DNA from: Myxococcota bacterium
GTDB taxonomy: Bacteria > Myxococcota > JAJVIH01
Length of the DNA: 64,000 nucleotides
Assembly: GCA_022072125.1 (NCBI GenBank)
Contig: JAJVIH010000051.1
Location: 1-64,000, forward strand
Reading direction: 5' to 3'
The notes under the pieces were generated by a model, which ran no database searches, was not told where the DNA came from, and was given only the letters and a program-made list of their open reading frames with translations. A program made the position numbers and the translations under genes. Positions within the stretch are counted from its first letter, which is position 1. Each line of letters opens with the position of its first letter. Of the stretch, positions 1 to 64,000 are shown one piece after another.

Positions 1-903
1 CAGGCCGTAATCCGCCACCTGGAAGATCGGCGCTTCTTCATCCTTGTTGATGGCGACGATGCATTTGCTGCTCTTCATGCCCGCCAGGTGCTGGATGGCG
101 CCGGAGATGCCGACGGCGATGTAGAGATCCGGCGCGACGATCTTGCCGGTCTGGCCGACCTGGTAATCGTTGGGCACCCAGCCGGCGTCCACGGCGGCGC
201 GCGAGGCGCCAATGGCGGCGCCCAGCAGGTCGGCGATCGGCTCCAGCAGCACGAAGTTGGCCCCTTCCTTGAGGCCGCGTCCGCCGGAGATGACGATCTT
301 GGCCTCGGTCAGTTCCGGGCGCTCGCTTTTCACCTCGGCCAGATCCACGAACGACATGCGGAGTTCCGGCAGGTCCACGCCGGCGGTCTCGATGACGCTC
401 TTGCCGCCCTGGGGCTGCGCCGCCGGGAAGTTGGAGCCGCGCACGCTGACCACCTGCCGGTCTGTCTGGATTTCCACGTCGGCCAGCAGGTTTCCGGCGA
501 ACAGCGAGCGGGTGTAGGTCTTCTCGCCCTCGCCGATATCCACCACGTCGCTCGCCATCCCGGCGTTCAGGCGGGCGGCCACGCGCGGCAGGATATCCTT
601 GCCAAAGGCGTCGGCGGTGGCGCAGACGATATCCGCGCCGATGGACTCCGCAACCGAAGCCGCGGCGGCGGCCCAGCTTTGTCCCAGATATTTTTCCAGC
701 GCGGGGTTGTCCGCCACATGGATTTTCTCCGCGCCATATTCCGCCAGGGCGTTGGCGGCCGCGCCCACGCCGGAGCCGATCACCACGATGTCAAAGGACC
801 CGCCCTGTTTTTCCACCATGCGGCGGGCGAAGGTGACGGCGGAGAGGGTGACTTTCTTCAGTTCGCCATCGCGCTGTTCGGCGACCACCAGAATCTTGCT
901 CAT
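1..903 (-). CDS. etfA: Electron transfer flavoprotein alpha subunit (3' end cut by window edge)
   Basis: ETF alpha binds FAD and AMP with ETF beta and passes electrons from acyl-CoA and other dehydrogenases to ETF:quinone oxidoreductase. The reverse strand reads from ATG at 903 for 301 codons and runs off the left edge, so about the last 10-20 residues are missing. The N-terminus ([17 protein letters not shown]) and the C-terminal FAD-binding segment are typical: SGGRGLKEG, then [20 protein letters not shown] and [25 protein letters not shown] ribosome binding site lies just upstream of the ATG. The gene follows etfB by 31 bp on the same strand, the usual etfBA order. Nothing in the visible part is damaged. 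Confidence 0.96.
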
Positions 904-934
904 GGAAGTTCTCCTCGATACGTCAAAGGTTGGA

Positions 935-1684
935 TTAAAGCGCCTTGGCTTCCTCGCGCAGGGCCTTGACCAGCGAGGCCACGTCGGGAACCTTCTTGCC
1001 GCCGCCGCGCGCCGGGGGAAGACGGAAATTCTTCATCACGATGCGCGGCGTCAGGTCCACGCCCAGGCTGTCCGCCGGAATTTCCTTCAGTTCCTTCTTC
1101 TTCGCCGCCATGATGTTCTTCAGGCTGGCGTAGCGCGGCTCGTTCAGGCGCAGGTCCGCCGTGACAATGGCCGGCAGTTTGACCTCCAATGTTTCGATGC
1201 CGCCGTCCACCTCGCGGCTGACCTTCGCGGCGCCGTCTCCCAGTTCGACCTTGCTGGCGAAGCAGGCCTGTCCCCAGCCCAGATATTCGGCCAGCAATTG
1301 TCCCACCTGGTTGGAGTCGTCGTCGGTGGCCTGCTTGCCCATCAGCACCAGGTCCGGATTTTCGGATTCCACCACCTTCCGCAGCAGGCGCGCGATGGTG
1401 TCGGGATCCAGGTCTTCCCCCTCGTGGGAGACCAGGATGGCCCGGTCGGCGCCCATGGCCAGGCCGCCGCGAATGACGGACTGGCTGTCCGCCGGGCCAA
1501 TGGTCACGGTGACCACTTCGGCGTTGTTCTTTTCCTTGATGCGCAGGGCCTCCTCGATGGCGATTTCATCGAAATAGTTCATCTTGTAATTCAGGCCGGA
1601 CTTGTCAATGCCCGATCCGTCGCCCAGCACCTTGATTTTGACTTCAGGGTCGATCACCCGCTTGGCCGTCACCAGGATTTTCAT
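935..1684 (-). CDS. etfB: Electron transfer flavoprotein beta subunit
   Basis: Partner of the adjacent etfA product; together they form the soluble FAD/AMP heterodimer that collects electrons from beta-oxidation dehydrogenases. The 249-residue protein begins MKILVTAKRVIDPEVKIKV and carries the family features: DEIAIEEALRIKE near the start, VTIGPADSQSVIRGGLAMGAD in the middle and a KPDLVLMGKQA-like segment (NPDLVLMGKQATDDDSNQVG). An in-frame ATG 12 bases upstream (1696) is possible. I prefer 1684 because the GGAG at the upstream ATG is well placed as its ribosome binding site and because the family starts at this residue. The gene lies 124 bp downstream of the TetR gene on the same strand, so the order regulator-etfB-etfA may be one operon. 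Confidence 0.96.
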   Translation of the reverse strand: MKILVTAKRVIDPEVKIKVLGDGSGIDKSGLNYKMNYFDEIAIEEALRIKEKNNAEVVTVTIGPADSQSVIRGGLAMGADRAILVSHEGEDLDPDTIARLLRKVVESENPDLVLMGKQATDDDSNQVGQLLAEYLGWGQACFASKVELGDGAAKVSREVDGGIETLEVKLPAIVTADLRLNEPRYASLKNIMAAKKKELKEIPADSLGVDLTPRIVMKNFRLPPARGGGKKVPDVASLVKALREEAKAL

Positions 1685-1808
1685 GGCTTGCTCCATTGGT
1701 TATTCGATTGTCGTTGAAGCCCGGAAAAGGGGGAGGGGAAAACCGGGCGCTTATAGCCCAGCACGTCCGCGAAAACAATGGCCGGACAGGCCGCCGCATG
1801 ACTCCGGT

Positions 1809-2429
1809 TCATCCGGGTTTCTCCGGATGGGCGGCGATGCCGCGGATGATGATGTCGAGCACTTCGCCCGCCGATCGTTTCAGCACGCCGGGCTTGCCGC
1901 CGGTGAGCGACCATTCGGCGGCCAGTTCGTCCAGCGAACCGAATATCAGTTTTTTCACCACCACTGGCGACACATCGGCGCGCACCAGTCCCCGCGCCTT
2001 CGCCTGCGACACGCATTCGCCCAACAATTGCAGGTATTCGGAAAACTTCCGGTTGGAATATTCGCGCATGAACTTGGCCGACTGGCGCAACTCCACGGAC
2101 ACCACCTCGGCCAGCGCCTTGTCCGACTCAAACACTTCCATCTGATAGAGGCAGATGGCCTTCAGCCGTTCCAGCGGATTCTGGATATCCGCCGTGCGCT
2201 CCCGGACCTGGCGCAAGAACCAGTCCATGCGTTCCTCGAAGAGTTGAATCAGCAGGTCATCCTTGTTCTTGAAATAGAGATAGATGGTGCCGTCGGCGAC
2301 CCCGGCGGCCCCGGCGATATCGCTGACGCGGGAGTTGAAGAACCCCTTTTCCGCGAAGGTGTCGATGGCCGCCCGCAGGATGCGGTCGTGTTTGTTGTCG
2401 CGGGTTTTGACGGAGGATTTCACAGCCAT
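1809..2429 (-). CDS. TetR-family regulator, FadR (YsiA)-like
   Basis: A 206-residue repressor. The N-terminal TetR helix-turn-helix is clear at about residues 15-60 (RILRAAIDTFAEKGF, then VADGTIYLYFKNKDDLL). The rest is the helical ligand-binding domain. The sequence resembles the acyl-CoA-responsive TetR regulators such as Bacillus FadR. Three observations support a fatty-acid role: etfBA follows on the same strand; a near-ideal promoter precedes the gene; and an inverted repeat matching the arrangement of the Bacillus FadR box lies between that promoter and the ATG. Autorepression and control of etfBA are inferred. The acyl-CoA ligand is a family-based guess, since TetR ligand domains are hard to assign by eye. 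Confidence 0.9.
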   Translation of the reverse strand: MAVKSSVKTRDNKHDRILRAAIDTFAEKGFFNSRVSDIAGAAGVADGTIYLYFKNKDDLLIQLFEERMDWFLRQVRERTADIQNPLERLKAICLYQMEVFESDKALAEVVSVELRQSAKFMREYSNRKFSEYLQLLGECVSQAKARGLVRADVSPVVVKKLIFGSLDELAAEWSLTGGKPGVLKRSAGEVLDIIIRGIAAHPEKPG

Positions 2430-2435
2430 GGGGTT

Positions 2436-2455
2436 ATGAATGATGATTCATTCAT
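2436..2455 (-). promoter_or_regulatory. Candidate FadR-type operator
   Basis: A perfect inverted repeat, ATGAATGA-TGAT-TCATTCAT, sits 7 bp upstream of the TetR start codon and just downstream of its predicted -10 box, so a bound repressor would cover the transcription start. The Bacillus subtilis FadR box is TGAATGA, four bases, TCATTCA, the same arms and spacing. No second copy was seen elsewhere in the window. Confidence 0.7.
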
Positions 2456-2459
2456 TGGG

Positions 2460-2488
2460 GGTTTATCGGCCCGTGGATGCCTTGTCAA
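2460..2488 (-). promoter_or_regulatory. Sigma-70-type promoter of the TetR gene
   Basis: On the minus strand there is a perfect -35 box TTGACA (2483-2488), a 17-base spacer and a weak -10 box TAAACC (2460-2465). The predicted start lies near 2453, inside the inverted-repeat operator. The -10 is only a partial match, so the assignment rests on the -35, the spacing and the operator position. Confidence 0.5.
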
Positions 2489-2622
2489 GGGGGGATTCGC
2501 CGGATGTCCTCACCGTTCCGCGCCAGGATTTTCTTCCGTTCCGCGCGCATCCGGAGTTTCGCCAACCTCAAAAGGGTCAGTTGGGATGGGTTTTGCAGCC
2601 GTCCTTTGATAGCCTTTCGCGC

Positions 2623-3156
2623 ATGTCTGTTGAGCGGCATTCCGGAGTCATCCGGCTGATGGGCGTGGACCCCGGCACCCTGCGGCTGGGCTGGGCGGTG
2701 ATTGAAGAACGCGACGGCGTGCTGCGCCACGTGGATCACGGCGTCATCCGCATGGATGGCGGAACGCCCTTGCCAGACCGCCTGTTGGCCATTCACCTCG
2801 ATCTGGATGGCGTTTTCCGGCGCCATCGTCCGGCGCTCTTGGCGCTGGAGGATGTTTTCGTCGCCCGGAACGCCCGCAGTTCGCTGAAGCTGGGGTGCGC
2901 GCGGGGGGTGGTCATGCTGCTGGCGGCGCAACACCGGGTGCCCGTGGAGGAATTCGCGCCGCTCCAGGTCAAACAGGCGGTGATGGGGAGCGGACGGGGC
3001 GGCAAGGAACAGGTGCAGTTCATGACCCGGATGTTGCTGGCGCTGCCCCAGCAGGCCCCCGCCGACGCCGCGGACGCCATGGCGGCGGCGATTTGCGGGC
3101 TGCACCGCCTGCGCGCGCGGGCCATCTTCGATCCGCCGCGCGAGGCGCGGCCATGA
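2623..3156 (+). CDS. ruvC: Holliday junction resolvase RuvC
   Basis: Endonuclease that resolves four-way DNA junctions with the RuvAB branch migration motor. The 177-residue protein has the RNase H-like fold signature VIRLMGVDPG near its start and the four acidic catalytic residues, seen here as D16 (DPG), E76 (LEDVF), D148 and D151 (DAADAMAAAIC). The basic segment GSGRGGKEQV is also typical. The start at 2623 is chosen because the first beta strand needs the residues before DPG; ATG at 2659 would remove it. No strong ribosome binding site is visible. The stop overlaps the ruvA start by 4 bp (ATGA), indicating translational coupling. ruvB does not follow. Confidence 0.95.
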   Translation: MSVERHSGVIRLMGVDPGTLRLGWAVIEERDGVLRHVDHGVIRMDGGTPLPDRLLAIHLDLDGVFRRHRPALLALEDVFVARNARSSLKLGCARGVVMLLAAQHRVPVEEFAPLQVKQAVMGSGRGGKEQVQFMTRMLLALPQQAPADAADAMAAAICGLHRLRARAIFDPPREARP

Positions 3157-3767
3157 TCGCCCGGTTGCGCGGACTGGTCATCGAGAAGACCCCCAACCTC
3201 AGCATCGTCGAGGCGGGCGGGGTGGGGTACGCCGTTCATCATTCCCTGGCGACCTTTGGCGCGCTTCCGCCGCCGGGCCATGAAGCGGTGCTGCGCATCC
3301 ATACGATGGTGCGCGAGGACGCCATCCAGCTTTACGGATTCGCCACGGCGGAGGAACAGGAATTGTTCGAGTTGCTGCTGCTGGTCAAGGGCATCGGCCA
3401 TCGCCTCGCCCTCAACGCGCTGTCGGGCATTGGCGCGGGGGACCTCGCCCATGCCATCGCGGCGGGGGATATCCGCGCGATTTCGCGGGCGCCGGGCATT
3501 GGCAAGAAGACCGCCGAGCGCATGGTGCTGGAACTGAAGGACAAGGTGGAGAAACTGCCCTGGGCGATGGGCGGAATGGCCGCGCCCGCGCCGGTTTCCC
3601 GGCCCGGCGGCCTGGAGGGCGACGCCCGCAGCGTGCTGGCCAATCTGGGATTCAAGCCGGCGGAGATTGATCGCGTGTTGCCGCCGGTTCTGAAACGCCT
3701 GGGTTCCGGCGCGGAACTGGACGAAGTGATCCGCGCCTGTCTGACGGAACTGGGCGGCAAGGGATGA
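3153..3767 (+). CDS. ruvA: Holliday junction branch migration protein RuvA
   Basis: RuvA tetramers bind the Holliday junction and load the RuvB motor. At 204 residues the length is normal. The N-terminal OB fold (MIARLRGLVIEKTP through AIQLYGF), the two helix-hairpin-helix elements (LLLVKGIGHRLALNAL and ISRAPGIGKKTAERMVLELKDK), an Ala/Pro-rich linker near residue 145 and the C-terminal RuvB-binding three-helix domain (ARSVLANLGFKPAEIDRVL) are all present. It is coupled to ruvC by a 4-bp overlap. The usual third gene ruvB is absent here and must lie elsewhere. Confidence 0.96.
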   Translation: MIARLRGLVIEKTPNLSIVEAGGVGYAVHHSLATFGALPPPGHEAVLRIHTMVREDAIQLYGFATAEEQELFELLLLVKGIGHRLALNALSGIGAGDLAHAIAAGDIRAISRAPGIGKKTAERMVLELKDKVEKLPWAMGGMAAPAPVSRPGGLEGDARSVLANLGFKPAEIDRVLPPVLKRLGSGAELDEVIRACLTELGGKG

Positions 3768-3959
3768 TGCGCTGGGCTTTCGCTCTTCCTGGTGACAAGC
3801 GCGGCCCGTGATCCGGATCAATTTTCTTTTTTGGTTGCACGTGAAATAACCACCACGCCTTGGCGGACGCCGCATGGGGCGTTCTCCCGGCGAATCACAC
3901 GATAACGGCAGGTGTTGGAGTCACAGGCGGGGATTACGATTTACCCAACCCGGAGAGTC

Positions 3960-6281
3960 ATGAAAAAGCGTTTCTTTCTTGCCATCCTGTTTGTCATGGG
4001 ACTGGCGGCCTGCTCCAGCGGCAATACCCAATCCAACGATTCCGGCTCGCCCGCGGACGCCGCGGCGGGCGCTCCCGATGGAGCCACGCCGCCGGACGCC
4101 GTTCCACCCGCGGATACGGGGCCTGCGGCGGATGCCGGCGCGGATACGGGTCAGCCCGATGACAAGGGCCCTGGGGATGACGCCGGTGTTCCAGGCGATG
4201 GCGGAACGGAAGATGTTTCTCCGGGTGATACGGGACCCGGCTCGCCGGAACTGACGGGTTTCTGGTTCATGTACAGCGAACCGGCGACCTTCACCGCGCG
4301 GGCGGAGCCATGGGATGGCGAAACCACGGGAATCGCGGCCGTCGAAATGCTCGTGCGGATCACCCAGACGGGAGACCAGGTTGAACTCACCCAGGCCTGT
4401 GACTCCGCGATGAAATTGGGAGCCGGCCGGTTGAAGGATGGCCAGCTCACGCTGTTCACGCCGGACATGAAAACGCCCATCGCGGAGAAATTGAGCGTCG
4501 AGCCCGGCATCATCAAGGGCGAACACCTGATCAAGGGAACCAGGTACGCCCTGCTATACGCCCGGCTCAAGGACTTGAAATGCGTGGATGACAAGGGAGC
4601 GCCAGTCAAGGAGGCGCCGCCGCAGCCAATCGAATTCGCCGGACAGATGTTCATCAGCCCCGATGAACGGCTGACGCCCGATGAACTGGCCAAGGCCGGC
4701 AGCGGCATGAAAAACCTGGAGGCCGCCGCGGCAAGCGGCCTGTCCGCCGGCGCGGACGATGTGGAGATGGGCAAGGAGAGCGTCGCCTGCGCTTCCGTGG
4801 ATGGCAAAACCATTCCCTGCGAGGGGGTGGAAAAAGACCCCGGCAACCTGCGCATCACCTCCGCGGACAACGAGGTGGTCAATACGCGCGCCCTCGACAA
4901 CCGTCCGGTGCTGGACAACTGGCCGCAGGTATTCGCGGGCGCGCTGCTGCAAGGTGGGGAACTGGCCAAGGGCGCGTTCAAACCCGTGTCCATCGCGCGT
5001 GCGGGAGCCAAATTCCAGGCCGAGTATGAAGGCGGCGGCGAACGGACCGTGGAAGTTCCGGAAACCACGGCGGCGGCGGTGGGCGAGGCGGCGGTGAAAA
5101 TCGCGAACGAAACGCCGGCGGGTAAAATTCGCACGGAATGGCGGGTGTTCCGGACGTGGTCCAGCGATCATCTTGCTTACACGGCGGGTCTGGATGACCG
5201 CTTCGCCGGCGGCGACATCACGTCTCTTGGAATTGACGCCGGGGGGAGCCGGAGCCATTGGGTGCTTCAGATCACCCAGCACGCCTTCAGCATTTCGATG
5301 GAGACGCCGGAGTTCCGGCACTCGGTCTTCAAGGCAGGCGACAAATTTGAAGACCCGGCGAATGAAATCGGCGCGGGCAACCCGCCGCTGTATGTTTCGC
5401 GGGTCAATTACGGACGCAACCTGTTCATCGTGCTGAAGAACCGGTTTGATTCGCGGATCAACACCGAAACCCTGAACGCGATCTACAATGGCGTTTCCGG
5501 CGACGCCCTGGCCAATGGTGCGATCAAGTTCAGCGAGGTCGCCGCCCAGTCGGAGATAAGCATTTCCGGCCGCGGGATTCCGGCCGCGTTGCTAGAGGAT
5601 ATCCGCAAGGCGGCTCCAGGGGTCCGTTACGATTCCCTGCTGGCGCTGATGCGGCGTATCTCCGCCAACGCCACAATCCCGCCCGCTGAAATCGCGCCCA
5701 TCCAGTTCTCGCTGAGTTATCTGCAGAACCGCGAAACCGCCAGCATGGCTTTCCGGACCCGTTTCCGGGCCAGTCAGGTTTTCAGCGACGCGGCAATGAC
5801 GGAGGTCATGTCCATCTCCCGGTTTTACATGAATTTGTTCTCGGTGGATGACGATCTATTCATCTACGACATCACCGATGGCAATGAGCGGGAACTGGAA
5901 GTGATAAAAGAAAGCCGTGCCGGCTTGGATTTGACGAAATACATTCCAAAAGACAAGGAATTCACCCGGCTTCGCCTCAAACTCGGCAATGGCGGATGTT
6001 GGGGGACCGGGCAACGTTGGACGCTCGCCATCGAGGGAGACATGTGGGACAAATACTGGAACGGCACGTTGTCAATCCGGCGGGATCGAGTCATTTATTA
6101 TCAAGCGGTATCCTTCGCCCGGATCGCCGGATGCGGCTGGCAGACCCAGAAGGATTTCGAGTTCCGGTGGGCTCCCGAAAAGGGCAAGCCCAACGTGACA
6201 GACCTGGGCGGCATGATCATTGATCGGGCAAGCTGGGATTTTCAAACCATGTCGGCGCCGATGAAATGGATGCCGCGATAG
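3960..6281 (+). CDS. Large secreted lipoprotein of unknown function
   Basis: A 773-residue protein. The start at 3960 has a CGGAGAG ribosome binding site and gives a textbook lipoprotein signal: MKKRFFLAILFVMGLAAC, with Cys18 as the lipidated residue. Residues 19 to about 95 are a low-complexity linker rich in Asp, Gly, Ala and Pro, the kind seen on many myxobacterial surface lipoproteins. The remaining 670 residues look globular and extracellular, without a motif I recognise; they include one near-C-terminal GGCWGTGQRW segment and few Cys residues. It stands alone after ruvA (about 190 bp gap). Function unknown. Confidence 0.85.
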   Translation: MKKRFFLAILFVMGLAACSSGNTQSNDSGSPADAAAGAPDGATPPDAVPPADTGPAADAGADTGQPDDKGPGDDAGVPGDGGTEDVSPGDTGPGSPELTGFWFMYSEPATFTARAEPWDGETTGIAAVEMLVRITQTGDQVELTQACDSAMKLGAGRLKDGQLTLFTPDMKTPIAEKLSVEPGIIKGEHLIKGTRYALLYARLKDLKCVDDKGAPVKEAPPQPIEFAGQMFISPDERLTPDELAKAGSGMKNLEAAAASGLSAGADDVEMGKESVACASVDGKTIPCEGVEKDPGNLRITSADNEVVNTRALDNRPVLDNWPQVFAGALLQGGELAKGAFKPVSIARAGAKFQAEYEGGGERTVEVPETTAAAVGEAAVKIANETPAGKIRTEWRVFRTWSSDHLAYTAGLDDRFAGGDITSLGIDAGGSRSHWVLQITQHAFSISMETPEFRHSVFKAGDKFEDPANEIGAGNPPLYVSRVNYGRNLFIVLKNRFDSRINTETLNAIYNGVSGDALANGAIKFSEVAAQSEISISGRGIPAALLEDIRKAAPGVRYDSLLALMRRISANATIPPAEIAPIQFSLSYLQNRETASMAFRTRFRASQVFSDAAMTEVMSISRFYMNLFSVDDDLFIYDITDGNERELEVIKESRAGLDLTKYIPKDKEFTRLRLKLGNGGCWGTGQRWTLAIEGDMWDKYWNGTLSIRRDRVIYYQAVSFARIAGCGWQTQKDFEFRWAPEKGKPNVTDLGGMIIDRASWDFQTMSAPMKWMPR

Positions 6282-6586
6282 ATTTCCGGGGAACGCCGCG
6301 GACCCGGACCGCGTTTCCGGCCGCGGTGGTTTCGCCCACACCGCCCGGCGGGGTTTCCGCCCCACCACAGGCGGGTGAAAGGGGCGCGATCTGGCGTCCA
6401 GGACGGGCCGCCTTGCCCTGATCCGGATTGTCTCCTCTTGCATCATATGGCCATGGGGAGACATCCGGACGGGCGGGAAGTTGAAACGGTTTTCCCGGCT
6501 GCAAAAACTTCTTGACGGGCGATTGGGGTGCGTGCCATATTCCGCGCCCCCGCCGGACCAAAGGGCCGCGGGCAAGCGAGGAAATC
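6282..6586 (+). other. Intergenic region with the rpsR promoter
   Basis: About 305 bp between the lipoprotein gene and rpsR. Apart from the promoter listed separately I see no gene, clear terminator or RNA element. Short open frames here have no homology signal I recognise. Confidence 0.6.
6512..6541 (+). promoter_or_regulatory. Sigma-70-type promoter of rpsR-rpmG
   Basis: TTGACG (-35, 5 of 6 matches) at 6512-6517, an 18-base spacer and CATATT (-10, 4 of 6) at 6536-6541. It lies 45 bp upstream of the rpsR start codon, matching a short-leader ribosomal protein transcript. Confidence 0.6.
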
Positions 6587-6841
6587 ATGTCCACGACAAC
6601 CAATTCCTCCCGGTTCAGCCGGGGGACCAAACGCCGCAAGGTCGATCCTTTTGTCGCCGACAAAAACCTGAAGATTGACTACAAGGATCCCGAGCTGCTG
6701 AAGAAGTTCATCTCCGAGCGCGGCAAGATCGTGCCCCGCCGGATTTCCGGCGTGAGCGCGGCCAACCAGCGCAAGCTGGCCCTGGCGGTCAAGCGGGCCC
6801 GGCAGGTGGCGTTGCTGCCATACGTCGTGGTGGAGGGTTAA
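6587..6841 (+). CDS. rpsR: 30S ribosomal protein bS18
   Basis: An 84-residue S18. After a short Ser/Thr-rich start it has the conserved core: [22 protein letters not shown] and [19 protein letters not shown], ending [10 protein letters not shown]18 binds 16S rRNA next to S6 on the platform of the small subunit. In most bacteria rpsR sits between rpsF and rplI. Here it is paired with rpmG, while rpsF and rplI are together at about 45.4-46.3 kb, so rpsR has left the classic operon. The stop is 3 bp from the rpmG start. Confidence 0.97.
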
Positions 6842-6844
6842 GCC

Positions 6845-7027
6845 ATGGCCAAGGGCAATCGCGTCACCATTCATCTGGAATGCACTGGATGCGCCAAGAG
6901 CGGCGTGCCGGGAGTGTCCCGTTACACCACCCAGAAGAACAAGCGCACCACCACCGACAAGCTGGAACTCCGCAAGTACTGCCGGTACGAGCGCAAAACC
7001 ACGGTTCATAAGGAAATCAAGTCCTGA
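6845..7027 (+). CDS. rpmG: 50S ribosomal protein bL33
   Basis: A 60-residue L33 beginning MAKGNRVTIHLECTGCAKSG and carrying the conserved RYTTQKNKRTTTDKLELRKYC core. The first zinc-knuckle pair (CTGC) is present. The second pair, normally CxxC after KKY, is reduced to a single Cys (KYCRYERK), and there is a short insertion after the first pair. Zinc binding may therefore be lost or incomplete, a state between the zinc-binding and zinc-free L33 forms. It is cotranscribed with rpsR and followed by a strong terminator. Confidence 0.96.
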   Translation: MAKGNRVTIHLECTGCAKSGVPGVSRYTTQKNKRTTTDKLELRKYCRYERKTTVHKEIKS

Positions 7028-7052
7028 TTCCAGGACGGTTCCGGAAAGCCAA

Positions 7053-7081
7053 ACACCCCCGCCCCGCGGGGGTGTTTTTTT
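7053..7081 (+). terminator. Rho-independent terminator of rpsR-rpmG
   Basis: A perfect 10-bp stem ACACCCCCGC (7053-7062) and GCGGGGGTGT (7066-7075) with a CCC loop, followed by a run of T. It starts 25 bp after the rpmG stop. Confidence 0.93.
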
Positions 7082-7098
7082 ATCCATATCGCGGGCGG

Positions 7099-7860
7099 TT
7101 ATTCCGGCGCGGCGGCGGCGGCGCCGGTGGCGGGCGCGCCGAGAACGGTTTTCAACCGCTGGATGATGCGCGCGCGCGTGGCGTCCCGTTCAGCGGGAGA
7201 CAGCACCGTCTTCTGATCGCCGGGATTTTCCCTGGCGGGCGTTTCGCGCGGTTGCATGGCCCGCCGCAACTGGTCCACGGTCTGGCGATCCAGCGTGATG
7301 CGGTAGGAGGAGCCCTCGCGGACGAAGGTCAGTTTTTCCTCCCGGCGGATGCGGGGCGCCGAAGGGTTGGCGATCAATAGCGGCGGAACCTCCCGGCGCA
7401 GCAACTCCATGCCGTCTTGCGGCGGCAGGGCGCGCAGCCACGCGGACAACAGCGGATCGGCCAGAATCAGAAATTCCGCTTCCCTGAAGTTCGGCCAAGT
7501 GAGGTTCACCACCGCCTCCGCCTCGCCCGTGGCCAGCAGGAAGCGCAGATCGCCAATTTCAGTCAAGGTCCATCGCCCGAAGGACTGGAAGATATCGCCC
7601 CGGACGCGCGCCTGCTGGATGGCTTTGGCGAAGTTGTCGCGGTCTCCGCCCAGGGCTTGACGGGTGGCCGCCGAGAAGGTGTCCCACATCATGCCCGCAT
7701 CGCCGGTCTTGAGCGCGTCCAGATAGACGCCGGTCACTTCGCGCAGCTTCCGTTGCGCGGGAGAGTCCCCCGCCGCAAGGGCGGGCGCGGCGAACAGCAG
7801 CAACGCCAGCGCGATCGCCGGCGGCCAGTCAGGGAGATGGCGGCTGTGGGGGAACTTCAT
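7099..7860 (-). CDS. Secreted protein of unknown function
   Basis: A 253-residue protein with an N-terminal signal peptide (hydrophobic AIALALLLFAAPALAAG, cleavage likely after ALA) and no lipobox. The mature part has segments KLREVTGVYLDALKTGDAGMMWDTFS and DALGG-like text that recall NTF2-like or similar small alpha/beta domains, but this is only a resemblance. It overlaps the end of the upstream lipoprotein gene by 32 bp, so the two are likely cotranslated and may act together in the cell envelope. No enzyme motif is visible. Confidence 0.75.
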   Translation of the reverse strand: MKFPHSRHLPDWPPAIALALLLFAAPALAAGDSPAQRKLREVTGVYLDALKTGDAGMMWDTFSAATRQALGGDRDNFAKAIQQARVRGDIFQSFGRWTLTEIGDLRFLLATGEAEAVVNLTWPNFREAEFLILADPLLSAWLRALPPQDGMELLRREVPPLLIANPSAPRIRREEKLTFVREGSSYRITLDRQTVDQLRRAMQPRETPARENPGDQKTVLSPAERDATRARIIQRLKTVLGAPATGAAAAAPE

Positions 7861-8473
7861 CCGGGGGGCTGGCTTGCGGCGGCGGCGCCGGTTTCAGCAG
7901 TGCGGACAATCCTTCCACATCGGCCGGGGAAAGCTCCACCCGCCATTCTCCGTCCGTAAGCACGGCCGAAACTTCCATGATGCGGGTGGAGGTCGCGGGG
8001 TCAGACTCCAGCGCCTTGAGCAGATCGTCTGGAGAACGCGGGTTCTCTCCACGCAGGGCGGCGGGGTCTGGACCCTGCGCTTCAAGCTGGAAATCAAAGC
8101 GGGATTTGGCCCCGGTATTGCCGCGGATATTGATGCGGGTCATTTCAAACCATTTGCGCGCCGCCGCGGTCATGAGGCGTTCGGGGTCATTCCACGCGGC
8201 GGGGGAGGCGGAATCCTCCAGGCCCAGGGCCTTCAGGCTCGCCGGCGAGAGGCGGCGCAGCATTCCGGCGCCCCGTCCCGCGCGCAGGTCCGACAGCCAC
8301 TCCGTCACCGCCGCCTCGGCGGCCATGCGATCGCGTTCGCGGTCTCCGTTCAAACGCAGAATTTCCGCGTCGCCGCCGGCCTGGGGTTTCCGCTCCGCGC
8401 ATCCCGGAAGTAGGGCCAGGGCGGCCAGCAGCCACGTCAGGGCATGCAGCGGCTGACGCGCGCGGGGGCGCAT
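7829..8473 (-). CDS. Lipoprotein of unknown function
   Basis: A 214-residue lipoprotein. The start at 8473 has an AGGA ribosome binding site four bases upstream and yields the signal MRPRARQPLHALTWLLAALA followed by the lipobox LLPGC. The mature protein (EAAVTEWLSDLRAGRGAGMLRRLSPASLKALG and WFEMTRINIRGNTGA) shows the same general plan as the secreted protein encoded just downstream, so the pair may be diverged duplicates. The C-terminus is Pro-rich. An upstream in-frame ATG would add 22 residues ahead of the signal and is unlikely. Confidence 0.75.
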   Translation of the reverse strand: MRPRARQPLHALTWLLAALALLPGCAERKPQAGGDAEILRLNGDRERDRMAAEAAVTEWLSDLRAGRGAGMLRRLSPASLKALGLEDSASPAAWNDPERLMTAAARKWFEMTRINIRGNTGAKSRFDFQLEAQGPDPAALRGENPRSPDDLLKALESDPATSTRIMEVSAVLTDGEWRVELSPADVEGLSALLKPAPPPQASPPDEVPPQPPSP

Positions 8474-8563
8474 GTTTTCCTGGATGCAGGTATCCGTCAT
8501 GTTGCGAGGCGTCCGGATGGCGCGTTGCTTCTGCGTCATGGATGCCGCCGGATTCTTTTGGAA

Positions 8564-8818
8564 TTATTTGGGCGCGGCGTTGTTCGATGGAGAGCCGGAA
8601 AGCATTCCGGTGGGAACGCTGTCGGGCTTGCTGCGCGCCTCGTATTCCTTCTTTTCGGTTTCGAGGTTGAGCTGACCCGCCGGTTCCGCGTCGCCGGCGA
8701 CCGATTGGGTGGATGGGGCCGCCGGTTGAGCGCCGCCCAGGGAGTCGTCCTTGCGGGTCTCCTTGCAGGAGCAGGCCGCCAAACCAATCACCATCATCAA
8801 TGCCACCACGAATTTCAT
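8564..8818 (-). CDS. Small lipoprotein
   Basis: An 84-residue lipoprotein: MKFVVALMMVIGLAAC signal with lipobox LAAC, then a short polar tail rich in Ser, Glu, Lys and Pro with no recognisable domain. GGAGGGG lies just upstream of the ATG at 8818. A longer open frame exists upstream but lacks sense as a signal. It precedes two further envelope proteins on the same strand (91 bp gap). Confidence 0.7.
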   Translation of the reverse strand: MKFVVALMMVIGLAACSCKETRKDDSLGGAQPAAPSTQSVAGDAEPAGQLNLETEKKEYEARSKPDSVPTGMLSGSPSNNAAPK

Positions 8819-8904
8819 GGAAAACCCCTCCGTTGATATCTCTTGTCCGGGGTGAGCGTAGCCATCCGTTTGCAGGAAAGCAAGAACACCGTCATCCGCC
8901 GCCT

Positions 8905-10104
8905 TCACGGCAGAAAATAATTCTTGCGGAGGTCCGGCGGCAGCAGCGGACAGGCATCCTTGGGTTTGGCGAAGAGCATCCGCCGCACCGACGCCACCCG
9001 GTCATAGCCCCAATCGCTCACAGGCGCCGGAAGCAGCCCAATCAGCAGGCCAAACCACCACCACGGGCCGCCCAGCGCCTTGAGAATATGAACCACGGCG
9101 CGGGAGCGGGTGAGCAATTCTCCATCCGGTTTCACCACCACCACGCTGTCCGGCAGGCTGGATCGCTGTTCCAGCGGGATACGCTCTTCAAACGTGGGGC
9201 CGCCCAGCGGGGCGAACCGGAATAATCTCGCCCGCTGTTCCGCCAGCACGAAGCGGACGGTGCGGTGGCACAATCCGCAGCCGCCGTCATAGAGCAGCAG
9301 GTCCGGGGATTCCGGGCTGGGCGCGGGCCGTCCGGGCGTTAGCCTGGACGGCCCGGACAACAGGAACGCCGCCGGGATCAACGCCCCCGGCAGCAGGAAC
9401 ATCGTCACTCCCGCCCAGGCGATGGCGTACGATTGTCCTGCCGTCTGCGAGGCGATGGCCGCGCCAATGACGCCAGCGGAAATCCACCACGGCGGGGTTG
9501 GGCCGGCCGCCATGGACACGGCGATCATGATCAACAGGGCGAGGATATGGATGACCCCGCCTGTGGGGGTGATCTGGAAACCGCCCTGCGGGTCGGGCCT
9601 TTCCCGGGCGTCCCAGGAGCCGTAGGGCGGAATCCGGGGTGAAGCGAAAAACACCCCGGCAAGGAGCAGGCTGGCCATGAATCCGCACATCGTCATCATC
9701 CACCCGGGTATGCCGGCGGTTGGCCCGCTGGCGGCCTCCACCGGGGCGGCCAGGCCGCGGATCAACCAGGTTTTGATGATCCATGCGGAAAGCAGGAGCG
9801 GCGCCGCCCGGGACCACATCCCCGCGGCGGCGGCCGCCGCCAGCAGGATCGCGATCGTGGTGTCGGCGATCATCACCAGCGAGAGGAGGGGAGCGGACCA
9901 GCCCGATTGGCGGCCCATTGCGGTCCATTGCGCCACCGCGTCCGGAATGATTCGCGGCCCCAGGCCCTCATGCGTCCATGGTCCGCCGCCTGAACCGGCC
10001 AGGAAGACCAGCAACGCGGCGATGGCGAATCCCGCGCGCGCCAGGCTGAACTGCCCGCCTGTCCAGCCGGTCACTGGTCCCAATGACGCCGTGTTTTGCA
10101 ACAT
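8905..10104 (-). CDS. Membrane protein fused to a DCC-family (DUF393) thiol-disulfide oxidoreductase-like domain
   Basis: A 399-residue protein. The first 280 or so residues contain several hydrophobic membrane segments, in the style of the HTTM/vitamin K carboxylase-like membrane domains often found with DUF393. The C-terminal domain starts LLLYDGGCGLCHRTVRFVLAEQ, the DxxCxxC motif that names the DCC family, followed by FRFAPLGG, VVVVKPDGELLTRSRAVVHIL and a final WGYDRVASVRRM segment. The CGLC pair is intact. Family proteins are predicted thioredoxin-like but their reaction is not established. ATG at 10104 is chosen because the preceding open frame lacks membrane or domain character. It is divergent from cysE. 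Confidence 0.8.
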   Translation of the reverse strand: MLQNTASLGPVTGWTGGQFSLARAGFAIAALLVFLAGSGGGPWTHEGLGPRIIPDAVAQWTAMGRQSGWSAPLLSLVMIADTTIAILLAAAAAAGMWSRAAPLLLSAWIIKTWLIRGLAAPVEAASGPTAGIPGWMMTMCGFMASLLLAGVFFASPRIPPYGSWDARERPDPQGGFQITPTGGVIHILALLIMIAVSMAAGPTPPWWISAGVIGAAIASQTAGQSYAIAWAGVTMFLLPGALIPAAFLLSGPSRLTPGRPAPSPESPDLLLYDGGCGLCHRTVRFVLAEQRARLFRFAPLGGPTFEERIPLEQRSSLPDSVVVVKPDGELLTRSRAVVHILKALGGPWWWFGLLIGLLPAPVSDWGYDRVASVRRMLFAKPKDACPLLPPDLRKNYFLP

Positions 10105-10185
10105 CGCCCGCAATGTATATGTTTGGGGGGGCGTGACAAGCGCCGGAGGGGATGTTAGAGGCGGCCCCGGCGAAGAGGTGTCCAG

Positions 10186-10890
10186 ATGATAGGCCAGGCG
10201 ATAGAAACCCTTCGGGAAGACATTCAGACCGTATTCGAGCGTGACCCGGCGGCCCGCAGCGCCGTGGAGGTGATGACCTGTTATCCTGGCATGCATGCGG
10301 TATGGGCCCATCGCATCGCCCACAAGTTGTGGCGGCGCGGCGCCCATTTGCCCGCACGAATGATCAGCCATGTCTCACGCATGGCCACGGGCGTGGAAAT
10401 CCACCCCGGGGCGACCATTGGAAGGCGGTTTTTCATTGACCATGGCATGGGCGTGGTCATCGGCGAGACCGCTGAGATCGGCGATGACTGCACCATGTAC
10501 CACGGGGTCACCCTGGGCGGCACGAGTTGGGCGAAGGAGAAGCGCCATCCCACCCTGCGCAACCATGTGGTCGTGGGCGCCGGGGCCGCCATTCTTGGCC
10601 CGATCACCGTGGGCGACCACGCCAAGATTGGCTCTGGTTCCGTGGTGGTGCGTCCCATCCCCGACAACGCCACCGTCGTCGGCCTGCCCGCCAGCGTGGT
10701 CAGTTCGCACGGCAAGGTGTCGTTCGCGCAGTACGGCATCGCGCCGGAGGAAATGCCCGATCCGCTCAAGCGGTTGTTCAACGATCTCAACGAACGCATC
10801 ACCCGCCTGGAAGAGGCGCTGAGCGCCGCGCATTCCGGCAACGGCGCCGCGGGCAAGGCGGAGTTCACGCTCAACCGCGACCATCTCTGA
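10186..10890 (+). CDS. cysE: Serine O-acetyltransferase
   Basis: Transfers acetyl from acetyl-CoA to L-serine, the first step of cysteine synthesis. The 234-residue protein has the short N-terminal helical part found in the compact CysE type (not the longer enterobacterial type) and a left-handed beta-helix of hexapeptide repeats: [31 protein letters not shown], then YHGVTLGG and [14 protein letters not shown]. His in FIDHGMG and YHGVTLGG are the conserved catalytic residues. A C-terminal extension of about 60 residues is helical. It precedes mnmA by 16 bp, an iron-sulfur/thiol theme shared with mnmA and mtaB. Confidence 0.96.
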
Positions 10891-10906
10891 ACCGTCCGCT
10901 TTCCCC

Positions 10907-12076
10907 ATGGAATCGTTGACCCGCACCCTGGAGGAACTGTCGCGGCATCGCGGCAAGCGCGTGGTTGTCGCCATGAGCGGCGGCGTGGACTCCAGCGTGG
11001 CGGCCGCCCTCTGCGCCGAGGCGGGGCTCGACGCCGTCGGCATGGCGATGAAGGTTTATTCGTATCCAGGCGGCGGGAAGGGGTTCAGCAAGACCTGCTG
11101 TTCCCCCGAGGATATGTACGACGCCCGCGCGGTGGCCGGCGCAATCGGCATTCCATTCTTCGTCGTGAATTACGAGGACGAATTCCGCCGCGATGTCATC
11201 GAACCCTTCGTGGACGCCTACCTGCACGGACGCACGCCCAATCCCTGCGTGTTGTGCAACGAGAAGGTCAAGTTTGGCCGCCTGTGGACCCGCGCCCAGG
11301 AGATCGGCGCGGAGTTCGTGGTCACCGGCCATTATGCGCGCATCGGCCAGGATGAACGCGGGCCGGTGCTGCTGCGCGGCGCCGAGGCCGATCGCGACCA
11401 GTCGTATTTCCTCTACCGGATGAGCCGCGACCAGCTTCGCCACACCCTTTTTCCCGTCGGCGCGATGAACAAGGCGGATGTGCGCGCCCTCGCGGCCCGG
11501 CTGGGATTCGTCACCGCCGCCAAGCCCGACAGCCAGGAAATCTGCTTCGTCCCCGATCACAGGCACGGAGAGTTCATCGGGAAGCATTCGGACCAGACCC
11601 GCCCGGGCGTCATCACGGATGAAAGCGGCCGCGTGCTCGGCGAACACGCGGGCGTGCATCATTTCACCATCGGGCAGCGGCGTGGATTGCAGGTCGCCGC
11701 GGGCGAGCGCCTGTACGTGTCGGACATCAATGCGGAGACCGGCGCGGTCACCCTGGGCGGGCCGGAAAGCATCCTGCATGGTTCGTTCACCATCCGCGAT
11801 CCCCACTGGCTGGATGGCCCGCCGCCGCCGGATCGCGTGCTGTCCGTGCGGGTCCGGCACCGCCACGCCGGCGCGCCCGCCACGGTGGAGCGCATGGCCG
11901 GCGGCGGGACGCTGGTTCGCCTCTCCTCCCCGGTGCGCGCGGTCACGCCCGGCCAGATCGCGGTGCTCCACGATGGCGATGCGGTGGTTGGCGGCGGCGT
12001 GATTGATGTCGCCTTCACCGTCCGCGAAAGCGCGGGCGCGGGCCGGCGGCCGGCCCAGGCGGAGACCGCCGCGTGA
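10907..12076 (+). CDS. mnmA: tRNA-specific 2-thiouridylase MnmA
   Basis: ATP-dependent enzyme that installs 2-thiouridine at the wobble position of tRNA Lys, Glu and Gln. The PP-loop motif SGGVDSS lies at residues 24-30. The catalytic Cys of PNPCVLCN and the second Cys of [10 protein letters not shown] are both present. VTGHYARI and DQSYFLYRM are further family signatures, and the C-terminal beta-barrel ([15 protein letters not shown]) is complete. At 389 residues it is slightly longer than usual, with an N-terminal addition of about 15 residues. Its TGA overlaps the GTG start of mtaB by 4 bp. Confidence 0.96.
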
Positions 12077-13404
12077 ATTCCCCGCTGGATCATCCATCTC
12101 CGGCTGACGGCCGGTGGCGCGTGGCCGTTCATACATTGGGCTGCAAGGTCAACCAGTACGACTCCGCGGTGCTGGCCTCGCACCTGGAGGCGTCGCGCTA
12201 CCAGGTGGTGGAAGACGCCGGCTCCGCCGATGCGCTGGTGCTCAACACCTGCACGGTCACCCACCGCGCCGGCGCCGATGCGGGGCAGATCGTCCGGCGT
12301 TTCCGCCGGCTCAATCCCCATGGGCGCGTCATCCTCACCGGATGTTTCGCTTCCGGTTATCCGGCGGAAGCGGCGGCCATCGCAGGCGTGGATGCGGTGG
12401 TCTCCAACGAGGACAAAGGGCGCGCCGCGCAACTGGTGGCCGAACTGCTGGGCGAGGACCCGCTGCCCGCAGTGGACACCTTCGATTTCGATGCGCCGCT
12501 GCTCAACCAGTTGGGACATACGCGGCCCTTCATCAAAATCCAGGACGGCTGCAACTCGCTGTGTTCCTACTGCATCATTCCCACCACGCGCGGCCCTTCG
12601 CGCAGCCGCCCGGCGGAGTCCATTCTCCGGCAATTGCGCGCCATTGACGCCCAGGGCGCGCCGGAAGTGGTGTTGACCGGCATCCACATGGGAACCTGGG
12701 GAAGGGACTTGCCAGACCGTCCGCGCCTGGCCGGCCTGCTGCGCGAGATCGTGGAGGATTCCACCACCCGTTTCCGGGTCCGGTTGTCGTCCATCGAGCC
12801 GATGGAATTTCCCCGCGAACTGATTGACCTGGCGGCTGATCATCCGCGCGTGTGCAACCACCTGCATATCCCCTTGCAGAGCGGCGGCGACGGCGTGCTG
12901 CGCGCCATGCGCCGCCCCTACCGCCGCGAGGATTACCGCCGCCTGATGTTTCAGCTTCACGAACGCATTCCCGGCTTGTGCGCGGGGATTGACGTGATCG
13001 CGGGCTTTCCCGGCGAGGACGAGGCGGCGTTTGAATCCACCCTGCGTCTGCTGGAGGAGATTCCCTGGGCCTACCTGCATGTGTTCAGTTTCAGTCCGCG
13101 CCCTGGAACCAGCGCGGCGGAGATGCCCAATCAGGTGGACCCCACGGTCATCTCCCGCCGGGCGGAGGTGTTGCGAAAACTATCCTTGCGCCGCCGCAGG
13201 GAGTTTTACCGCTCCCAACTGGGCCAGGCGGCGGAAACGGTCATCGAACGCGAAACCAGCCCGCTCTGGCGGCAAGGGTGCACTTCCAATTATATCCCGG
13301 TGCGCTTCATGGGCCCGGTCCTGCCCGCGCCGGGAAGCCGCGTGCGCGCCCGCCTGACCGCGCTCTCCCGCGAGGGCGTGCTGGGTGAAGTGATCGCGGA
13401 CTGA
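12073..13404 (+). CDS. mtaB: tRNA t6A methylthiotransferase MtaB
   Basis: Radical SAM enzyme that converts t6A37 to ms2t6A in tRNA. The 443-residue protein has the N-terminal UPF0004 domain with its three iron-sulfur Cys ([24 protein letters not shown]), the radical SAM motif CNSLCSYC at about residue 160 and the C-terminal TRAM-like region. The spelling LGCKVNQY and GPSRSRP favours MtaB over MiaB or RimO. The start is GTG, overlapping mnmA by 4 bp, so two tRNA thio-modification enzymes are cotranslated. Confidence 0.93.
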
Positions 13405-13498
13405 AAGCCCGCGCTTGACCGCACGGGGCTTTGATCATATTTCCGCCGCGATTTTCCGCCGTTCCGGCGCCGCGAACCGCATTACTGGAGAATCCACC

Positions 13499-14347
13499 AT
13501 GCGTTCATTCTGGCTGTTTCCCGTGTTGTTGATGGCCGTTGTTTTGTCCGCCTGCGAAGACAAGGAGACCCGCGAGGCGCTGAAGAAGGCGCAGGCGGAA
13601 CTGGAGACCACCAAACGATCCCTCTCCGAACTGCAGGGCGAGCGCATCCGCCTGGACGGCGAACTCAAGCGCCTGGCGGAACAACTCTCCGCGAAAACCA
13701 AGGAAGCGGAGGACCTGAAGGCGGAATTGGACCGCGTGAAATCCTCCTCCGCCATCGCTTCCGAACCGCTTCCCGGGGTTCCCGAAGTGGCGAAGATGCC
13801 GCCCGGCAAGCTGAAGAACTTCAAGGGAACGGTGTATGCGCTGATCAAGACCAACCTGGGCGACATCAAGCTCAAGCTGTACCACGACAAGGCCCCCCTG
13901 ACCGTCGCCAATTTCATTGGCCTGGCCAGCGGCGTGAAGGAGTGGAAAGACCCGCGCACGGGCCAGATGATGAAAGACAAGCGTTTTTACGATGGGGTGA
14001 TTTTCCACCGCGTGATTCCCGGTTTCATGATCCAGGGCGGCGACCCGCTGGGCGTTGGGATGGGCGGTCCCGGATATACCTTCGCGGATGAATTTCATCC
14101 GTCGCTGAGCTTCAACAAGCCGGGTCTGCTGGCGATGGCCAATTCCGGCCCCGCCACCAACGGCAGCCAGTTCTTCATCACCGACAAGGACAGCCTGCCT
14201 TCGCACCTCAACAACCGGCACAGCATCTTCGGCGAGGTGGTGGAAGGCTTGGACGTGGTGAACCGCATCGCCAACACGCCGCGCGGCGGCAATGACCGGC
14301 CCAATACTCCCGTGGTCATGCAGCGGGTGATCATCTCGCAGCAATGA
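13499..14347 (+). CDS. Lipoprotein cyclophilin-type peptidyl-prolyl isomerase
   Basis: A 282-residue protein with a lipoprotein signal (MRSFWLFPVLLMAVVLSAC), a predicted coiled coil at residues 22-80 (KKAQAELETTKRSLSEL and onward) and a cyclophilin domain from about residue 108. The core motifs FYDGVIFHRVIPGFMIQGGD, GPATNGSQFFI and HSIFGEVVEG are intact, so it should be active on Xaa-Pro bonds in the cell envelope. TGGAG precedes the ATG at 13499. The coiled coil spacer between lipid anchor and enzyme is unusual among cyclophilins. Downstream genes run on the opposite strand. Confidence 0.92.
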   Translation: MRSFWLFPVLLMAVVLSACEDKETREALKKAQAELETTKRSLSELQGERIRLDGELKRLAEQLSAKTKEAEDLKAELDRVKSSSAIASEPLPGVPEVAKMPPGKLKNFKGTVYALIKTNLGDIKLKLYHDKAPLTVANFIGLASGVKEWKDPRTGQMMKDKRFYDGVIFHRVIPGFMIQGGDPLGVGMGGPGYTFADEFHPSLSFNKPGLLAMANSGPATNGSQFFITDKDSLPSHLNNRHSIFGEVVEGLDVVNRIANTPRGGNDRPNTPVVMQRVIISQQ

Positions 14348-14503
14348 ACCTTGTTCCTGGCGCCCCGTTCCCCTCCATTCCAGCCGCCCGGCAATGAACT
14401 GGTGGGGTTCTCCCTCCGCGCCGCAAGGTGTGGGGAGGGGAAAGCCGCGCGGCGACATGGGCGAGGTTGGCTGGGCGCGGGGGATGGAAGAGGCGCCGCG
14501 GCG

Positions 14504-15535
14504 TCACACGGGGGTTTTGTAGAGCAGCACGCGGCCGTCGTCGTGGCTGGCGGCGAGCAACTGTCCGCCCGGATTCCACGCCACCCGCGTGACCACGCCG
14601 CTTCCACCCGCCAGGGCCGCGGGCTGGGCGTTTTTGCGCGGGTTCCACCAGATGACCATGCCGTCCCGGCCGCCGGTGGCCAGCAGATCGCCGGTGGGCT
14701 GAAAGGCGAGATCGGTCAACAAATCCTGGTGTCCGCTCAGGGTGCGCGGACGCGACCCCACCGGACCCTTGCCGGAGAAATCCCATACGATGCTCTCGAC
14801 GCCGCCGCCGGTGGCGAGATAGCGGGATTCCCGATCCCATGACAGTTCGCGCAGCTTGGTGGGGTACCCGGACATCTCCATGTCCTCGCCGGTGCGGGCG
14901 TTCCAGACATGCACCGCCGCATCCTGGCAACCGCAGGCTATCCATTTGCCATTGGGGCTCCAGCGCAGGGAGATCATCGAACTGCCCCAGGGATATTCCT
15001 TTTCGGGTTTTTCCTGCCCGAGCCGCCACAGCACCGCGCGTTTGTAGCCCGCGAAGGCGATGGCGTTGCCGCCCGGCTGCCACTGGATGGCCGCGATGGT
15101 GCTGTTGTTGGGCGGCAGGGCCTGCTGCAATTCCCCGCTGGATTTCCAGAACTGCAGGTGTTTGCCCGAAGCGGCGGCGATGACGTCCGACCGGTGGTTC
15201 CAGTCCAGGTGCTCGACCCATGCGCCGGCGGTTTTCATCGCCCAGGCTTGTTGTCCCGAGGCGTTGTTCCACACCCGCAGGAAACCATCCTGCCCGCCCG
15301 AGGCCAGCAATTCGCCATCGGCGGACCAGGCCAGGCAAAGCGCCCCCATGGCGTGGCCGGGATAGCGGCCGGTGATCACGCCGGATTCCGTGCGCGCCAC
15401 CACCACCTCGCCGGACGCCGCGGCGGCCGCCAGATACTGGCTGTCCGGCGACCACGCCAGGGCGTTGACGTAATCGCCCGCGTCAATCGTCCAGAAGGGT
15501 TCGGGTTTCACGGGGCCCTTGTTCACGCCAAACAT
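14504..15535 (-). CDS. WD40 repeat protein
   Basis: A 343-residue protein made of about seven WD40 blades, probably one complete beta-propeller (ALAWSPDSQYLAAAAASGEV, LAWSADGELLASGGQDGFLRVW, and LAFQPTGDLLATGGRDGMVIWW). There is no signal peptide, so it is likely cytoplasmic. The ATG at 15535 lies inside the end of the upstream GTPase gene (13 bp overlap), suggesting translational coupling and possibly a physical scaffold role for the GTPase. An upstream in-frame start would add 28 residues of no propeller character. Confidence 0.88.
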   Translation of the reverse strand: MFGVNKGPVKPEPFWTIDAGDYVNALAWSPDSQYLAAAAASGEVVVARTESGVITGRYPGHAMGALCLAWSADGELLASGGQDGFLRVWNNASGQQAWAMKTAGAWVEHLDWNHRSDVIAAASGKHLQFWKSSGELQQALPPNNSTIAAIQWQPGGNAIAFAGYKRAVLWRLGQEKPEKEYPWGSSMISLRWSPNGKWIACGCQDAAVHVWNARTGEDMEMSGYPTKLRELSWDRESRYLATGGGVESIVWDFSGKGPVGSRPRTLSGHQDLLTDLAFQPTGDLLATGGRDGMVIWWNPRKNAQPAALAGGSGVVTRVAWNPGGQLLAASHDDGRVLLYKTPV

Positions 15536-16860
15536 TTGCGGAATCCGTCTTCCAGTTCCTTGCGGTTCAGGTTCTTGCCGATGAACACCACCTGGTTGCC
15601 GCGTTCGCCCGGCTTCCATGGGCGGTCCGGTTTGGCGTCGAACAGCATGTGGACGCCCTGGAAAATCAGGCGCTGATCGCTGCCCTTGATGCTCAGCACG
15701 CCTTTTGACCGGTAGATATCCGCGCCTTTTTCCCGCAGCAGGTTACCCAGCCATTTGTTGAGCCGGTTTTCATCGAGATCGCCCTTCATCTCGATGCCCA
15801 CGCTGGTTACATCGTCTTCGTGATCATGTCCGCCTTCGTAGTGATGGTGGGCGGCGGCGCGGACCCGGCCCCGGGCGTCGTGCAAGGCGAAGTGAAATTC
15901 GTGGGGATCATGCTGGAGGAAGACGGCGTAGTGGCCATCCCTGGGAATGCGCAGTTCGAACTCGCGCCCGCCCGGCAGATCAAGGACATGGGACGAACCA
16001 TCAGGCTCCACGGTCCCGCCCGCCGTCACGGTCTTCCTGTTGGCGGACCAGGCGATCAGAACCTGTTTCTCCAGTTCGAACAGGGCGTTGTTGTCCGCGC
16101 CATTGGCGGGGACCACCACCAGTTGCATGGAAGGGTCATCGCCGGCAGGCAGCTTGAGGGTATAAGACCCTTCGCGCAGGTGATAAACCTCGGCGCATTC
16201 AAACGGGTATTCCGGCTCCAGAAAGGAAGGCTTGATGGAGACCGCGCGCTCCAGGTCAAAGCCGCCGATATTGAGGATTTTGTCCAGGTCCACCACCGAA
16301 TTGCGGGTACGGTACAGCTTGGCGGCGGCGTTGATGGACCGGATGCGTTCTTCCAGCCTGTCGAGGGTGTGTTCATCCGCCAGATCGGTCTTGTTGAGGA
16401 GGATGACATCACCAAAGGCGATCTGTTCGCGGCATTCGCCGCTGGTGTCAATATGACGCCACACATGTTTGGAGTCCACGACGGTGACAATGGCGTCCAG
16501 GCGAACGGCGGCTTTCACCTCGTCGTCGGCGAAGAAGGTCTGGGCGACCGGAGAAGGATCGGCCATGCCCGTGGTTTCGACCAGGATATGGTCGAATTTG
16601 TCGCGGCGCTTCATGAGTTGGCCCAGGATGCGGATCAGGTCGCCGCGCACGGTGCAGCAGATGCAGCCGTTGTTCATCTCGAAGATTTCCTCGTCGGCGC
16701 CGATGACGAGGGCGTTGTCAATTCCCACCTCGCCGAATTCGTTTTCGATGACCGCGATGCGCTTTCCGTGCTGGGCGGTGAGGATATAATTCAGCAGCGT
16801 GGTTTTCCCCGAGCCCAGGAAGCCAGTAAGGATGGTGACGGGTACGCGATTGTCCGGCAT
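15523..16860 (-). CDS. COG0523 (CobW/G3E family) GTPase with extra inserted domain
   Basis: A metal-associated GTPase of 445 residues. Walker A GFLGSGKTT is at residues 13-21, the metal site CICC at 66-69, ETTG and NKTDL follow, and the C-terminal CobW domain occupies roughly residues 345-445 (MKGDLDENRLNKWL through FIGKNLNR). Between the two lies an insert of about 120 residues with beta-rich character and a DHEDD/HHHYEGGHDH-type His-rich end close to residue 340. COG0523 proteins act as metallochaperones for zinc, cobalt or iron; the His cluster fits this. The metal cannot be named, because no Zur box or partner metalloenzyme is visible. It overlaps the WD40 gene. Confidence 0.9.
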   Translation of the reverse strand: MPDNRVPVTILTGFLGSGKTTLLNYILTAQHGKRIAVIENEFGEVGIDNALVIGADEEIFEMNNGCICCTVRGDLIRILGQLMKRRDKFDHILVETTGMADPSPVAQTFFADDEVKAAVRLDAIVTVVDSKHVWRHIDTSGECREQIAFGDVILLNKTDLADEHTLDRLEERIRSINAAAKLYRTRNSVVDLDKILNIGGFDLERAVSIKPSFLEPEYPFECAEVYHLREGSYTLKLPAGDDPSMQLVVVPANGADNNALFELEKQVLIAWSANRKTVTAGGTVEPDGSSHVLDLPGGREFELRIPRDGHYAVFLQHDPHEFHFALHDARGRVRAAAHHHYEGGHDHEDDVTSVGIEMKGDLDENRLNKWLGNLLREKGADIYRSKGVLSIKGSDQRLIFQGVHMLFDAKPDRPWKPGERGNQVVFIGKNLNRKELEDGFRKCLA

Positions 16861-16987
16861 GACGAATCCTTTCTTTCAGACCGGCAAGAATAACCACTGG
16901 CGGATGGTCTGCAAGTCATCCCGCATGGGGGCTTGACCGGCGATTGCGGTGGAGGCCGGCGGATACAGACGGCGTGCGGCGGAGTTT

Positions 16988-18124
16988 TTACACCGCGCTG
17001 GCGAAACGGCCGGGCAGAAACGGCTTGGCGAGGGCTTCATCCACCGGCAAGCCAAGCGAATGGGCGGCGGCCAGGCGGCCCACCCCGGCGCTGGTGGACA
17101 TGCCATGCCCCCCCAGGCAGGCGCACCAGATGAAGTTTTTCAGGTCCGGGTCCGGCCCCACCAGGAAATGCTCTCCGTCGGTGAAGGTGCGCAGCCCCGC
17201 CCATCCATGGTCAATCACCGCGTGTCCAATGGCGGGGAAGACCTCCGCCACCCGCTTGATCGCTATCTCGCCCAGTTCATCCACAAGCCGGGGCGAACCG
17301 GGCGACACCACGGTTTCATCGCAGGGGGAGATCATCAGCGCCTGGCCATCCGGGCGGAAATAGACCTTCCGCCCCACATGCCAGACAAAGGGCCAGTCCG
17401 GATTGACCATCGCCAGCGGTTTGGTCACGAACAGGTGCCGCCGCCGGGGTTCGATATGAAACCGCCCGGCGCCGGCCATGGCGCCAATGACCCCGCACCA
17501 GGCGCCCGCCGCGTTGACGACGCTGTCGCAGGGAATTTCTTCCCGGGCCGTTTGCACCGCCAGAATCACGCCGTCCTCGGCGGCGAAGCCTTGCACCGCC
17601 GTTCCAAGCCGGATTTCCGCGCCCAGTTCCGCGGCCTTGCGCAAATACAGCCGGACCAACTGGTGAATATCCACCAGGCCATCGGCGGAGCCATGCACGG
17701 CCAGATCAAACCGGGCCCCATCCAGTGCGGGGACGATGCGCGCGGCGTCCCGCGGACCCAGCACCGCGAAGGGCAACCCCTGTTCGCGCAGGGATTTCCC
17801 GATGCGCATGAGTTTTTCCTCTTGCGCCTTGTCTCCCAGAATCAGCGAACCGATGGGGCGGAAGAGGTGCGGGTCTTTGCCTTCCTCCAGCGCCTGGCGA
17901 AGGAACGCGGAGGTCTCCCGGCACAGCGCCACGACTTCCGGTTCGTACAGGGAATGGCGGAGCATGCTTGCGTTCTGGCTGGAGGCGTGGCTGCCGGGCC
18001 CGGGTTCGCGTTCCAGCACAATGACGCGCGCGCCCTCCAGGGCGAGCCGCCAGGCCGTGGCCGCGCCCGCGAACCCCGCGCCAATCACAACTACTACGGG
18101 TTTATTCGCCATGGTGAAATTCAT
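16988..18124 (-). CDS. FAD-dependent oxidoreductase, DAO family
   Basis: A 378-residue flavoprotein of the glycine/D-amino acid oxidase family. The N-terminal Rossmann motif VVVIGAGFAGAATAWRLA and ERE at the end of the second strand are clear, as are DIHQLVRLYLRKAAELGAEI, VNAAGAWCG and the C-terminal FAD element (CACLGGHGMSTSAGVG). Substrate cannot be told by eye; sarcosine, D-amino acids and related amines are family substrates. An ATG four codons in (18112) is equally plausible; neither has a good ribosome binding site. It is a single gene, unrelated by strand spacing to its neighbours. Confidence 0.88.
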   Translation of the reverse strand: MNFTMANKPVVVVIGAGFAGAATAWRLALEGARVIVLEREPGPGSHASSQNASMLRHSLYEPEVVALCRETSAFLRQALEEGKDPHLFRPIGSLILGDKAQEEKLMRIGKSLREQGLPFAVLGPRDAARIVPALDGARFDLAVHGSADGLVDIHQLVRLYLRKAAELGAEIRLGTAVQGFAAEDGVILAVQTAREEIPCDSVVNAAGAWCGVIGAMAGAGRFHIEPRRRHLFVTKPLAMVNPDWPFVWHVGRKVYFRPDGQALMISPCDETVVSPGSPRLVDELGEIAIKRVAEVFPAIGHAVIDHGWAGLRTFTDGEHFLVGPDPDLKNFIWCACLGGHGMSTSAGVGRLAAAHSLGLPVDEALAKPFLPGRFASAV

Positions 18125-18134
18125 ACTGCCGGTG

Positions 18135-18171
18135 AAAAAGCAGAAGGGACGTGAGTGATATCACGCCCCTT
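18135..18171 (-). terminator. Terminator downstream of the ASH/VWA lipoprotein gene
   Basis: An 11-bp stem with one mismatch, AAGGGACGTGA (18144-18154) and TCACGCCCCTT (18161-18171). On the minus strand it is followed after four bases by a short T run. It begins 34 bp past the stop of the large lipoprotein gene. Confidence 0.5.
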
Positions 18172-18204
18172 CGCCGCAGTTTCCGGCGTTCCGTTCAGAC
18201 GGCG

Positions 18205-21200
18205 TCAGTAACACACCGCCTGGTAAGACACCTCGATTTTGGCGCCGCGGGGCGGCACCGCGCCTTCACCGAAAATGATCGAGTTGGTGCCGGCGTCATA
18301 ATCCCAGCCGTTTTTCGGATCGCGCGGCACCTCGCGTCCGTTGACCTTGACCTTGGCGGAGTTGGCGTCCGCGGGGCGGGTCAGACCGAATTGCACGCGG
18401 GAAACGAAAGCGTCCAGCGCGAGGGCGTTCATCTTTTTGCCCCAGGCGGCCGAGCAGATGGACAGCGCCAGGCCGTTGCCGATCTGGGTATAGGCCTCAT
18501 AGTAGCGGCGTCCGGCCACGGCCGCGCAGTCGCCGCCCGCTCCCTGGCACCCGCAGTTGGCGGGCTTGAGGGTGTTTTCATCCAGTCCCACGATGATGCT
18601 GAGCGAGAACAGATCGGTATTCCGCACGCCCTTGATGGAGCGGAAGAAGTCCACGTAGTAGTTGACCGGGGATGGCGACGAGTCTTCCTCATCGGACAGG
18701 ATGATGACGACCAGTTTGGCGTCCTCGCGCAGGAAGCCCTTGTTGGCCGCGGGGTCGTTGATGATGGGATCGGACAGCGCCAGGTTGGCCGATTCCAGCC
18801 CCTGCTCGTTGCCCGAACCGCTGGTGCCCAGGTTCATGTTCGAGGCCAGCGCCTGGGTGGGGTTGGGCGTGGTGTTGGAAACGATTTTCGGGTAGCCGCC
18901 GCGGGAGATCAGATTTCCCGGAACGATGGCGGCGCCGCCCAGAACCGCGCTGCGGCCTTCCACGTCGGTGCTGACCACGCCAATCTGGTAGCTGACCTTC
19001 AGGTTGATGGCGTAGCTGGTGAAGGTGGACAGGTTGCTGATCACCGACGCCTGCTCGTCGCCCATGGATCCCGAGTTGTCAATCACCCAGAGCACGTCCA
19101 CCTTGGGCTCGCTCAACTGGCTGAACACGTCCGTCTGACCGGACTGGTTGGTGCCTTCGCCAAGGAGCGGAACCTTGGTTTCGCCATTGGTTCCGGCGTT
19201 GGAGGCGTCGGTGGTGATGATCAGTTCGCCCTGCTCCTTGCCAATCTTGGTCGGCTTGTAGCGCAGGACCACCTGCATCGTCGTGCCGCCATTGACGGTG
19301 ATGGGCAGGGGCGTGGCGGGGTTGGTCTTGACGATCTTGAAGGGCGGGTCGGAAACCGTCTTCAGGCCGATGATGTTAAACGGAGCGGTGCCGTTGTTGT
19401 AGACGGTGACGGTGACATCCTGCGAGTTGCAGCCCAGGGTGACCAGGCCGAAATCCACTTCCTTGGGCAACACTTCCAGCTTGGACTTGGTGCCGCAGCC
19501 GCGGAAGACAACCGGGAAGCCCGGTCCGGTGCAGGAGCCCGGGAATCCGCCGCCCACCGTATTGGGCTGCTTGGGATCGTCCGTGTTCACAATCATGCAG
19601 TTGCGGGTGGAGGGCAGGGAGCAGCCTTCCTGACCCGGGATCAGGCTGCTGCCGGGCGCGCCCACCTTGGTCGGGCGGAAGAAAACCTGCACGTCAACCG
19701 TTTGTCCCACGCCGACCTGGGCGGGGAACATCTTGGGATTGACCAGTCCAAATTCCTTGCCGGTCTGGGCTCCGAATTTGGCGTCCTTGAGGGTGCAGTT
19801 GTTGCGGCCCACGTTGGTGAAGCGCGCCGGAAGCTGCCGGTTCTGCCCCACCGCCACGTTACCGAACTGCAGCAGCGAGTAGGTTCCGCCAATGCCGCTG
19901 GTGGTGGGCGGAGGAGAAATCTGCAGTTTGCAATCGCCTTTTTCCACCGCCTCGGCTTCGAGAAGCACCTCGTAGTCCTTGCCCGTGGCGGACTCCTTCA
20001 CCACCACCTTGTCGGAGTATTTGCCCAGGTTCTTCGGCGTGAAGACGACCGTGACTTCCTTGGTTTCTCCCTGCTTCAGATTGAAGGGGGTGGCGGGCTT
20101 CGCCGGAATGGCGAACTCGGGTTTGGTGGGATCGGTGATGGCGGTGATGGTGCATTCCGATTCCCCCAGGTTGGCGATCAGGAATTTGCGCTCGGTGGGA
20201 ACGCCCTGGGGCGCCTGGCCGAAATTCAGCGGAGAAGGAGTGACGCGCAGCTTGCACGAGGGCGGCTCCTTGCCCACGCCAATCACCGGGATTTCGCCCT
20301 GCGGCGCGCCGGGGTCGTTGGAGGTGACGATCACCTTGCCGCCGTCGCTGCCGGCGTCGGAGGGCGTGTAGGTGATTTTCACCTTCACGCACTCCCCGGG
20401 CTTCAGTTCGCCGCCAATGGCCGGCTCGGGCGGCGCGGCGCGCAGGTCGCCCGAGGAGGTTTCAAACCGGAGATCGGAAATCTTGAGCGGTTCGGTGCCG
20501 CACGAGCACAACTCCAGGGTTTCATCCTTGGACTGGCTCAGCAACACCTCGCCGAAGTCCACTTCCAGCGGCTTGGGGCAGACCTTGGGGGCGATGCCCT
20601 TGGCGGTGAAATTGACATAAGCCGGATTTTCCTTGTTTTCGGTCTGACCTTCCTCGGGCTCGTCGTTGGAGAAGATTTCCGCGCGGCCGGCGTCATCTCC
20701 GCCGTCAATGGGCTTGTACTGAACCTTGACCGTGATTTCACCCTCGGGCGGAACCGTGTGCAGCGGCAACGAAGCAGGATCGGGCGAGACCGGCGCCAGC
20801 AGCTTGAACTCCAGCGCCTTCAGGTAATCTCCCTTGAGATCTTTCTGGGTCAGGGCCAGCGGCTTGAGGTCGAGGGGCAGGGTGCCGACATTCTTGATGA
20901 CAAACTCTTTTTCGACGGTTTGGCCCAGCGCCACCGTGCCAAAATCAATATTGAGTTCCTTTGCGCCGTCGTTGTTGCAGTCCTTGCCCACGCAGACTTC
21001 GATTTCCGGCACCGGCCGCGCCACGCCTTCCGCGATCAACCTGACGGCGATTTTTTGATTCACCCCCGAGTTGGACTCGATGATCATGGTTCCCTGATCA
21101 GGGCCCAGGTCCGCGGGAGCGTAGGCCACCGTGATTTCGCCCTTTCCGGAGGTCGAGATTTTTCTATCCGTATCAAGAACCTGGAACTCCTGCAGCGGAG

Positions 21201-21501
21201 TATTCTCCGTGATCTCCGATTTGGAGATATTCAATTCAATGCTGCCGTCATTCCAGATATGCAGGCTCAGGGTCTTGGTGGCGCCCTTGGCCACCTTGCC
21301 GAAATTGAGCACCACCTCGCCACTGGACAAATCTTCCCGGTTTGCGGGTTTTTTGGTTCCCGGATCGATTTCTTCCTTGAGGCTGATGACAATATTGGGC
21401 CTCAACTGATCAACCGGAGCTTCTTCGCAATCACAATTGTAAAAGGAGCCGGCGGACAGGATGGCGGCGGCGAGAAGGATGCGGGCATGAATGCGGCGCA
21501 T
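18205..21501 (-). CDS. Giant surface protein with ASH-type repeats and a VWA domain
   Basis: A 1098-residue exported protein. MRRIHARILLAAAILSAGSFYNC is a signal sequence; the Cys-Asp-Cys after it could be a lipidation site, but FYNC is a poor lipobox. Several 100-residue repeats follow with the choice-of-anchor or ASPM-SPD2-Hydin (ASH) pattern: LNFGKVAKGATKTLSLHIWNDG, IDFGTVALGQTVEKEFVIKNVG and VDFGLVTLGCNSQDV, interrupted by Cys pairs. At about residue 803 a von Willebrand A domain begins with a MIDAS site (VLWVIDNSGSMGDEQ). Metal-dependent adhesion or surface matrix binding is the likely role. Start at 21501 is supported by GGAG nine bases upstream. Confidence 0.85.
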   Translation of the reverse strand: MRRIHARILLAAAILSAGSFYNCDCEEAPVDQLRPNIVISLKEEIDPGTKKPANREDLSSGEVVLNFGKVAKGATKTLSLHIWNDGSIELNISKSEITENTPLQEFQVLDTDRKISTSGKGEITVAYAPADLGPDQGTMIIESNSGVNQKIAVRLIAEGVARPVPEIEVCVGKDCNNDGAKELNIDFGTVALGQTVEKEFVIKNVGTLPLDLKPLALTQKDLKGDYLKALEFKLLAPVSPDPASLPLHTVPPEGEITVKVQYKPIDGGDDAGRAEIFSNDEPEEGQTENKENPAYVNFTAKGIAPKVCPKPLEVDFGEVLLSQSKDETLELCSCGTEPLKISDLRFETSSGDLRAAPPEPAIGGELKPGECVKVKITYTPSDAGSDGGKVIVTSNDPGAPQGEIPVIGVGKEPPSCKLRVTPSPLNFGQAPQGVPTERKFLIANLGESECTITAITDPTKPEFAIPAKPATPFNLKQGETKEVTVVFTPKNLGKYSDKVVVKESATGKDYEVLLEAEAVEKGDCKLQISPPPTTSGIGGTYSLLQFGNVAVGQNRQLPARFTNVGRNNCTLKDAKFGAQTGKEFGLVNPKMFPAQVGVGQTVDVQVFFRPTKVGAPGSSLIPGQEGCSLPSTRNCMIVNTDDPKQPNTVGGGFPGSCTGPGFPVVFRGCGTKSKLEVLPKEVDFGLVTLGCNSQDVTVTVYNNGTAPFNIIGLKTVSDPPFKIVKTNPATPLPITVNGGTTMQVVLRYKPTKIGKEQGELIITTDASNAGTNGETKVPLLGEGTNQSGQTDVFSQLSEPKVDVLWVIDNSGSMGDEQASVISNLSTFTSYAINLKVSYQIGVVSTDVEGRSAVLGGAAIVPGNLISRGGYPKIVSNTTPNPTQALASNMNLGTSGSGNEQGLESANLALSDPIINDPAANKGFLREDAKLVVIILSDEEDSSPSPVNYYVDFFRSIKGVRNTDLFSLSIIVGLDENTLKPANCGCQGAGGDCAAVAGRRYYEAYTQIGNGLALSICSAAWGKKMNALALDAFVSRVQFGLTRPADANSAKVKVNGREVPRDPKNGWDYDAGTNSIIFGEGAVPPRGAKIEVSYQAVCY

Positions 21502-21794
21502 GTACAATTCTCCAAAGGACGCACAAGTTTGTGTTTCCGGTAGCCTGACAAAGCGGGGAGTGTAGCGGCTCACTTTTTGCCGGTCAACCCAATCCGGTCG
21601 CGGCTGGTGAGACGTCATCCCCCGGATTTGTCTCCTCCCCGGAATCACCCCATCCGGGCGGATCGAGCCATTGTATCTTGAACCGCCAGGATAACCACCC
21701 GTCAACTGACCGATGCGCCAGGATCGTAACGCCGCGCGTCAATTCCGGCTGGACAATCCCCTGGCGCCGCCTAAACACGGCGCGGAGAAAGATC

Positions 21795-22253
21795 ATGAAG
21801 GTTTTCACCCTGCACCGGGAACTGTGGCTGCCCCGCCCGCGCGAAGATCTCTTCCGGTTTTTCGCGGACGCCTTCAACCTGGAGAGGATCACGCCGCCAT
21901 TTCTGCATTTCCGGGTGATCACGCCGCGTCCCATCGAGATGAAGGCCGGAACGCTGATTGATTACCGCCTGCGCCTGCACGGCTTTCCTCTCGGCTGGCG
22001 GACGCTCATCCGCCTGTGGGAGCCGCCATTCCGCTTTCAGGATGTACAGATCAAGGGGCCTTATTCCTTGTGGGAGCATACCCATGTGTTTGAAGAGAAG
22101 GAGGGAGGAACCTCCTGCCTGGATGAAGTGCGCTACGGGATGATCGGCGGGCCGTTGGTCAACCGGTTGCTGGTCCGCCGGAATCTGGAGCGTATTTTTG
22201 ATTACCGGAATCAAAAGCTATCGGAGTTCTTCGGCGGTTCCCAGGGTCCCTGA
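21795..22253 (+). CDS. SRPBCC-fold ligand-binding protein
   Basis: A 152-residue protein of the Bet v1-like SRPBCC superfamily: KVFTLHRELWLPRPREDLFRFFADAFNLERITPPFLHFRV is the typical start, and ending in the helix RRNLERIFDYRNQKL matches the long C-terminal helix of the fold. Family members include cyclases, lipid carriers and regulators of DNA-damage genes; this one has no distinguishing motif. It has a GCGGAGA ribosome binding site and no operon partner. Confidence 0.75.
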   Translation: MKVFTLHRELWLPRPREDLFRFFADAFNLERITPPFLHFRVITPRPIEMKAGTLIDYRLRLHGFPLGWRTLIRLWEPPFRFQDVQIKGPYSLWEHTHVFEEKEGGTSCLDEVRYGMIGGPLVNRLLVRRNLERIFDYRNQKLSEFFGGSQGP

Positions 22254-22311
22254 CCGGTCCGTTTTTTTCCCCGCGGGGGGGGCTTCCGTTCCTCTCCCGC
22301 GCATGGGGGAG

Positions 22312-23580
22312 TCAGGGAGCCTGCGGCGGCTTCGCTTCCCCGGTCATCATGTTCAGGGCGGCCGCGGAGAGTGTGATCAACAATGGCAGGGCCAGGTAGT
22401 AGCCTTGCGGGCCCGCCTGTGATTCAAACGCCATGGACATGGCCAGCCAACCCGCGGACAGCAGGACCAGCGGGGCCCATCCTTCCTTCCACAGGCGCAG
22501 AAAATTCACGGTTCCCGCGATGCAGGCGATCCACGCCCCCATGCCCCAGAGTTCCGGGTCTTCAAAGGGGGAAGGGCCGCCCACGCCAGCCACCGCGGAC
22601 CAGTTCCACCAGTCCGGATGAAAGAATAGCCCCAATCCAATCGTGGCTCCGGCCAGCACATACAGGGGCCAGGGATGCAGGCGTTCCAGCCATGAGCCCC
22701 CCCTGAAGCCGGGGTTTCCGGCAGGGGCGGTTTCGATCGCCAGCACCGCCGCCAGCGCGCAGCCGGCGAAAATCAGTCCGCCCGGACCCCGCCAGCCCAG
22801 GGAAGCGATCAGCACCGCCCAGGCCCCGCGCGGGGCCGCGGATTTCCGGCCATCCCCCAAAATCAGGGCGGCCGCGAAAAACCCGAGAGACAAATCCATT
22901 GTGCGGCTGACTGATCCGCGCAGCGCCAACAGCACCGCCGGGGTGAGCAGCGCGCCGGCGGCGGCCAGCGAGAACCAGGGAAGCCGCACCAGCCGGGACA
23001 GCCGCAGCATCCACCAGCATGACGCCGAGGCGAAAGCGATGACCGCGGGCGCCTTGACCCGGCTTTCATCCCAGCTTCCAGCGGCGGAGAAAGGCCAGGT
23101 GGAGGCCAGGGTCTGCAAGTCCGCCGCTCCATAACCGGTGGTGGGGACGCCGCGTCCCAGCAGCCGGTGCCGGGAAAGGTTCATCCAGGCGGCGTCCTCG
23201 AAGATCGGAAGCGCTGGCAGGGACAGGCTGAAATGCTCCACAACCCAGATCGCCGCGAGGACGCCCAACCCCGTTCCCCACCAGGGAGTCAGGGGGGTAA
23301 TGGATCCGGGTTCGCCGGTCCAGCACCATCGCCGGTGAAGAAAGCGGTGCGCGGCGATTCCAGCGGCGAAGATCAGCCCCCCCAACGCCATCATCCATGA
23401 GGCGGGCGGTTCGCCATTCATGCGGATACGCCAGACGGCGGTCAGCACCGAAAGCCAGAAGCCCAGCACCGGCCAGGCGAGCAGCACATCGGCGCGCAGC
23501 CAGCCCCGCTCCCCGATCAGCGCCGACAGGCCGCCGCCCATCAGGATCATGGCCGCCGCGCCAGACAGCAGGTCCACCAT
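22312..23580 (-). CDS. Polytopic membrane protein
   Basis: A 422-residue protein with about ten hydrophobic segments and short loops, for example MILMGGGLSALIGERGWLR, GWLAMSM and a Trp-rich middle region. The layout resembles membrane glycosyltransferases or dolichol-phosphate-sugar mannosyltransferases of the GT39/GT83 group, but I see no catalytic motif that would fix this. Its start overlaps by one base the stop of the upstream gene, so the three genes from 26029 to 22312 look like one operon. Confidence 0.7.
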   Translation of the reverse strand: MVDLLSGAAAMILMGGGLSALIGERGWLRADVLLAWPVLGFWLSVLTAVWRIRMNGEPPASWMMALGGLIFAAGIAAHRFLHRRWCWTGEPGSITPLTPWWGTGLGVLAAIWVVEHFSLSLPALPIFEDAAWMNLSRHRLLGRGVPTTGYGAADLQTLASTWPFSAAGSWDESRVKAPAVIAFASASCWWMLRLSRLVRLPWFSLAAAGALLTPAVLLALRGSVSRTMDLSLGFFAAALILGDGRKSAAPRGAWAVLIASLGWRGPGGLIFAGCALAAVLAIETAPAGNPGFRGGSWLERLHPWPLYVLAGATIGLGLFFHPDWWNWSAVAGVGGPSPFEDPELWGMGAWIACIAGTVNFLRLWKEGWAPLVLLSAGWLAMSMAFESQAGPQGYYLALPLLITLSAAALNMMTGEAKPPQAP

Positions 23581-24104
23581 CAGCGGGTCCTCCGCGCCAG
23601 CAGCACCAGTCCCTCGCCGCGGCGGTAGGCGCTGAATCCGGGGAAAGCGCTTTCCGGCATGGCGCCGCGCACCACCATGATGAAGCCCGCCTTGTCCGCC
23701 CGGGCCTGGATATCCGCGGCGGATGGATTCGCGGACGGATTCAGCACCTCGATGGGGCGCGGGTACATCTCATAGCGCAGGATTGCGGCGTGGGCCGGAA
23801 TGGCGTCCACCAGCAGAATGGCGGCGTGACGGGTGAGGTCCGTATTGAGCAGGGCCCCGGTTTGCCAGGCCGCCTCGGACATCATTCCCGCGAACAGATG
23901 CTTTCCGGTGACCACCCGGTAAGCGGCGGCGCGGCGGCCTTTCAGGTCCGGCGCGGCGTCAATCTGGGCGCGCGACTGGGCGGCGGAGACATACAGGTCC
24001 CGCAGTCCCAGAACCAGCGGCAGCACAAAAAGCGCCCCCAAACCGTATCCGGACAACTGGCGCAATCTCGCCAGCCTCTCCCGCCAGATCAGATGCTGGG
24101 GCAT
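23580..24104 (-). CDS. Membrane-anchored protein of unknown function
   Basis: A 174-residue protein with one hydrophobic segment near the N-terminus (LSGYGLGALFVLPLVLGL) and a mostly soluble remainder ending in GFSAYRRGEGLVLLARRTR. It may be the C-terminal soluble partner of the polytopic protein encoded directly downstream. ATG at 24104 is preferred to an upstream one. It begins 17 bp after the lipase gene stop. Confidence 0.55.
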   Translation of the reverse strand: MPQHLIWRERLARLRQLSGYGLGALFVLPLVLGLRDLYVSAAQSRAQIDAAPDLKGRRAAAYRVVTGKHLFAGMMSEAAWQTGALLNTDLTRHAAILLVDAIPAHAAILRYEMYPRPIEVLNPSANPSAADIQARADKAGFIMVVRGAMPESAFPGFSAYRRGEGLVLLARRTR

Positions 24105-24121
24105 GACGGTTCGCAAGCTTC

Positions 24122-26029
24122 CTACTCGACGGCGCAGCCCGCGCCCTTGAGGCGTCCCGCGAAACATTTCGCGGAAACCTCGTGGGTGCGCTTGAGTTCA
24201 AAGATCGCCATGTGCAGCGCGGCCCCCTGCACATCGCTGAATTTGTGCTGGATCAACACCCGGGTGGCCTTGCCCACGCCGTCGCCAAAGCCGAAATTGT
24301 TGAGGACGGGGGCGTCCGCGGCCTGCATTCCGGGGACCTCGTGGTCAAACGGCTTGAGCAGTTGCGCGCCCCATTGCAGCGCCTGCCAGTCCGTGGACTT
24401 GTTGTTGGCGACGGGATCGCCCACCGCCTCCCAGATCAGCACGTCCTTGGCCGGACGGCTGATCGCTTCGTGCTTGCGCGGGTAGTTGATGGGGTCGCCC
24501 GCGTCCAGCATGGTCTGGGCGAAGGTCAGAAGCAATTCGCTTTCCCAGGGCGCCCGGTCGCGGAGCAGATCGGCCACCGGCACGGAGAACACTCCCTCGG
24601 CCACCAGTTGTTTGTACGGCGCGCCGCCGCCCACCAGGCTGACGGACAGCAGTTTGTGCGCCGATCCGCTGGAGATGGTTCCGCTGATGGATCCCATGGA
24701 GTGGCCCACGTAAAAGACCTTGTCCGGATCAAGGGATTTGTCCATGCCGCTGAGCGGCTTGAGCGCCTCGTTCAGCGCCGCGACGCCGGTGATGACGGCG
24801 ATATGGTCCGCGGCGGCCTGGCGGAAGTTGTCCCGGCTTTTTGCCGGATCGGAGAAATCGGCCATCTCCACGTCGCTGCCGTTTTTCCCTGGCGTGCTGG
24901 ATCGATCGCCGTGATAGGGCAAATCAATTCCCACCATGGCGAATCCGGCCGCGTGATAGGGCGCCGCCAGCGGGAACAGGTCTTCCTTGAAGCGCCCCCC
25001 GCCGTGCTGGAAAATCACCACGGGCGCGGGGCCGTTGGCGTTTTTAGGCAACGCCACGACAAAGCCGGGCCTGGTGCGTCCCTTCTCCACGGGGAGATTG
25101 GTTTCCGGGTCGCCTTCAAACACTTTTTTGTCATTTTGATAGGCCGGTAAATCGAAAATCCCCCGGAACGCCGGGCCCAGCAGGTCCTTGCCTGGCTCCG
25201 GCGGGGCGAATTTTTTGTCGAGCGTGGCGATATCGAGTTTTTCCACCTTCTCCACCTTGAGCACGGGGGCGTTTTCCAGGCGGTTGTAGAGCGATGGCAA
25301 CTCCACGCTGGCGCGCGAGGGAGTGAACAGCATGGCGTATTCCAGATTGTCCTTCGCCACGTTCCGTAGGGCGAGCGCCGCGCCATCCACATAGGCGGGG
25401 TGGGGGTCGCCCGAACCCGGGTTGCAGGCGGGCAGCGCCCGCGTCTGCTCCACGGCGCCGGATTCAATGACCAGCAGGTACTTCATGCCCTTTTTGGGAG
25501 CGGGAAACTGTTCGTGGCGGATCACCAGCGTCTTCCTGTCATCGGACGGGGCGGTGGAGATCCGCAATTTCATGTCCTCCAGTTTGGCGCCATCCCATGC
25601 GAAAAAGCGGATTTTTTCCGGCGCCGCCGTTCCGCCGGGTCCTTCCAGGGCCACGAAGAACGCGCCATTCAGGGAGACGCCATCCACGGCGTTGAAGCGG
25701 TCGAACCAGGAGCGGCGGACCTTGCGCAGCAGCGCCGCCGCGGCGTCGTTGGCGGGCGGCTTGAGCCAGACGCCGGAGGCGGATGGTCCCGGGGTCTCCC
25801 AGGCGGGCGTGGGAAATTGGATCACCGCCGCCGGATCGGCGCAGGCGCTGTATTTGAACCCGCCACCCGGCTGCGCGCCGCCGGGTCCGCCGGTCGGGGC
25901 GTCGCCCGCGCCGCCGTCTGGCGCACTGGCGTCCGGAGCAGCATCGGCTGAGGTATTGTTATTATCCGATGTGCAAGCAGCCGCCCCAAGGGCCAGGGTG
26001 GCGCAGGCGATGATGATCCAGAATTTCAT
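24122..26029 (-). CDS. Secreted alpha/beta hydrolase lipoprotein
   Basis: A 635-residue lipoprotein. The signal MKFWIIIACATLALGAAAC (lipobox GAAAC) leads into a short Asp/Ala/Gly/Pro-rich linker. From about residue 340 it is an alpha/beta hydrolase with VVIFQHGGGRFKEDL near the oxyanion hole, FAMVGIDLPYHGDR and the nucleophile elbow VGHSMGS near residue 443. A catalytic Asp and a C-terminal His are expected downstream but cannot be assigned safely. It looks like a lipase or polyester hydrolase. It heads a probable operon with the two membrane proteins that follow. Confidence 0.82.
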   Translation of the reverse strand: MKFWIIIACATLALGAAACTSDNNNTSADAAPDASAPDGGAGDAPTGGPGGAQPGGGFKYSACADPAAVIQFPTPAWETPGPSASGVWLKPPANDAAAALLRKVRRSWFDRFNAVDGVSLNGAFFVALEGPGGTAAPEKIRFFAWDGAKLEDMKLRISTAPSDDRKTLVIRHEQFPAPKKGMKYLLVIESGAVEQTRALPACNPGSGDPHPAYVDGAALALRNVAKDNLEYAMLFTPSRASVELPSLYNRLENAPVLKVEKVEKLDIATLDKKFAPPEPGKDLLGPAFRGIFDLPAYQNDKKVFEGDPETNLPVEKGRTRPGFVVALPKNANGPAPVVIFQHGGGRFKEDLFPLAAPYHAAGFAMVGIDLPYHGDRSSTPGKNGSDVEMADFSDPAKSRDNFRQAAADHIAVITGVAALNEALKPLSGMDKSLDPDKVFYVGHSMGSISGTISSGSAHKLLSVSLVGGGAPYKQLVAEGVFSVPVADLLRDRAPWESELLLTFAQTMLDAGDPINYPRKHEAISRPAKDVLIWEAVGDPVANNKSTDWQALQWGAQLLKPFDHEVPGMQAADAPVLNNFGFGDGVGKATRVLIQHKFSDVQGAALHMAIFELKRTHEVSAKCFAGRLKGAGCAVE

Positions 26030-26253
26030 GCTGCTTCCTTTCTGGTGGTTCGCCGCACTCTATCCGCCTTGCTCCGGCGGAACAACGGCGGCGATCCGGA
26101 GCCCCCGCCGTTCCCCGCAACCAGGGATCCAAGAGCCGGGGTCCCGGTTTCCGGATGAAGCCTCCAGTCCTGGCTCTGGTTTGGCAAAAAATGGCGGGCC
26201 GTGACAGAATACCGTGGCGGGTGTGAGAACAAATCCATCTGGAACGATCCATC

Positions 26254-28209
26254 GTGAAATCCTGGAATATCTGGACCGCCGCGCTCGGCGCGGCTGTTGT
26301 CTTGTCTGGACTGACGGGCTGTTTTCCCGGCTCCGAACTGACCGGCTTTTACCGGTGCGAACCGGGCGGCGGCTGCCCTTCCGGCCTGGTATGCGTCAGC
26401 GGGGTATGCGCCCCATCCAAATGCAACGGCAATCCGGATTGCCCGCCGGGGACCTCCTGCTCCGCGGGCGCCTGCGTGGCGGCGGGACCAGCGCCGGAAG
26501 ATGCCGGAGTGGATGATTCCTCCGGCCCCTCGAATGACAGTGCCGTGGACCCCGCCTGTCTGGGGGTCGCCTGCGTGCTGCCCAACGCCCGTTCGGTGTG
26601 CAGCGGCGGAAAATGCCTGGTGTCTACTTGCCTGCCGGGTTTCACCGACGCCAACAATGATCCGCTGGATGGTTGCGAATCCAGCGCCTGCGCCTCTCCA
26701 ACCATTGAAGCCTGCGATGGCAAGGACAACGATTGCGATGGCGTGGCGGACGAGGATTTTGATCTGCAGCGCGAACTCAAGCACTGCGGACGCTGCAACA
26801 ACGAATGCAAGCCCGCTCCCGGCGCCACCCCGGTCTGCACGGCGGGCGTATGTGATCTGGTGTGTCAGCCCGGGCGCTTCAACACCGACAAACAGGCGGA
26901 GAACGGCTGTGAATCCACTTCCTGCACGCCCGGCGCCGGCGGGGTGGAGTTGTGCAACAACGTGGATGACGACTGCAATCCCGCCACCCGCGATGGCGCT
27001 TCCGATCCCAAGCTGGGCGGCAACTGCACGATTGACGGGGTGATGGGAAAATGCGCTCTCGGCAGGCTGGTATGCGTGCGGGGAGAACTCCGGTGCGAAG
27101 CCCTGAACCGCCCCCAGGAAGAACTGTGCAACGGCCAGGACGACAACTGCAACGGCGCGGTGGATGACAACCCCAATGACTGCAAGGCGCCTTCAGTCTG
27201 TTCAAACGGCGCCTGCGGCGGCTGCACCCCCAGTTGCGAAGGCAAACAATGCGGTCCCAATGGATGCAATGGCTTTTGCGGAACCTGCAAGGCGGACGAG
27301 CGATGCAATCCGGCCGGCCGCTGCGAACCCGCCGGCTGCACCCCCGGTTGCACCGGCAAGCAGTGCGGTCCCAATGGTTGCGGCGGAAGCTGCGGAACCT
27401 GTTCCGGGGGACAAAGCTGCAACGCGGCGGGCAAATGCACGTCCGCCTGCACGCCATCCTGCACGGGCCGGAACTGCGGCAGCGATGGCTGCACGGGAAC
27501 CTGCGGAACCTGCGCCCCGGGCCAGCAGTGCAATTCCTCTGGCCAGTGCGAAGTGCTGGGACCCCGGTTTTCGCTCAAATTTGCGAGCGCCCGCCGCGAT
27601 TCCGTCGGCTTCAACCCCGGATTGCAGGCGGCCGAGGGAACCGTGGAACTCTGGGCCGGGCCGATTATTGATGATCCCCTGCGTCTGGTGGATCGGATGT
27701 ACGCCTTCTCCCATCTCAACCGCCCGCCGGGGCATCGCCTGTATATCTACTATTCGGTCAGGGATAAAAAAGTGACCTGCCTGATCGGCGGCGGCGCCAC
27801 GCCGGACAGTTCCTCGCGCATCGAGGTGTCCAGCGATTTGACCAAGGGGCATTCCCATCTCGCGGTGTCCTGGAGAAACGGCCAGTTCTGGTGCGCGGTC
27901 AATGGCAAGGTTGAGGGTCCCCGCAACTTCAACAAGGATGAATTTTCCAAAATTGATGGGTTGAATATCCAGCTTGGCAACAATTCCTCCACTCCCACCC
28001 AGGGATGGGACGGCCTGCTGGATGAAGTACGGGTCAGTTCCGCCGCCCTGTACCAGCGCGATTTCACTCCGGAGCGGCGGTTTGGAGCGTCGCCTTCCAC
28101 CCTCTCGCTGTGGCATCTCGATGAAGGCGTGGGAACCGTCATCAAGGACAGCCTGAAAAAGGCGCCGGATGGCAATATCAACGGAGCCGTCTGGGTTCCC
28201 GAGTTCTGA
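26254..28209 (+). CDS. Lipoprotein with MopE-type Asp/Cys motifs, Cys-rich repeats and a LamG domain
   Basis: A 651-residue lipoprotein with signal lipobox LTGC near residue 23. After a Ser/Asp/Pro linker there are three copies of the putative metal-binding MopE-type motif, [10 protein letters not shown] at about residue 152, [10 protein letters not shown] at 231 and [10 protein letters not shown] at 289. Next come about four short Cys repeats of the form [15 protein letters not shown] (residues 320-435). The C-terminal 215 residues ([27 protein letters not shown]) are a LamG/concanavalin-like lectin domain. This suggests an extracellular carbohydrate-binding protein. Its stop is 2 bp before hisF-hisE, so translation may be coupled. 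Confidence 0.88.
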
Positions 28210-28211
28210 CC

Positions 28212-29342
28212 ATGCCGTTCCGGCGCATCATACCCTGTCTGGACATCAAGGATGGCCGGGTGGTCAAGGGCGTGCAGTTCGAGAACCTGCGCGACGCGGG
28301 CGACCCCGTGGAGGCCGCGGCCGCCTATGACGGCCAGGGCGCCGACGAAATCTGCTTTCTCGACATTACCGCCACCCATGAAAACCGCGCCACGCTGTTT
28401 GATTTGATCGAACGCGCCGCCTCCCGGGTATTCGTTCCGCTGACCGTGGGCGGCGGGGTTCGCACCCTCGACGACATCGCCAGGTTGCTGCGCTGCGGGG
28501 CGGACAAGGTCAGCATCAACTCCGCCGCGGTCGCCCGGCCGGAATTCGTGGCGGAGGCGGCGCGCGCCTTTGGCGACCAGTGCATCGTGGTTGCTGTGGA
28601 CGCCCGGCGATCCGGGAATGGCTGGGAGGTGTTCACCCATGGCGGACGCAAGGCCACAGGCCTTGACGCCGTGGACTGGTGCGCACGCATGGCCGCCAGC
28701 GGCGCGGGAGAAATCCTTCTCACCAGCATGGATCGGGATGGCGGCAAGGCCGGCTACGATCTGGAATTGTTGCGCGCGGTCAGCCGCGCCGCGCCGGTTC
28801 CGCTGATCGCCAGCGGCGGGGCGGGCTCGCTGAACCATTTCGTGGAAGCCTTCGGCGCCGGCGCCGACGCGGTGCTGGCCGCAAGCGTATTCCATTATGG
28901 CGAATTCACGCTGGCCCAGGTGCGCGCGCATCTGCAGGCCCACGGGGTTCCCGCGCGGCCCGGCTGCGCGGTTCCGCCGCCGGAAGAGGATATCGCCCCG
29001 CCGCGTCCGGACGGCGGCGCCGCCATTCTGCGCGGGCTCTATGAGATCATCCTGGAGCGGCGCCATTCGGACGGGTCGAAAAGCTACGTCAAAAGCCTGA
29101 TGGATAAAGGCCCGGCGCGCATCCACGAAAAGATCATCGAAGAGGCGCACGAAACCATCCGCGCCATGGAAGAGGGTGGAGAAGAGCACTTGGTCCGCGA
29201 GGCGGCGGATCTGATTTTCCACCTCTGGGTGTTGTTGGGATTTCATGGCGTGCCGCTGGATCGCATTTACGGCGAACTGGAACGGCGGTTTGGCGTTTCC
29301 GGGCACGCCGAGAAGGCCGCGCGCAAGCCTTCCGGGAAATAA
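28212..29342 (+). CDS. hisF-hisE: Fused imidazole glycerol phosphate synthase cyclase (HisF) and phosphoribosyl-ATP pyrophosphohydrolase (HisE)
   Basis: A 376-residue bifunctional histidine enzyme. Residues 1-255 are HisF, with catalytic D11 ([12 protein letters not shown]) and D130 (VAVDAR) and the phosphate-binding loops [10 protein letters not shown] and ASGGAGS. After a Pro-rich linker of about 20 residues, residues 272-365 are His[32 protein letters not shown] and [12 protein letters not shown]. HisF performs step six and HisE step two of the pathway. HisIE and HisHF fusions are well known; HisF-HisE is not the common arrangement. The partner HisH (glutaminase) is not nearby. Confidence 0.93.
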
Positions 29343-29348
29343 TCCGGA

Positions 29349-32330
29349 TTATTCCATGACAAAGCGGGCGCGGGCGACCACCAGATGGCTGGTTTCGAAA
29401 TCGAGCAGGGATCGCAGGGCCGCGGTTTCCGCCTGCTTTTCATCCACCGCCAGCATGGATGACTCCAGGAACAAGCGCAGTTCCCGGCGGTATTGATCCT
29501 CCAGGAGGCGGTATCCGGCGCGCAATTCATTGATGCGGGCCGGGTCTTTCAGGCCATCGCGTTTCCGCCGGTTCTCCTCCAGTCCGCGGCGCAGGCGCTC
29601 CAGCGTTTTTTCCCCTTCCAGCGACCGGTCCAGGAAGTACTGCTCCAGACGCGACTCCTCCTGCCGCACCCGCTCCTCGCGGCGTTCCCGCACCCAGGCT
29701 TCAAACGCCGCCTGCTCGCGCCGCAGTTCGCCTTGCAGCGCCGCCTCGCACGCGGCGGGATCCAGGGGGGTATCCTCGCCGTTGGACGCGCCCAGGCGTT
29801 CGATCAACTGCAGTTCCTGGGCGTCCAGCGCGCGGAAGGCGCCGTTCATGAACACCGAGGCGTGCTGGAAAAGCCGTTTTTCGCCGGAAGCGCCGGTGGA
29901 GAAAATCGCCGCGAACCACAGGCCGGGCAGGCCGCGGCAGGGCGACAGCCGCTGATAGACCGGCGCGGATCCGTTGCTGGTCAGGTGAAGCCTCAGTTCG
30001 CGCCAGCGCGCTTCCGGGGTCAGGCGATGATGGAGCATCGCCTCCACCCAGGGATGCCGTGCGTGCAGAAATTCGCTGGCCCCGCTGGCGGCGTCTCCAC
30101 GGTGGAAATGGATGATCCGGCCGCGCGGCGGCGCGCCATTCAGGGCGGCGATTTCCCCTGGCAAGCCGTCCAGCCGGTACTGGCGGCCGTGCACCAGTTC
30201 GGCCAGGTTGGAATGTCCGGCTTCCGCGAGAACGTAATCGCGCACCTGGGCGGCGCGCGCGTCGAGCGCCTCGCTCAACTGACGGCGTTTCGCGCGCAGG
30301 CGGTCGCGCACTTCGCCGTCGAAGCGTTCCGACAACAGCGCGCCGGCCTCCTGCATGCGGCGGCCGATCATCTCGTCGAGTTCGCGGGTCAACTGCTCGA
30401 AAGCCGAGCGGATCTGATCCTGCCCGCGGCACTGGTTCAGGATATCGAAGACCCGGCGCTCGAATCCCGCCCCCGATCCCAGTTGCCCCAGCACCTCGTC
30501 CGACGCGCCGAAGGCGCCCTCGAACAACTGGAATTTGTGCGAGAGCAAATCGTATACGCGCGCATCCGCTTCGTTGCCGCTGTTGAGCAGATTCAGCACC
30601 ACCACGTCGTGTTGCTGGCCATAGCGATGGCAGCGGCCCACCCGCTGTTCGATGCGTTGCGGGTTCCACGGCAGGTCGTAGTTGATGACGAGGTTGCAGA
30701 ACTGCAGGTTCAGTCCTTCCGCCGCCGCCTCGGTCGCCACCAGGATGCGGCTTCGGCAGCGGAATTCATGCAGCAGCGCCGCGCGCATGAGTTGATCCCG
30801 CGACAGGGTCTTGACCTTCTCCCACTCCGCGGGGTCCAGGCTGTCCACCCAGGCGCGGTAAGCGCGCATGGCGTGGGGGCCGGTGTTGGTTCCGCTGAAC
30901 GGCGTGACCAGATCGGCGTAGCCATTGGCCTCCAGCAATTCGACCAGGTAGCGCTGGGTATGCCGCGATTCGGTGAAGATGACCGCCTTCGGCGCCAGGC
31001 GCGGGTTGTTGAGGCAGCGTTCGGCCTCGCGCATGGCCTTGCCGAGCACCGCCAGCAGGGCGTCTCCCTTGGCGTTGGAAGTGATGAGCGCGGCGCGTCC
31101 GGCGAGTTCGTGCAGCAGTTCACGCTCTTCGGCCATCTCGTCCCAGGTCATTGGTTCTTCAGCGGCGGAAGCGCCTTCTCCCCCGTCAAACTCCGCTTCC
31201 AGGCCCAGGTCTTCCAGTTCAGCCTCGTCGAAAAACGCGCCCTGATCCCGCAGCGCCGCCACGCGGGCCGCTTCCTCCGCCATCATGCCTTCCAGGCTGA
31301 TGCACAGCCGGCGCAGCGCCGCCGCCACCGCGAACGAGGATGACGCCAGCAGCTTGCGCAGCACCATCGTCATCAACGGACGCTGCGAGGCGTTCAGGCA
31401 GGCCAGCCGTTCCCGCGCGAGGAAAGCGGTGACGTCATCGTACAGCGCGGTTTCATCCGGCCCCGGCTGGAAATCGGCGGTCAGGCAGCGCCGCCGCGTG
31501 AACTGGATCATGCCCTCCACCTGCGCGCGCAGGGTGCGGCGCAGCACCGGTTGAATGCGCTCGCGCAGATCGTTTTCTCCGCGGATGGTCAGTCCCTGCG
31601 GGTCGCCGAAGAACCGCTCGCGGAATGACCAGGGGGTTCCCAGCAGCTTTTCGTCTATGATGGAGACCAGCCCAAACAGTTCATTCAGGCTGTTCTGCAG
31701 CGGCGTGGCGGTCAACAGCACCTTTGGCTTGCCGCGCAGCGCGCCAGCGATGGCCGAGGCCATGCGCGCGCCTTTCTGGGCGGCGTTGCGCAGGCGGTGC
31801 GCCTCGTCAATGATCACCACATCGAAGGGCATGCTTTCAATCTGGTGCGCGCGCCGGTAGGCCCAGGCGTAGGAAACGATATGAACCGGCCCTTCCTCCA
31901 GGGAAAACGCATCGTTCCCACCGCCAGGCAGCGAAGAGGGGACGCCGAATTTTTCCTGTAGTTCGGAGGCCCACTGCTTGCGCACGGAAGCCGGAGCGAT
32001 GACCAGCGCGCGGTTTTTTCCATCGCAGCGCAGTTGCGCCAGCACCAGCCCCGCCTCGATGGTTTTTCCAAGCCCCACCTCGTCGGCGAGGATACAGCCG
32101 CCGCGCGGCAGGGCGTCGAGCGCGAAAGCCGCCGCCTCCACCTGGTGCGGGTTCAGGTCAATACCCGCCGGAGCCAGCGGGTCCGCCAGGCCATGAGCGC
32201 CCTCCGCCCGCAGCGACAACCGCGCGGCCATCAGCCGGCGGTGGAAAACCGGCGTTTCCACGGCCTGGGCGCGCGGCTTCAAATCGAAAACAGGTCCGTT
32301 GCGAACCGTGATCATCAGCGGTTGCGGCAT
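29349..32330 (-). CDS. SNF2-family helicase-like ATPase (RapA/DrmD-like)
   Basis: A 993-residue SNF2 ATPase. Motif I is DEVGLGKTIEAG, II DEAH, III TATPLQNS, and VI is seen as QRVGRCHRYGQ, all intact. The helicase core starts near residue 75 and there is a large acidic insert between its two lobes (EDLGLEAEFDGGEGAS region). The C-terminal 400 residues are helical and charged. The motifs are of the RapA type, but the N-terminal tudor-like domains of RapA are not apparent. Similar proteins occur as DISARM DrmD, yet no DISARM gene lies nearby. Start uncertain: 32378 and 32315 are alternatives and none has a good ribosome binding site. Confidence 0.85.
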   Translation of the reverse strand: MPQPLMITVRNGPVFDLKPRAQAVETPVFHRRLMAARLSLRAEGAHGLADPLAPAGIDLNPHQVEAAAFALDALPRGGCILADEVGLGKTIEAGLVLAQLRCDGKNRALVIAPASVRKQWASELQEKFGVPSSLPGGGNDAFSLEEGPVHIVSYAWAYRRAHQIESMPFDVVIIDEAHRLRNAAQKGARMASAIAGALRGKPKVLLTATPLQNSLNELFGLVSIIDEKLLGTPWSFRERFFGDPQGLTIRGENDLRERIQPVLRRTLRAQVEGMIQFTRRRCLTADFQPGPDETALYDDVTAFLARERLACLNASQRPLMTMVLRKLLASSSFAVAAALRRLCISLEGMMAEEAARVAALRDQGAFFDEAELEDLGLEAEFDGGEGASAAEEPMTWDEMAEERELLHELAGRAALITSNAKGDALLAVLGKAMREAERCLNNPRLAPKAVIFTESRHTQRYLVELLEANGYADLVTPFSGTNTGPHAMRAYRAWVDSLDPAEWEKVKTLSRDQLMRAALLHEFRCRSRILVATEAAAEGLNLQFCNLVINYDLPWNPQRIEQRVGRCHRYGQQHDVVVLNLLNSGNEADARVYDLLSHKFQLFEGAFGASDEVLGQLGSGAGFERRVFDILNQCRGQDQIRSAFEQLTRELDEMIGRRMQEAGALLSERFDGEVRDRLRAKRRQLSEALDARAAQVRDYVLAEAGHSNLAELVHGRQYRLDGLPGEIAALNGAPPRGRIIHFHRGDAASGASEFLHARHPWVEAMLHHRLTPEARWRELRLHLTSNGSAPVYQRLSPCRGLPGLWFAAIFSTGASGEKRLFQHASVFMNGAFRALDAQELQLIERLGASNGEDTPLDPAACEAALQGELRREQAAFEAWVRERREERVRQEESRLEQYFLDRSLEGEKTLERLRRGLEENRRKRDGLKDPARINELRAGYRLLEDQYRRELRLFLESSMLAVDEKQAETAALRSLLDFETSHLVVARARFVME

Positions 32331-32453
32331 CGTCTCATCAATCGGGGATCGGGATGATAACCCGAGCCCAAGAATCACATCGCCCGCGGATCAATCAAGG
32401 ATCATGAATGTCAAACTGCTCAAGGTCCGTGTGAATGCAGGGAATTGGGGCGT

Positions 32454-33197
32454 TCACCATTCCAGCGGCTGGCCGTCGCGGAAAAAACCGCCGGTGGGTC
32501 CGGCGTCCGGCAGCAGGGCGGCCCAGACCACGCCCGCCGCGCCTTCCGCCACCGGTCTTGCGCCCAGCGCATCCAGGCCCGGATAGGTCGCGGTGAATCC
32601 CGGGCAGACCGCGTTGACCAGAAAACCCTCGTTTTTCAGCGCCACCGCGGTTTTCACCGTGAGGGCGTTGAGCGCCGCCTTGCTGATGCAATATCCCGGC
32701 AGCACCAGCCCGCGTTTTCTCATGCCATATCCGGCGCCGAATGAGCCCGCCTCGCTGGAGACATTGACGATGCGCGGGCTTTCGGCCTGCCGCAGCAACG
32801 GCAGCAGGACGGCGATCAGCCTCCATGGTCCGTAGAGGTGCAGTTCCATCAGCGCGCGCACGCGATCCATGTCTGGTGAGAGGGTGAACTGATCGTCGTC
32901 GAAATCGCCTCCGGCGTTATTCACGAGGATGTCCAGCTTCCCGGAGGTCTCCCTGACCCACGCGGCAAGGGCCTTCGCGGAGTTGTCATCCGTCACGTCC
33001 AGCGGATGAAACCGCACATCCAGCCCTTCCTTGCGCAGTTCCGCTGCCGCCGCTTCTCCCAACTCCGCATTGCGTGCGGTCATCAACACCGTGGCTGCGC
33101 CCTTTTGCGCAAGCTGGCGGCAGACCTCGCGTCCGATGCCGCGGTTGGCGCCGGTGACGAGGGCGATGCGCGCCGGTCTGGAATGGTTGTCGGTCAT
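32454..33197 (-). CDS. Short-chain dehydrogenase/reductase
   Basis: A 247-residue NAD(P)-dependent SDR. The cofactor motif TGANRGIG, the NNAGG motif near residue 90, the catalytic Ser of NVSSEAG and the Tyr-Lys pair of YCISKAAL are all present. The general form (VxTGxNRGIGREVCRQLAQ) resembles carbonyl reductase-like SDRs. It lies between the radical SAM gene (24 bp) and the SNF2 gene (120 bp), probably one operon. Substrate unknown. Confidence 0.9.
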   Translation of the reverse strand: MTDNHSRPARIALVTGANRGIGREVCRQLAQKGAATVLMTARNAELGEAAAAELRKEGLDVRFHPLDVTDDNSAKALAAWVRETSGKLDILVNNAGGDFDDDQFTLSPDMDRVRALMELHLYGPWRLIAVLLPLLRQAESPRIVNVSSEAGSFGAGYGMRKRGLVLPGYCISKAALNALTVKTAVALKNEGFLVNAVCPGFTATYPGLDALGARPVAEGAAGVVWAALLPDAGPTGGFFRDGQPLEW

Positions 33198-33220
33198 GGC
33201 GGGGACGGCGGTTCAGGACC

Positions 33221-34306
33221 CTATAGCCGGCGGATGCCCACATTGCGATCGGAGACCGCCATCTCCACCGCGTTCCACAACACCCGGGGGTCGAGCGAAA
33301 GGATATGGTTGACCTCGTGAATCGGCACGCAGGCGCAGCCAGGGCCGCGCGGCGGATTCATGCGGTTCCAGGCTTCGACGAAGCCCCAGGCCCGGCCATT
33401 GCCCTGTGTCTGCTGTTGCTGCGTGAACAGGCAGGGCGCGACGGTGCCGTCGCTCATCACATAGCCGAAGTAGCGGCCTGCGTAGCAATGGCTGCAGTCG
33501 CCGCCCAGGCGGCGGCCATCCCGCCGTTGCAGTTCCAGCACGGCGTATGAATTGCCGATGGGCCAGCCCTCGCGTTTCCGCGCCATCAGGGTTTCCGCCA
33601 GGCTGGCGATGGATTGCTGGCTGAACGATGCGCCGACCGGCGCGAATACATCCATGGTCTGGTCATGCTCGATCTGGAAAAATGCGGTGAAGCCCATGTC
33701 CCGGGCCAGTTCCAGCACATGATCCACGGTGGCGGCGCCGCGCGGGGTCATGACCGACATGGTGACCACCTTGACGCCCGCGGACTGGAATTTTTCGATG
33801 GCCGCGATGGCGCGGCTGTAACTGCCCTCCTGGCGCTGGGCGTCATGCACCTCGCGCGGTCCGTCGAGGGTGACGCAGGCGAGGTCCAGCGGCGCCACTT
33901 CGTCGAAGCGATCGGCGACGAACCATCCGTTGGTGTTCATGGTGGCGTAGACGCCGCGTTTCTTCAGGTGGCGGATGATCTCTCCCACATCCTTGCGCAC
34001 CATGGGCTCGCCGCCCATCAGGCTTGCGCGTCCCATGCCGGCGCCGGCCAGGGCGTCAATGCAGTCCCGCCACTCCTGGGTGTCCATTTCCGGCCGTTGC
34101 TGCTCGGGGATTTCACAATAATCGCAGCGGAAGTTGCAGCGGTTGGTCAGCGACAGGCTCATCTGATACGGGGCTTTCCGTCCCAGGGCCCGGCTGACCG
34201 CGAGTTTGATGGCGGGACGGGCGAGCGCCCAGCCGCGTTCCACGGCGGTGTGCCCGAACTGATCCTGATCGTCATACCGGCGGCGGCCGGAATTCTGTCG
34301 CCCCAC
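33221..34306 (-). CDS. Radical SAM/SPASM-like enzyme of unknown substrate
   Basis: A 361-residue radical SAM protein with the CxxxCxxC motif TNRCNFRCDYC at about residues 57-64 and GGEP (LMGGEPMVRKD). C-terminal Cys residues (CSHCYAGRYFGY, CLF and CAC) suggest an additional iron-sulfur site as in SPASM/twitch proteins. I chose the GTG at 34306 because GAGGAG lies eight bases upstream; the upstream open frame has no radical SAM character. No peptide substrate or partner gene is recognisable. It starts 90 bp downstream of the terminator of the sigma-54-driven RNA, so read-through could express it. Confidence 0.85.
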   Translation of the reverse strand: MGRQNSGRRRYDDQDQFGHTAVERGWALARPAIKLAVSRALGRKAPYQMSLSLTNRCNFRCDYCEIPEQQRPEMDTQEWRDCIDALAGAGMGRASLMGGEPMVRKDVGEIIRHLKKRGVYATMNTNGWFVADRFDEVAPLDLACVTLDGPREVHDAQRQEGSYSRAIAAIEKFQSAGVKVVTMSVMTPRGAATVDHVLELARDMGFTAFFQIEHDQTMDVFAPVGASFSQQSIASLAETLMARKREGWPIGNSYAVLELQRRDGRRLGGDCSHCYAGRYFGYVMSDGTVAPCLFTQQQQTQGNGRAWGFVEAWNRMNPPRGPGCACVPIHEVNHILSLDPRVLWNAVEMAVSDRNVGIRRL

Positions 34307-34396
34307 GTGGTTCTCCTCACTGGCCCGCGAATTGGCGATTATGCCATGGTTTTCGCGGCTGGCGCCAGCAGTCAAGCCAACCCTTGGGAGGGGCGC

Positions 34397-34432
34397 AAAA
34401 AAAAACCGGCGCCTTTGGGCGAAGGCGCCGGT
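34397..34432 (-). terminator. Rho-independent terminator of the sigma-54 RNA
   Basis: An 11-bp perfect stem, ACCGGCGCCTT (34405-34415) and AAGGCGCCGGT (34422-34432), with a 6-base loop. On the minus strand it is followed by a run of at least eight T. It lies 90 bp before the radical SAM start codon. Confidence 0.9.
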
Positions 34433-34618
34433 GCTGCCGGAAATCAACCCATCACAGGAGGGTAGACGGGTTCAGCCAAAAGGGTTGATCCCCGGAAGTA
34501 ACTGGTTCACACCTTGCGGTGCGAACCACGAACGCTGCCTGAACATCCCCGCCAGTCGCGGGCCCGACATGTGGTTCAGTCCGGGCTTTGTTCGAATCCG
34601 CGAGAGCTTTCTCTCTGT
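34397..34618 (-). ncRNA. Predicted sigma-54-dependent structured small RNA, about 222 nt
   Basis: No protein reading frame of note exists, but the minus-strand transcript predicted from the sigma-54 promoter start (about 34618) to the terminator folds into consecutive hairpins. H1, GAGAG-AAAG-CTCTC, begins at the third nucleotide (34602-34615). H2 has a CTGAAC/GTTCAG stem and an inner CCCGC/GCGGG stem (34539-34579). H3, TGGTTCgCACC-GCAA-GGTGtGAACCA, has a GNRA tetraloop (34503-34528). H4 has an 8-bp ATCAACCC/GGGTTGAT stem (34443-34489). The last hairpin is the terminator. It does not match 6S RNA, tmRNA, RNase P or SRP RNA by their conserved sequences. It could be a trans-acting sRNA or an attenuating leader of the radical SAM gene. 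Confidence 0.7.
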
Positions 34619-34628
34619 GGGATGAATT

Positions 34629-34644
34629 AGCAACCGCCATGCCA
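34629..34644 (-). promoter_or_regulatory. Sigma-54 promoter of the small RNA
   Basis: On the minus strand TGGCATG-GCGG-TTGCT matches the -24/-12 consensus TGGCAYR-N4-TTGCW at every defined position. The start predicted 12 bases after the TTGC is an A at about 34618. It is immediately followed by hairpin H1. Confidence 0.88.
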
Positions 34645-35036
34645 AAAGATGATTTCCATCACAATATTTTATAAATCATTGTTTTTTATGAATTTTATTT
34701 GAATTTGCGGACGGAGATTCATTCCCGACCCGGATTTTGGCCCTGTGAACTATGCAAACAGGTGTATTGGTATGCAAATTGTTGCATCATCTTCCGTCGC
34801 TGGGAACGAGGTGGGGCGCAGGACTCTTCCTGACTTTAGAGTCGGCCGCCATTTGCAGGGCAGGGGATCGCGCCCTGTTTTGACACGGTGCGTGCAAACC
34901 GGGTTTCGCAGATCAGGCCGGTTTGGCCGCCCAGATGCGTAATTCTTTACCCATGGCAAAGGTGTTAGTTCATGAATCCGATGAATAAAATCTTTTTATT
35001 TCAACAATTTATGTGATCCATTCCGGGTGTCGGGGT
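34645..35036. promoter_or_regulatory. Shared enhancer region between two divergent sigma-54 promoters
   Basis: No gene is apparent. The region has the shape of an enhancer-binding-protein control region. An AT-rich stretch at about 34650-34712 contains ATGATTT (34649-34655) facing AAATCAT (34673-34679). A cluster of TGCAAA elements follows: TATGCAAA at 34751-34758 and again at 34771-34778 (20 bp apart) and TTGCAT at 34782-34787, which together with the second copy makes the palindrome ATGCAA-ATTG-TTGCAT; further TTTGCA is near 34852 and TGCAAA near 34893. A near-consensus IHF site, TTTCAACAATTTA, lies at 34999-35011. The binding roles are inferred. Confidence 0.5.
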
Positions 35037-35052
35037 TGGCATGCTGTTTGCT
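35037..35052 (+). promoter_or_regulatory. Sigma-54 promoter of the small membrane protein gene
   Basis: TGGCATG-CTGT-TTGCT is a full match to the -24/-12 consensus. The predicted start is near 35063, 28 bp before the ATG at 35091. It is the mirror image, on the other strand, of the RNA promoter 400 bp away, with five of seven -24 box bases and the whole -12 box identical in both. Confidence 0.88.
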
Positions 35053-35090
35053 TTGATTCCCTCGCCTGTAACAACCATGGGGTGTCAACA

Positions 35091-35483
35091 ATGAACTCAC
35101 CTTTGCTTCATGCCCGGAGAATCATGGTGCTGGCCGCGGCCGCCACCCTGATCACCCTCTTTACGGGGATTGAAGGCGTGTGGATGGCCAAGGTGTCTCC
35201 GGTTTTTGACTCTTGGCTTCCAGCGGTCAGCACCACCATCGCGGGGGTTGTTTCCCTGCTGTTGGCGATGCGCCTGCGCCAGGCCTACAAAACCCGCATG
35301 ACCCTGCTGTTGCCGCTGGGGCATGTGGTTCAGATTGCGGCCGCCCTGGTGCATGTCGGCGTTTCCGGCTGGGTGCTGCTCGCCGTGGCGGCGCCGCTGT
35401 CGGTTTTCTACGCCATCACCGCGTTGCGGTGGGTGGAGCGCACCCGCGAACTGGCGCGCATCCTCCCTGCGTTTGGCAATTGA
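35091..35483 (+). CDS. Small four-helix membrane protein
   Basis: A 130-residue protein with four hydrophobic segments: around residues 13-32 (VLAAAATLITLFTGIEGVW), 45-63, 75-95 (LLLPLGHVVQIAAALVHVG) and 97-117. Charged residues cluster at the N-terminus and in loops, suggesting an inner-membrane protein. No family recognised. It is the only protein gene driven directly by the plus-strand sigma-54 promoter. ATG at 35091 has a weak GGGGTG upstream. It ends before a two-tier hairpin terminator. Confidence 0.75.
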   Translation: MNSPLLHARRIMVLAAAATLITLFTGIEGVWMAKVSPVFDSWLPAVSTTIAGVVSLLLAMRLRQAYKTRMTLLLPLGHVVQIAAALVHVGVSGWVLLAVAAPLSVFYAITALRWVERTRELARILPAFGN

Positions 35484-35495
35484 TCAGCGTCCCCC

Positions 35496-35577
35496 GGACG
35501 CCAGCATGAACAGTTTCCAGCCTTTCCCCCTCCAGGCTGGCTACTCCTCCGGTTCCTGCTGGCGTCCATGCTTTTTT
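35496..35577 (+). terminator. Two-tier hairpin with T run
   Basis: An 11-bp outer stem GGACGCCAGCA (35496-35506) and TGCTGGCGTCC (35557-35567) encloses a 7-bp inner stem CCAGCCT (35517-35523) and AGGCTGG (35534-35540). ATGC and six T follow. It is more elaborate than an ordinary terminator and sits 19 bp before the pcp ATG. Confidence 0.7.
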
Positions 35578-35595
35578 CCGGGGTAAGTTGACCCG

Positions 35596-36204
35596 GTGCG
35601 TATCCTTTATACAGCATTTGAACCTTTCGGCGGACGGCCTTCCAACCGCTCCCTGGAGTTGATGGAGCAGGTGCGCGAACGCGCGGATGGATATCTGCAC
35701 CTGCAAACCCGCGTGCTCCCGGTCACCTGGCAAGGAGTGAGGGAGCAGGTTCCCGGGTTGCTCGCTTCCCGGGGAGATTTCGCGCCGTCCGCCCTGATCC
35801 TCACCGGCGAATATGATCGGGGCTGGGGGCTGAGACTGGAGACCACCGCGCGCAACCGCCAGCATTCCATCCAGCCGGACAACGCCGGACAGGTCCGCGA
35901 GGAAGAACCGGTGATCGCGGATGCGGCTCCGGCTTTGATGACCGTGGTCCCGGCGGAACAATGGGCGGCGGAGTTGACCGCGCTGGGTGTTCCCGCCTTT
36001 GTCAGTCAGGACGCCGGAACCTATATCTGCAACCAGTCCTATTATCTGGCGCTGCACAACGCCCCGCCCGGATTGCCCGTGTTGTTTGTTCACATTCCCC
36101 GGGAACTGGAGCCGGCCCCGGAGGGTTTTCCTGCTCCCGGCCCCGGCAATCTCGCCGGAGGCATGCTCCACCTGATCTCGTGGATGGCCGGCCTGGGCGA
36201 GTAG
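35596..36204 (+). CDS. pcp: Pyroglutamyl-peptidase I family protein
   Basis: A cysteine peptidase that removes N-terminal pyroglutamate. The 202-residue protein shows the fold start MRILYTAFEPFGGRPSN and the catalytic triad residues: E82 (LETTARN), C145 in GTYICNQSYY and H166 in VHIP. The typical glycine-rich GQAGGR segment is altered to TGEYDRGWGL, so substrate recognition may be shifted. It is likely transcribed separately from the upstream membrane gene because of the hairpin terminator. Confidence 0.85.
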   Translation: MRILYTAFEPFGGRPSNRSLELMEQVRERADGYLHLQTRVLPVTWQGVREQVPGLLASRGDFAPSALILTGEYDRGWGLRLETTARNRQHSIQPDNAGQVREEEPVIADAAPALMTVVPAEQWAAELTALGVPAFVSQDAGTYICNQSYYLALHNAPPGLPVLFVHIPRELEPAPEGFPAPGPGNLAGGMLHLISWMAGLGE

Positions 36205-36379
36205 GGCGGCGAATTTTTCAAGGGCCGGGACCGGCGGCATTGGGGAATTTGGAGTGTGTTTCACCGGTATTGTGATGTCAGGCGGCGAAAGCTCCGGAAT
36301 TCTTTTCATGAGAGCGAAGGTCATCATAAATCTGCAATGATGATGGAACGGGCGTGGCCCTTGAACTCCGGAGAACTGC

Positions 36380-36408
36380 TTGACCCATGGGGGGTCGGGT
36401 GCTAAATG
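36380..36408 (+). promoter_or_regulatory. Possible promoter of the lipoprotein-lepA-pyr operon
   Basis: TTGACC (5 of 6 matches to -35) at 36380-36385, a 17-base spacer and TAAATG (-10, partial) at 36403-36408. It lies 43 bp upstream of the lipoprotein ATG. The weak -10 keeps this tentative. Confidence 0.35.
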
Positions 36409-36450
36409 CCAGCGGGTTTGCAGGGCCGCCATCCGGGCCCAATCCACGAC

Positions 36451-37047
36451 ATGACGCATAGGTTGTTTCCATCCGTTCTGGTGCTTGCGCTGGGGTTGTT
36501 CGCCCAGGGCTGCGCCATGGGTTTTGAGTCGTATTGCTCCGGCAAGGCGGAGGCGCTGTGCCGCCAGGTGTTCAACGGCGGCTGCTTTGATTTCAAGGAG
36601 CAGGCCGAATTCATCTGTTTCCAGAAGCTGGCGGACGTCCAGTGCAAGGAACAGGCGGCGAAGGACTGCACGGCCGGCGATACCGAGTGCCTCGACCGGC
36701 GGGCGGAGGAATGCGAGAAGAAACTCCGGTCGGAATGCGCCGCCAACACATCCGCCGCCAAGGCGGATGAAGAGACCTGCGTCAAACAGTTGACCAGTTC
36801 CTGCATGGCCGATGCGCCGCGGGTGGAAAGCAAGGAACTGCTCTACGACGCCGCCTCGGCGAAGGCTTGCGTGGACAAAATCAACGCCGCCGCCTGCGCG
36901 GAATTCAAAAGCGGCAAACTCGATCTGCTGGCCTGTGATCAGGCGGTGTTCAGGCTCAAGGAAAAAGACACCGACAGCCTGGATGGCGGTGGAAAGGTCC
37001 CTGCCAAACCCGATGGCGGCTCCAGCGACGCGGGGGGCGAGGGGTAA
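36451..37047 (+). CDS. Cys-rich lipoprotein
   Basis: A 198-residue lipoprotein, MTHRLFPSVLVLALGLFAQGC signal with lipobox AQGC. The mature part has about 14 Cys, often in pairs separated by charged helical text (KAEALCRQVFNGGCFDF, AEECEKKLRSEC), then an Asp/Gly/Ser tail (DGGSSDAGGEG). It suggests a disulfide-stabilised helical protein of unknown role. ATG at 36451 is chosen over an upstream in-frame ATG because it starts the signal peptide. Only 3 bp separate its stop from lepA, so it is the head of that operon. Confidence 0.82.
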   Translation: MTHRLFPSVLVLALGLFAQGCAMGFESYCSGKAEALCRQVFNGGCFDFKEQAEFICFQKLADVQCKEQAAKDCTAGDTECLDRRAEECEKKLRSECAANTSAAKADEETCVKQLTSSCMADAPRVESKELLYDAASAKACVDKINAAACAEFKSGKLDLLACDQAVFRLKEKDTDSLDGGGKVPAKPDGGSSDAGGEG

Positions 37048-37050
37048 GGC

Positions 37051-38850
37051 GTGGACCAGGCCCATATCCGCAATTTTTGCATCATCGCGCATATCGATCA
37101 CGGCAAATCAACCCTTGCCGATCGCATTCTGGAAATCACCGAGGCGATCAGCGAGCGCGAGAAGCGCGATCAGATGCTCGACAAGATGGACCTGGAGCGT
37201 GAGCGCGGCATCACCATCAAGGCCAGCGCGGTGCGCCTGCAGGCCCGTTCATCCGCCGGCGAACGGTATATTTTCAACCTGATTGACACTCCGGGGCATG
37301 TGGACTTCGCCTACGAGGTGTCCCGTTCGCTCGCGGCCTGCGAGGGCGCGCTGCTGGTGGTGGATGCTTCCCAGGGCGTGGAGGCGCAAACCCTCGCCAA
37401 TGTCTATCTGGCCATGTCGAACAACCTCGAACTGGTGCCGATCATCAACAAGATTGATCTGCCATCGGCCGATGTGGACGCGGTGCGCAAACAGATTGAG
37501 GAGGACATCGGACTCGACGCCTCCAGCGCGCTGCCGGTGTCGGCTAAAACCGGTTTGGGCTGCGACAGGATCGTGGATGCGGTGATCAACACCATCCCCG
37601 CGCCCAGCGGCGATCCGGATGGCTCCCTGCGCGCCCTCATCATTGATTCCTGGTTCGACAACTACCTGGGCGTGGTGGCCCTGGTGCGCATCGTGGATGG
37701 CAAGCTGGTTCCCGGCATGCAAGTCAAAATGATGTCCCAGAACCTGCCCCATGAGGTCACCACGACGGGCTATTTCAATCCCCATCCCGTCCAGTGCCAG
37801 GGCTTATTCGCGGGAGAGGTGGGATTCTTCGCGGCGGGGGTCAAGAACGTCAGCGAAACCCGCATCGGCGACACCGTGACCAGCGTGGAGAATCCGGCGA
37901 GCGAGCCGTTGCCAGGCTTCAAGGAAGCCAAGCCGATGGTGTTCTGCGGCATCTTTCCGGCGGATTCGGCGGAGTATATTCCGCTGCGGGAGGCGCTGGA
38001 GAAGCTGAAGCTCAATGACTCCGCGTTTTCCTTCGAAAAGGAGACCTCGCAGGCGCTGGGATTCGGATTCCGCTGTGGATTCCTGGGGTTGCTCCACATG
38101 GATATTGTCCAGGAGCGGCTGGAGCGGGAATTCAACCTGACGCTGGTCTCCACCGCGCCAACCGTGGTGTATGAAGTCGAGACCCTGGACGGGCGGGTGG
38201 TGCGCATTGACAATCCTTCCAGCCTGCCGTCGCTGGGCGCCATCAAGGAACTGCGGGAGCCCTACATCGCCGCTCAGATTCATGTACCCGAGCAGTACGT
38301 CGGCATGGTCATCAAGCTATGCGAGGAGCGGCGCGGCCAGCAGAAGAACATCCAGTATACATCCGGCGCCCGGGTAATCATCGAGTACGAACTGCCGATG
38401 GCGGAGATCGCCTACGACTTCTTCGACAAGCTGAAATCCGTCAGCAAGGGCTACGCCAGCATGGACTATGAACTGAAGGAATACCGTCCTTCCAACCTGG
38501 TCCTGCTGGATATCCTGCTCAACGGCGACAAGGTGGACGCGCTGTCGGTGATTGTTCACCGGGAGACCGCCTATCACCGCGGCCGTGTGATTGTCTCCAA
38601 GCTGCGCGAACTGATTCCCAAACAGCAATACGAAGTAGCGGTGCAGGCGGCGATTGGCAACAAGGTCATCTCGCGCGAGACCATCAAGGCGCTGCGCAAG
38701 AACGTGACCGCCAAATGTTACGGCGGTGATATCACCCGCAAGCGCAAGCTTCTGGAGAAACAGAAAGAAGGCAAGAAGCGGATGAAGCAGGTGGGCTCCG
38801 TCGAGGTGCCCCAAGAGGCGTTCCTGGCGGTTTTGGCGACCGAGGAATAA
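37051..38850 (+). CDS. lepA: Elongation factor 4 (LepA)
   Basis: A translational GTPase that back-translocates ribosomes and aids initiation and subunit biogenesis. The 599-residue protein has the G1 motif [10 protein letters not shown]2 region [14 protein letters not shown]3 DTPGHVDF, G4 NKIDLP and the LepA-specific C-terminal domain (EMKKKV-like [34 protein letters not shown]). All are intact. Start is GTG at 37051. It is followed by lepB, the order seen in many proteobacteria (lepA-lepB). Confidence 0.97.
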
Positions 38851-38865
38851 GGGGGGGCGCCCGAT

Positions 38866-39855
38866 ATGGATGAAAAGCTCTCACGCGCGGAGTCCAGGGA
38901 AGTCCGGGGGATTGTCAAACGCATCCGCAAACTCGCCGCCAAACACGAACAGCGTCTGGGGGCCAGCGCCTTCAATGAAATCGAGACCGCGGCGGATGCA
39001 TTGGTCTCCGTGCTGGATCAGCCGGAACCCAAGCGCTCGGAGGCGGAAGCCCGCTACGAGGTGCTGAAAAAACTGGAAGAACAACACCTCGCCTTCGCGC
39101 GCAAAAGCGCCTTCCGGGAGTATTTCGACAATATCGCCATCGCGGTCCTGCTGGCGCTGTTTCTGCGTTCGTTTGTTTTCGAGGCGTTCAAGATTCCATC
39201 CACATCCATGGTGCCGACCCTGCTGGTGGGCGACCAGTTGTTTGTCAACAAGTTCATTTATGGCGTCCGGATTCCCACGCCCTTCATTGGCGGCAACATC
39301 AAGTTCTTTCATGAGTCCCTGTTGCCGGAGCGGGGAGATATCGTGGTCTTTGTGTATCCCGGCGACGATCCCATGAACGCGGGCAAGGATTTCATCAAGC
39401 GCGTGGTGGGCCTGCCCGGCGACGAGATCGAAATCCGGGTGAAGGATGTGTATGTCAATGGCGTTCAGCAACAGACCCAGGCGATGGGCGAGCATATCCA
39501 CGAAGGCTACGAGGGCAAGCAATACTCCCGCGACATGTTCTGGGAATGCCTGGGCGGCAAGCTGAGCGCCCAGGCCAGCGTTCCCGAACCGGTTTGCGAA
39601 GGCGGAGTGCTGCATCAAATCTGCAGGAACCCTTCCATCCCGGGCGCGGATATCCTGAATTTTCCCTACGCCAAAACCACCGTCCCGGCGGGTCATGTGT
39701 TCGTGATGGGCGACAACCGGGATGATTCTTCCGACAGCCGTGAGTGGGGGTTCGTTCCGCTCACCCATATCAAGGGCAAGGCCATGTTCATCTGGCTGTC
39801 GCTCCGGTATGATTTCAGTCCGCGTTTCGAGCGCATGTTCAAGGGAGTCAAATGA
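38866..39855 (+). CDS. lepB: Signal peptidase I
   Basis: Membrane serine protease that removes signal peptides from exported proteins. The 329-residue protein has an unusual N-terminal cytoplasmic helical part of about 80 residues (KRIRKLAAKHEQRLGA, likely coiled coil), one clear transmembrane segment near residues 89-108, the catalytic Ser114 in PSTSMVPTL and the general base Lys178 in DFIKRVVGLPGDE. GHVFVMGDNRDDSSDSR is the box D/E signature. Fifteen bp downstream of lepA. Confidence 0.96.
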   Translation: MDEKLSRAESREVRGIVKRIRKLAAKHEQRLGASAFNEIETAADALVSVLDQPEPKRSEAEARYEVLKKLEEQHLAFARKSAFREYFDNIAIAVLLALFLRSFVFEAFKIPSTSMVPTLLVGDQLFVNKFIYGVRIPTPFIGGNIKFFHESLLPERGDIVVFVYPGDDPMNAGKDFIKRVVGLPGDEIEIRVKDVYVNGVQQQTQAMGEHIHEGYEGKQYSRDMFWECLGGKLSAQASVPEPVCEGGVLHQICRNPSIPGADILNFPYAKTTVPAGHVFVMGDNRDDSSDSREWGFVPLTHIKGKAMFIWLSLRYDFSPRFERMFKGVK

Positions 39856-39922
39856 GTGATGCATGGTGACAGAAAACCGGCGGTATGGTAGGCATCCGCC
39901 GGTTCCAGCGGGGAGAATTTTC

Positions 39923-40471
39923 ATGAACAAGCGTGAATTTCCTTCAGCCCTGTTGAGCGAGCGGGGGGACGGATCAGGCGGGTATATTTTTGTCGCGTTG
40001 CTGGTCCTTGCGATTGCCTATGGGATCTGGACCATCAAGGATCCCGCCTCCACGAAATACGATGTCCGCCGCACGCTCGCGGATTCCATGAACGAATGCC
40101 ACAAGTTTCACAGTCCCGAAGACGCCCAGGCCGATATCGTGCATCGCCTGGTCAAAAACACCATGGCTGGCGAAGCCTATGTGGAAGAGCCCACGCTGAA
40201 GGGCAAATACCCATCGGGCATCCTTCCGGACGCGGATTTCCGGGCGCTTCTGAAAAACGCCGTGGATACTGGAGGCGCCAAGGCGAAAACCCTCGCCATC
40301 TTCGACCGGCGGGACATCAAGGTGGACATCACGACCACCGCCAGCGGACGGCTGCACTGCGTGGTCAATATGGAATACACCCTGCCCGTGCAGTTTCCGT
40401 TCAGCAACAAGATCATCCAGCACCGCACCACCTCTTCCTATACGGCGGATATCCACCCCGGGGATAAATGA
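39923..40471 (+). CDS. Single-pass membrane protein of unknown function
   Basis: A 182-residue protein with one transmembrane segment near the start (GGYIFVALLVLAIAYGIW) and a periplasmic domain of about 140 residues. The start at 39923 has GGGGAGA. The second half (IKVDITTTASGRLHCVVNMEYTLPVQFPF) may be a small beta-sandwich, reminiscent of DUF4845-type proteins that often follow lepB, but this is only a resemblance. Its stop overlaps the pyrR start by 4 bp. Confidence 0.7.
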   Translation: MNKREFPSALLSERGDGSGGYIFVALLVLAIAYGIWTIKDPASTKYDVRRTLADSMNECHKFHSPEDAQADIVHRLVKNTMAGEAYVEEPTLKGKYPSGILPDADFRALLKNAVDTGGAKAKTLAIFDRRDIKVDITTTASGRLHCVVNMEYTLPVQFPFSNKIIQHRTTSSYTADIHPGDK

Positions 40472-41082
40472 GCGCTGGCGTTCGTGAACCCGTGCAGGTC
40501 ATGAACCGGCGCGATTTCGGCCGCGCCCTTGACCGCCTGGCCCATGAAATCGTGGAGCGCAACCAGGGCGTCGAAAATCTGGCGTTGATTGGCATCCGCA
40601 CGGGCGGCGCCTTCCTGGCCGAACGCCTGCAGAAACAGATCGGCAAAATCGAGGGCGTCAAGCCGCTGCTGGGCATTATTGACATCACCCTGTACCGCGA
40701 TGATTTCGCCAACGGCCTGTCCAACCCGGTGATGGGTCCGACCGAGATTGATTTCAGCCTCGCCGGAAAAAAAGTGGTGCTGGTGGACGATGTCCTGTTC
40801 ACGGGCCGCACGGTCCGCGCCGCCATGGATGCGCTGATGGATCACGGCCGCCCCACCCGCGTCCAACTGGTGGTGATGTGCGATCGCGGGCACCGCGAAC
40901 TGCCCATTCAGCCCGATTACACCGGCATCGTGGCGCAGACCACCCGCAGCGAAAACGTCAAGGTCCGGATGAAGGAACTGGGCGAGGAGGATGGCGTGTG
41001 GATTGAGCCTCCGCGCCCGCGGACATTGCCCGTGGCGGTGCTTCCCCCGCCGGCGAAAGAGCGGTCAAAGCGCAAAAAATGA
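40468..41082 (+). CDS. pyrR: Bifunctional pyr operon regulator / uracil phosphoribosyltransferase family (PyrR)
   Basis: A 204-residue phosphoribosyltransferase with the PRPP-binding motif VVLVDDVLFTGRTVRAAMDAL and the PyrR N-terminus (DFGRALDRLAHEIVERN, LIGIRTGGAFLAERL, DITLYRDD). Gram-positive PyrR binds pyr mRNA and causes attenuation; in Gram-negatives it may act mainly as a uracil phosphoribosyltransferase. I saw no anti-antiterminator hairpin in the preceding sequence, because the gene is inside a packed operon. The C-terminal tail (PPAKERSKRKK) is basic. Confidence 0.93.
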   Translation: MSAGVREPVQVMNRRDFGRALDRLAHEIVERNQGVENLALIGIRTGGAFLAERLQKQIGKIEGVKPLLGIIDITLYRDDFANGLSNPVMGPTEIDFSLAGKKVVLVDDVLFTGRTVRAAMDALMDHGRPTRVQLVVMCDRGHRELPIQPDYTGIVAQTTRSENVKVRMKELGEEDGVWIEPPRPRTLPVAVLPPPAKERSKRKK

Positions 41083-42020
41083 AATTCAACCATCGCCATG
41101 TCCTGTCCATGGAGCAGTTCAGCGCCGCGGATATCCACGCGGTGCTGGACACGGCGGAAAATTTTCTTGAACTGAACTCCCGCGAGATCAAGAAAGTTCC
41201 CACCCTGCGCGGCCGTGCGGTCATCAATTTCTTCTTTGAACCGAGCACGCGCACGCGCACCTCGTTTGAAATCGCCGGCAAGCGCCTGTCCGCCGACATG
41301 CTCAACCTGTCCGGCTCCAGTTCCAGCGTGGTCAAGGGCGAATCACTGGTGGACACCGCGCTCACCCTGCGCTCGATGAATCCGGATATCGTCGTGGTGA
41401 GGCATTCCCACGCGGGTGCGCCCCACCTGATGGCCCGGCACGTGGGCGCCCATGTCATCAACGCCGGCGACGGCCAGCACCAGCATCCCACCCAGGGCCT
41501 GCTGGATTTGATGACGGTGCGCCAGCGCTTCGGCCAGATCGAAGGGCTGAAGGTCGCCATCGTGGGGGATATCCTGCACTCGCGGGTGGCGCGATCGGAT
41601 CTGATCGGCTTCCAGAAATGCGGCGCCGAGGTCTGGTTGTGCGGGCCGCCCACCCTGTTGCCGCCCGAGTTCGCCCGCTTTGGCGCGCGCATGACGTACA
41701 ACCTGGAAGAAGCCCTGACCGGCGCTCATGTGATCATCCTGCTGCGGGTGCAGGCGGAGCGGATGAACAGCGCTTTTTTCCCCACGGCGCGGGAATATTC
41801 CCAGCGCTACGGCCTCAATTCCGAAAAACTCAAATGGGCCCGCAAGGATGCGGTGGTCATGCACCCAGGACCGATGAACCGGGGCGTCGAAATTGATCCT
41901 TCCGTCGCCGACGGGGCGCACAGCCTGATCCTGCGGCAGGTCGAAAACGGCGTATCGGTGCGGGCGGCCCTGATGATGATGTTGTTGGGCGGCGGCGATC
42001 GTCCAAGAGGGGACGCCTGA
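41079..42020 (+). CDS. pyrB: Aspartate carbamoyltransferase catalytic chain
   Basis: Catalyses carbamoyl phosphate plus aspartate to carbamoyl aspartate. The 313-residue protein has the carbamoyl-phosphate loop FFEPSTRTRTSFE, the loop NAGDGQHQHPTQGLLDL and PGPMNRGVEID at the active site. No pyrI gene follows; instead a dihydroorotase homologue follows by 1 bp, the arrangement of class A ATCases such as Pseudomonas. It overlaps pyrR by 4 bp. Confidence 0.96.
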   Translation: MKFNHRHVLSMEQFSAADIHAVLDTAENFLELNSREIKKVPTLRGRAVINFFFEPSTRTRTSFEIAGKRLSADMLNLSGSSSSVVKGESLVDTALTLRSMNPDIVVVRHSHAGAPHLMARHVGAHVINAGDGQHQHPTQGLLDLMTVRQRFGQIEGLKVAIVGDILHSRVARSDLIGFQKCGAEVWLCGPPTLLPPEFARFGARMTYNLEEALTGAHVIILLRVQAERMNSAFFPTAREYSQRYGLNSEKLKWARKDAVVMHPGPMNRGVEIDPSVADGAHSLILRQVENGVSVRAALMMMLLGGGDRPRGDA

Positions 42021-42021
42021 G

Positions 42022-43311
42022 ATGCTCCTGATCGAAAACGCCCATGTGGTTGATCCCGCTGGGCAGCTTGATGGGGTGCGTTCGATCGAGGTGGATCGCG
42101 GCCGCATCCGGCGCGTGCTGAAGTCTCCGCCGCCCGCCCAGGAACGGGCGGAGTACGGCGAGATTATCAACGCCTCGGGCATGCACCTCTTCCCGGGGTT
42201 CCTGGACCTGCGGACTTTCGCCGGCGAGCCGGGGTACGAATACAAGGAAAGCTTCGCCACGGTTTCTCGCGCCGCCGCCGCGGGCGGTTTTACCGGCGTC
42301 GCCGTGGTTCCGTGGGTTCGTCCGGTCACCGATTCCGCGCCAATGGTGCGCGATGTGCTGAAGCTGGCGGCCGCGCATTCCGTTGTCGAGGTCTACCCCA
42401 TCGCCGGGGCCACGCTGGGTCTGAAGGGCGAAACCATGACCGAAGCCGCGGATTTGCGGTCCGCCGGCGCGGTGGCGCTCAGCGACGGCGGGAGGCCGGT
42501 TCAGAACACCCTGCTGCTGCGGCGCATCCTGGAATACGCCAAGACGTGGGGGTTGACGGTTTTTCTGACTCCGCGCGATCCGGATTTGTCCCGGGGCGCT
42601 CTGGTGTCGGAAGGCGAGGTCTCCGCGCGGCTGGGAATGCGCGGCGATCCCGCCGCCTCGGAGGAGATCGCCGTCGCGCGCTATATTGCGCTGGCCGAAC
42701 TCACGGGTGCGCGGGTGCATATCGAGCCCATCAGCACCGCCGGGGCGATCCGGCAGTTGCGTCAGGCGCTGAAGCGCGAATTGCCCGTCACCGCCGCCGT
42801 GACCGCCCACCACGCGGTGCTGTCCGAACGTGATGCGGAGGACTTCGACACCAATGCGCGTCTGAATCCGCCGCTGCGCTCGCCCAAGGACCGGGACGCC
42901 ATGCAGAAGGCGCTGTCCGATGGGACCATCGCCGCCGTGGTCAGTGATCACAGCCCGCAGTCCTCCGTGGAGAAGCAGGTGTCATTTGAAGAGGCCGAAC
43001 CGGGATCCGCCGGTCTGGAAACGGTTTTCGGAGCGGTGATGGACCTGGTCCACCACAAGGTGATTGATCTGCCGGCCGCCGCCGGTCTGCTCTGCACGGG
43101 CCCCGCCCGCGTGCTGGGAATCAAGCCCAATATGATTGCGGAAGGTGAGAAGGCGAACCTGTGCCTGGCCCGGATCAACGCGGATTGGACCGTGCGTGCG
43201 CAGGACTTTGCATCAAAGGGCCGCAACAGCGTATTTGAGGGCCGCCCCATGAAGGGGAAAATTCTGCTGACCCTGTGTAACGGAAAGGTGGTCTGGCATG
43301 GCGATTCTTGA
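42022..43311 (+). CDS. pyrC': Dihydroorotase homologue lacking metal-binding histidines (PyrC'-like)
   Basis: A 429-residue dihydroorotase-fold protein (amidohydrolase), with conserved text such as [27 protein letters not shown] and [14 protein letters not shown]. The metal site is changed: the normal HxH of PGLVDxHVH is replaced by LRTF (R64, F66) and the region before ISTAGA has lost its His (HIEPIST). The Asp of SDHSPQ stays. This is the pattern of the inactive PyrC' subunit of Pseudomonas class A aspartate transcarbamoylase, which serves to assemble PyrB. An active PyrC must be elsewhere. It follows pyrB by 1 bp and overlaps carA. Confidence 0.88.
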
Positions 43312-44458
43312 TTTCAAACCGGCGGTGCTCGTGCTGGCGGGGGGGCGGGTGTTTCACGGCGAAGCCTTTGGCGCCGATGGCAAACGCGCGGGAGAAGTGG
43401 TCTTTCACACCGGCCTGACCGGCTATCAGGAAATCCTGACCGACCCCAGCTACAGCGGCCAGATCGTGGTCATGACCTATCCGGAGATCGGAAACACCGG
43501 CGTCAACAGCGAGGACGCCGAATCGCGAGGGGTTTTCCTCTCCGGATTCGTGGTCAAGCACTTGTGCCCCACGCCGTCCAATTTCCGCTCCCGGCAGGAC
43601 CTGGACAGCTACCTCAGGCAGCATGGCGTGGCGGGGATATCCGGAATTGACACCCGCGCCCTGGTGCGGGAACTGCGCACCCATGGCGCCCAGATGGGAA
43701 TCATCCAGACCGGCGAGGCGGATATCGAAGCCTTGCGCAAGGAAGCGGCCGGCCTGCCGGGAATGGCCGGCAAAAACCTGGTGGACGGCGTCACCACGCC
43801 GCGCGCCTACCAATGGACAGAGGGGCGGCCGGAGATGCTGGCGTCGCGGGGGATGAAGAAGCCCTCGTCCGCCTCCCGCCGCAAACTGGTGGCCTACGAC
43901 TTCGGCATCAAGTTGAATATCCTGCGCACGCTGACGGATCTGGGTTTCGAGGTCACCGTGGTTCCCGCCTCCACCCCGGCGAAGGATGTGCTGGCGATGA
44001 ATCCCAGCGGGGTGTTCTTGTCCAACGGTCCCGGCGATCCGGAAGTGGTGGATTACGCCATCGCCAATACCCGTGAACTGCTGGGCAAGGTTCCTGTTTT
44101 CGGCATCTGCCTGGGCCATCAGATTCTCGCGCTGGCGCTGGGGGGACAAACCTACAAACTGCGTTTTGGCCATCATGGCGGCAATCACCCGGTGATGAAC
44201 CTGGACAAGCGCGAGGTGGAAATCACCAGCCAGAACCACGGATTCGCCGTGAATCCGGATACCCTGTCCGGCAAGGGCGTGGTCAGCCACATCAATCTCT
44301 ATGATCATACCGTGGAAGGCATCGAGGTGAAGAACGCCTTCGCGTTCAGCGTGCAGTATCATCCCGAAGCGTGCCCTGGCCCCCACGACGCCGAATACCT
44401 CTTCCAGAAATTCCGGGCGATGGTGGATGCGCACCGGGACGGTCATGTATCAGGCTGA
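43298..44458 (+). CDS. carA: Carbamoyl-phosphate synthase small chain
   Basis: Supplies ammonia from glutamine to the large subunit CarB. The 386-residue protein has the N-terminal small-chain domain ([39 protein letters not shown]-like [11 protein letters not shown]) and the glutamine amidotransferase domain with nucleophile Cys in GICLGHQ and the His of [13 protein letters not shown]. It overlaps pyrC' by 14 bp. carB does not follow. Confidence 0.96.
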
Positions 44459-45113
44459 TTTCGAGCGCATCACGGCGTTTCTCGCCGGTCACCCTGTTGG
44501 CGCGGAGCTTAGTTCCGCGCGCAAACAGTATTTCTCCATGACCGGCAACGTGCAGGACAACGAGCCGTCGTTTGAAAACCGGGTGCAGGCCTTCCTCGAA
44601 TGGTTTGTGCTGGAGCGCCTCCTCGAAGGCGACGGACGCCTCCCACTGGATGTTTTCCTCACCTCCGCCGCCGGCGAAGCGAGTGAGGTATTGCAGCGCG
44701 CCGCGGCCTTCCGTCATTCAGTCACCGGGGTTTTTGAACTGACGCGCATGCCCAACCGGCGCCATCTCCTGCGCGCCCGCAACCTGCTGGATGGCTTTGA
44801 ATACGAGGTGGTGGAGCGCAGGCAGATTCCCGCTCTGAAACGCGGGGAGATATTTGAATCGCGGCTGTTGTTGTACAACGGCGACTATGTGCTCTCGACC
44901 GGAACTTTTTATCACCCCAAGGGCGTGAAGAAATACCTGACGGAACTCTTCAAGGGATGCGACCCCTCCAATCCCGCCGAGCGCCGCCGCCTGCTCAACG
45001 TGGCGGCGACCATGCACGCCCGTTTTCAGCGCTACGCCGGGCGCTTCGACATCAACCGCATCTACACGGAAAACTGGCTTGGCCGTCCCTCGGGCGAAAA
45101 CCGGGCGGTATAA
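44445..45113 (+). CDS. Conserved hypothetical protein at the end of the pyr operon
   Basis: A 222-residue soluble protein with no recognised motif. It is mostly helical with segments [52 protein letters not shown] and [17 protein letters not shown]. Start at 44445 (MYQADF) gives a 14-bp overlap with carA, matching the operon style; ATG at 44427 is possible. Last gene of the operon. Confidence 0.75.
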
Positions 45114-45296
45114 ACCGCCGCCGCCCATTGCAATTTCACGGTTTCATCCCAACCTTCGTGGTTGAGCAATCCAGATCGAATCAGCGGGAAGATCAATGTT
45201 CCTGCGGCGCAAGACGCGGGGTGGGGATGGCGCAACAGGCGGGCATGAGGCGGTGTGAACCCTGTATCCAACTCAATTGGAAGCAGGCCCGGCCGG

Positions 45297-45341
45297 AAAA
45301 AAAAACACCGGCGGCCAGCAGTAGCCCGCTGGCCGCCGGTG
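45297..45341 (-). terminator. Rho-independent terminator of the prs-rplI operon
   Basis: A 14-bp perfect stem CACCGGCGGCCAGC (45306-45319) and GCTGGCCGCCGGTG (45328-45341), loop of 8. On the minus strand nine T follow (45297-45305). It begins 27 bp after the rplI stop. Confidence 0.92.
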
Positions 45342-45367
45342 AAGATGGATTGGCCCGCGGGCCGCGA

Positions 45368-45817
45368 TCATCCGCCTTGCGCGGCGACCGTCAACTTCAC
45401 CATGGCCTCGACGCCCTTGGCCAGGCGCACGGCCACTTCGTATTCGCCCAGGGCCTTGATGGGCTCGGTCAGCAGCACCGCGCGGCGTTCGACTTCCACG
45501 CCCTTGTCCTTGAGGGCGGCCTGGATGTCCATATTCGTCACGGAGCCATAGAGTTTGCCGCCCTCGCCCACGGCGACCTGGATGAGCAATTCCTGGCCCT
45601 GAACCTTCGAGGCGAGATCGCGGGCGCCCACGAGCATCTTCTCGCGTTTTTTGGCGATCTGCTTCTTCTGGTTCTCCAACTGGCGGATGTTGGAATCATC
45701 GGCCAGCAGGGCGAGGCTGCGGGGGAACAGGAAATTCCGGGCGTAACCTGGCTTCACCTCCACGATGTCGCCGATCTCGCCCAGATGATGCACGTTTTCA
45801 GTCAGAATCACTTTCAT
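45368..45817 (-). CDS. rplI: 50S ribosomal protein bL9
   Basis: A 149-residue L9 of usual length. The N-terminal rRNA-binding domain begins MKVILTENVHHLGEIGDIVEVKPGYARNFL and the long connecting helix (NQKKQIAKKREKMLVGA-type) leads to the C-terminal domain (LYGSVTNMDIQAAL). It follows rpsF by 24 bp; rpsR, usually between them, is at 6.6 kb. Confidence 0.97.
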   Translation of the reverse strand: MKVILTENVHHLGEIGDIVEVKPGYARNFLFPRSLALLADDSNIRQLENQKKQIAKKREKMLVGARDLASKVQGQELLIQVAVGEGGKLYGSVTNMDIQAALKDKGVEVERRAVLLTEPIKALGEYEVAVRLAKGVEAMVKLTVAAQGG

Positions 45818-45841
45818 GGCTTGATCTCCAAGGCGAACCGG

Positions 45842-46318
45842 TCAGTTTTTGTCTCCGGCGTCGTCGCCGTCATCGCCTTCGTCCCCGGCGTCATCGTCTC
45901 CGGATTTTCCGGCGCCGGCGGACTCATCGGCCGGGGGGACCGCGGGTTCACCGGAATTGGGATTGCCCGAGATTTCAACTTCCGTGGGTTTCACGTTGGG
46001 ATCCACGTCATTGTCAATCAGCACCACGAGGAAGCGCAACACGTCATCCAGCAGGCGCAGGTTGCGTTCCAGTTCCTTGATGGCGGCGGCGGGGGAAAGG
46101 AACACCAAGTGGTAGTAGATGCCCTTGGAGTTGCGGTTGATTTCGTAGGCCAGCTTGCGCCGTCCCCACACGTTGATCTTGAGCAGGCGGCCGCCCGCCT
46201 CGTCAAGCACCTTGCGGATGCGGTCCTGGATTTTGGTCAGGCTTTCCTCTCCCGCTTCCACCTTGGTGATGTACACCAGTTCGTATTCGCGGGTGAGGGT
46301 CGTGGTCTTCGCGGACAT
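45842..46318 (-). CDS. rpsF: 30S ribosomal protein bS6 with acidic tail
   Basis: S6 partners with S18 on the 30S platform. Residues 1-105 hold the normal ferredoxin-like fold (YELVYITKVEAGEES, NVWGRRKLAYEINRNSKGIYYHLVF, LRFLVVLID). The last 50 residues are a long acidic Asp/Gly/Glu tail (DDDAGDEGDDGDD), longer than in E. coli S6, whose shorter C-terminus receives added glutamates from RimK. Confidence 0.95.
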   Translation of the reverse strand: MSAKTTTLTREYELVYITKVEAGEESLTKIQDRIRKVLDEAGGRLLKINVWGRRKLAYEINRNSKGIYYHLVFLSPAAAIKELERNLRLLDDVLRFLVVLIDNDVDPNVKPTEVEISGNPNSGEPAVPPADESAGAGKSGDDDAGDEGDDGDDAGDKN

Positions 46319-46372
46319 ATTTCCTCCTGGACATAAGGCCCCCGCTCAAAGGCGGGAGCGAGGATTGGGGGG

Positions 46373-48466
<2,094 letters not shown>

Positions 48467-48490
48467 GGGTCTTGTCCCGCTCCTCTTGTT

Positions 48491-49051
48491 TCAGCGCCGG
48501 TTGAACAGGTTCATCGCTTGCGCGACCCCTTTTTCAATGATGGCTTCCACCGCCAGCGCGGCCTGATCACAGGCCGTCTCCAGTTTCTGTTCCTCTTCAC
48601 CGCGGGGGGCCTGCAATACGTACGCCGCGGCGTCCATTCCAGGCGGCGGGCGTCCAATGCCCACCTTCACCCGCACGAATCCCGGACCCATCTTGCCGAT
48701 GATGTCCTTGATTCCGTTCTGTCCCCCCGCCGATCCGCCCTGCCGGATGCGCAGCCGCCCGGTTTCCAGGTCCAGATCATCGTGGATGACGATCACGTCA
48801 CCAGGATTGATCCGGTAGAATCGTTGCAGCCCCGCGACCGCGGTTCCGGAAAGATTCATGAAGGTCTGCGGCTTGCAGAGCAGAACCGGTTGGCCCACCG
48901 CTTCGCCTTTGCCAGCCATCGCCTCGAATTTTCCGGAGTCCAGCGATATTTTCCACCGCGTGGAGAGCCGGTCCGCCACCCGGAAACCGGCGTTGTGCCT
49001 GGTTTTTTCGTATTTTGGACCGGGATTTCCCAGCCCCGCCACCAGATACAT
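48491..49051 (-). CDS. pth: Peptidyl-tRNA hydrolase
   Basis: Recycles peptidyl-tRNA dropped from stalled ribosomes. The 186-residue protein has the family start LVAGLGNPGPKYEKTRHNAGF, catalytic His in TRHNAGF, the KPQTFMNLSG motif and the DLDLETGRLRIRQGGSAGGQNG segment. It lies 27 bp downstream of rplY, the classical order in prs-rplY-pth. Confidence 0.97.
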   Translation of the reverse strand: MYLVAGLGNPGPKYEKTRHNAGFRVADRLSTRWKISLDSGKFEAMAGKGEAVGQPVLLCKPQTFMNLSGTAVAGLQRFYRINPGDVIVIHDDLDLETGRLRIRQGGSAGGQNGIKDIIGKMGPGFVRVKVGIGRPPPGMDAAAYVLQAPRGEEEQKLETACDQAALAVEAIIEKGVAQAMNLFNRR

Positions 49052-49078
49052 CCGCCGTTCCAGTTCCCGGGAAGAAAA

Positions 49079-49765
49079 TTACTTCTTCTTGGCGTCCTTC
49101 GCGGGAGCCGCGGCGGCGCCGGCAGCGCCTTCCGCCGCTTTCTTGCCCTTCTCCACCACCGGAACCTCGCCAGCGGGGGCCGCGGCGGCCGTCGCGGCGG
49201 CGGTTTCTTCCGCCGCCACGCTGACCAGCGCCACCGGGTAGTCCGCCGAGTAGACGTATTTGACGCCCGCCGGGGGGGTCAGTTCCGACACGTGGATCGA
49301 ATGACCCAGCGTAATCGGGGTGACATCCACGACGATTTCGTCGGGGATATCCTTCGGGTTGCATTCCACCGTGATGAAGCGGGCGGGCTGTCCCAGGATA
49401 CCGCCGTCCACCACGCCCTTGGCCTTGCCGGTCAGACGGACCGGGACATCCACGCGGATGGCCGTGCCTTCATGCACGCCCATGAAATCGGCGTGGATGA
49501 CCGCGCGGCTCACCGGCTCGACCTGGTAATCCTTGAGCAGGACCTCGAAATTGCGGCCGTCGGGAAACTGCAGCGTCACCACCGTGTTACGGCGGCGGGG
49601 GGTCTTGAGAGCGGCGCGAAGGTCCTTTTCGACGAAGGAAAAATGGACGCTTGCGGTTCCGCGGGCGTAGAGCACGGCGGGAACCTGTCCACTCGCTCTC
49701 AGGCGGCGGTTGGGACCCTTGCCGGTCTCGCTCCGGGGTTGGACTTTCAGAATTTGTTCGCTCAT
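49079..49765 (-). CDS. rplY: 50S ribosomal protein bL25 (CTC form)
   Basis: A 228-residue L25 of the longer CTC/TL5 type. The N-terminal 5S rRNA-binding domain is QILKVQPRSETGKGPNRRLRASGQVPAVLYA, followed by a TL5-like C-terminal beta domain and a 40-residue Ala/Lys/Glu tail (AAAAPAKDAKKK). It lies 14 bp from prs. Confidence 0.95.
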   Translation of the reverse strand: MSEQILKVQPRSETGKGPNRRLRASGQVPAVLYARGTASVHFSFVEKDLRAALKTPRRRNTVVTLQFPDGRNFEVLLKDYQVEPVSRAVIHADFMGVHEGTAIRVDVPVRLTGKAKGVVDGGILGQPARFITVECNPKDIPDEIVVDVTPITLGHSIHVSELTPPAGVKYVYSADYPVALVSVAAEETAAATAAAAPAGEVPVVEKGKKAAEGAAGAAAAPAKDAKKK

Positions 49766-49779
49766 GGCGGTTGCTCCAA

Positions 49780-50727
49780 TCAGATAAACAGTTCGCTCAC
49801 CGATTCGGCGTCGTGAATGCGGCGGATGGCTTCGCCCAGCACCTTGGCCACGGAAAGCTGCTTAATCTTGCGCGGCTTTCTCGCCTCGGCGCTGAGGGGA
49901 ATCGTGTTGGTGACAATCACTTCATCCAGCACCGACTCGGCGATGCGGGAAATGGCCGGCCCGCTGAACACCGGATGGGTGGCGTAGGCGGAGACCTTCC
50001 GGGCGCCGTGGTCCATCACCGCCTGCGCGGCGTTGCAAAGGGTGCCCGCGGTGTCAATGATGTCGTCCACGATGATGGCGTCCATGCCCGCCACATCGCC
50101 GATGATATTCATGACCTGCGCCTCGTTCACCCCCGTGCGCCGCTTGTCAATGATGGCCAGCGAGGCGCCCAGCCGCTTGGAATAGGCCCGCGCGCGCTCG
50201 ACGCCGCCGGCGTCGGGGCTGACCACGACCGTGGTGGCCGGGTCATACCGCTCCTTCATGTATTCCAGCGCGATGGGCAGGGAGTAAAGGTGATCAAAAG
50301 GCACCTCGAAAAAACCCTGGAGCTGGCCCGTGTGCAGGTCCATGGAAATGGCGCGGGTGGCGCCCGCCGCCTGCAGCAATTCCGCGACCAGCTTGGCGGA
50401 AATCGGCGTGCGGGGAGCGACCTTGCGATCCTGCCGGGCGTAACCAAAATAGGGGATGACCGTGCAGATGCTGGCGGCCGAGGCCCGGCGCACGGCGTCC
50501 ACCATCACCAGAAGCTCCATCAGGTGATGGTTGGCGGGCTGGCAGGTGGACTGGATGATGTATACGTCATGCCCGCGGACATTCTCGCGGATTTCCACCA
50601 GGGTTTCGCCATCGCTGAAGGAGCCGACCTTGGCGTCCCCGAGGGGCTTTTCCACGTGCGCGCAAATCTCCTCCGCCAACTGGCGGTTGGAGTTTCCTGC
50701 GAAAATTTTCATCGGCGCGTTGGTCAT
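49780..50727 (-). CDS. prs: Ribose-phosphate pyrophosphokinase
   Basis: Makes PRPP from ribose 5-phosphate and ATP, feeding nucleotide, histidine and tryptophan synthesis. The chosen ATG gives 315 residues, exactly the usual length. MKIFAGNSNRQLAEEIC, GSFSDGETLVEIRENVRG, VIPYFGYARQDRK, the divalent metal/PRPP motif VVVSPDAGGVERAR and the PRPP loop VDDIIDTAGT are intact. Another ATG lies five codons on. Head of the operon, with a clear promoter upstream. Confidence 0.97.
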   Translation of the reverse strand: MTNAPMKIFAGNSNRQLAEEICAHVEKPLGDAKVGSFSDGETLVEIRENVRGHDVYIIQSTCQPANHHLMELLVMVDAVRRASAASICTVIPYFGYARQDRKVAPRTPISAKLVAELLQAAGATRAISMDLHTGQLQGFFEVPFDHLYSLPIALEYMKERYDPATTVVVSPDAGGVERARAYSKRLGASLAIIDKRRTGVNEAQVMNIIGDVAGMDAIIVDDIIDTAGTLCNAAQAVMDHGARKVSAYATHPVFSGPAISRIAESVLDEVIVTNTIPLSAEARKPRKIKQLSVAKVLGEAIRRIHDAESVSELFI

Positions 50728-50772
50728 GGGCCGCTGGATTTGCGCGAGACGAATATTGAAAGAGGTTTGCAC

Positions 50773-51254
50773 GGGCGCATTCGCTGGAATCCGCCGAACA
50801 ACCTTGGGCGGCGGCGATCAGCGCACCATCGCGCCGGGATGGCCTCCCTGCCCTGTCGGGGGCCGCAAGCTATAGTGGATGTCCGGGGGGCTGTCAACCT
50901 CATCTCACATCAAAATGGAGGGTCGCGCCGACGCCCGGGCCTGTGCGGGGGGCGGCCCTTCATGCGATCCGTGGAGCGTACGCCCCGCCATCCGCACCCG
51001 GAAAACCAATCCATATCCGGATACGCCCGGACGCGGTGAGGACAAAATCCCGTCTGTTCCCATACCGGGGGTTGGCGGGATGCGGACCGGGCGGTATCCC
51101 GGGGAATCACCTTGGCGGTATTCCAGACTTTGCTGAATCCCCCGGTTTTCCAGCCCGCGAGATGGCGTATTTGGGAAAGATTGGCCGCGCCATGATAACC
51201 CTCCGGCGTGGCTGGTCCGCGGTCTGCTTCCGGCCTGGCAAAGAGGAATGGTTC
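50773..51254. other. Intergenic region between prs and LysR
   Basis: About 480 bp. Contains the prs promoter and, towards the LysR gene, a purine-rich AAGAGG ribosome binding site. I see no other gene, RNA or clear terminator in it. Confidence 0.5.
50869..50897 (-). promoter_or_regulatory. Sigma-70-type promoter of the prs operon
   Basis: On the minus strand TTGACA (perfect -35, 50892-50897), a 17-base spacer and TATAGC (-10, 4 of 6, 50869-50874). Transcription would start near 50862, giving a leader of about 135 nt before prs. Confidence 0.75.
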
Positions 51255-52244
51255 ATGGAACATCCGGATTTGAATCTGCTCGCCGCCCTCGACGCCCTGC
51301 TGCAGGAAGGGAGCGTCACCGGCGCGGCCCGGCGTCTTGGTCTTTCCACCCCGGCGATGAGCCATACCCTGGCGCGCATCCGGAGCCGCGTGGGCGATCC
51401 GGTGCTGGTCCGCTCGGGGCGGGGAATGGTGCTGACTCCGCGGGCCCGGGAAATCAGGGCCCGCGTGCATGAGGTGGTCTCCGGCGCCCGCAACCTGCTG
51501 GAGCCGGAAACCCCCATCAATCTCCAGGAACTGGACCGGACCTTTCAGGTTCACGCCAGCGATTACGTGCTGGCCGTCATCGGGCAGGAAGCTGACAGGA
51601 TCATGCGGGCTGAAGCCCCAGGCGCGAGCCTGCGCATATTGCCCAACGGCGCCGATGACGCCCTCATGGTCCGGGAGGGGGCTTCCGACCTGGCGATAGG
51701 GATTTACGGCGATCTGCCGCAGGAAATGCGGAGCCGGGTGTTGCTGACCGATCGTTTCGTATGTCTGCTCCGCAAGGGACATCCCGCCGCCGCGCCGAAA
51801 CTGACCTTGGAGAAATACGTGGCGCTTCCCCATGTGCAGGTCGCGCCGCGGGGGCGCCCGGGCGGATATATTGACGACATCCTGCGGCAGAAGGGCCTGA
51901 AACGCCGGGTCATGCGCGCGGTCCCCTTTTTTCACTCGGCGCTGCAACTGGTTTCCGGGACGGATTACGTGCTGACCGTTCCGGAACGCATCGCGTCCGC
52001 GTTCGCCAGCCGCTGGGGGCTTGAAATCCGCGAGTTTCCCGCCCGGCTGCGGCCTTACGCCCTGAGCCTGATTTGGCATCCGCGTTTTGACAACGATTCC
52101 GGCCACCGGTTCCTGCGGGATGTGTTCGTGCGGGCGGCGGCGAAGGCGGCGGGCGACCGGCACGATTCTCCCCGCACCAGGCTGGACGCGGGGGATCCGG
52201 CGTCAGGACAGTTGCGGAAGCGGCCGCGCCTGCGGAATTCATAG
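51255..52244 (+). CDS. LysR-family transcriptional regulator
   Basis: A 329-residue LysR protein. The N-terminal helix-turn-helix is obvious (LNLLAALDALLQEGSVTGAARRLGLSTPAMSHTLARIRSRVGD), in the NodD/NahR-like style, and a two-lobe effector-binding domain follows (FQVHASDYVLAVIGQ, LEIREFP). Start at 51255 has an AAGAGG ribosome binding site. The C-terminal 30 residues are charged and disordered. It is encoded on the same strand, 111 bp before a four-gene redox operon, which it likely controls. Confidence 0.93.
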   Translation: MEHPDLNLLAALDALLQEGSVTGAARRLGLSTPAMSHTLARIRSRVGDPVLVRSGRGMVLTPRAREIRARVHEVVSGARNLLEPETPINLQELDRTFQVHASDYVLAVIGQEADRIMRAEAPGASLRILPNGADDALMVREGASDLAIGIYGDLPQEMRSRVLLTDRFVCLLRKGHPAAAPKLTLEKYVALPHVQVAPRGRPGGYIDDILRQKGLKRRVMRAVPFFHSALQLVSGTDYVLTVPERIASAFASRWGLEIREFPARLRPYALSLIWHPRFDNDSGHRFLRDVFVRAAAKAAGDRHDSPRTRLDAGDPASGQLRKRPRLRNS

Positions 52245-52253
52245 TTGCATGGA

Positions 52254-52295
52254 ATGAAATCATGAATTGAACCATTGTGTATTGATGAAATCCAT
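52254..52295 (+). promoter_or_regulatory. Direct-repeat operator candidate before the DJ-1 operon
   Basis: ATGAAATCAT (52254-52263) is repeated as ATGAAATCCAT at 52285-52295, 31 bp (three helical turns) apart, in the LysR-to-DJ-1 intergenic region. LysR-type regulators often bind such spaced half-sites, but the classic T-N11-A palindrome is not evident. Confidence 0.3.
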
Positions 52296-52355
52296 GCCGT
52301 GCTGTTAATCATCTCCCGGAAGCGGCGCATGAAGCGTCCCCAAGGAGAAAACAGC

Positions 52356-53126
52356 ATGAGCCTCAGAGACCCGAACCCATCGAACAAAAACAAGCCCAAG
52401 CGCGTCGCGATTGTTATTGCGAATCCCGCGACCTCCAGCACCACGGGGTGGCCCGTTGGTTTCTGGTGGTCGGAATTGACGCATCCCTACCATGCGTTCC
52501 ACGAGGCGGGCTACGAGGTCGAGGTTTTCAGTCCCGCGGGCGGCAGGTGCGAGGCGGATGGCATGAGCGATCCGCGGGACGCCAGCGGATATTCCGCCTC
52601 GGATTTGATCAGCATGGGTTTTATTTCAACCCCGGGTCTCGCCGCGCTTGTCGAGAAGACGAAGCCCGTTGTCGAGATCAACGCCGCGCGCTTCGATGCG
52701 ATCGTGGTCGCCGGCGGCCAGGCGCCGATGTTCGCCTTTGACAAGGCGTTGGAGTTGCAGAAGAAGTTCGTGGAGTTTCACGAGGCCGGAAAGATCGCCT
52801 GCGCGCTGTGCCATGGCGTGGCCCTGCTCCGTTACGCGAAGCTCTCCAACGGCGAGTTGCTGGCGAAGGGCAAGACAGTCACCGGTTTCGCCAATGTCGA
52901 GGAGGACTTCGCCGACAACGCCGTGTGGGAAATGGGCGCGCTGCCCAGGGGCAAGCACCTGATGCCCTGGCGCATCGAGGACGAACTCAAAAAGATCGGC
53001 GCCAACTTCGTGCAGGCCGGCATGTGGCGTGGTTTCGCCGTCCGCGACGGCAATCTGATCACCGGACAGCAGAATTTCTCCGGAGCCGAAACCGCCCGGC
53101 TCATCATCGAAACCCTTGGCCGCTGA
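52356..53126 (+). CDS. DJ-1/PfpI-family protein (class I glutamine amidotransferase-like)
   Basis: A 256-residue protein with the DJ-1/PfpI nucleophile elbow (ACALCHGVALL, Cys near residue 149) and a conserved acidic residue of EVEVFSPAGGRCEAD type near residue 49. Family roles include protein deglycation, peptidase and glyoxalase III activity; it is close to the larger GATase1-like group with WWSELTHPYHAF. AAGGAGA lies eight bases before the ATG at 52356. It heads the operon and is followed by 33 bp to the SnoaL gene. Confidence 0.88.
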   Translation: MSLRDPNPSNKNKPKRVAIVIANPATSSTTGWPVGFWWSELTHPYHAFHEAGYEVEVFSPAGGRCEADGMSDPRDASGYSASDLISMGFISTPGLAALVEKTKPVVEINAARFDAIVVAGGQAPMFAFDKALELQKKFVEFHEAGKIACALCHGVALLRYAKLSNGELLAKGKTVTGFANVEEDFADNAVWEMGALPRGKHLMPWRIEDELKKIGANFVQAGMWRGFAVRDGNLITGQQNFSGAETARLIIETLGR

Positions 53127-53159
53127 GGTCCGGACAACATCACCCCGGGGAGTTCGCGC

Positions 53160-54050
53160 ATGACCCACGACAGAACCAAAGCCCAGGCGATTTTGGACGA
53201 TTATTTCGATGGCTGGAACGCGCACGACGCCAGCGCCGCCGCCCGGACCTTCGCTCCGGGCGGCGTATACTCGGACCCGGCCACGGATGGATCCATTCCA
53301 GGAGCGGAGATCGGCCGCGTCATCGGACCGCTCTGCGCGGCGTTCCCCGATCTCGTCTTCGAGCGTTCGGCGGCGGCCGGAGACAACGGGCGCTACGTGG
53401 TTGAGTGGGCCATGCGCGGGCATAACCAGGGCGCCCTTCGCCCGGGGATCAGCCCCACCGGTCAAAAGGCCGTGCTGCGGGGCGCCAGCCTATTCGAGGT
53501 GGATGTGGACGGGATACACGCGGTCCGCGGCTACTTTGATCAGAAGGCGTTCTTCGAGAGCTTCGGCCTGATGGCGCTTGTGCAGCCGATCGAGCAGGGT
53601 CCCGCGAAGTTCGGATATTCAATGCGCGTCCCATCCGGGAACTCCAAGCCGCCCGGCGTGATCGCGTTGACGTGGATTCAGGGCGCGAACGAGGCGGAAA
53701 AGGAGCGCATCCGCGCGCATTCGCGGGAGAATGTGAAGGACTTTCTGGCGGAGCCCGGGTTTATCTCCATCGTCACGGGTTTCACGGGGCTGCGTGGTTT
53801 CACCGTCACCGCCTGGGAGGACGAGGCCTCGCTGAAGCGGGCGCTTGCCGGGCATCATGCCGCCGCGATGAAGGAGCTTTTCGGCGGAAACTTCGTCGCG
53901 TCGGTCTGGACAAGCGTATGGACGCCCACGCGCATCAACCGGATCTGGGTCCGGTGTCCTTCGTGCGGATCACTTGAAGATGTTTCGGATGACCACCGGG
54001 CCTGCAGCCAGTGCCATGCGCCATTGCCGGAGCGTCCGGCGTTCTGGTGA
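53160..54050 (+). CDS. SnoaL-like domain fused to an ABM-type domain and a zinc ribbon
   Basis: A 296-residue fusion. Residues 1-135 are a SnoaL-like polyketide-cyclase fold (AILDDYFDGWNAHDASAAARTF, AAFPDLVFE). Residues 145-255 resemble the ABM/DUF3291 ferredoxin-like fold (RAHSRENVKDFLAEPGFISIVTGFTG, TAWEDEASLKRALAGHHAAAMKELF). The last 35 residues are a zinc ribbon of the form CPSCG-SLEDVSDDHRACSQC. I have not seen this three-part arrangement. Substrate unknown; a small-molecule tailoring or detoxification step is possible. Confidence 0.75.
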   Translation: MTHDRTKAQAILDDYFDGWNAHDASAAARTFAPGGVYSDPATDGSIPGAEIGRVIGPLCAAFPDLVFERSAAAGDNGRYVVEWAMRGHNQGALRPGISPTGQKAVLRGASLFEVDVDGIHAVRGYFDQKAFFESFGLMALVQPIEQGPAKFGYSMRVPSGNSKPPGVIALTWIQGANEAEKERIRAHSRENVKDFLAEPGFISIVTGFTGLRGFTVTAWEDEASLKRALAGHHAAAMKELFGGNFVASVWTSVWTPTRINRIWVRCPSCGSLEDVSDDHRACSQCHAPLPERPAFW

Positions 54051-54053
54051 TGC

Positions 54054-54623
54054 ATGACAAGTGCAAGCGACAACGAACCGGTCACCGTGGTGGTCACCCG
54101 CCGCGTAAAACCAGGCCGCGAGGCGGCCTACGAGGCCTGGTTGGGTCAACTCATCCGGGACGCGGCCCCGTTGCGCGGATTCCTTGGCGCCAAAATGTTG
54201 CGGCCGCGCGAAGGAGAGCCGGGCGTTTACACGAGCGTCTTCCGCTTCGACAGCGTTGAAAACCTGCGCGCTTTCGAGGAGAGCGATCTGCGCCGCCGCG
54301 CTCTCGCCGGCGTGGCCGGGCTGGTGGAGGCCGATGCGATCTGGAGCCGCTTCACCGGGCTGGAATTGTGGTTCACCCCGCCCCCGGGGACCGTGGCGCC
54401 GCAGCCCTCCCGCTTCCGGATGGCCCTGGTGATGATTGCGGTCGTTTATGCGCTTGTGCTGTCTCTTGGTACGCTCGTCTCCGTGATTTTCGCCGGAACG
54501 CCGCCCCCATTGAGGCTGTTCCTCACCATTGTCATCGAGATTTTTCTCATGACTTACGTCCTCATGCCGCGGCTCACGCGGTGGCTTGCCGGATGGATCT
54601 ATCCCCGAAAGGAAGTCGTATGA
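54054..54623 (+). CDS. ABM-domain protein with C-terminal membrane anchor
   Basis: A 189-residue protein. The first 110 residues match the antibiotic biosynthesis monooxygenase-like fold (VTVVVTRRVKPGREAAYEAWLGQLIRDAAPLRGFLGAKML, RSVFRFDSVENLRAFEES-type text). Two hydrophobic segments follow (MALVMIAVVYALVLSLGTLVSVIFAG and LFLTIVIEIFLMTYVLM). It is a membrane-tethered relative of the soluble ABM half of the upstream gene. Its stop overlaps the next gene by 4 bp. Confidence 0.82.
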   Translation: MTSASDNEPVTVVVTRRVKPGREAAYEAWLGQLIRDAAPLRGFLGAKMLRPREGEPGVYTSVFRFDSVENLRAFEESDLRRRALAGVAGLVEADAIWSRFTGLELWFTPPPGTVAPQPSRFRMALVMIAVVYALVLSLGTLVSVIFAGTPPPLRLFLTIVIEIFLMTYVLMPRLTRWLAGWIYPRKEVV

Positions 54624-55276
54624 AAATTGCATTCACCGGAACCGGAAGAGTGGGCTCTCCGCTCGCAAGGCGGCTGGCGGAAGCCGGTCATGACGTATGC
54701 CTCGCCCGCGCGGATGAACCGTCGTCCAGTCTGGAGGCGGCTCTCCAGCGCAGTTCCAGGCTTTCAGCCCTTCCCATGAAAGAAGCCCTGGAACATGCGG
54801 AGGCGGTATTCCTCGCCATTCCTTTTCAGGCGGTGGAGGGGCTTCTGCCGGATATGGCGGACAAACTGTCCGGAAAAATCCTGGTGGATTGCACCAATCC
54901 GGTGGGACCAGGATTGTCCCACGGCCTGAAGAGCGTTCGATCGGGAAGCGAAGCCATCCAGTCGCTGGTTCCCGCCGCGCGCGTGATCAAGGCGTTCTCC
55001 ATTTATGGTTACGAAAACCTGGAGGATCCGGCGTATCCGGATTATCCCCAGAAACCCGTGATGATGTTTTGCGGAGATGATATTTCCGCCAAACAGTCCG
55101 TTTCCACCCTGATAGCGGATTGCGGGTTTGAACCGTTCGATGTGGGCCCGCTGGCGCAGGCCTTGCACCTGGAGCATATGACCCTGCTTTGGGTCAGAAT
55201 GGTCCGGGCGGGAGGATATTCTCCGCACATGGTTTGGGGACTCATGCGCCGCGAGGCTTCCAGCCCGCCGCGGTGA
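54620..55276 (+). CDS. NADPH-dependent F420 reductase-like protein
   Basis: A 218-residue Rossmann-fold protein beginning MKIAFTGTGRVGSPLARRLAEAGHD, typical of NADP oxidoreductases that reduce coenzyme F420 or ferric iron. GTNPVG-like DCTNPVGPGLSHG and the substrate-binding helix near residue 125 (RVIKAFSIYGYENLEDPAYPD) fit. Final gene of the four-gene operon, overlapping its predecessor by 4 bp. True cofactor and substrate unknown; F420 use is only a family possibility. Confidence 0.78.
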   Translation: MKIAFTGTGRVGSPLARRLAEAGHDVCLARADEPSSSLEAALQRSSRLSALPMKEALEHAEAVFLAIPFQAVEGLLPDMADKLSGKILVDCTNPVGPGLSHGLKSVRSGSEAIQSLVPAARVIKAFSIYGYENLEDPAYPDYPQKPVMMFCGDDISAKQSVSTLIADCGFEPFDVGPLAQALHLEHMTLLWVRMVRAGGYSPHMVWGLMRREASSPPR

Positions 55277-55343
55277 CGGACCTGCCGGCGCGACTCCTCC
55301 GTGGCGTGCGGAAAGCCGGACAAACCCCCGGATTTCTCGTGAT

Positions 55344-56327
55344 TCAAATCGTCAGGGCGAATCCGCCATAGGCGACTCCGGCGCCCATGGAAACCGACAC
55401 CAGGGTTTCTCCCTGCTTCACAATACCGCCGCGAATTGCTTCGTCCAGGGCGATGGGGATGGACGCTGACGAGGTGTTTCCCCGCGTCTCGATATTGCTG
55501 ATCAATTTGCGGGCGGGCAGGCCAAGCCGCTGCGCCACGCCATCCATGATGCGCCGGTTGGCCTGATGGGGCAGAAACCAGTCCACCCGGTCCCACGTCA
55601 GGCCGGTTTTTTCCAGCACTTCCTGGGCGGTGGCGCTGAACAGCAGCAGCGACTGTTTGAAGACTTCCTGGCCGTTCATGCGCACCTTGCCGCGATGGGC
55701 GGCCAGCCCTCCGGCGTTCAGCGGCTCCGCGGTCCCGCCGCCGGGAATCTGGATCAGCGCCGACAGATCGCCGCGGGTTCCCAGCACGAAACCATGAAAG
55801 CCGCGCGGCTCCTCCACGGGGCCGATGATCGCCGCGCCCGCGCCATCGGCGAACAGGATGCTGCTTTTGTGGTCCTCCCAGTTGACGATGCGGGAAATCA
55901 GATCCGCGCCGACCACCAGGGCGCGCCGCCCGTACCCGGAATCGAGCATGGCGCTGGCGGCGGCGCAGGCGTGGATGAATCCGCTGCACGCGGCGGCGAT
56001 GTCAAAAGCGGGGATGGGGCGTGCGCCAAGGGCGTGTTGCAGTTGCGCGGCGGTCGCGGGCAGGGGCTGGGATGGCGTAACCGTTGCGGCGATGATCAGA
56101 TCGAGGTCTTTCGCCTCCAGCCCCGCCGTGGAGAGGGCGTTGCGCGATGCTTCCAGCGCCAGGGTGAGGGTATGGACGCCATCGCCCGCCACGCGCCTTT
56201 CAGCGATGCCGGTGCGGCTGAATATCCACCCGGCCTCCAGTCCATACCGCGCTTCCAGACTGGCGCTGGACACCCGCTCCTCTGGCAATGCCGACCCCAT
56301 GCCGATGACGCCGTTGCGTATGTTCAT
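55344..56327 (-). CDS. fabH: 3-oxoacyl-ACP synthase III family protein (FabH)
   Basis: Condenses acetyl-CoA with malonyl-ACP or makes related acyl starters. The 327-residue protein has the catalytic Cys114 (AACSGF), the His of LPHQANRR and the Asn of RGNTSSASIP, the complete KAS III triad, and the GYRGRR-like GYGRRALVVGADLISR. Not in a fatty acid gene cluster, so a specialised starter synthase is possible. Confidence 0.9.
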   Translation of the reverse strand: MNIRNGVIGMGSALPEERVSSASLEARYGLEAGWIFSRTGIAERRVAGDGVHTLTLALEASRNALSTAGLEAKDLDLIIAATVTPSQPLPATAAQLQHALGARPIPAFDIAAACSGFIHACAAASAMLDSGYGRRALVVGADLISRIVNWEDHKSSILFADGAGAAIIGPVEEPRGFHGFVLGTRGDLSALIQIPGGGTAEPLNAGGLAAHRGKVRMNGQEVFKQSLLLFSATAQEVLEKTGLTWDRVDWFLPHQANRRIMDGVAQRLGLPARKLISNIETRGNTSSASIPIALDEAIRGGIVKQGETLVSVSMGAGVAYGGFALTI

Positions 56328-56379
56328 GGCTCACCAGAAGGTCAACTCCCCCACGGGGGAGGCGGAAATCGCCACAAGG

Positions 56380-56412
56380 AAAAAACCTCCGGCGGCTGAC
56401 GCCGCCGGAGGT
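56380..56412 (-). terminator. Rho-independent terminator of the Cys-repeat lipoprotein gene
   Basis: A 12-bp perfect stem ACCTCCGGCGGC (56385-56396) and GCCGCCGGAGGT (56401-56412) with a TGAC loop, followed on the minus strand by six T (56380-56385). It lies 22 bp after the stop. Confidence 0.9.
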
Positions 56413-56433
56413 GAGGATTCGCCCTTGAACCGC

Positions 56434-57486
56434 TCAGGGAGCAGAACACAAACCGTTGCGGCAGACCTGTCCCGCGGCGCATTCGCCATCGGAGCCGCAT
56501 TTGGCTCCGCCATCGGCCGAACCGGCCATACATTTTCCGGACTGGCAGGTTTCGCCGGGCTTGCAGTCAGAGGAGGCCTTGCAGGCGGCTGTTCCGGCGT
56601 CATTCGTTCCGCCGTCAGCGGCCGGTTTCATGCATGCGCCATTGATGCACGCCATTCCCGCGGAGCAATCCGCATCGGCCTTGCACGCCTGACCGGCGTC
56701 CGTGGCGGCGGGTTTGCATGCGCCATTGACGCACATCAGGCCGGCGCCGCAGTCCACGTTGGCGGAGCAGGCTGTTCCGCCGTCGGAAGCCGCCGCGAGG
56801 CATTTTCCAGACTGGCAGGACTCGCCTGGTTTGCAATCGGAATCGGCCTTGCAGGCGCGAGAGGCGTCGGCCGCGCCCGCGTCCTCTTGGGCCTCCACAC
56901 ATGTCCCGTCCTTGCAGACTTCGCCGGGACCGCAGTCCAGCGTGGAGGTGCAGCGATCGGCGGGCGCCTCGATGCACACGCCGGAGACGCAATCCGCTCC
57001 CAGCGGGCAATCGGATTTCTGGATGCAGGTGGAGGCGCACTGTCCCTCCACGCAGGCTTCTCCTTTTCCACAATCGGCGTCCGTGGCGCAATCGGCCGCC
57101 GGGGCCACGCAGTTGCCGGCCTCGCAGATTTCCTCGCCGGGGCAGTCATCGTCGCTGGCGCAGACCTTGCCCGCTGAACTGCACTGTCCGGCGATGCAGG
57201 ATTGCCCTGGTTTGCAATCCGCGGTGCTCTTGCATCCGCCGCCCGCCGGTCCCGCATCGGGTTTGGATGGGACGCATGCGCCATTGACGCACTCTTCGCT
57301 GGTGCGGCAATCCAGCGCCTTCGTGCATTTTCCAGCGGCCGGATCTCCAGCCGCATCCTTCGCCGCCGGAGAGCCGCCATCGGTTTTGACGGACGCATCC
57401 AGTCCGCCCAGCGTGGTGGAATCACAGGCTTGCGCGGTCCATACGGCAATGGCGGCGAGCATCATCGCACAACAGCGTCGAATCAT
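56434..57486 (-). CDS. Cys-rich repeat lipoprotein
   Basis: A 350-residue lipoprotein with a short signal (MIRRCCAMMLAAIAVWTAQAC, lipobox AQAC) and a linker. The body has about nine copies of a 25-30-residue module of the form C-x-D-x-DC-x2-G-x2-C-x-NG-x-C, such as DADCSAGMACINGAC and DDDCPGEEICEAGNC, with Asp/Ala-rich spacers. The pattern resembles the Dickkopf N-type cysteine-rich modules of myxobacterial proteins. Each module has six Cys, so disulfides are expected. Function unknown; probably extracellular. Confidence 0.85.
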   Translation of the reverse strand: MIRRCCAMMLAAIAVWTAQACDSTTLGGLDASVKTDGGSPAAKDAAGDPAAGKCTKALDCRTSEECVNGACVPSKPDAGPAGGGCKSTADCKPGQSCIAGQCSSAGKVCASDDDCPGEEICEAGNCVAPAADCATDADCGKGEACVEGQCASTCIQKSDCPLGADCVSGVCIEAPADRCTSTLDCGPGEVCKDGTCVEAQEDAGAADASRACKADSDCKPGESCQSGKCLAAASDGGTACSANVDCGAGLMCVNGACKPAATDAGQACKADADCSAGMACINGACMKPAADGGTNDAGTAACKASSDCKPGETCQSGKCMAGSADGGAKCGSDGECAAGQVCRNGLCSAP

Positions 57487-57566
57487 GGCGTTCCCCTTTC
57501 AGACATCCGTTCGAGCGGCGCATGTTATTCACGGGTCGGCGGCTGGCGCAAGCCATGCACGGGAGG

Positions 57567-58928
57567 TTACGCCGGTTCGCCGAGGAACCGGTATTCCAGT
57601 TCGCAGCACTGCCGGAACGTGGGGCGGAAATCGTCCGCCGCGCCCAGCAGGCGCAGATTCTGCATCAGCCCGCCGGCGGCCCGGTAGAAGAAGGTGGCGT
57701 CCGCTGGCGGGCGGAAGTGGATGAACTCGAATTTCCGCTTGCGGATATACTGCCTGACCTCGGGGATCATGGTGCAGCGGGAGTAATCGTAGGGGCCGGA
57801 AACCTGACGGCGGAAAATGATCCGGATGTCCTCGCAGATCTCATCGGCGGTCTGGCGGTTCTCCTCGCCGATTATCCGGAAACCGCCCTTGATCAACTCG
57901 GGAAGCGTGCGCAGCCGCGGTGATTCGCTGATGTCATCGAGGATCATGCGGCGATAGGCTTCGATGAACTCGCGGCGGAACATCCGGACATTGCCGAAAT
58001 CAATGATCGTGATTCCGCCGTCCGGACGGATCAGATAGTTGCCCGGATGGGGATCGGCGTGAATCAACCCCGCGCTCATGAACGGCCCGTAGGTGGCGCG
58101 GATCAACTGATGGCTCACCCGTACCCGCTCTTCCATGGAGGGATTGGATTCAACGAACTGCCTCAGGGTTTGGCCCTCGATAAATTCCGTAGTGAGCACG
58201 CGCTGGCAGGACAGTTCCCGGAACACCCTTGGCGCATGCAGATCGGGAAACAGGGCGAACGCCTTGCCCATCAGGTCCGCGCTGCGCGCCTCGCGAAGGT
58301 AATCCAGTTCGTGGTGCAGTTCGCGGTTGACTTCATTGAAGTACTCCACGCCGTCCGCCTGGCGGGCGATGGCGCTGATCGACTTGACCATCATGCCGAT
58401 GTTTTTCAGGTCGTTCGACAGGGCCTCGTCCACGCCGGGATACTGGATTTTCACCGCCACGGGGGTTCCATCATGGGTGTGGGCGCGATGCACCTGCCCG
58501 AGCGACGCGGCCGCCCATGGCTTCATGTCAAATCCGGCGAAGAGTTTGTCCGGCGGCTGGCCAAGCTGGTTTTCCAGTTGGCCGATGATCATGCCGGGCT
58601 CCATCACCGGGGCCTGGTTGTACAGGCGGCCCATCACCGCGCGGATTTCCGGCGGCATGTGGTCTACCTCCATGGAAAGCTGCTGGCCCAGCTTCATGGC
58701 CACGCCCTTCATCTCGCCCAGGGTGGAGACGATTTTTTCCGCCTGCTCGATGGAGATGATGGAGTCTCCATGGGCGGCGGTTTCCTTCCCGCGCGAGATG
58801 ACCTTGGCCGCCGCCTGGGTGGCGAGCGAGGCTCCCAGCCCGGCGACGCGGGTCAACCGCTGCAGGCGGCCCGCCGGAATTTTGAGCTGGGACTCCTGAT
58901 CATCCGGTTCTTCATCAAACACGCCCAT
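57567..58928 (-). CDS. ABC1/UbiB-family atypical protein kinase-like protein
   Basis: A 453-residue protein of the UbiB/ADCK family, which supports ubiquinone or lipid synthesis with unusual ATPase activity. The KxGQ motif (AMKLGQQLSM) is at about residue 80, the A-rich loop PWAAASLGQVHRA near residue 135, and the catalytic HADPHPGN and Mg-binding IDFGNV later, all intact. No obvious ubi genes are nearby. Confidence 0.93.
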   Translation of the reverse strand: MGVFDEEPDDQESQLKIPAGRLQRLTRVAGLGASLATQAAAKVISRGKETAAHGDSIISIEQAEKIVSTLGEMKGVAMKLGQQLSMEVDHMPPEIRAVMGRLYNQAPVMEPGMIIGQLENQLGQPPDKLFAGFDMKPWAAASLGQVHRAHTHDGTPVAVKIQYPGVDEALSNDLKNIGMMVKSISAIARQADGVEYFNEVNRELHHELDYLREARSADLMGKAFALFPDLHAPRVFRELSCQRVLTTEFIEGQTLRQFVESNPSMEERVRVSHQLIRATYGPFMSAGLIHADPHPGNYLIRPDGGITIIDFGNVRMFRREFIEAYRRMILDDISESPRLRTLPELIKGGFRIIGEENRQTADEICEDIRIIFRRQVSGPYDYSRCTMIPEVRQYIRKRKFEFIHFRPPADATFFYRAAGGLMQNLRLLGAADDFRPTFRQCCELEYRFLGEPA

Positions 58929-59087
58929 GATGCTTTTCCTTCCGCATGCTCTGGAAGCGCTGGGAAGCTAGGATCAATCGCCAGCGGACACAAGCTGGAG
59001 CCGCCAGGGCGCCGGATGTGCGGGGATGCGTTCCTCGCCATGCAACGGTTCATGCGGGAAGTTCCTCCCCGCGGGCGTTTCCGGATT

Positions 59088-59837
59088 TTATTCTGGGCCG
59101 CCCGCGGCCAGCCCATGGATTTCGCCGGCGATGGGAGAGAGCCGGGCCAGGCATTCAGCCGGCTGGTTCCACGGCAACTCTGCGAGAATTGGCGCGCCAG
59201 TGGTCTGTTCGATGATCCAGCCGTTGGATTTCAGCACGTAGGGGTGGTCCCCGCCGGTTGGCGGTTCGTTCTGGTTGAGAATAACCCCGGCCGCCGTGAC
59301 TCCGCGCGAACGGCAGGCCTCGACGCCGAGCCGGGCGTCATTGATGGTTCCCAGCCGGGCGCGCGCCACCAGCAGCACCGGCAGGTTCAGCCGGCGCGCG
59401 ATATCCACCATGTCGAACCCCGCGGAGATTGGAACCAGCAGCCCGCCCGCGCCTTCCACGATGGTGAATGGATGACGCTGCATCACCCGCCGGATGGATG
59501 ACAGCACATTTTCCGGGTTGATCGCCGTTCCTTCGTATCTGGCGGAGACCCATGGCGCCGCAGGCAGCGCGAAGCGCAGGGGGCACGCCTCGTCAAGCGT
59601 TTGCCGCTCCCCCGCCGCGAGACGCAGCGCATCGCCATCGGCGGGGAACAGTTCGCCATCGCGCAGGGCGCAGCCTGTTTCGATGGGTTTGATGACGCCG
59701 ATCGGGACGCCGCGCTCCCGCAGCGCTTTCGCCAGCAGCGTGGAGACATGGGTTTTGCCTACGCCCGTGCCAGTGGCGGACACCATCAGGCCGCGGCAGC
59801 CGGCGGGAAGCTGGATTCTGGAGCGGGATGCGGTCAT
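59088..59837 (-). CDS. bioD: Dethiobiotin synthetase
   Basis: Makes the ureido ring of dethiobiotin from DAPA, CO2 and ATP. The 249-residue protein has the ATP loop SATGTGVGKTHVSTLLAKAL, the GVIKPIETGC motif, EGAGGLLVPI and a VLARARLGTINDAR segment. No other bio gene is in the window. It is overlapped by 4 bp by the preceding HD-domain gene. Confidence 0.95.
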   Translation of the reverse strand: MTASRSRIQLPAGCRGLMVSATGTGVGKTHVSTLLAKALRERGVPIGVIKPIETGCALRDGELFPADGDALRLAAGERQTLDEACPLRFALPAAPWVSARYEGTAINPENVLSSIRRVMQRHPFTIVEGAGGLLVPISAGFDMVDIARRLNLPVLLVARARLGTINDARLGVEACRSRGVTAAGVILNQNEPPTGGDHPYVLKSNGWIIEQTTGAPILAELPWNQPAECLARLSPIAGEIHGLAAGGPE

Positions 59838-60451
59838 GTGTTCGTCCCATCGGGCGCCGCACCCCGGTTGGTGGTTTCGCGCGCGGCGAGCAGACCCGTC
59901 ACGGATTGCAGCGACCCCACGGATGAGGCGAGCCAGAACGGAAAGCGCCAGTCAATGCCCGCGCGCGGCCAGGCGCGGGCGATGTCCGTCCGCTGGTCTC
60001 GCGGCAGGCGCCAGCTTCGCGCCCGGGTGATGTCCATCCACGCGGCCACATGCAACAGCCCCGCTTCGGCTCCCGCGGACCATGTGGGCCAGGGCCGCAT
60101 ATGCAACTCGATGGCCCGGGCGGCCGGGGGCGCCAGGACTTCGCATCCGCCGCGGATGAGAATTTCCCGCGCTGCGTCCGCGCCCGCCCAGGTGAAGGGA
60201 CCCCGGCGTCCGCTCCGGGCCGGACACAGCCCCAGATCATGCAGCAGCGCGGCCACCGCCAGGCATTCCGCATCGTGGCGGATGCGGTGTTGATCCGCCC
60301 ACGCGCGCGCCAGCAGCCAGGTGCGTGCGGTGTGATTGATCAGCGCCGCGTGCGCTCCGCAATCGAGCAGCAATTCCGCCGCCATGCGAGTGCTGGCCGT
60401 GTCCGGCAGCCCGCTGGAACGAAGTCCGGCAAGGTGATTCAGGTTCGTCAA
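59834..60451 (-). CDS. HD-domain phosphohydrolase-like protein
   Basis: A 205-residue protein with an HD-type metal site: a His in LINHTARTWLLARAW, the HD pair in ALLHDLGLCPAR and downstream His/Asp (ELHMRPW, AWMDI). Family members hydrolyse nucleotides or phosphate esters. Coupled to bioD by ATGA overlap, a possible link to the S-adenosylmethionine-derived by-product of biotin synthesis, but this is speculation. Confidence 0.8.
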   Translation of the reverse strand: MTNLNHLAGLRSSGLPDTASTRMAAELLLDCGAHAALINHTARTWLLARAWADQHRIRHDAECLAVAALLHDLGLCPARSGRRGPFTWAGADAAREILIRGGCEVLAPPAARAIELHMRPWPTWSAGAEAGLLHVAAWMDITRARSWRLPRDQRTDIARAWPRAGIDWRFPFWLASSVGSLQSVTGLLAARETTNRGAAPDGTNT

Positions 60452-60455
60452 TTGC

Positions 60456-60989
60456 TTACCGGCCGGCGTTTTTCGCCAGGGCCTCGATCAGGGTGCGTGT
60501 GAAGACAGGCAGGTCATCGGGCGTACGCGCGCTGATCAGGTTGCCGTCCGTCACGCAGGGTTCGTCGCTCCAGATGCAGCCGGCGTTTTCCATGTCATCG
60601 CGGATGGCGCTGAACGAGGTCGCCTTGCGGCCCTTGAGTACGCCGGCGGAAATCAGCACCCATCCGGCGTGGCAGATGAAGGCCACCGGTTTGTTTCCAG
60701 CGTGGATGGCGCGCACGAAATCCAGCACCGCCCGCGAACGGCGCAGGAAATCCGGCGCCCATCCGCCAGGGACGAGCACGCCATGGTAGTCTGGCGCTTT
60801 TACCGCGGCCACGTCGTGGGTGACATTGACGGGATACCCATATTTGCCCTTGTACTGGGGTACGCCCGCGGCGCCAAGCACGTGGACCTCCGCGCCTTCT
60901 TCTTTCAGGCGGTAATAGGGATACATGACTTCCATGTCCTGAAAGTCCTTCTCGGCCAGGATGGCGAAACGGACGGATGTGAGTTTCAT
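60456..60989 (-). CDS. DJ-1/PfpI-family protein
   Basis: A 177-residue PfpI/DJ-1 protein of typical length. The nucleophile Cys106 is in VAFICHAGWVL and the acidic partner is in LAEKDFQDME. PDYHGVLVPGGWAPDFLRR is the usual segment before the nucleophile. Family members include protein deglycases and intracellular peptidases. It ends 5 bp before the HD gene, so it may be first of three genes. This is a second, shorter family member besides the one at 52.4 kb. Confidence 0.92.
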   Translation of the reverse strand: MKLTSVRFAILAEKDFQDMEVMYPYYRLKEEGAEVHVLGAAGVPQYKGKYGYPVNVTHDVAAVKAPDYHGVLVPGGWAPDFLRRSRAVLDFVRAIHAGNKPVAFICHAGWVLISAGVLKGRKATSFSAIRDDMENAGCIWSDEPCVTDGNLISARTPDDLPVFTRTLIEALAKNAGR

Positions 60990-61050
60990 GGCTGTGCTCC
61001 GGTTGTGTGGTGTCTCGCAAAAAAATTCCGGTATGATAATAATCTCTCCC

Positions 61051-62274
61051 ATGCATACGCCCAACCTTTCGCGCCGCGTGCTGTTCCTTTTCCTGACCTT
61101 GCAGGCGATGGGGCTGGCGGCCTGCGGTTCCAGCGGCTCCAGCGATGGGGGATTCTCCACGCCGGACAACGCCGCGACTCCCATTCCGGATACGGGAGCC
61201 GGCGATTTGGCGGCGGCTGATCGCGGAGGAGGCGGGGATCGTCTCCAACCGCCAGATGCGGATATCGCCGATGCCGGCGATGTTCCGGCGGCGGACAGCG
61301 GCGGCGGAGAGGGGGACTCCGGCGGGGTTGATGCGCGGGACAGCGGCGATGAGGAGCAGCGGCCCGATGATATTGGGCCGCCCATGTGCGAATGTCCGCA
61401 TCCGCCGCCGCCCCGCTGCGAGGACGGCAAAACGCTGGTGTCCATCAGCGTGCGCGGTTGCAAGGGCAATCTCTGCGATATGGTGACGGAGCGTATGGTC
61501 TGCGCCTTCCGCTGCGAGCGGGATTCCTGCTTGGATCCGCCGCCCGACGGAGGAACCGCCGATGGCGATGGAGCAGGCGACGCCGCGGTCCCCGACTCCG
61601 GAGCGCAGGACGCGGGACTAGCGGACAGCGGTCCGGTTTGTCCGCGCGACAAGGCGTGTGGTCCCCGCCAGTGCGGGCCCGATCCGGTTTGCGGGCTCGG
61701 TTGCGGCGCCTGCGACAAGCCGCCGGCGCGCGAATGTCTGGACGCCTCCCGTGTCAGGGATCATCAGCCCATCGGCGTATGCGGCGCCAGCGGACAATGT
61801 GAATACGAACCCCGGGTGATCATCTGCTCCAAAGACTGCCAGAATGGCGTTTGCCTGGAGACCCTGTGCGGGAACGGTCGCAAGGACGGCGCCGAAAGCT
61901 GCGATGGCGACGCCATCGAGTGCTCCAAACTCAACAACGCATTTGTTTCCGGCAGCGCCAAATGCAAGCCTGGTTGCGATGGTTACGATGACAGCGCCTG
62001 TGTTCGCGCGGTTACCTATACCAGCGATATTCAGCCCATCATGACCAACCGGTGCATCGGCTGCCACGGCGCGCGGACGGCAGGCGGCGCGCCCGGCAAT
62101 TTCCGTCTGGACCGCTACAATAGCGATGGTTTCCGCAACGGCGTATTCGAGATGCGGGCGCGCGTGAAGGTGAGGGCGGTGGATCAGGGGACCATGCCGC
62201 CGGGCGGCGGCGGTTTCACCGCGAAAGAGAAGGAAACCTTCATCCAGTGGATGAACGCCGGCGCGCCAGAATGA
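61051..62274 (+). CDS. Lipoprotein with a C-terminal c-type cytochrome-like domain
   Basis: A 407-residue lipoprotein. MHTPNLSRRVLFLFLTLQAM leads to the lipobox LAAC. A 100-residue linker of Asp, Gly, Ala and Pro follows, then Cys-rich modules (CEDGKTLVSISVRGCKGNLC). The C-terminal 85 residues have a haem attachment motif CIGCH near residue 334 in YTSDIQPIMTNRCIGCHG, and a distal TMPPGG, the arrangement of cytochrome c-like domains. It may therefore carry one c-type haem outside the cell. ATG at 61033 is an alternative. Confidence 0.82.
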   Translation: MHTPNLSRRVLFLFLTLQAMGLAACGSSGSSDGGFSTPDNAATPIPDTGAGDLAAADRGGGGDRLQPPDADIADAGDVPAADSGGGEGDSGGVDARDSGDEEQRPDDIGPPMCECPHPPPPRCEDGKTLVSISVRGCKGNLCDMVTERMVCAFRCERDSCLDPPPDGGTADGDGAGDAAVPDSGAQDAGLADSGPVCPRDKACGPRQCGPDPVCGLGCGACDKPPARECLDASRVRDHQPIGVCGASGQCEYEPRVIICSKDCQNGVCLETLCGNGRKDGAESCDGDAIECSKLNNAFVSGSAKCKPGCDGYDDSACVRAVTYTSDIQPIMTNRCIGCHGARTAGGAPGNFRLDRYNSDGFRNGVFEMRARVKVRAVDQGTMPPGGGGFTAKEKETFIQWMNAGAPE

Positions 62275-62340
62275 AACCATCCGGCGTGCGGGCGGACCGG
62301 AGCGGCCTTTCTTCATGCGGATGCAAAGACATGTGCGGAG

Positions 62341-63267
62341 TTATTTCATCGCCTGGAAATTGGGGTTGATTTTCACCGGCCCGTAGCCCAGCGACTCGCC
62401 CTTGTACTGGAATGCGCCGCCAAAATTCACCTCGGCGCAGCCAATCTGCAGGGTGGGAAATTCCTTGAGCCGGCGGAGGATTTCCCCGGCGCCCTTGCCC
62501 ACGTACGTGGTGTCGCTGGATAGCGAATCATCCATCAGCCGCAGAAATTTCCGGCATGTGCTGCTCATGGGCTGCGGCTTGCGGCGCAACTCGCCTGCAT
62601 CCTCCAGGCGGATGATTTTGCAGGCATCGGGGTCCTGCACGGTCAGCCAGGCCATGCGCCGGTTGGCGTCGAAGCCGTTCTGGCAGTCGCCGGTTTTCAT
62701 GTAGGCCTTCGCGGCCAGGTAGATCTCTCCGGGCAGCGCTTCAAAGAACAGGAAACAGGCGGCCTCCTGCATTTTGTCCACTTTTTCGGTCACCAGGGCA
62801 TGCGCCAGCACACTGGAAGGAACCGGCTGGCTTTCGTCGCAGGTCCAGTCTGGAATCACAATGCCGGGGCGGGTTTCCGGACAGGGCAGGTCCTTGCCGT
62901 CACAATCGTCGTCGAGTTGATCGCTGCATACCTCGGCGCGGCCCGGATACACGGATGAATCATCGGGCTTGCAATCTCCCTGCGCGGCGGCCTGGCCCGC
63001 GGGCGGGGCGTCCCCCGGCTTGAGGCACGCGGAGGCTCCCGATGGATCGGTCCCCACGCCGTCGCTGTCGGTATCCTTGAACAGTTTCACTTCCATGCAG
63101 GCCGCCGCGGCGTCTCCAGAACTGGCGGCGCCATCTGGCGGAGCGGCGCCGGTGTCAGCCGCCTCGCCGTCATTGGCGGAAAGGCCGGCGTCTCCACTGG
63201 CGGTTGATCCGGAGGAGCATGCGGACAGGGCGGCCGCGAACAGGAGGAGCAGAATATGGATGCGCAT
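62341..63267 (-). CDS. Lipoprotein with one MopE-type metal-binding motif
   Basis: A 308-residue lipoprotein, MRIHILLLLFAAALSAC signal, then an Asp/Gly/Ala/Ser-rich linker. At about residue 115 it carries the Asp-rich motif VCSDQLDDDCDGKD, the same as in the LamG lipoprotein. A segment DTDSDGVGTDPSG recalls calcium-binding thrombospondin type 3 repeats. The last 180 residues look globular but are unrecognised. TAGGAG supports the start. Confidence 0.82.
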   Translation of the reverse strand: MRIHILLLLFAAALSACSSGSTASGDAGLSANDGEAADTGAAPPDGAASSGDAAAACMEVKLFKDTDSDGVGTDPSGASACLKPGDAPPAGQAAAQGDCKPDDSSVYPGRAEVCSDQLDDDCDGKDLPCPETRPGIVIPDWTCDESQPVPSSVLAHALVTEKVDKMQEAACFLFFEALPGEIYLAAKAYMKTGDCQNGFDANRRMAWLTVQDPDACKIIRLEDAGELRRKPQPMSSTCRKFLRLMDDSLSSDTTYVGKGAGEILRRLKEFPTLQIGCAEVNFGGAFQYKGESLGYGPVKINPNFQAMK

Positions 63268-63707
63268 GGGCGATCTCCTAGCCAATTCCTGTCCGGGTTA
63301 AGGGCTTTTGGACGGGAAAGTCAACCGGAGCGCGCTGGAGGGGTCATCCAGCCATGTTCCAGATGTGGGGGCAGGATCGGGGGAGGCAGTCAAGAAGCGC
63401 TTCCCGTCCGGCGGCCCTGCGAAGGTGTTCACCAGAGCAGAATGGCCAAATATTCCTGAATTGACTCAGCGGAATCATATGACCAAAAGAAGCATCCGGC
63501 CGTTTTGGGCGGTCCATCTCCTGGAGCCATTGGGCGAAAATCTGGAGTAATCATAGATGATCACCCCGCTCACGGATTTTATTGGGGAAGGGAGTGTGCT
63601 GACCAGATGCTAGTCTCCATGTCCGGCGGACCAGGTTCGTCCAATCGCCTTTTTCGCGCCGCGATGCGGATTGACACTCCGGCAAGCCGCCGTTACCTTG
63701 CCGCGCG
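63268..63707. other. Intergenic region
   Basis: About 440 bp with no convincing gene, RNA or terminator. TTGACA at 63671-63676 has no good -10 partner. Confidence 0.4.
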
Positions 63708-64000
63708 ATGAAAACCCTGCCAGCCATCACGGACCCTGTTCAGCCGCCTGTTTATGGCGATCACTGGTTCAACCGGAAACTCAAGGCGATGCTGGTCGAA
63801 GAGCGCGATCTGCTCTTTGTCCATCTGGCGCTGCTGATGGCGGCGGTGACCATTCCCTTCGCGGCGCTGCTGTACTGGCCGGGAATGTTTTCCTGGCGGC
63901 TCGCGGTGATCTATTGGGCCATCAACTTCCTGGTTTTCCAGGACAAATACATCCTGATGCTGCACTGCACGAGCCACCGGGCGTTGTTCCGGCATCCGTG
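63708..64000 (+). CDS. Fatty acid desaturase-like membrane protein (3' part beyond window)
   Basis: The first 97 residues of an integral membrane protein. Two hydrophobic segments are visible (LLFVHLALLMAAVTIPFAALLYWPG and LAVIYWAINFLVF), and the fragment closes with HCTSHR, a HxxxH histidine box in the style of fatty acid desaturases and hydroxylases, where His residues bind a di-iron centre. Only the first box is seen, so the assignment is provisional. Confidence 0.55.
   Translation, partial: MKTLPAITDPVQPPVYGDHWFNRKLKAMLVEERDLLFVHLALLMAAVTIPFAALLYWPGMFSWRLAVIYWAINFLVFQDKYILMLHCTSHRALFRHP

What the first reader, a model, noticed from the sequence alone, without database searches (positions are those of the whole stretch)
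34629..35052. Two perfect sigma-54 promoters facing away from one intergenic region
TGGCATG-N4-TTGCT occurs twice, on opposite strands, about 410 bp apart, each a complete match to the -24/-12 consensus. One drives a structured RNA and the other a small membrane protein. Sigma-54 needs an enhancer-binding protein, so the AT-rich and repeat-rich space between them is likely a shared activation region for a coordinated response. Both promoters being perfect makes chance unlikely.
Basis: partly seen in the sequence, partly recalled or inferred. Interest (0 to 1): 0.85.

Follow-up and report, generated by a model that had tools for sequence, protein, structure and literature searches.

The report
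Back-to-back sigma-54 promoters, RNA and protein
In a bacterium with no close sequenced relatives, one 390-base stretch of DNA carries two matching sigma-54 promoters that face away from each other, one for a small structured RNA and one for a small membrane protein, so one signal could probably switch on both.

Summary
TGGCATG-N4-TTGCT occurs exactly twice in the window, at 34629-34644 (-) and 35037-35052 (+); 0.01 matches are expected by chance. The whole genome has 12 such sites against 0 for the reversed control. It encodes one RpoN, about 15 full enhancer-binding proteins and an IHF beta subunit.

Both predicted transcripts are self-contained: a 222-nt structured RNA ending in a strong intrinsic terminator (minus strand), and a 130-aa membrane protein gene followed by its own terminator-like hairpin (plus strand).

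(1) Each promoter has an IHF-like site in the same orientation and at nearly the same place (31.5 and 33.5 bp upstream of the -24 element); this recurs at other sigma-54 promoters here. (2) The middle of the spacer is GC-rich and carries four TGCAAA boxes, with dyads centred 135.5 bp from each promoter. TGCAA boxes also precede the comEC sigma-54 promoter. (3) Neither product was found in 194 other genomes of the phylum, so conservation could not be tested.

Best reading: one shared sigma-54/IHF control region firing a small RNA and a membrane protein. Transcription, the activator and the RNA's targets remain unproven.

The parts
34629..34644 (-). sigma-54 -24/-12 promoter of the structured RNA, TGGCATGGCGGTTGCT; predicted start 34618
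   Evidence: exact match, chance 0.01 per window; 12 vs 0 genome-wide
35037..35052 (+). sigma-54 -24/-12 promoter of the small membrane protein gene, TGGCATGCTGTTTGCT; predicted start 35063
   Evidence: exact match
34397..34618 (-). predicted 222-nt small RNA: 5' hairpin, GNRA-capped hairpin, 14-bp stem with a 31-nt loop holding mostly unpaired CCCUCCU, then terminator
   Evidence: fold -96.9 kcal/mol, z -3.8, 0 of 200 shuffles as stable; loop unpaired probabilities 0.59-0.93; no Rfam family at gathering score
34405..34432 (-). intrinsic terminator of the RNA: 11-bp GC-rich stem and T8
   Evidence: fold
34672..34684 (-). IHF-like site AAACAATGATTTA, same orientation as the RNA promoter, 33.5 bp upstream of its -24
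   Evidence: 1 mismatch to WATCAANNNNTTR
34999..35011 (+). IHF-like site TTTCAACAATTTA, same orientation as the protein promoter, 31.5 bp upstream of its -24
   Evidence: 1 mismatch to WATCAANNNNTTR
34751..34787 (.). candidate enhancer: TATGCAAA repeated at 20 bp, second copy forming the perfect dyad TGCAAATTGTTGCA (34773-34786), centre 135.5 bp from the RNA promoter
34852..34857 (-). fourth TGCAAA box (written TTTGCA on +)
34893..34910 (.). candidate enhancer: imperfect dyad TGCAAACCGGGTTTCGCA, centre 135.5 bp from the protein promoter
   Evidence: sequence; TGCAAAC[A/C]GG repeat pair
35091..35483 (+). 130-aa, mostly helical small membrane protein; 28-nt predicted 5' leader
   Evidence: ORF; four helices, low confidence; only a sub-threshold Pfam match
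35496..35577 (+). terminator-like long hairpin (GGACGCCAGCA/TGCTGGCGTCC) followed by T6, closing the protein transcript
   Evidence: fold -43.1 kcal/mol, z -7.35
33224..34306 (-). neighbour, probably not in the unit: radical SAM protein gene downstream of the RNA terminator
   Evidence: Pfam PF04055, 1.3e-20
35596..36204 (+). neighbour, probably not in the unit: pyroglutamyl-peptidase-like gene after the second terminator
   Evidence: Pfam PF01470, 7.6e-21

Best explanation
The stretch 34397-35577 is a two-armed sigma-54 control unit. RNA polymerase with sigma-54 waits at two matching promoters that face away from each other. An enhancer-binding protein, encoded elsewhere, binds the TGCAA boxes in the middle of the spacer. 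IHF bends the AT-rich DNA just upstream of each promoter so that the activator can reach it. One signal would then fire both a 222-nt small RNA and a 130-aa membrane protein. The RNA most likely acts by pairing its exposed CCCUCCU loop with ribosome-binding sites of other messages. Shown by sequence: the promoters, the terminators, the RNA fold, the paired IHF-like sites, and RpoN, IHF-beta and enhancer-binding protein genes in the genome. Inferred: transcription, sharing of one activator through TGCAA boxes, and RNA function.
For: Two exact sites against 0.01 expected; 12 against 0 genome-wide. RpoN, about 15 full AAA+ activators, IHF-beta over its cut-off plus two more HU/IHF proteins. RNA fold z -3.8 with terminator; protein transcript ends in a hairpin of z -7.35. 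Same-orientation IHF-like sites at 33.5 and 31.5 bp: chance about 0.5% from shuffled flanks. Across 19 independent sigma-54 promoters there are 6 such sites 20-36 bp upstream against 0.35 expected, 0 of 1000 shuffles; without these two, 4 against 0.16. TGCAA dyads: 22 in the genome, 5 of them (3 independent, this one included) within about 150 bp of a sigma-54 site. The 20-bp TGCAAA repeat recurs upstream of the comEC sigma-54 promoter. Distances fit the 80-150 bp usual for activator sites (PMC7910581).
Against: No activator gene lies in the window. Spacing between TGCAA half-sites differs from the other promoters (4 against 7 bp), so it may not be the same activator, and the second dyad is imperfect. 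Some hexamer with four copies arises in 15% of shuffles. The IHF windows and patterns were chosen after seeing the sequence. No relative conserves the unit. No pairing target stood out.
Confidence: 0.6

Rival explanations
1. Two separate sigma-54 promoters that happen to be neighbours: each has its own activator bound at its own site (34751-34787 for the RNA, 34893-34910 for the protein) and they answer different signals.
For: Each promoter has its own dyad at the usual distance and its own IHF-like site. The two dyads differ in sequence and internal spacing. Other sigma-54 promoters here have unlike upstream dyads.
Against: Both dyads lie next to or contain the TGCAAA half-site (TGCAAACAGG/TGCAAACCGG) and mirror each other in distance; TGCAAA appears four times in 392 bp and is clustered nowhere else in the window.
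Confidence: 0.25
2. The minus-strand RNA is not an independent small RNA but the leader of the radical SAM gene at 34306-33224, with the terminator acting as an attenuator.
For: Same strand, gene start about 90 nt past the terminator; no sigma-70 consensus promoter was found between them.
Against: The terminator is a strong GC-rich stem present in both the minimum-energy and centroid structures, with no competing antiterminator seen there, and no riboswitch or leader family matches.
Confidence: 0.12
3. The sites are not promoters: they are outward ends of an inverted duplication or small mobile element, or chance.
For: They form an 82% inverted repeat of 17 nt.
Against: The sequences flanking the two sites are not alike (local alignment score at the null mean). 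The motif is enriched genome-wide and most sites precede genes.
Confidence: 0.03

Closest known systems
zraP / zraSR divergent sigma-54 promoters (E. coli, Salmonella; activator ZraR)
   Same: Two divergent sigma-54 promoters controlled by one activator, one product an envelope protein (PMC4987338).
   Different: There both products are proteins and the activator is encoded by one arm; here one arm makes an RNA and no activator gene is adjacent.
GlmY and GlmZ small RNAs (sigma-54, activator GlrR)
   Same: sigma-54-driven small RNA with an upstream activator site (TGTC-N10-GACA, PMC4987338).
   Different: Different activator box, no sequence family match in Rfam, and no second outward sigma-54 promoter mentioned in what I read.
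Pxr small RNA of Myxococcus xanthus (sigma-54, activator Nla19/PxrR)
   Same: Predicted sigma-54 promoter with enhancer region before a structured RNA, in a species lacking Hfq (PMC5684412, PMC5568312); Hfq was also not found here.
   Different: Pxr is 108 nt and lies beside its activator gene; this RNA is 222 nt, beside a radical SAM gene.
CrcZ/CrcY RNAs of Pseudomonas (sigma-54, activator CbrB)
   Same: sigma-54-driven regulatory RNA (PMC8657755).
   Different: They act by sequestering Hfq-Crc; no Hfq found here.
CcsR1 RNA (CCUCCUCCC motif)
   Same: Exposed CCUCC-type motif and terminator.
   Different: 19.7 bits against a gathering score of 65.3.

Membership tests
sigma-54 (RpoN) promoter | -24 GG and -12 GC elements at fixed spacing, close to TGGCAYRN4TTGCW | tested here: met
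   exact matches at both sites
sigma-54 (RpoN) promoter | genome encodes RpoN and AAA+ enhancer-binding proteins | tested here: met
sigma-54 (RpoN) promoter | activator site usually 80-150 bp upstream | tested here: inconclusive
   TGCAA dyads centred 135.5 bp from each promoter; binding not shown
sigma-54 (RpoN) promoter | RpoN-dependent transcription start | not testable with these tools
   needs RNA mapping in an rpoN mutant
intergenic trans-acting small RNA | own promoter, stable fold, intrinsic terminator | tested here: met
intergenic trans-acting small RNA | conserved homologues or known RNA family | tested here: not met
   no Rfam hit at gathering score; only short fragments, mostly of the terminator, in 194 other genomes
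intergenic trans-acting small RNA | base-paired targets | tested here: inconclusive
   small set of leaders, none clearly better than shuffled loops
divergent sigma-54 pair with one shared activator (zraP/zraSR type) | outward sigma-54 promoters around one spacer | tested here: met
divergent sigma-54 pair with one shared activator (zraP/zraSR type) | one activator needed by both promoters | not testable with these tools
   shared TGCAAA boxes are suggestive only
Pxr small RNA | location beside its activator gene | tested here: not met
   no enhancer-binding protein gene in the window
Pxr small RNA | sequence relatedness to Pxr | tested here: inconclusive

The most novel reading that the evidence does not exclude
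A lineage-specific switch in which one enhancer-binding protein fires a regulatory RNA and an unrelated four-helix membrane protein from a single back-to-back sigma-54 region, and the same TGCAA-reading activator also controls comEC, tying the pair to DNA uptake.
Probability: 0.15. Interest if true: 0.65.

Novelty: new variant of a known kind. Interest (0 to 1): 0.45.

Why it matters
Sigma-54 small RNAs and divergent sigma-54 protein promoters are each known. A mirrored pair giving one RNA and one membrane protein would be a compact way to adjust translation and the envelope together. The recurring placement of IHF-like sites, about 22 or 32-35 bp upstream of several sigma-54 promoters here, offers a simple rule for finding real sigma-54 promoters in uncultured relatives.

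Tried and rejected
A first pattern with the wrong spacing (TGGCN6TTGCW) missed both sites and was dropped. Inverted duplication as the origin of the pair: flanks not alike. A second structured RNA in the middle of the spacer: fold no better than shuffles. A CRP-like site at 34648-34663: fewer such matches in the window than expected by chance, so not notable. Target prediction for the RNA loop: no signal. Homologues of the membrane protein: none in the phylum, no significant match in PDB, none in NCBIfam. Its fold model was low confidence, so no fold search was run. Relatives by the radical SAM neighbour: only three distant hits. Extra members of a TGCAA group: none convincing beyond those known, since the two added C44 hits lie at the coding starts of repeated genes.

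Full report
Observation. The pattern TGGCATGN4TTGCT has exactly two matches in the window, 34629-34644 on the minus strand and 35037-35052 on the plus strand; shuffled sequence gives 0.01. Across the 4.0 Mb genome there are 12 matches against 0 for the same pattern read backwards, and 25 against 2 for TGGCAYRN4TTGCW. A published study in Myxococcus states the consensus as TGGCACG-N4-TTGC(T/A) (PMC7910581), so these sites differ from it by one base in the -24 element (C to T, a common variant) and are otherwise full matches. Most of the 25 sites precede a gene start by a short distance; three (C11:81738 and C44:4113 and 6524) lie in the coding start of lipoprotein-like genes on the other strand and are probably chance.

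Machinery. The genome encodes one RpoN DNA-binding domain, about 15 full enhancer-binding AAA+ domains, three HU/IHF proteins of which one passes the IHF-beta cut-off, and no detectable Hfq. None of the enhancer-binding genes is in the window.

The two products. On the minus strand, from the predicted start 34618 to 34397, a 222-nt RNA folds at -96.9 kcal/mol (z -3.8) and ends in an 11-bp GC-rich stem with eight T. It has a long stem whose 31-nt loop exposes CCCUCCU, which could pair with ribosome-binding sites. No Rfam family matches at its gathering score. On the plus strand, start 35063 leads after 28 nt to a 130-aa protein with four predicted helices (low-confidence model), no family above cut-off, and then a long hairpin plus T6 (z -7.35). 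So each arm looks like a separate short transcript; the radical SAM gene and the pyroglutamyl-peptidase-like gene lie beyond the terminators.

The space between. It is AT-rich only beside the promoters and GC-rich in the middle. Each AT-rich part holds an IHF-like site, in the orientation of its promoter, 33.5 and 31.5 bp upstream of the -24 element; shuffling the flanks gives both at matching distance in 0.45% of trials. Other sigma-54 promoters of this genome repeat this: C7 and C22 at 34.5 bp, and a second group at about 22 bp, one helical turn nearer. Over 19 independent promoters there are 6 such sites against 0.35 expected, and 4 against 0.16 when this pair is left out. The distance range was chosen after seeing the data, so the figures are somewhat flattering.

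Possible activator sites. TGCAAA occurs four times in the spacer and clusters nowhere else in the window, but some hexamer reaches four copies in 15% of shuffles, so this alone is weak. Independent support: of 22 TGCAA-N3-9-TTGCA dyads in the genome, 5 (3 independent, this one included) lie just upstream of sigma-54 sites, and the TGCAAA repeat with 20-bp period recurs upstream of the sigma-54 promoter of comEC. The perfect dyad TGCAAATTGTTGCA and the imperfect TGCAAACCGGGTTTCGCA are each centred 135.5 bp from their nearer promoter, inside the usual 80-150 bp. The half-site spacing differs from that of the comEC group, so identity of the activator is open.

Conservation. No genome of the same family, order or class came up among the relatives held. 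Neither the RNA (beyond short, mostly terminator-like fragments) nor the protein was found in 194 other genomes of the phylum. The unit may be lineage-specific or simply fast-changing.

What it works like and what it is. It works like divergent sigma-54 pairs such as zraP/zraSR, with one arm replaced by a sigma-54 small RNA of the GlmY, CrcZ or Pxr type. It meets the sequence definition of sigma-54 promoters. It is not a member of any Rfam RNA family. Sharing of one activator is the likely but unproven step.

Noticed in passing
L033, L035, L039, L046 (contigs C9, C20, C25, C77, near contig ends): A sigma-54 site TGGCACGGGGATTGCT is followed by near-identical ~100-bp sequence at the ends of at least three contigs (C9, C25, C77; C20 ends at the site): a repeated sigma-54-driven element that breaks the assembly. 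Three copies (C20, C25, C77) share an upstream TGCAAC-N5-GTTGCA dyad and perfect IHF-like sites; C9 is the outward partner of an enhancer-binding protein promoter.
   Followed up: partly
L006, L042, L043 (C11:81738; C44:4113 and 6524): On the opposite strand, lipoprotein-like genes appear to start with runs of 8-10 C in the first codons, seemingly out of frame in at least one copy: possible phase variation by slippage.
   Followed up: no
L045 / L083 (C54:14047): A sigma-54 promoter with TGCAA boxes and an IHF-like site directly precedes a ComEC-like DNA uptake gene (Pfam Competence and Lactamase_B).
   Followed up: partly
L004 (C9:105 and 291): A second outward-facing sigma-54 pair, about 170 bp apart, one arm driving an FHA-domain-like enhancer-binding protein, with a palindrome GGTATGTCAATTGATATACC between.
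   Followed up: no
L032 (C6:52886): A sigma-54 site just before an rpoH-like heat-shock sigma factor gene; rpoH is also listed in the Salmonella sigma-54 regulon (PMC4987338).
   Followed up: no
L003 (C7:11729): A sigma-54 promoter with a perfect IHF-like site and a strong ACAAG-TTTT-CTTGT dyad precedes a predicted 40-aa peptide.
   Followed up: no
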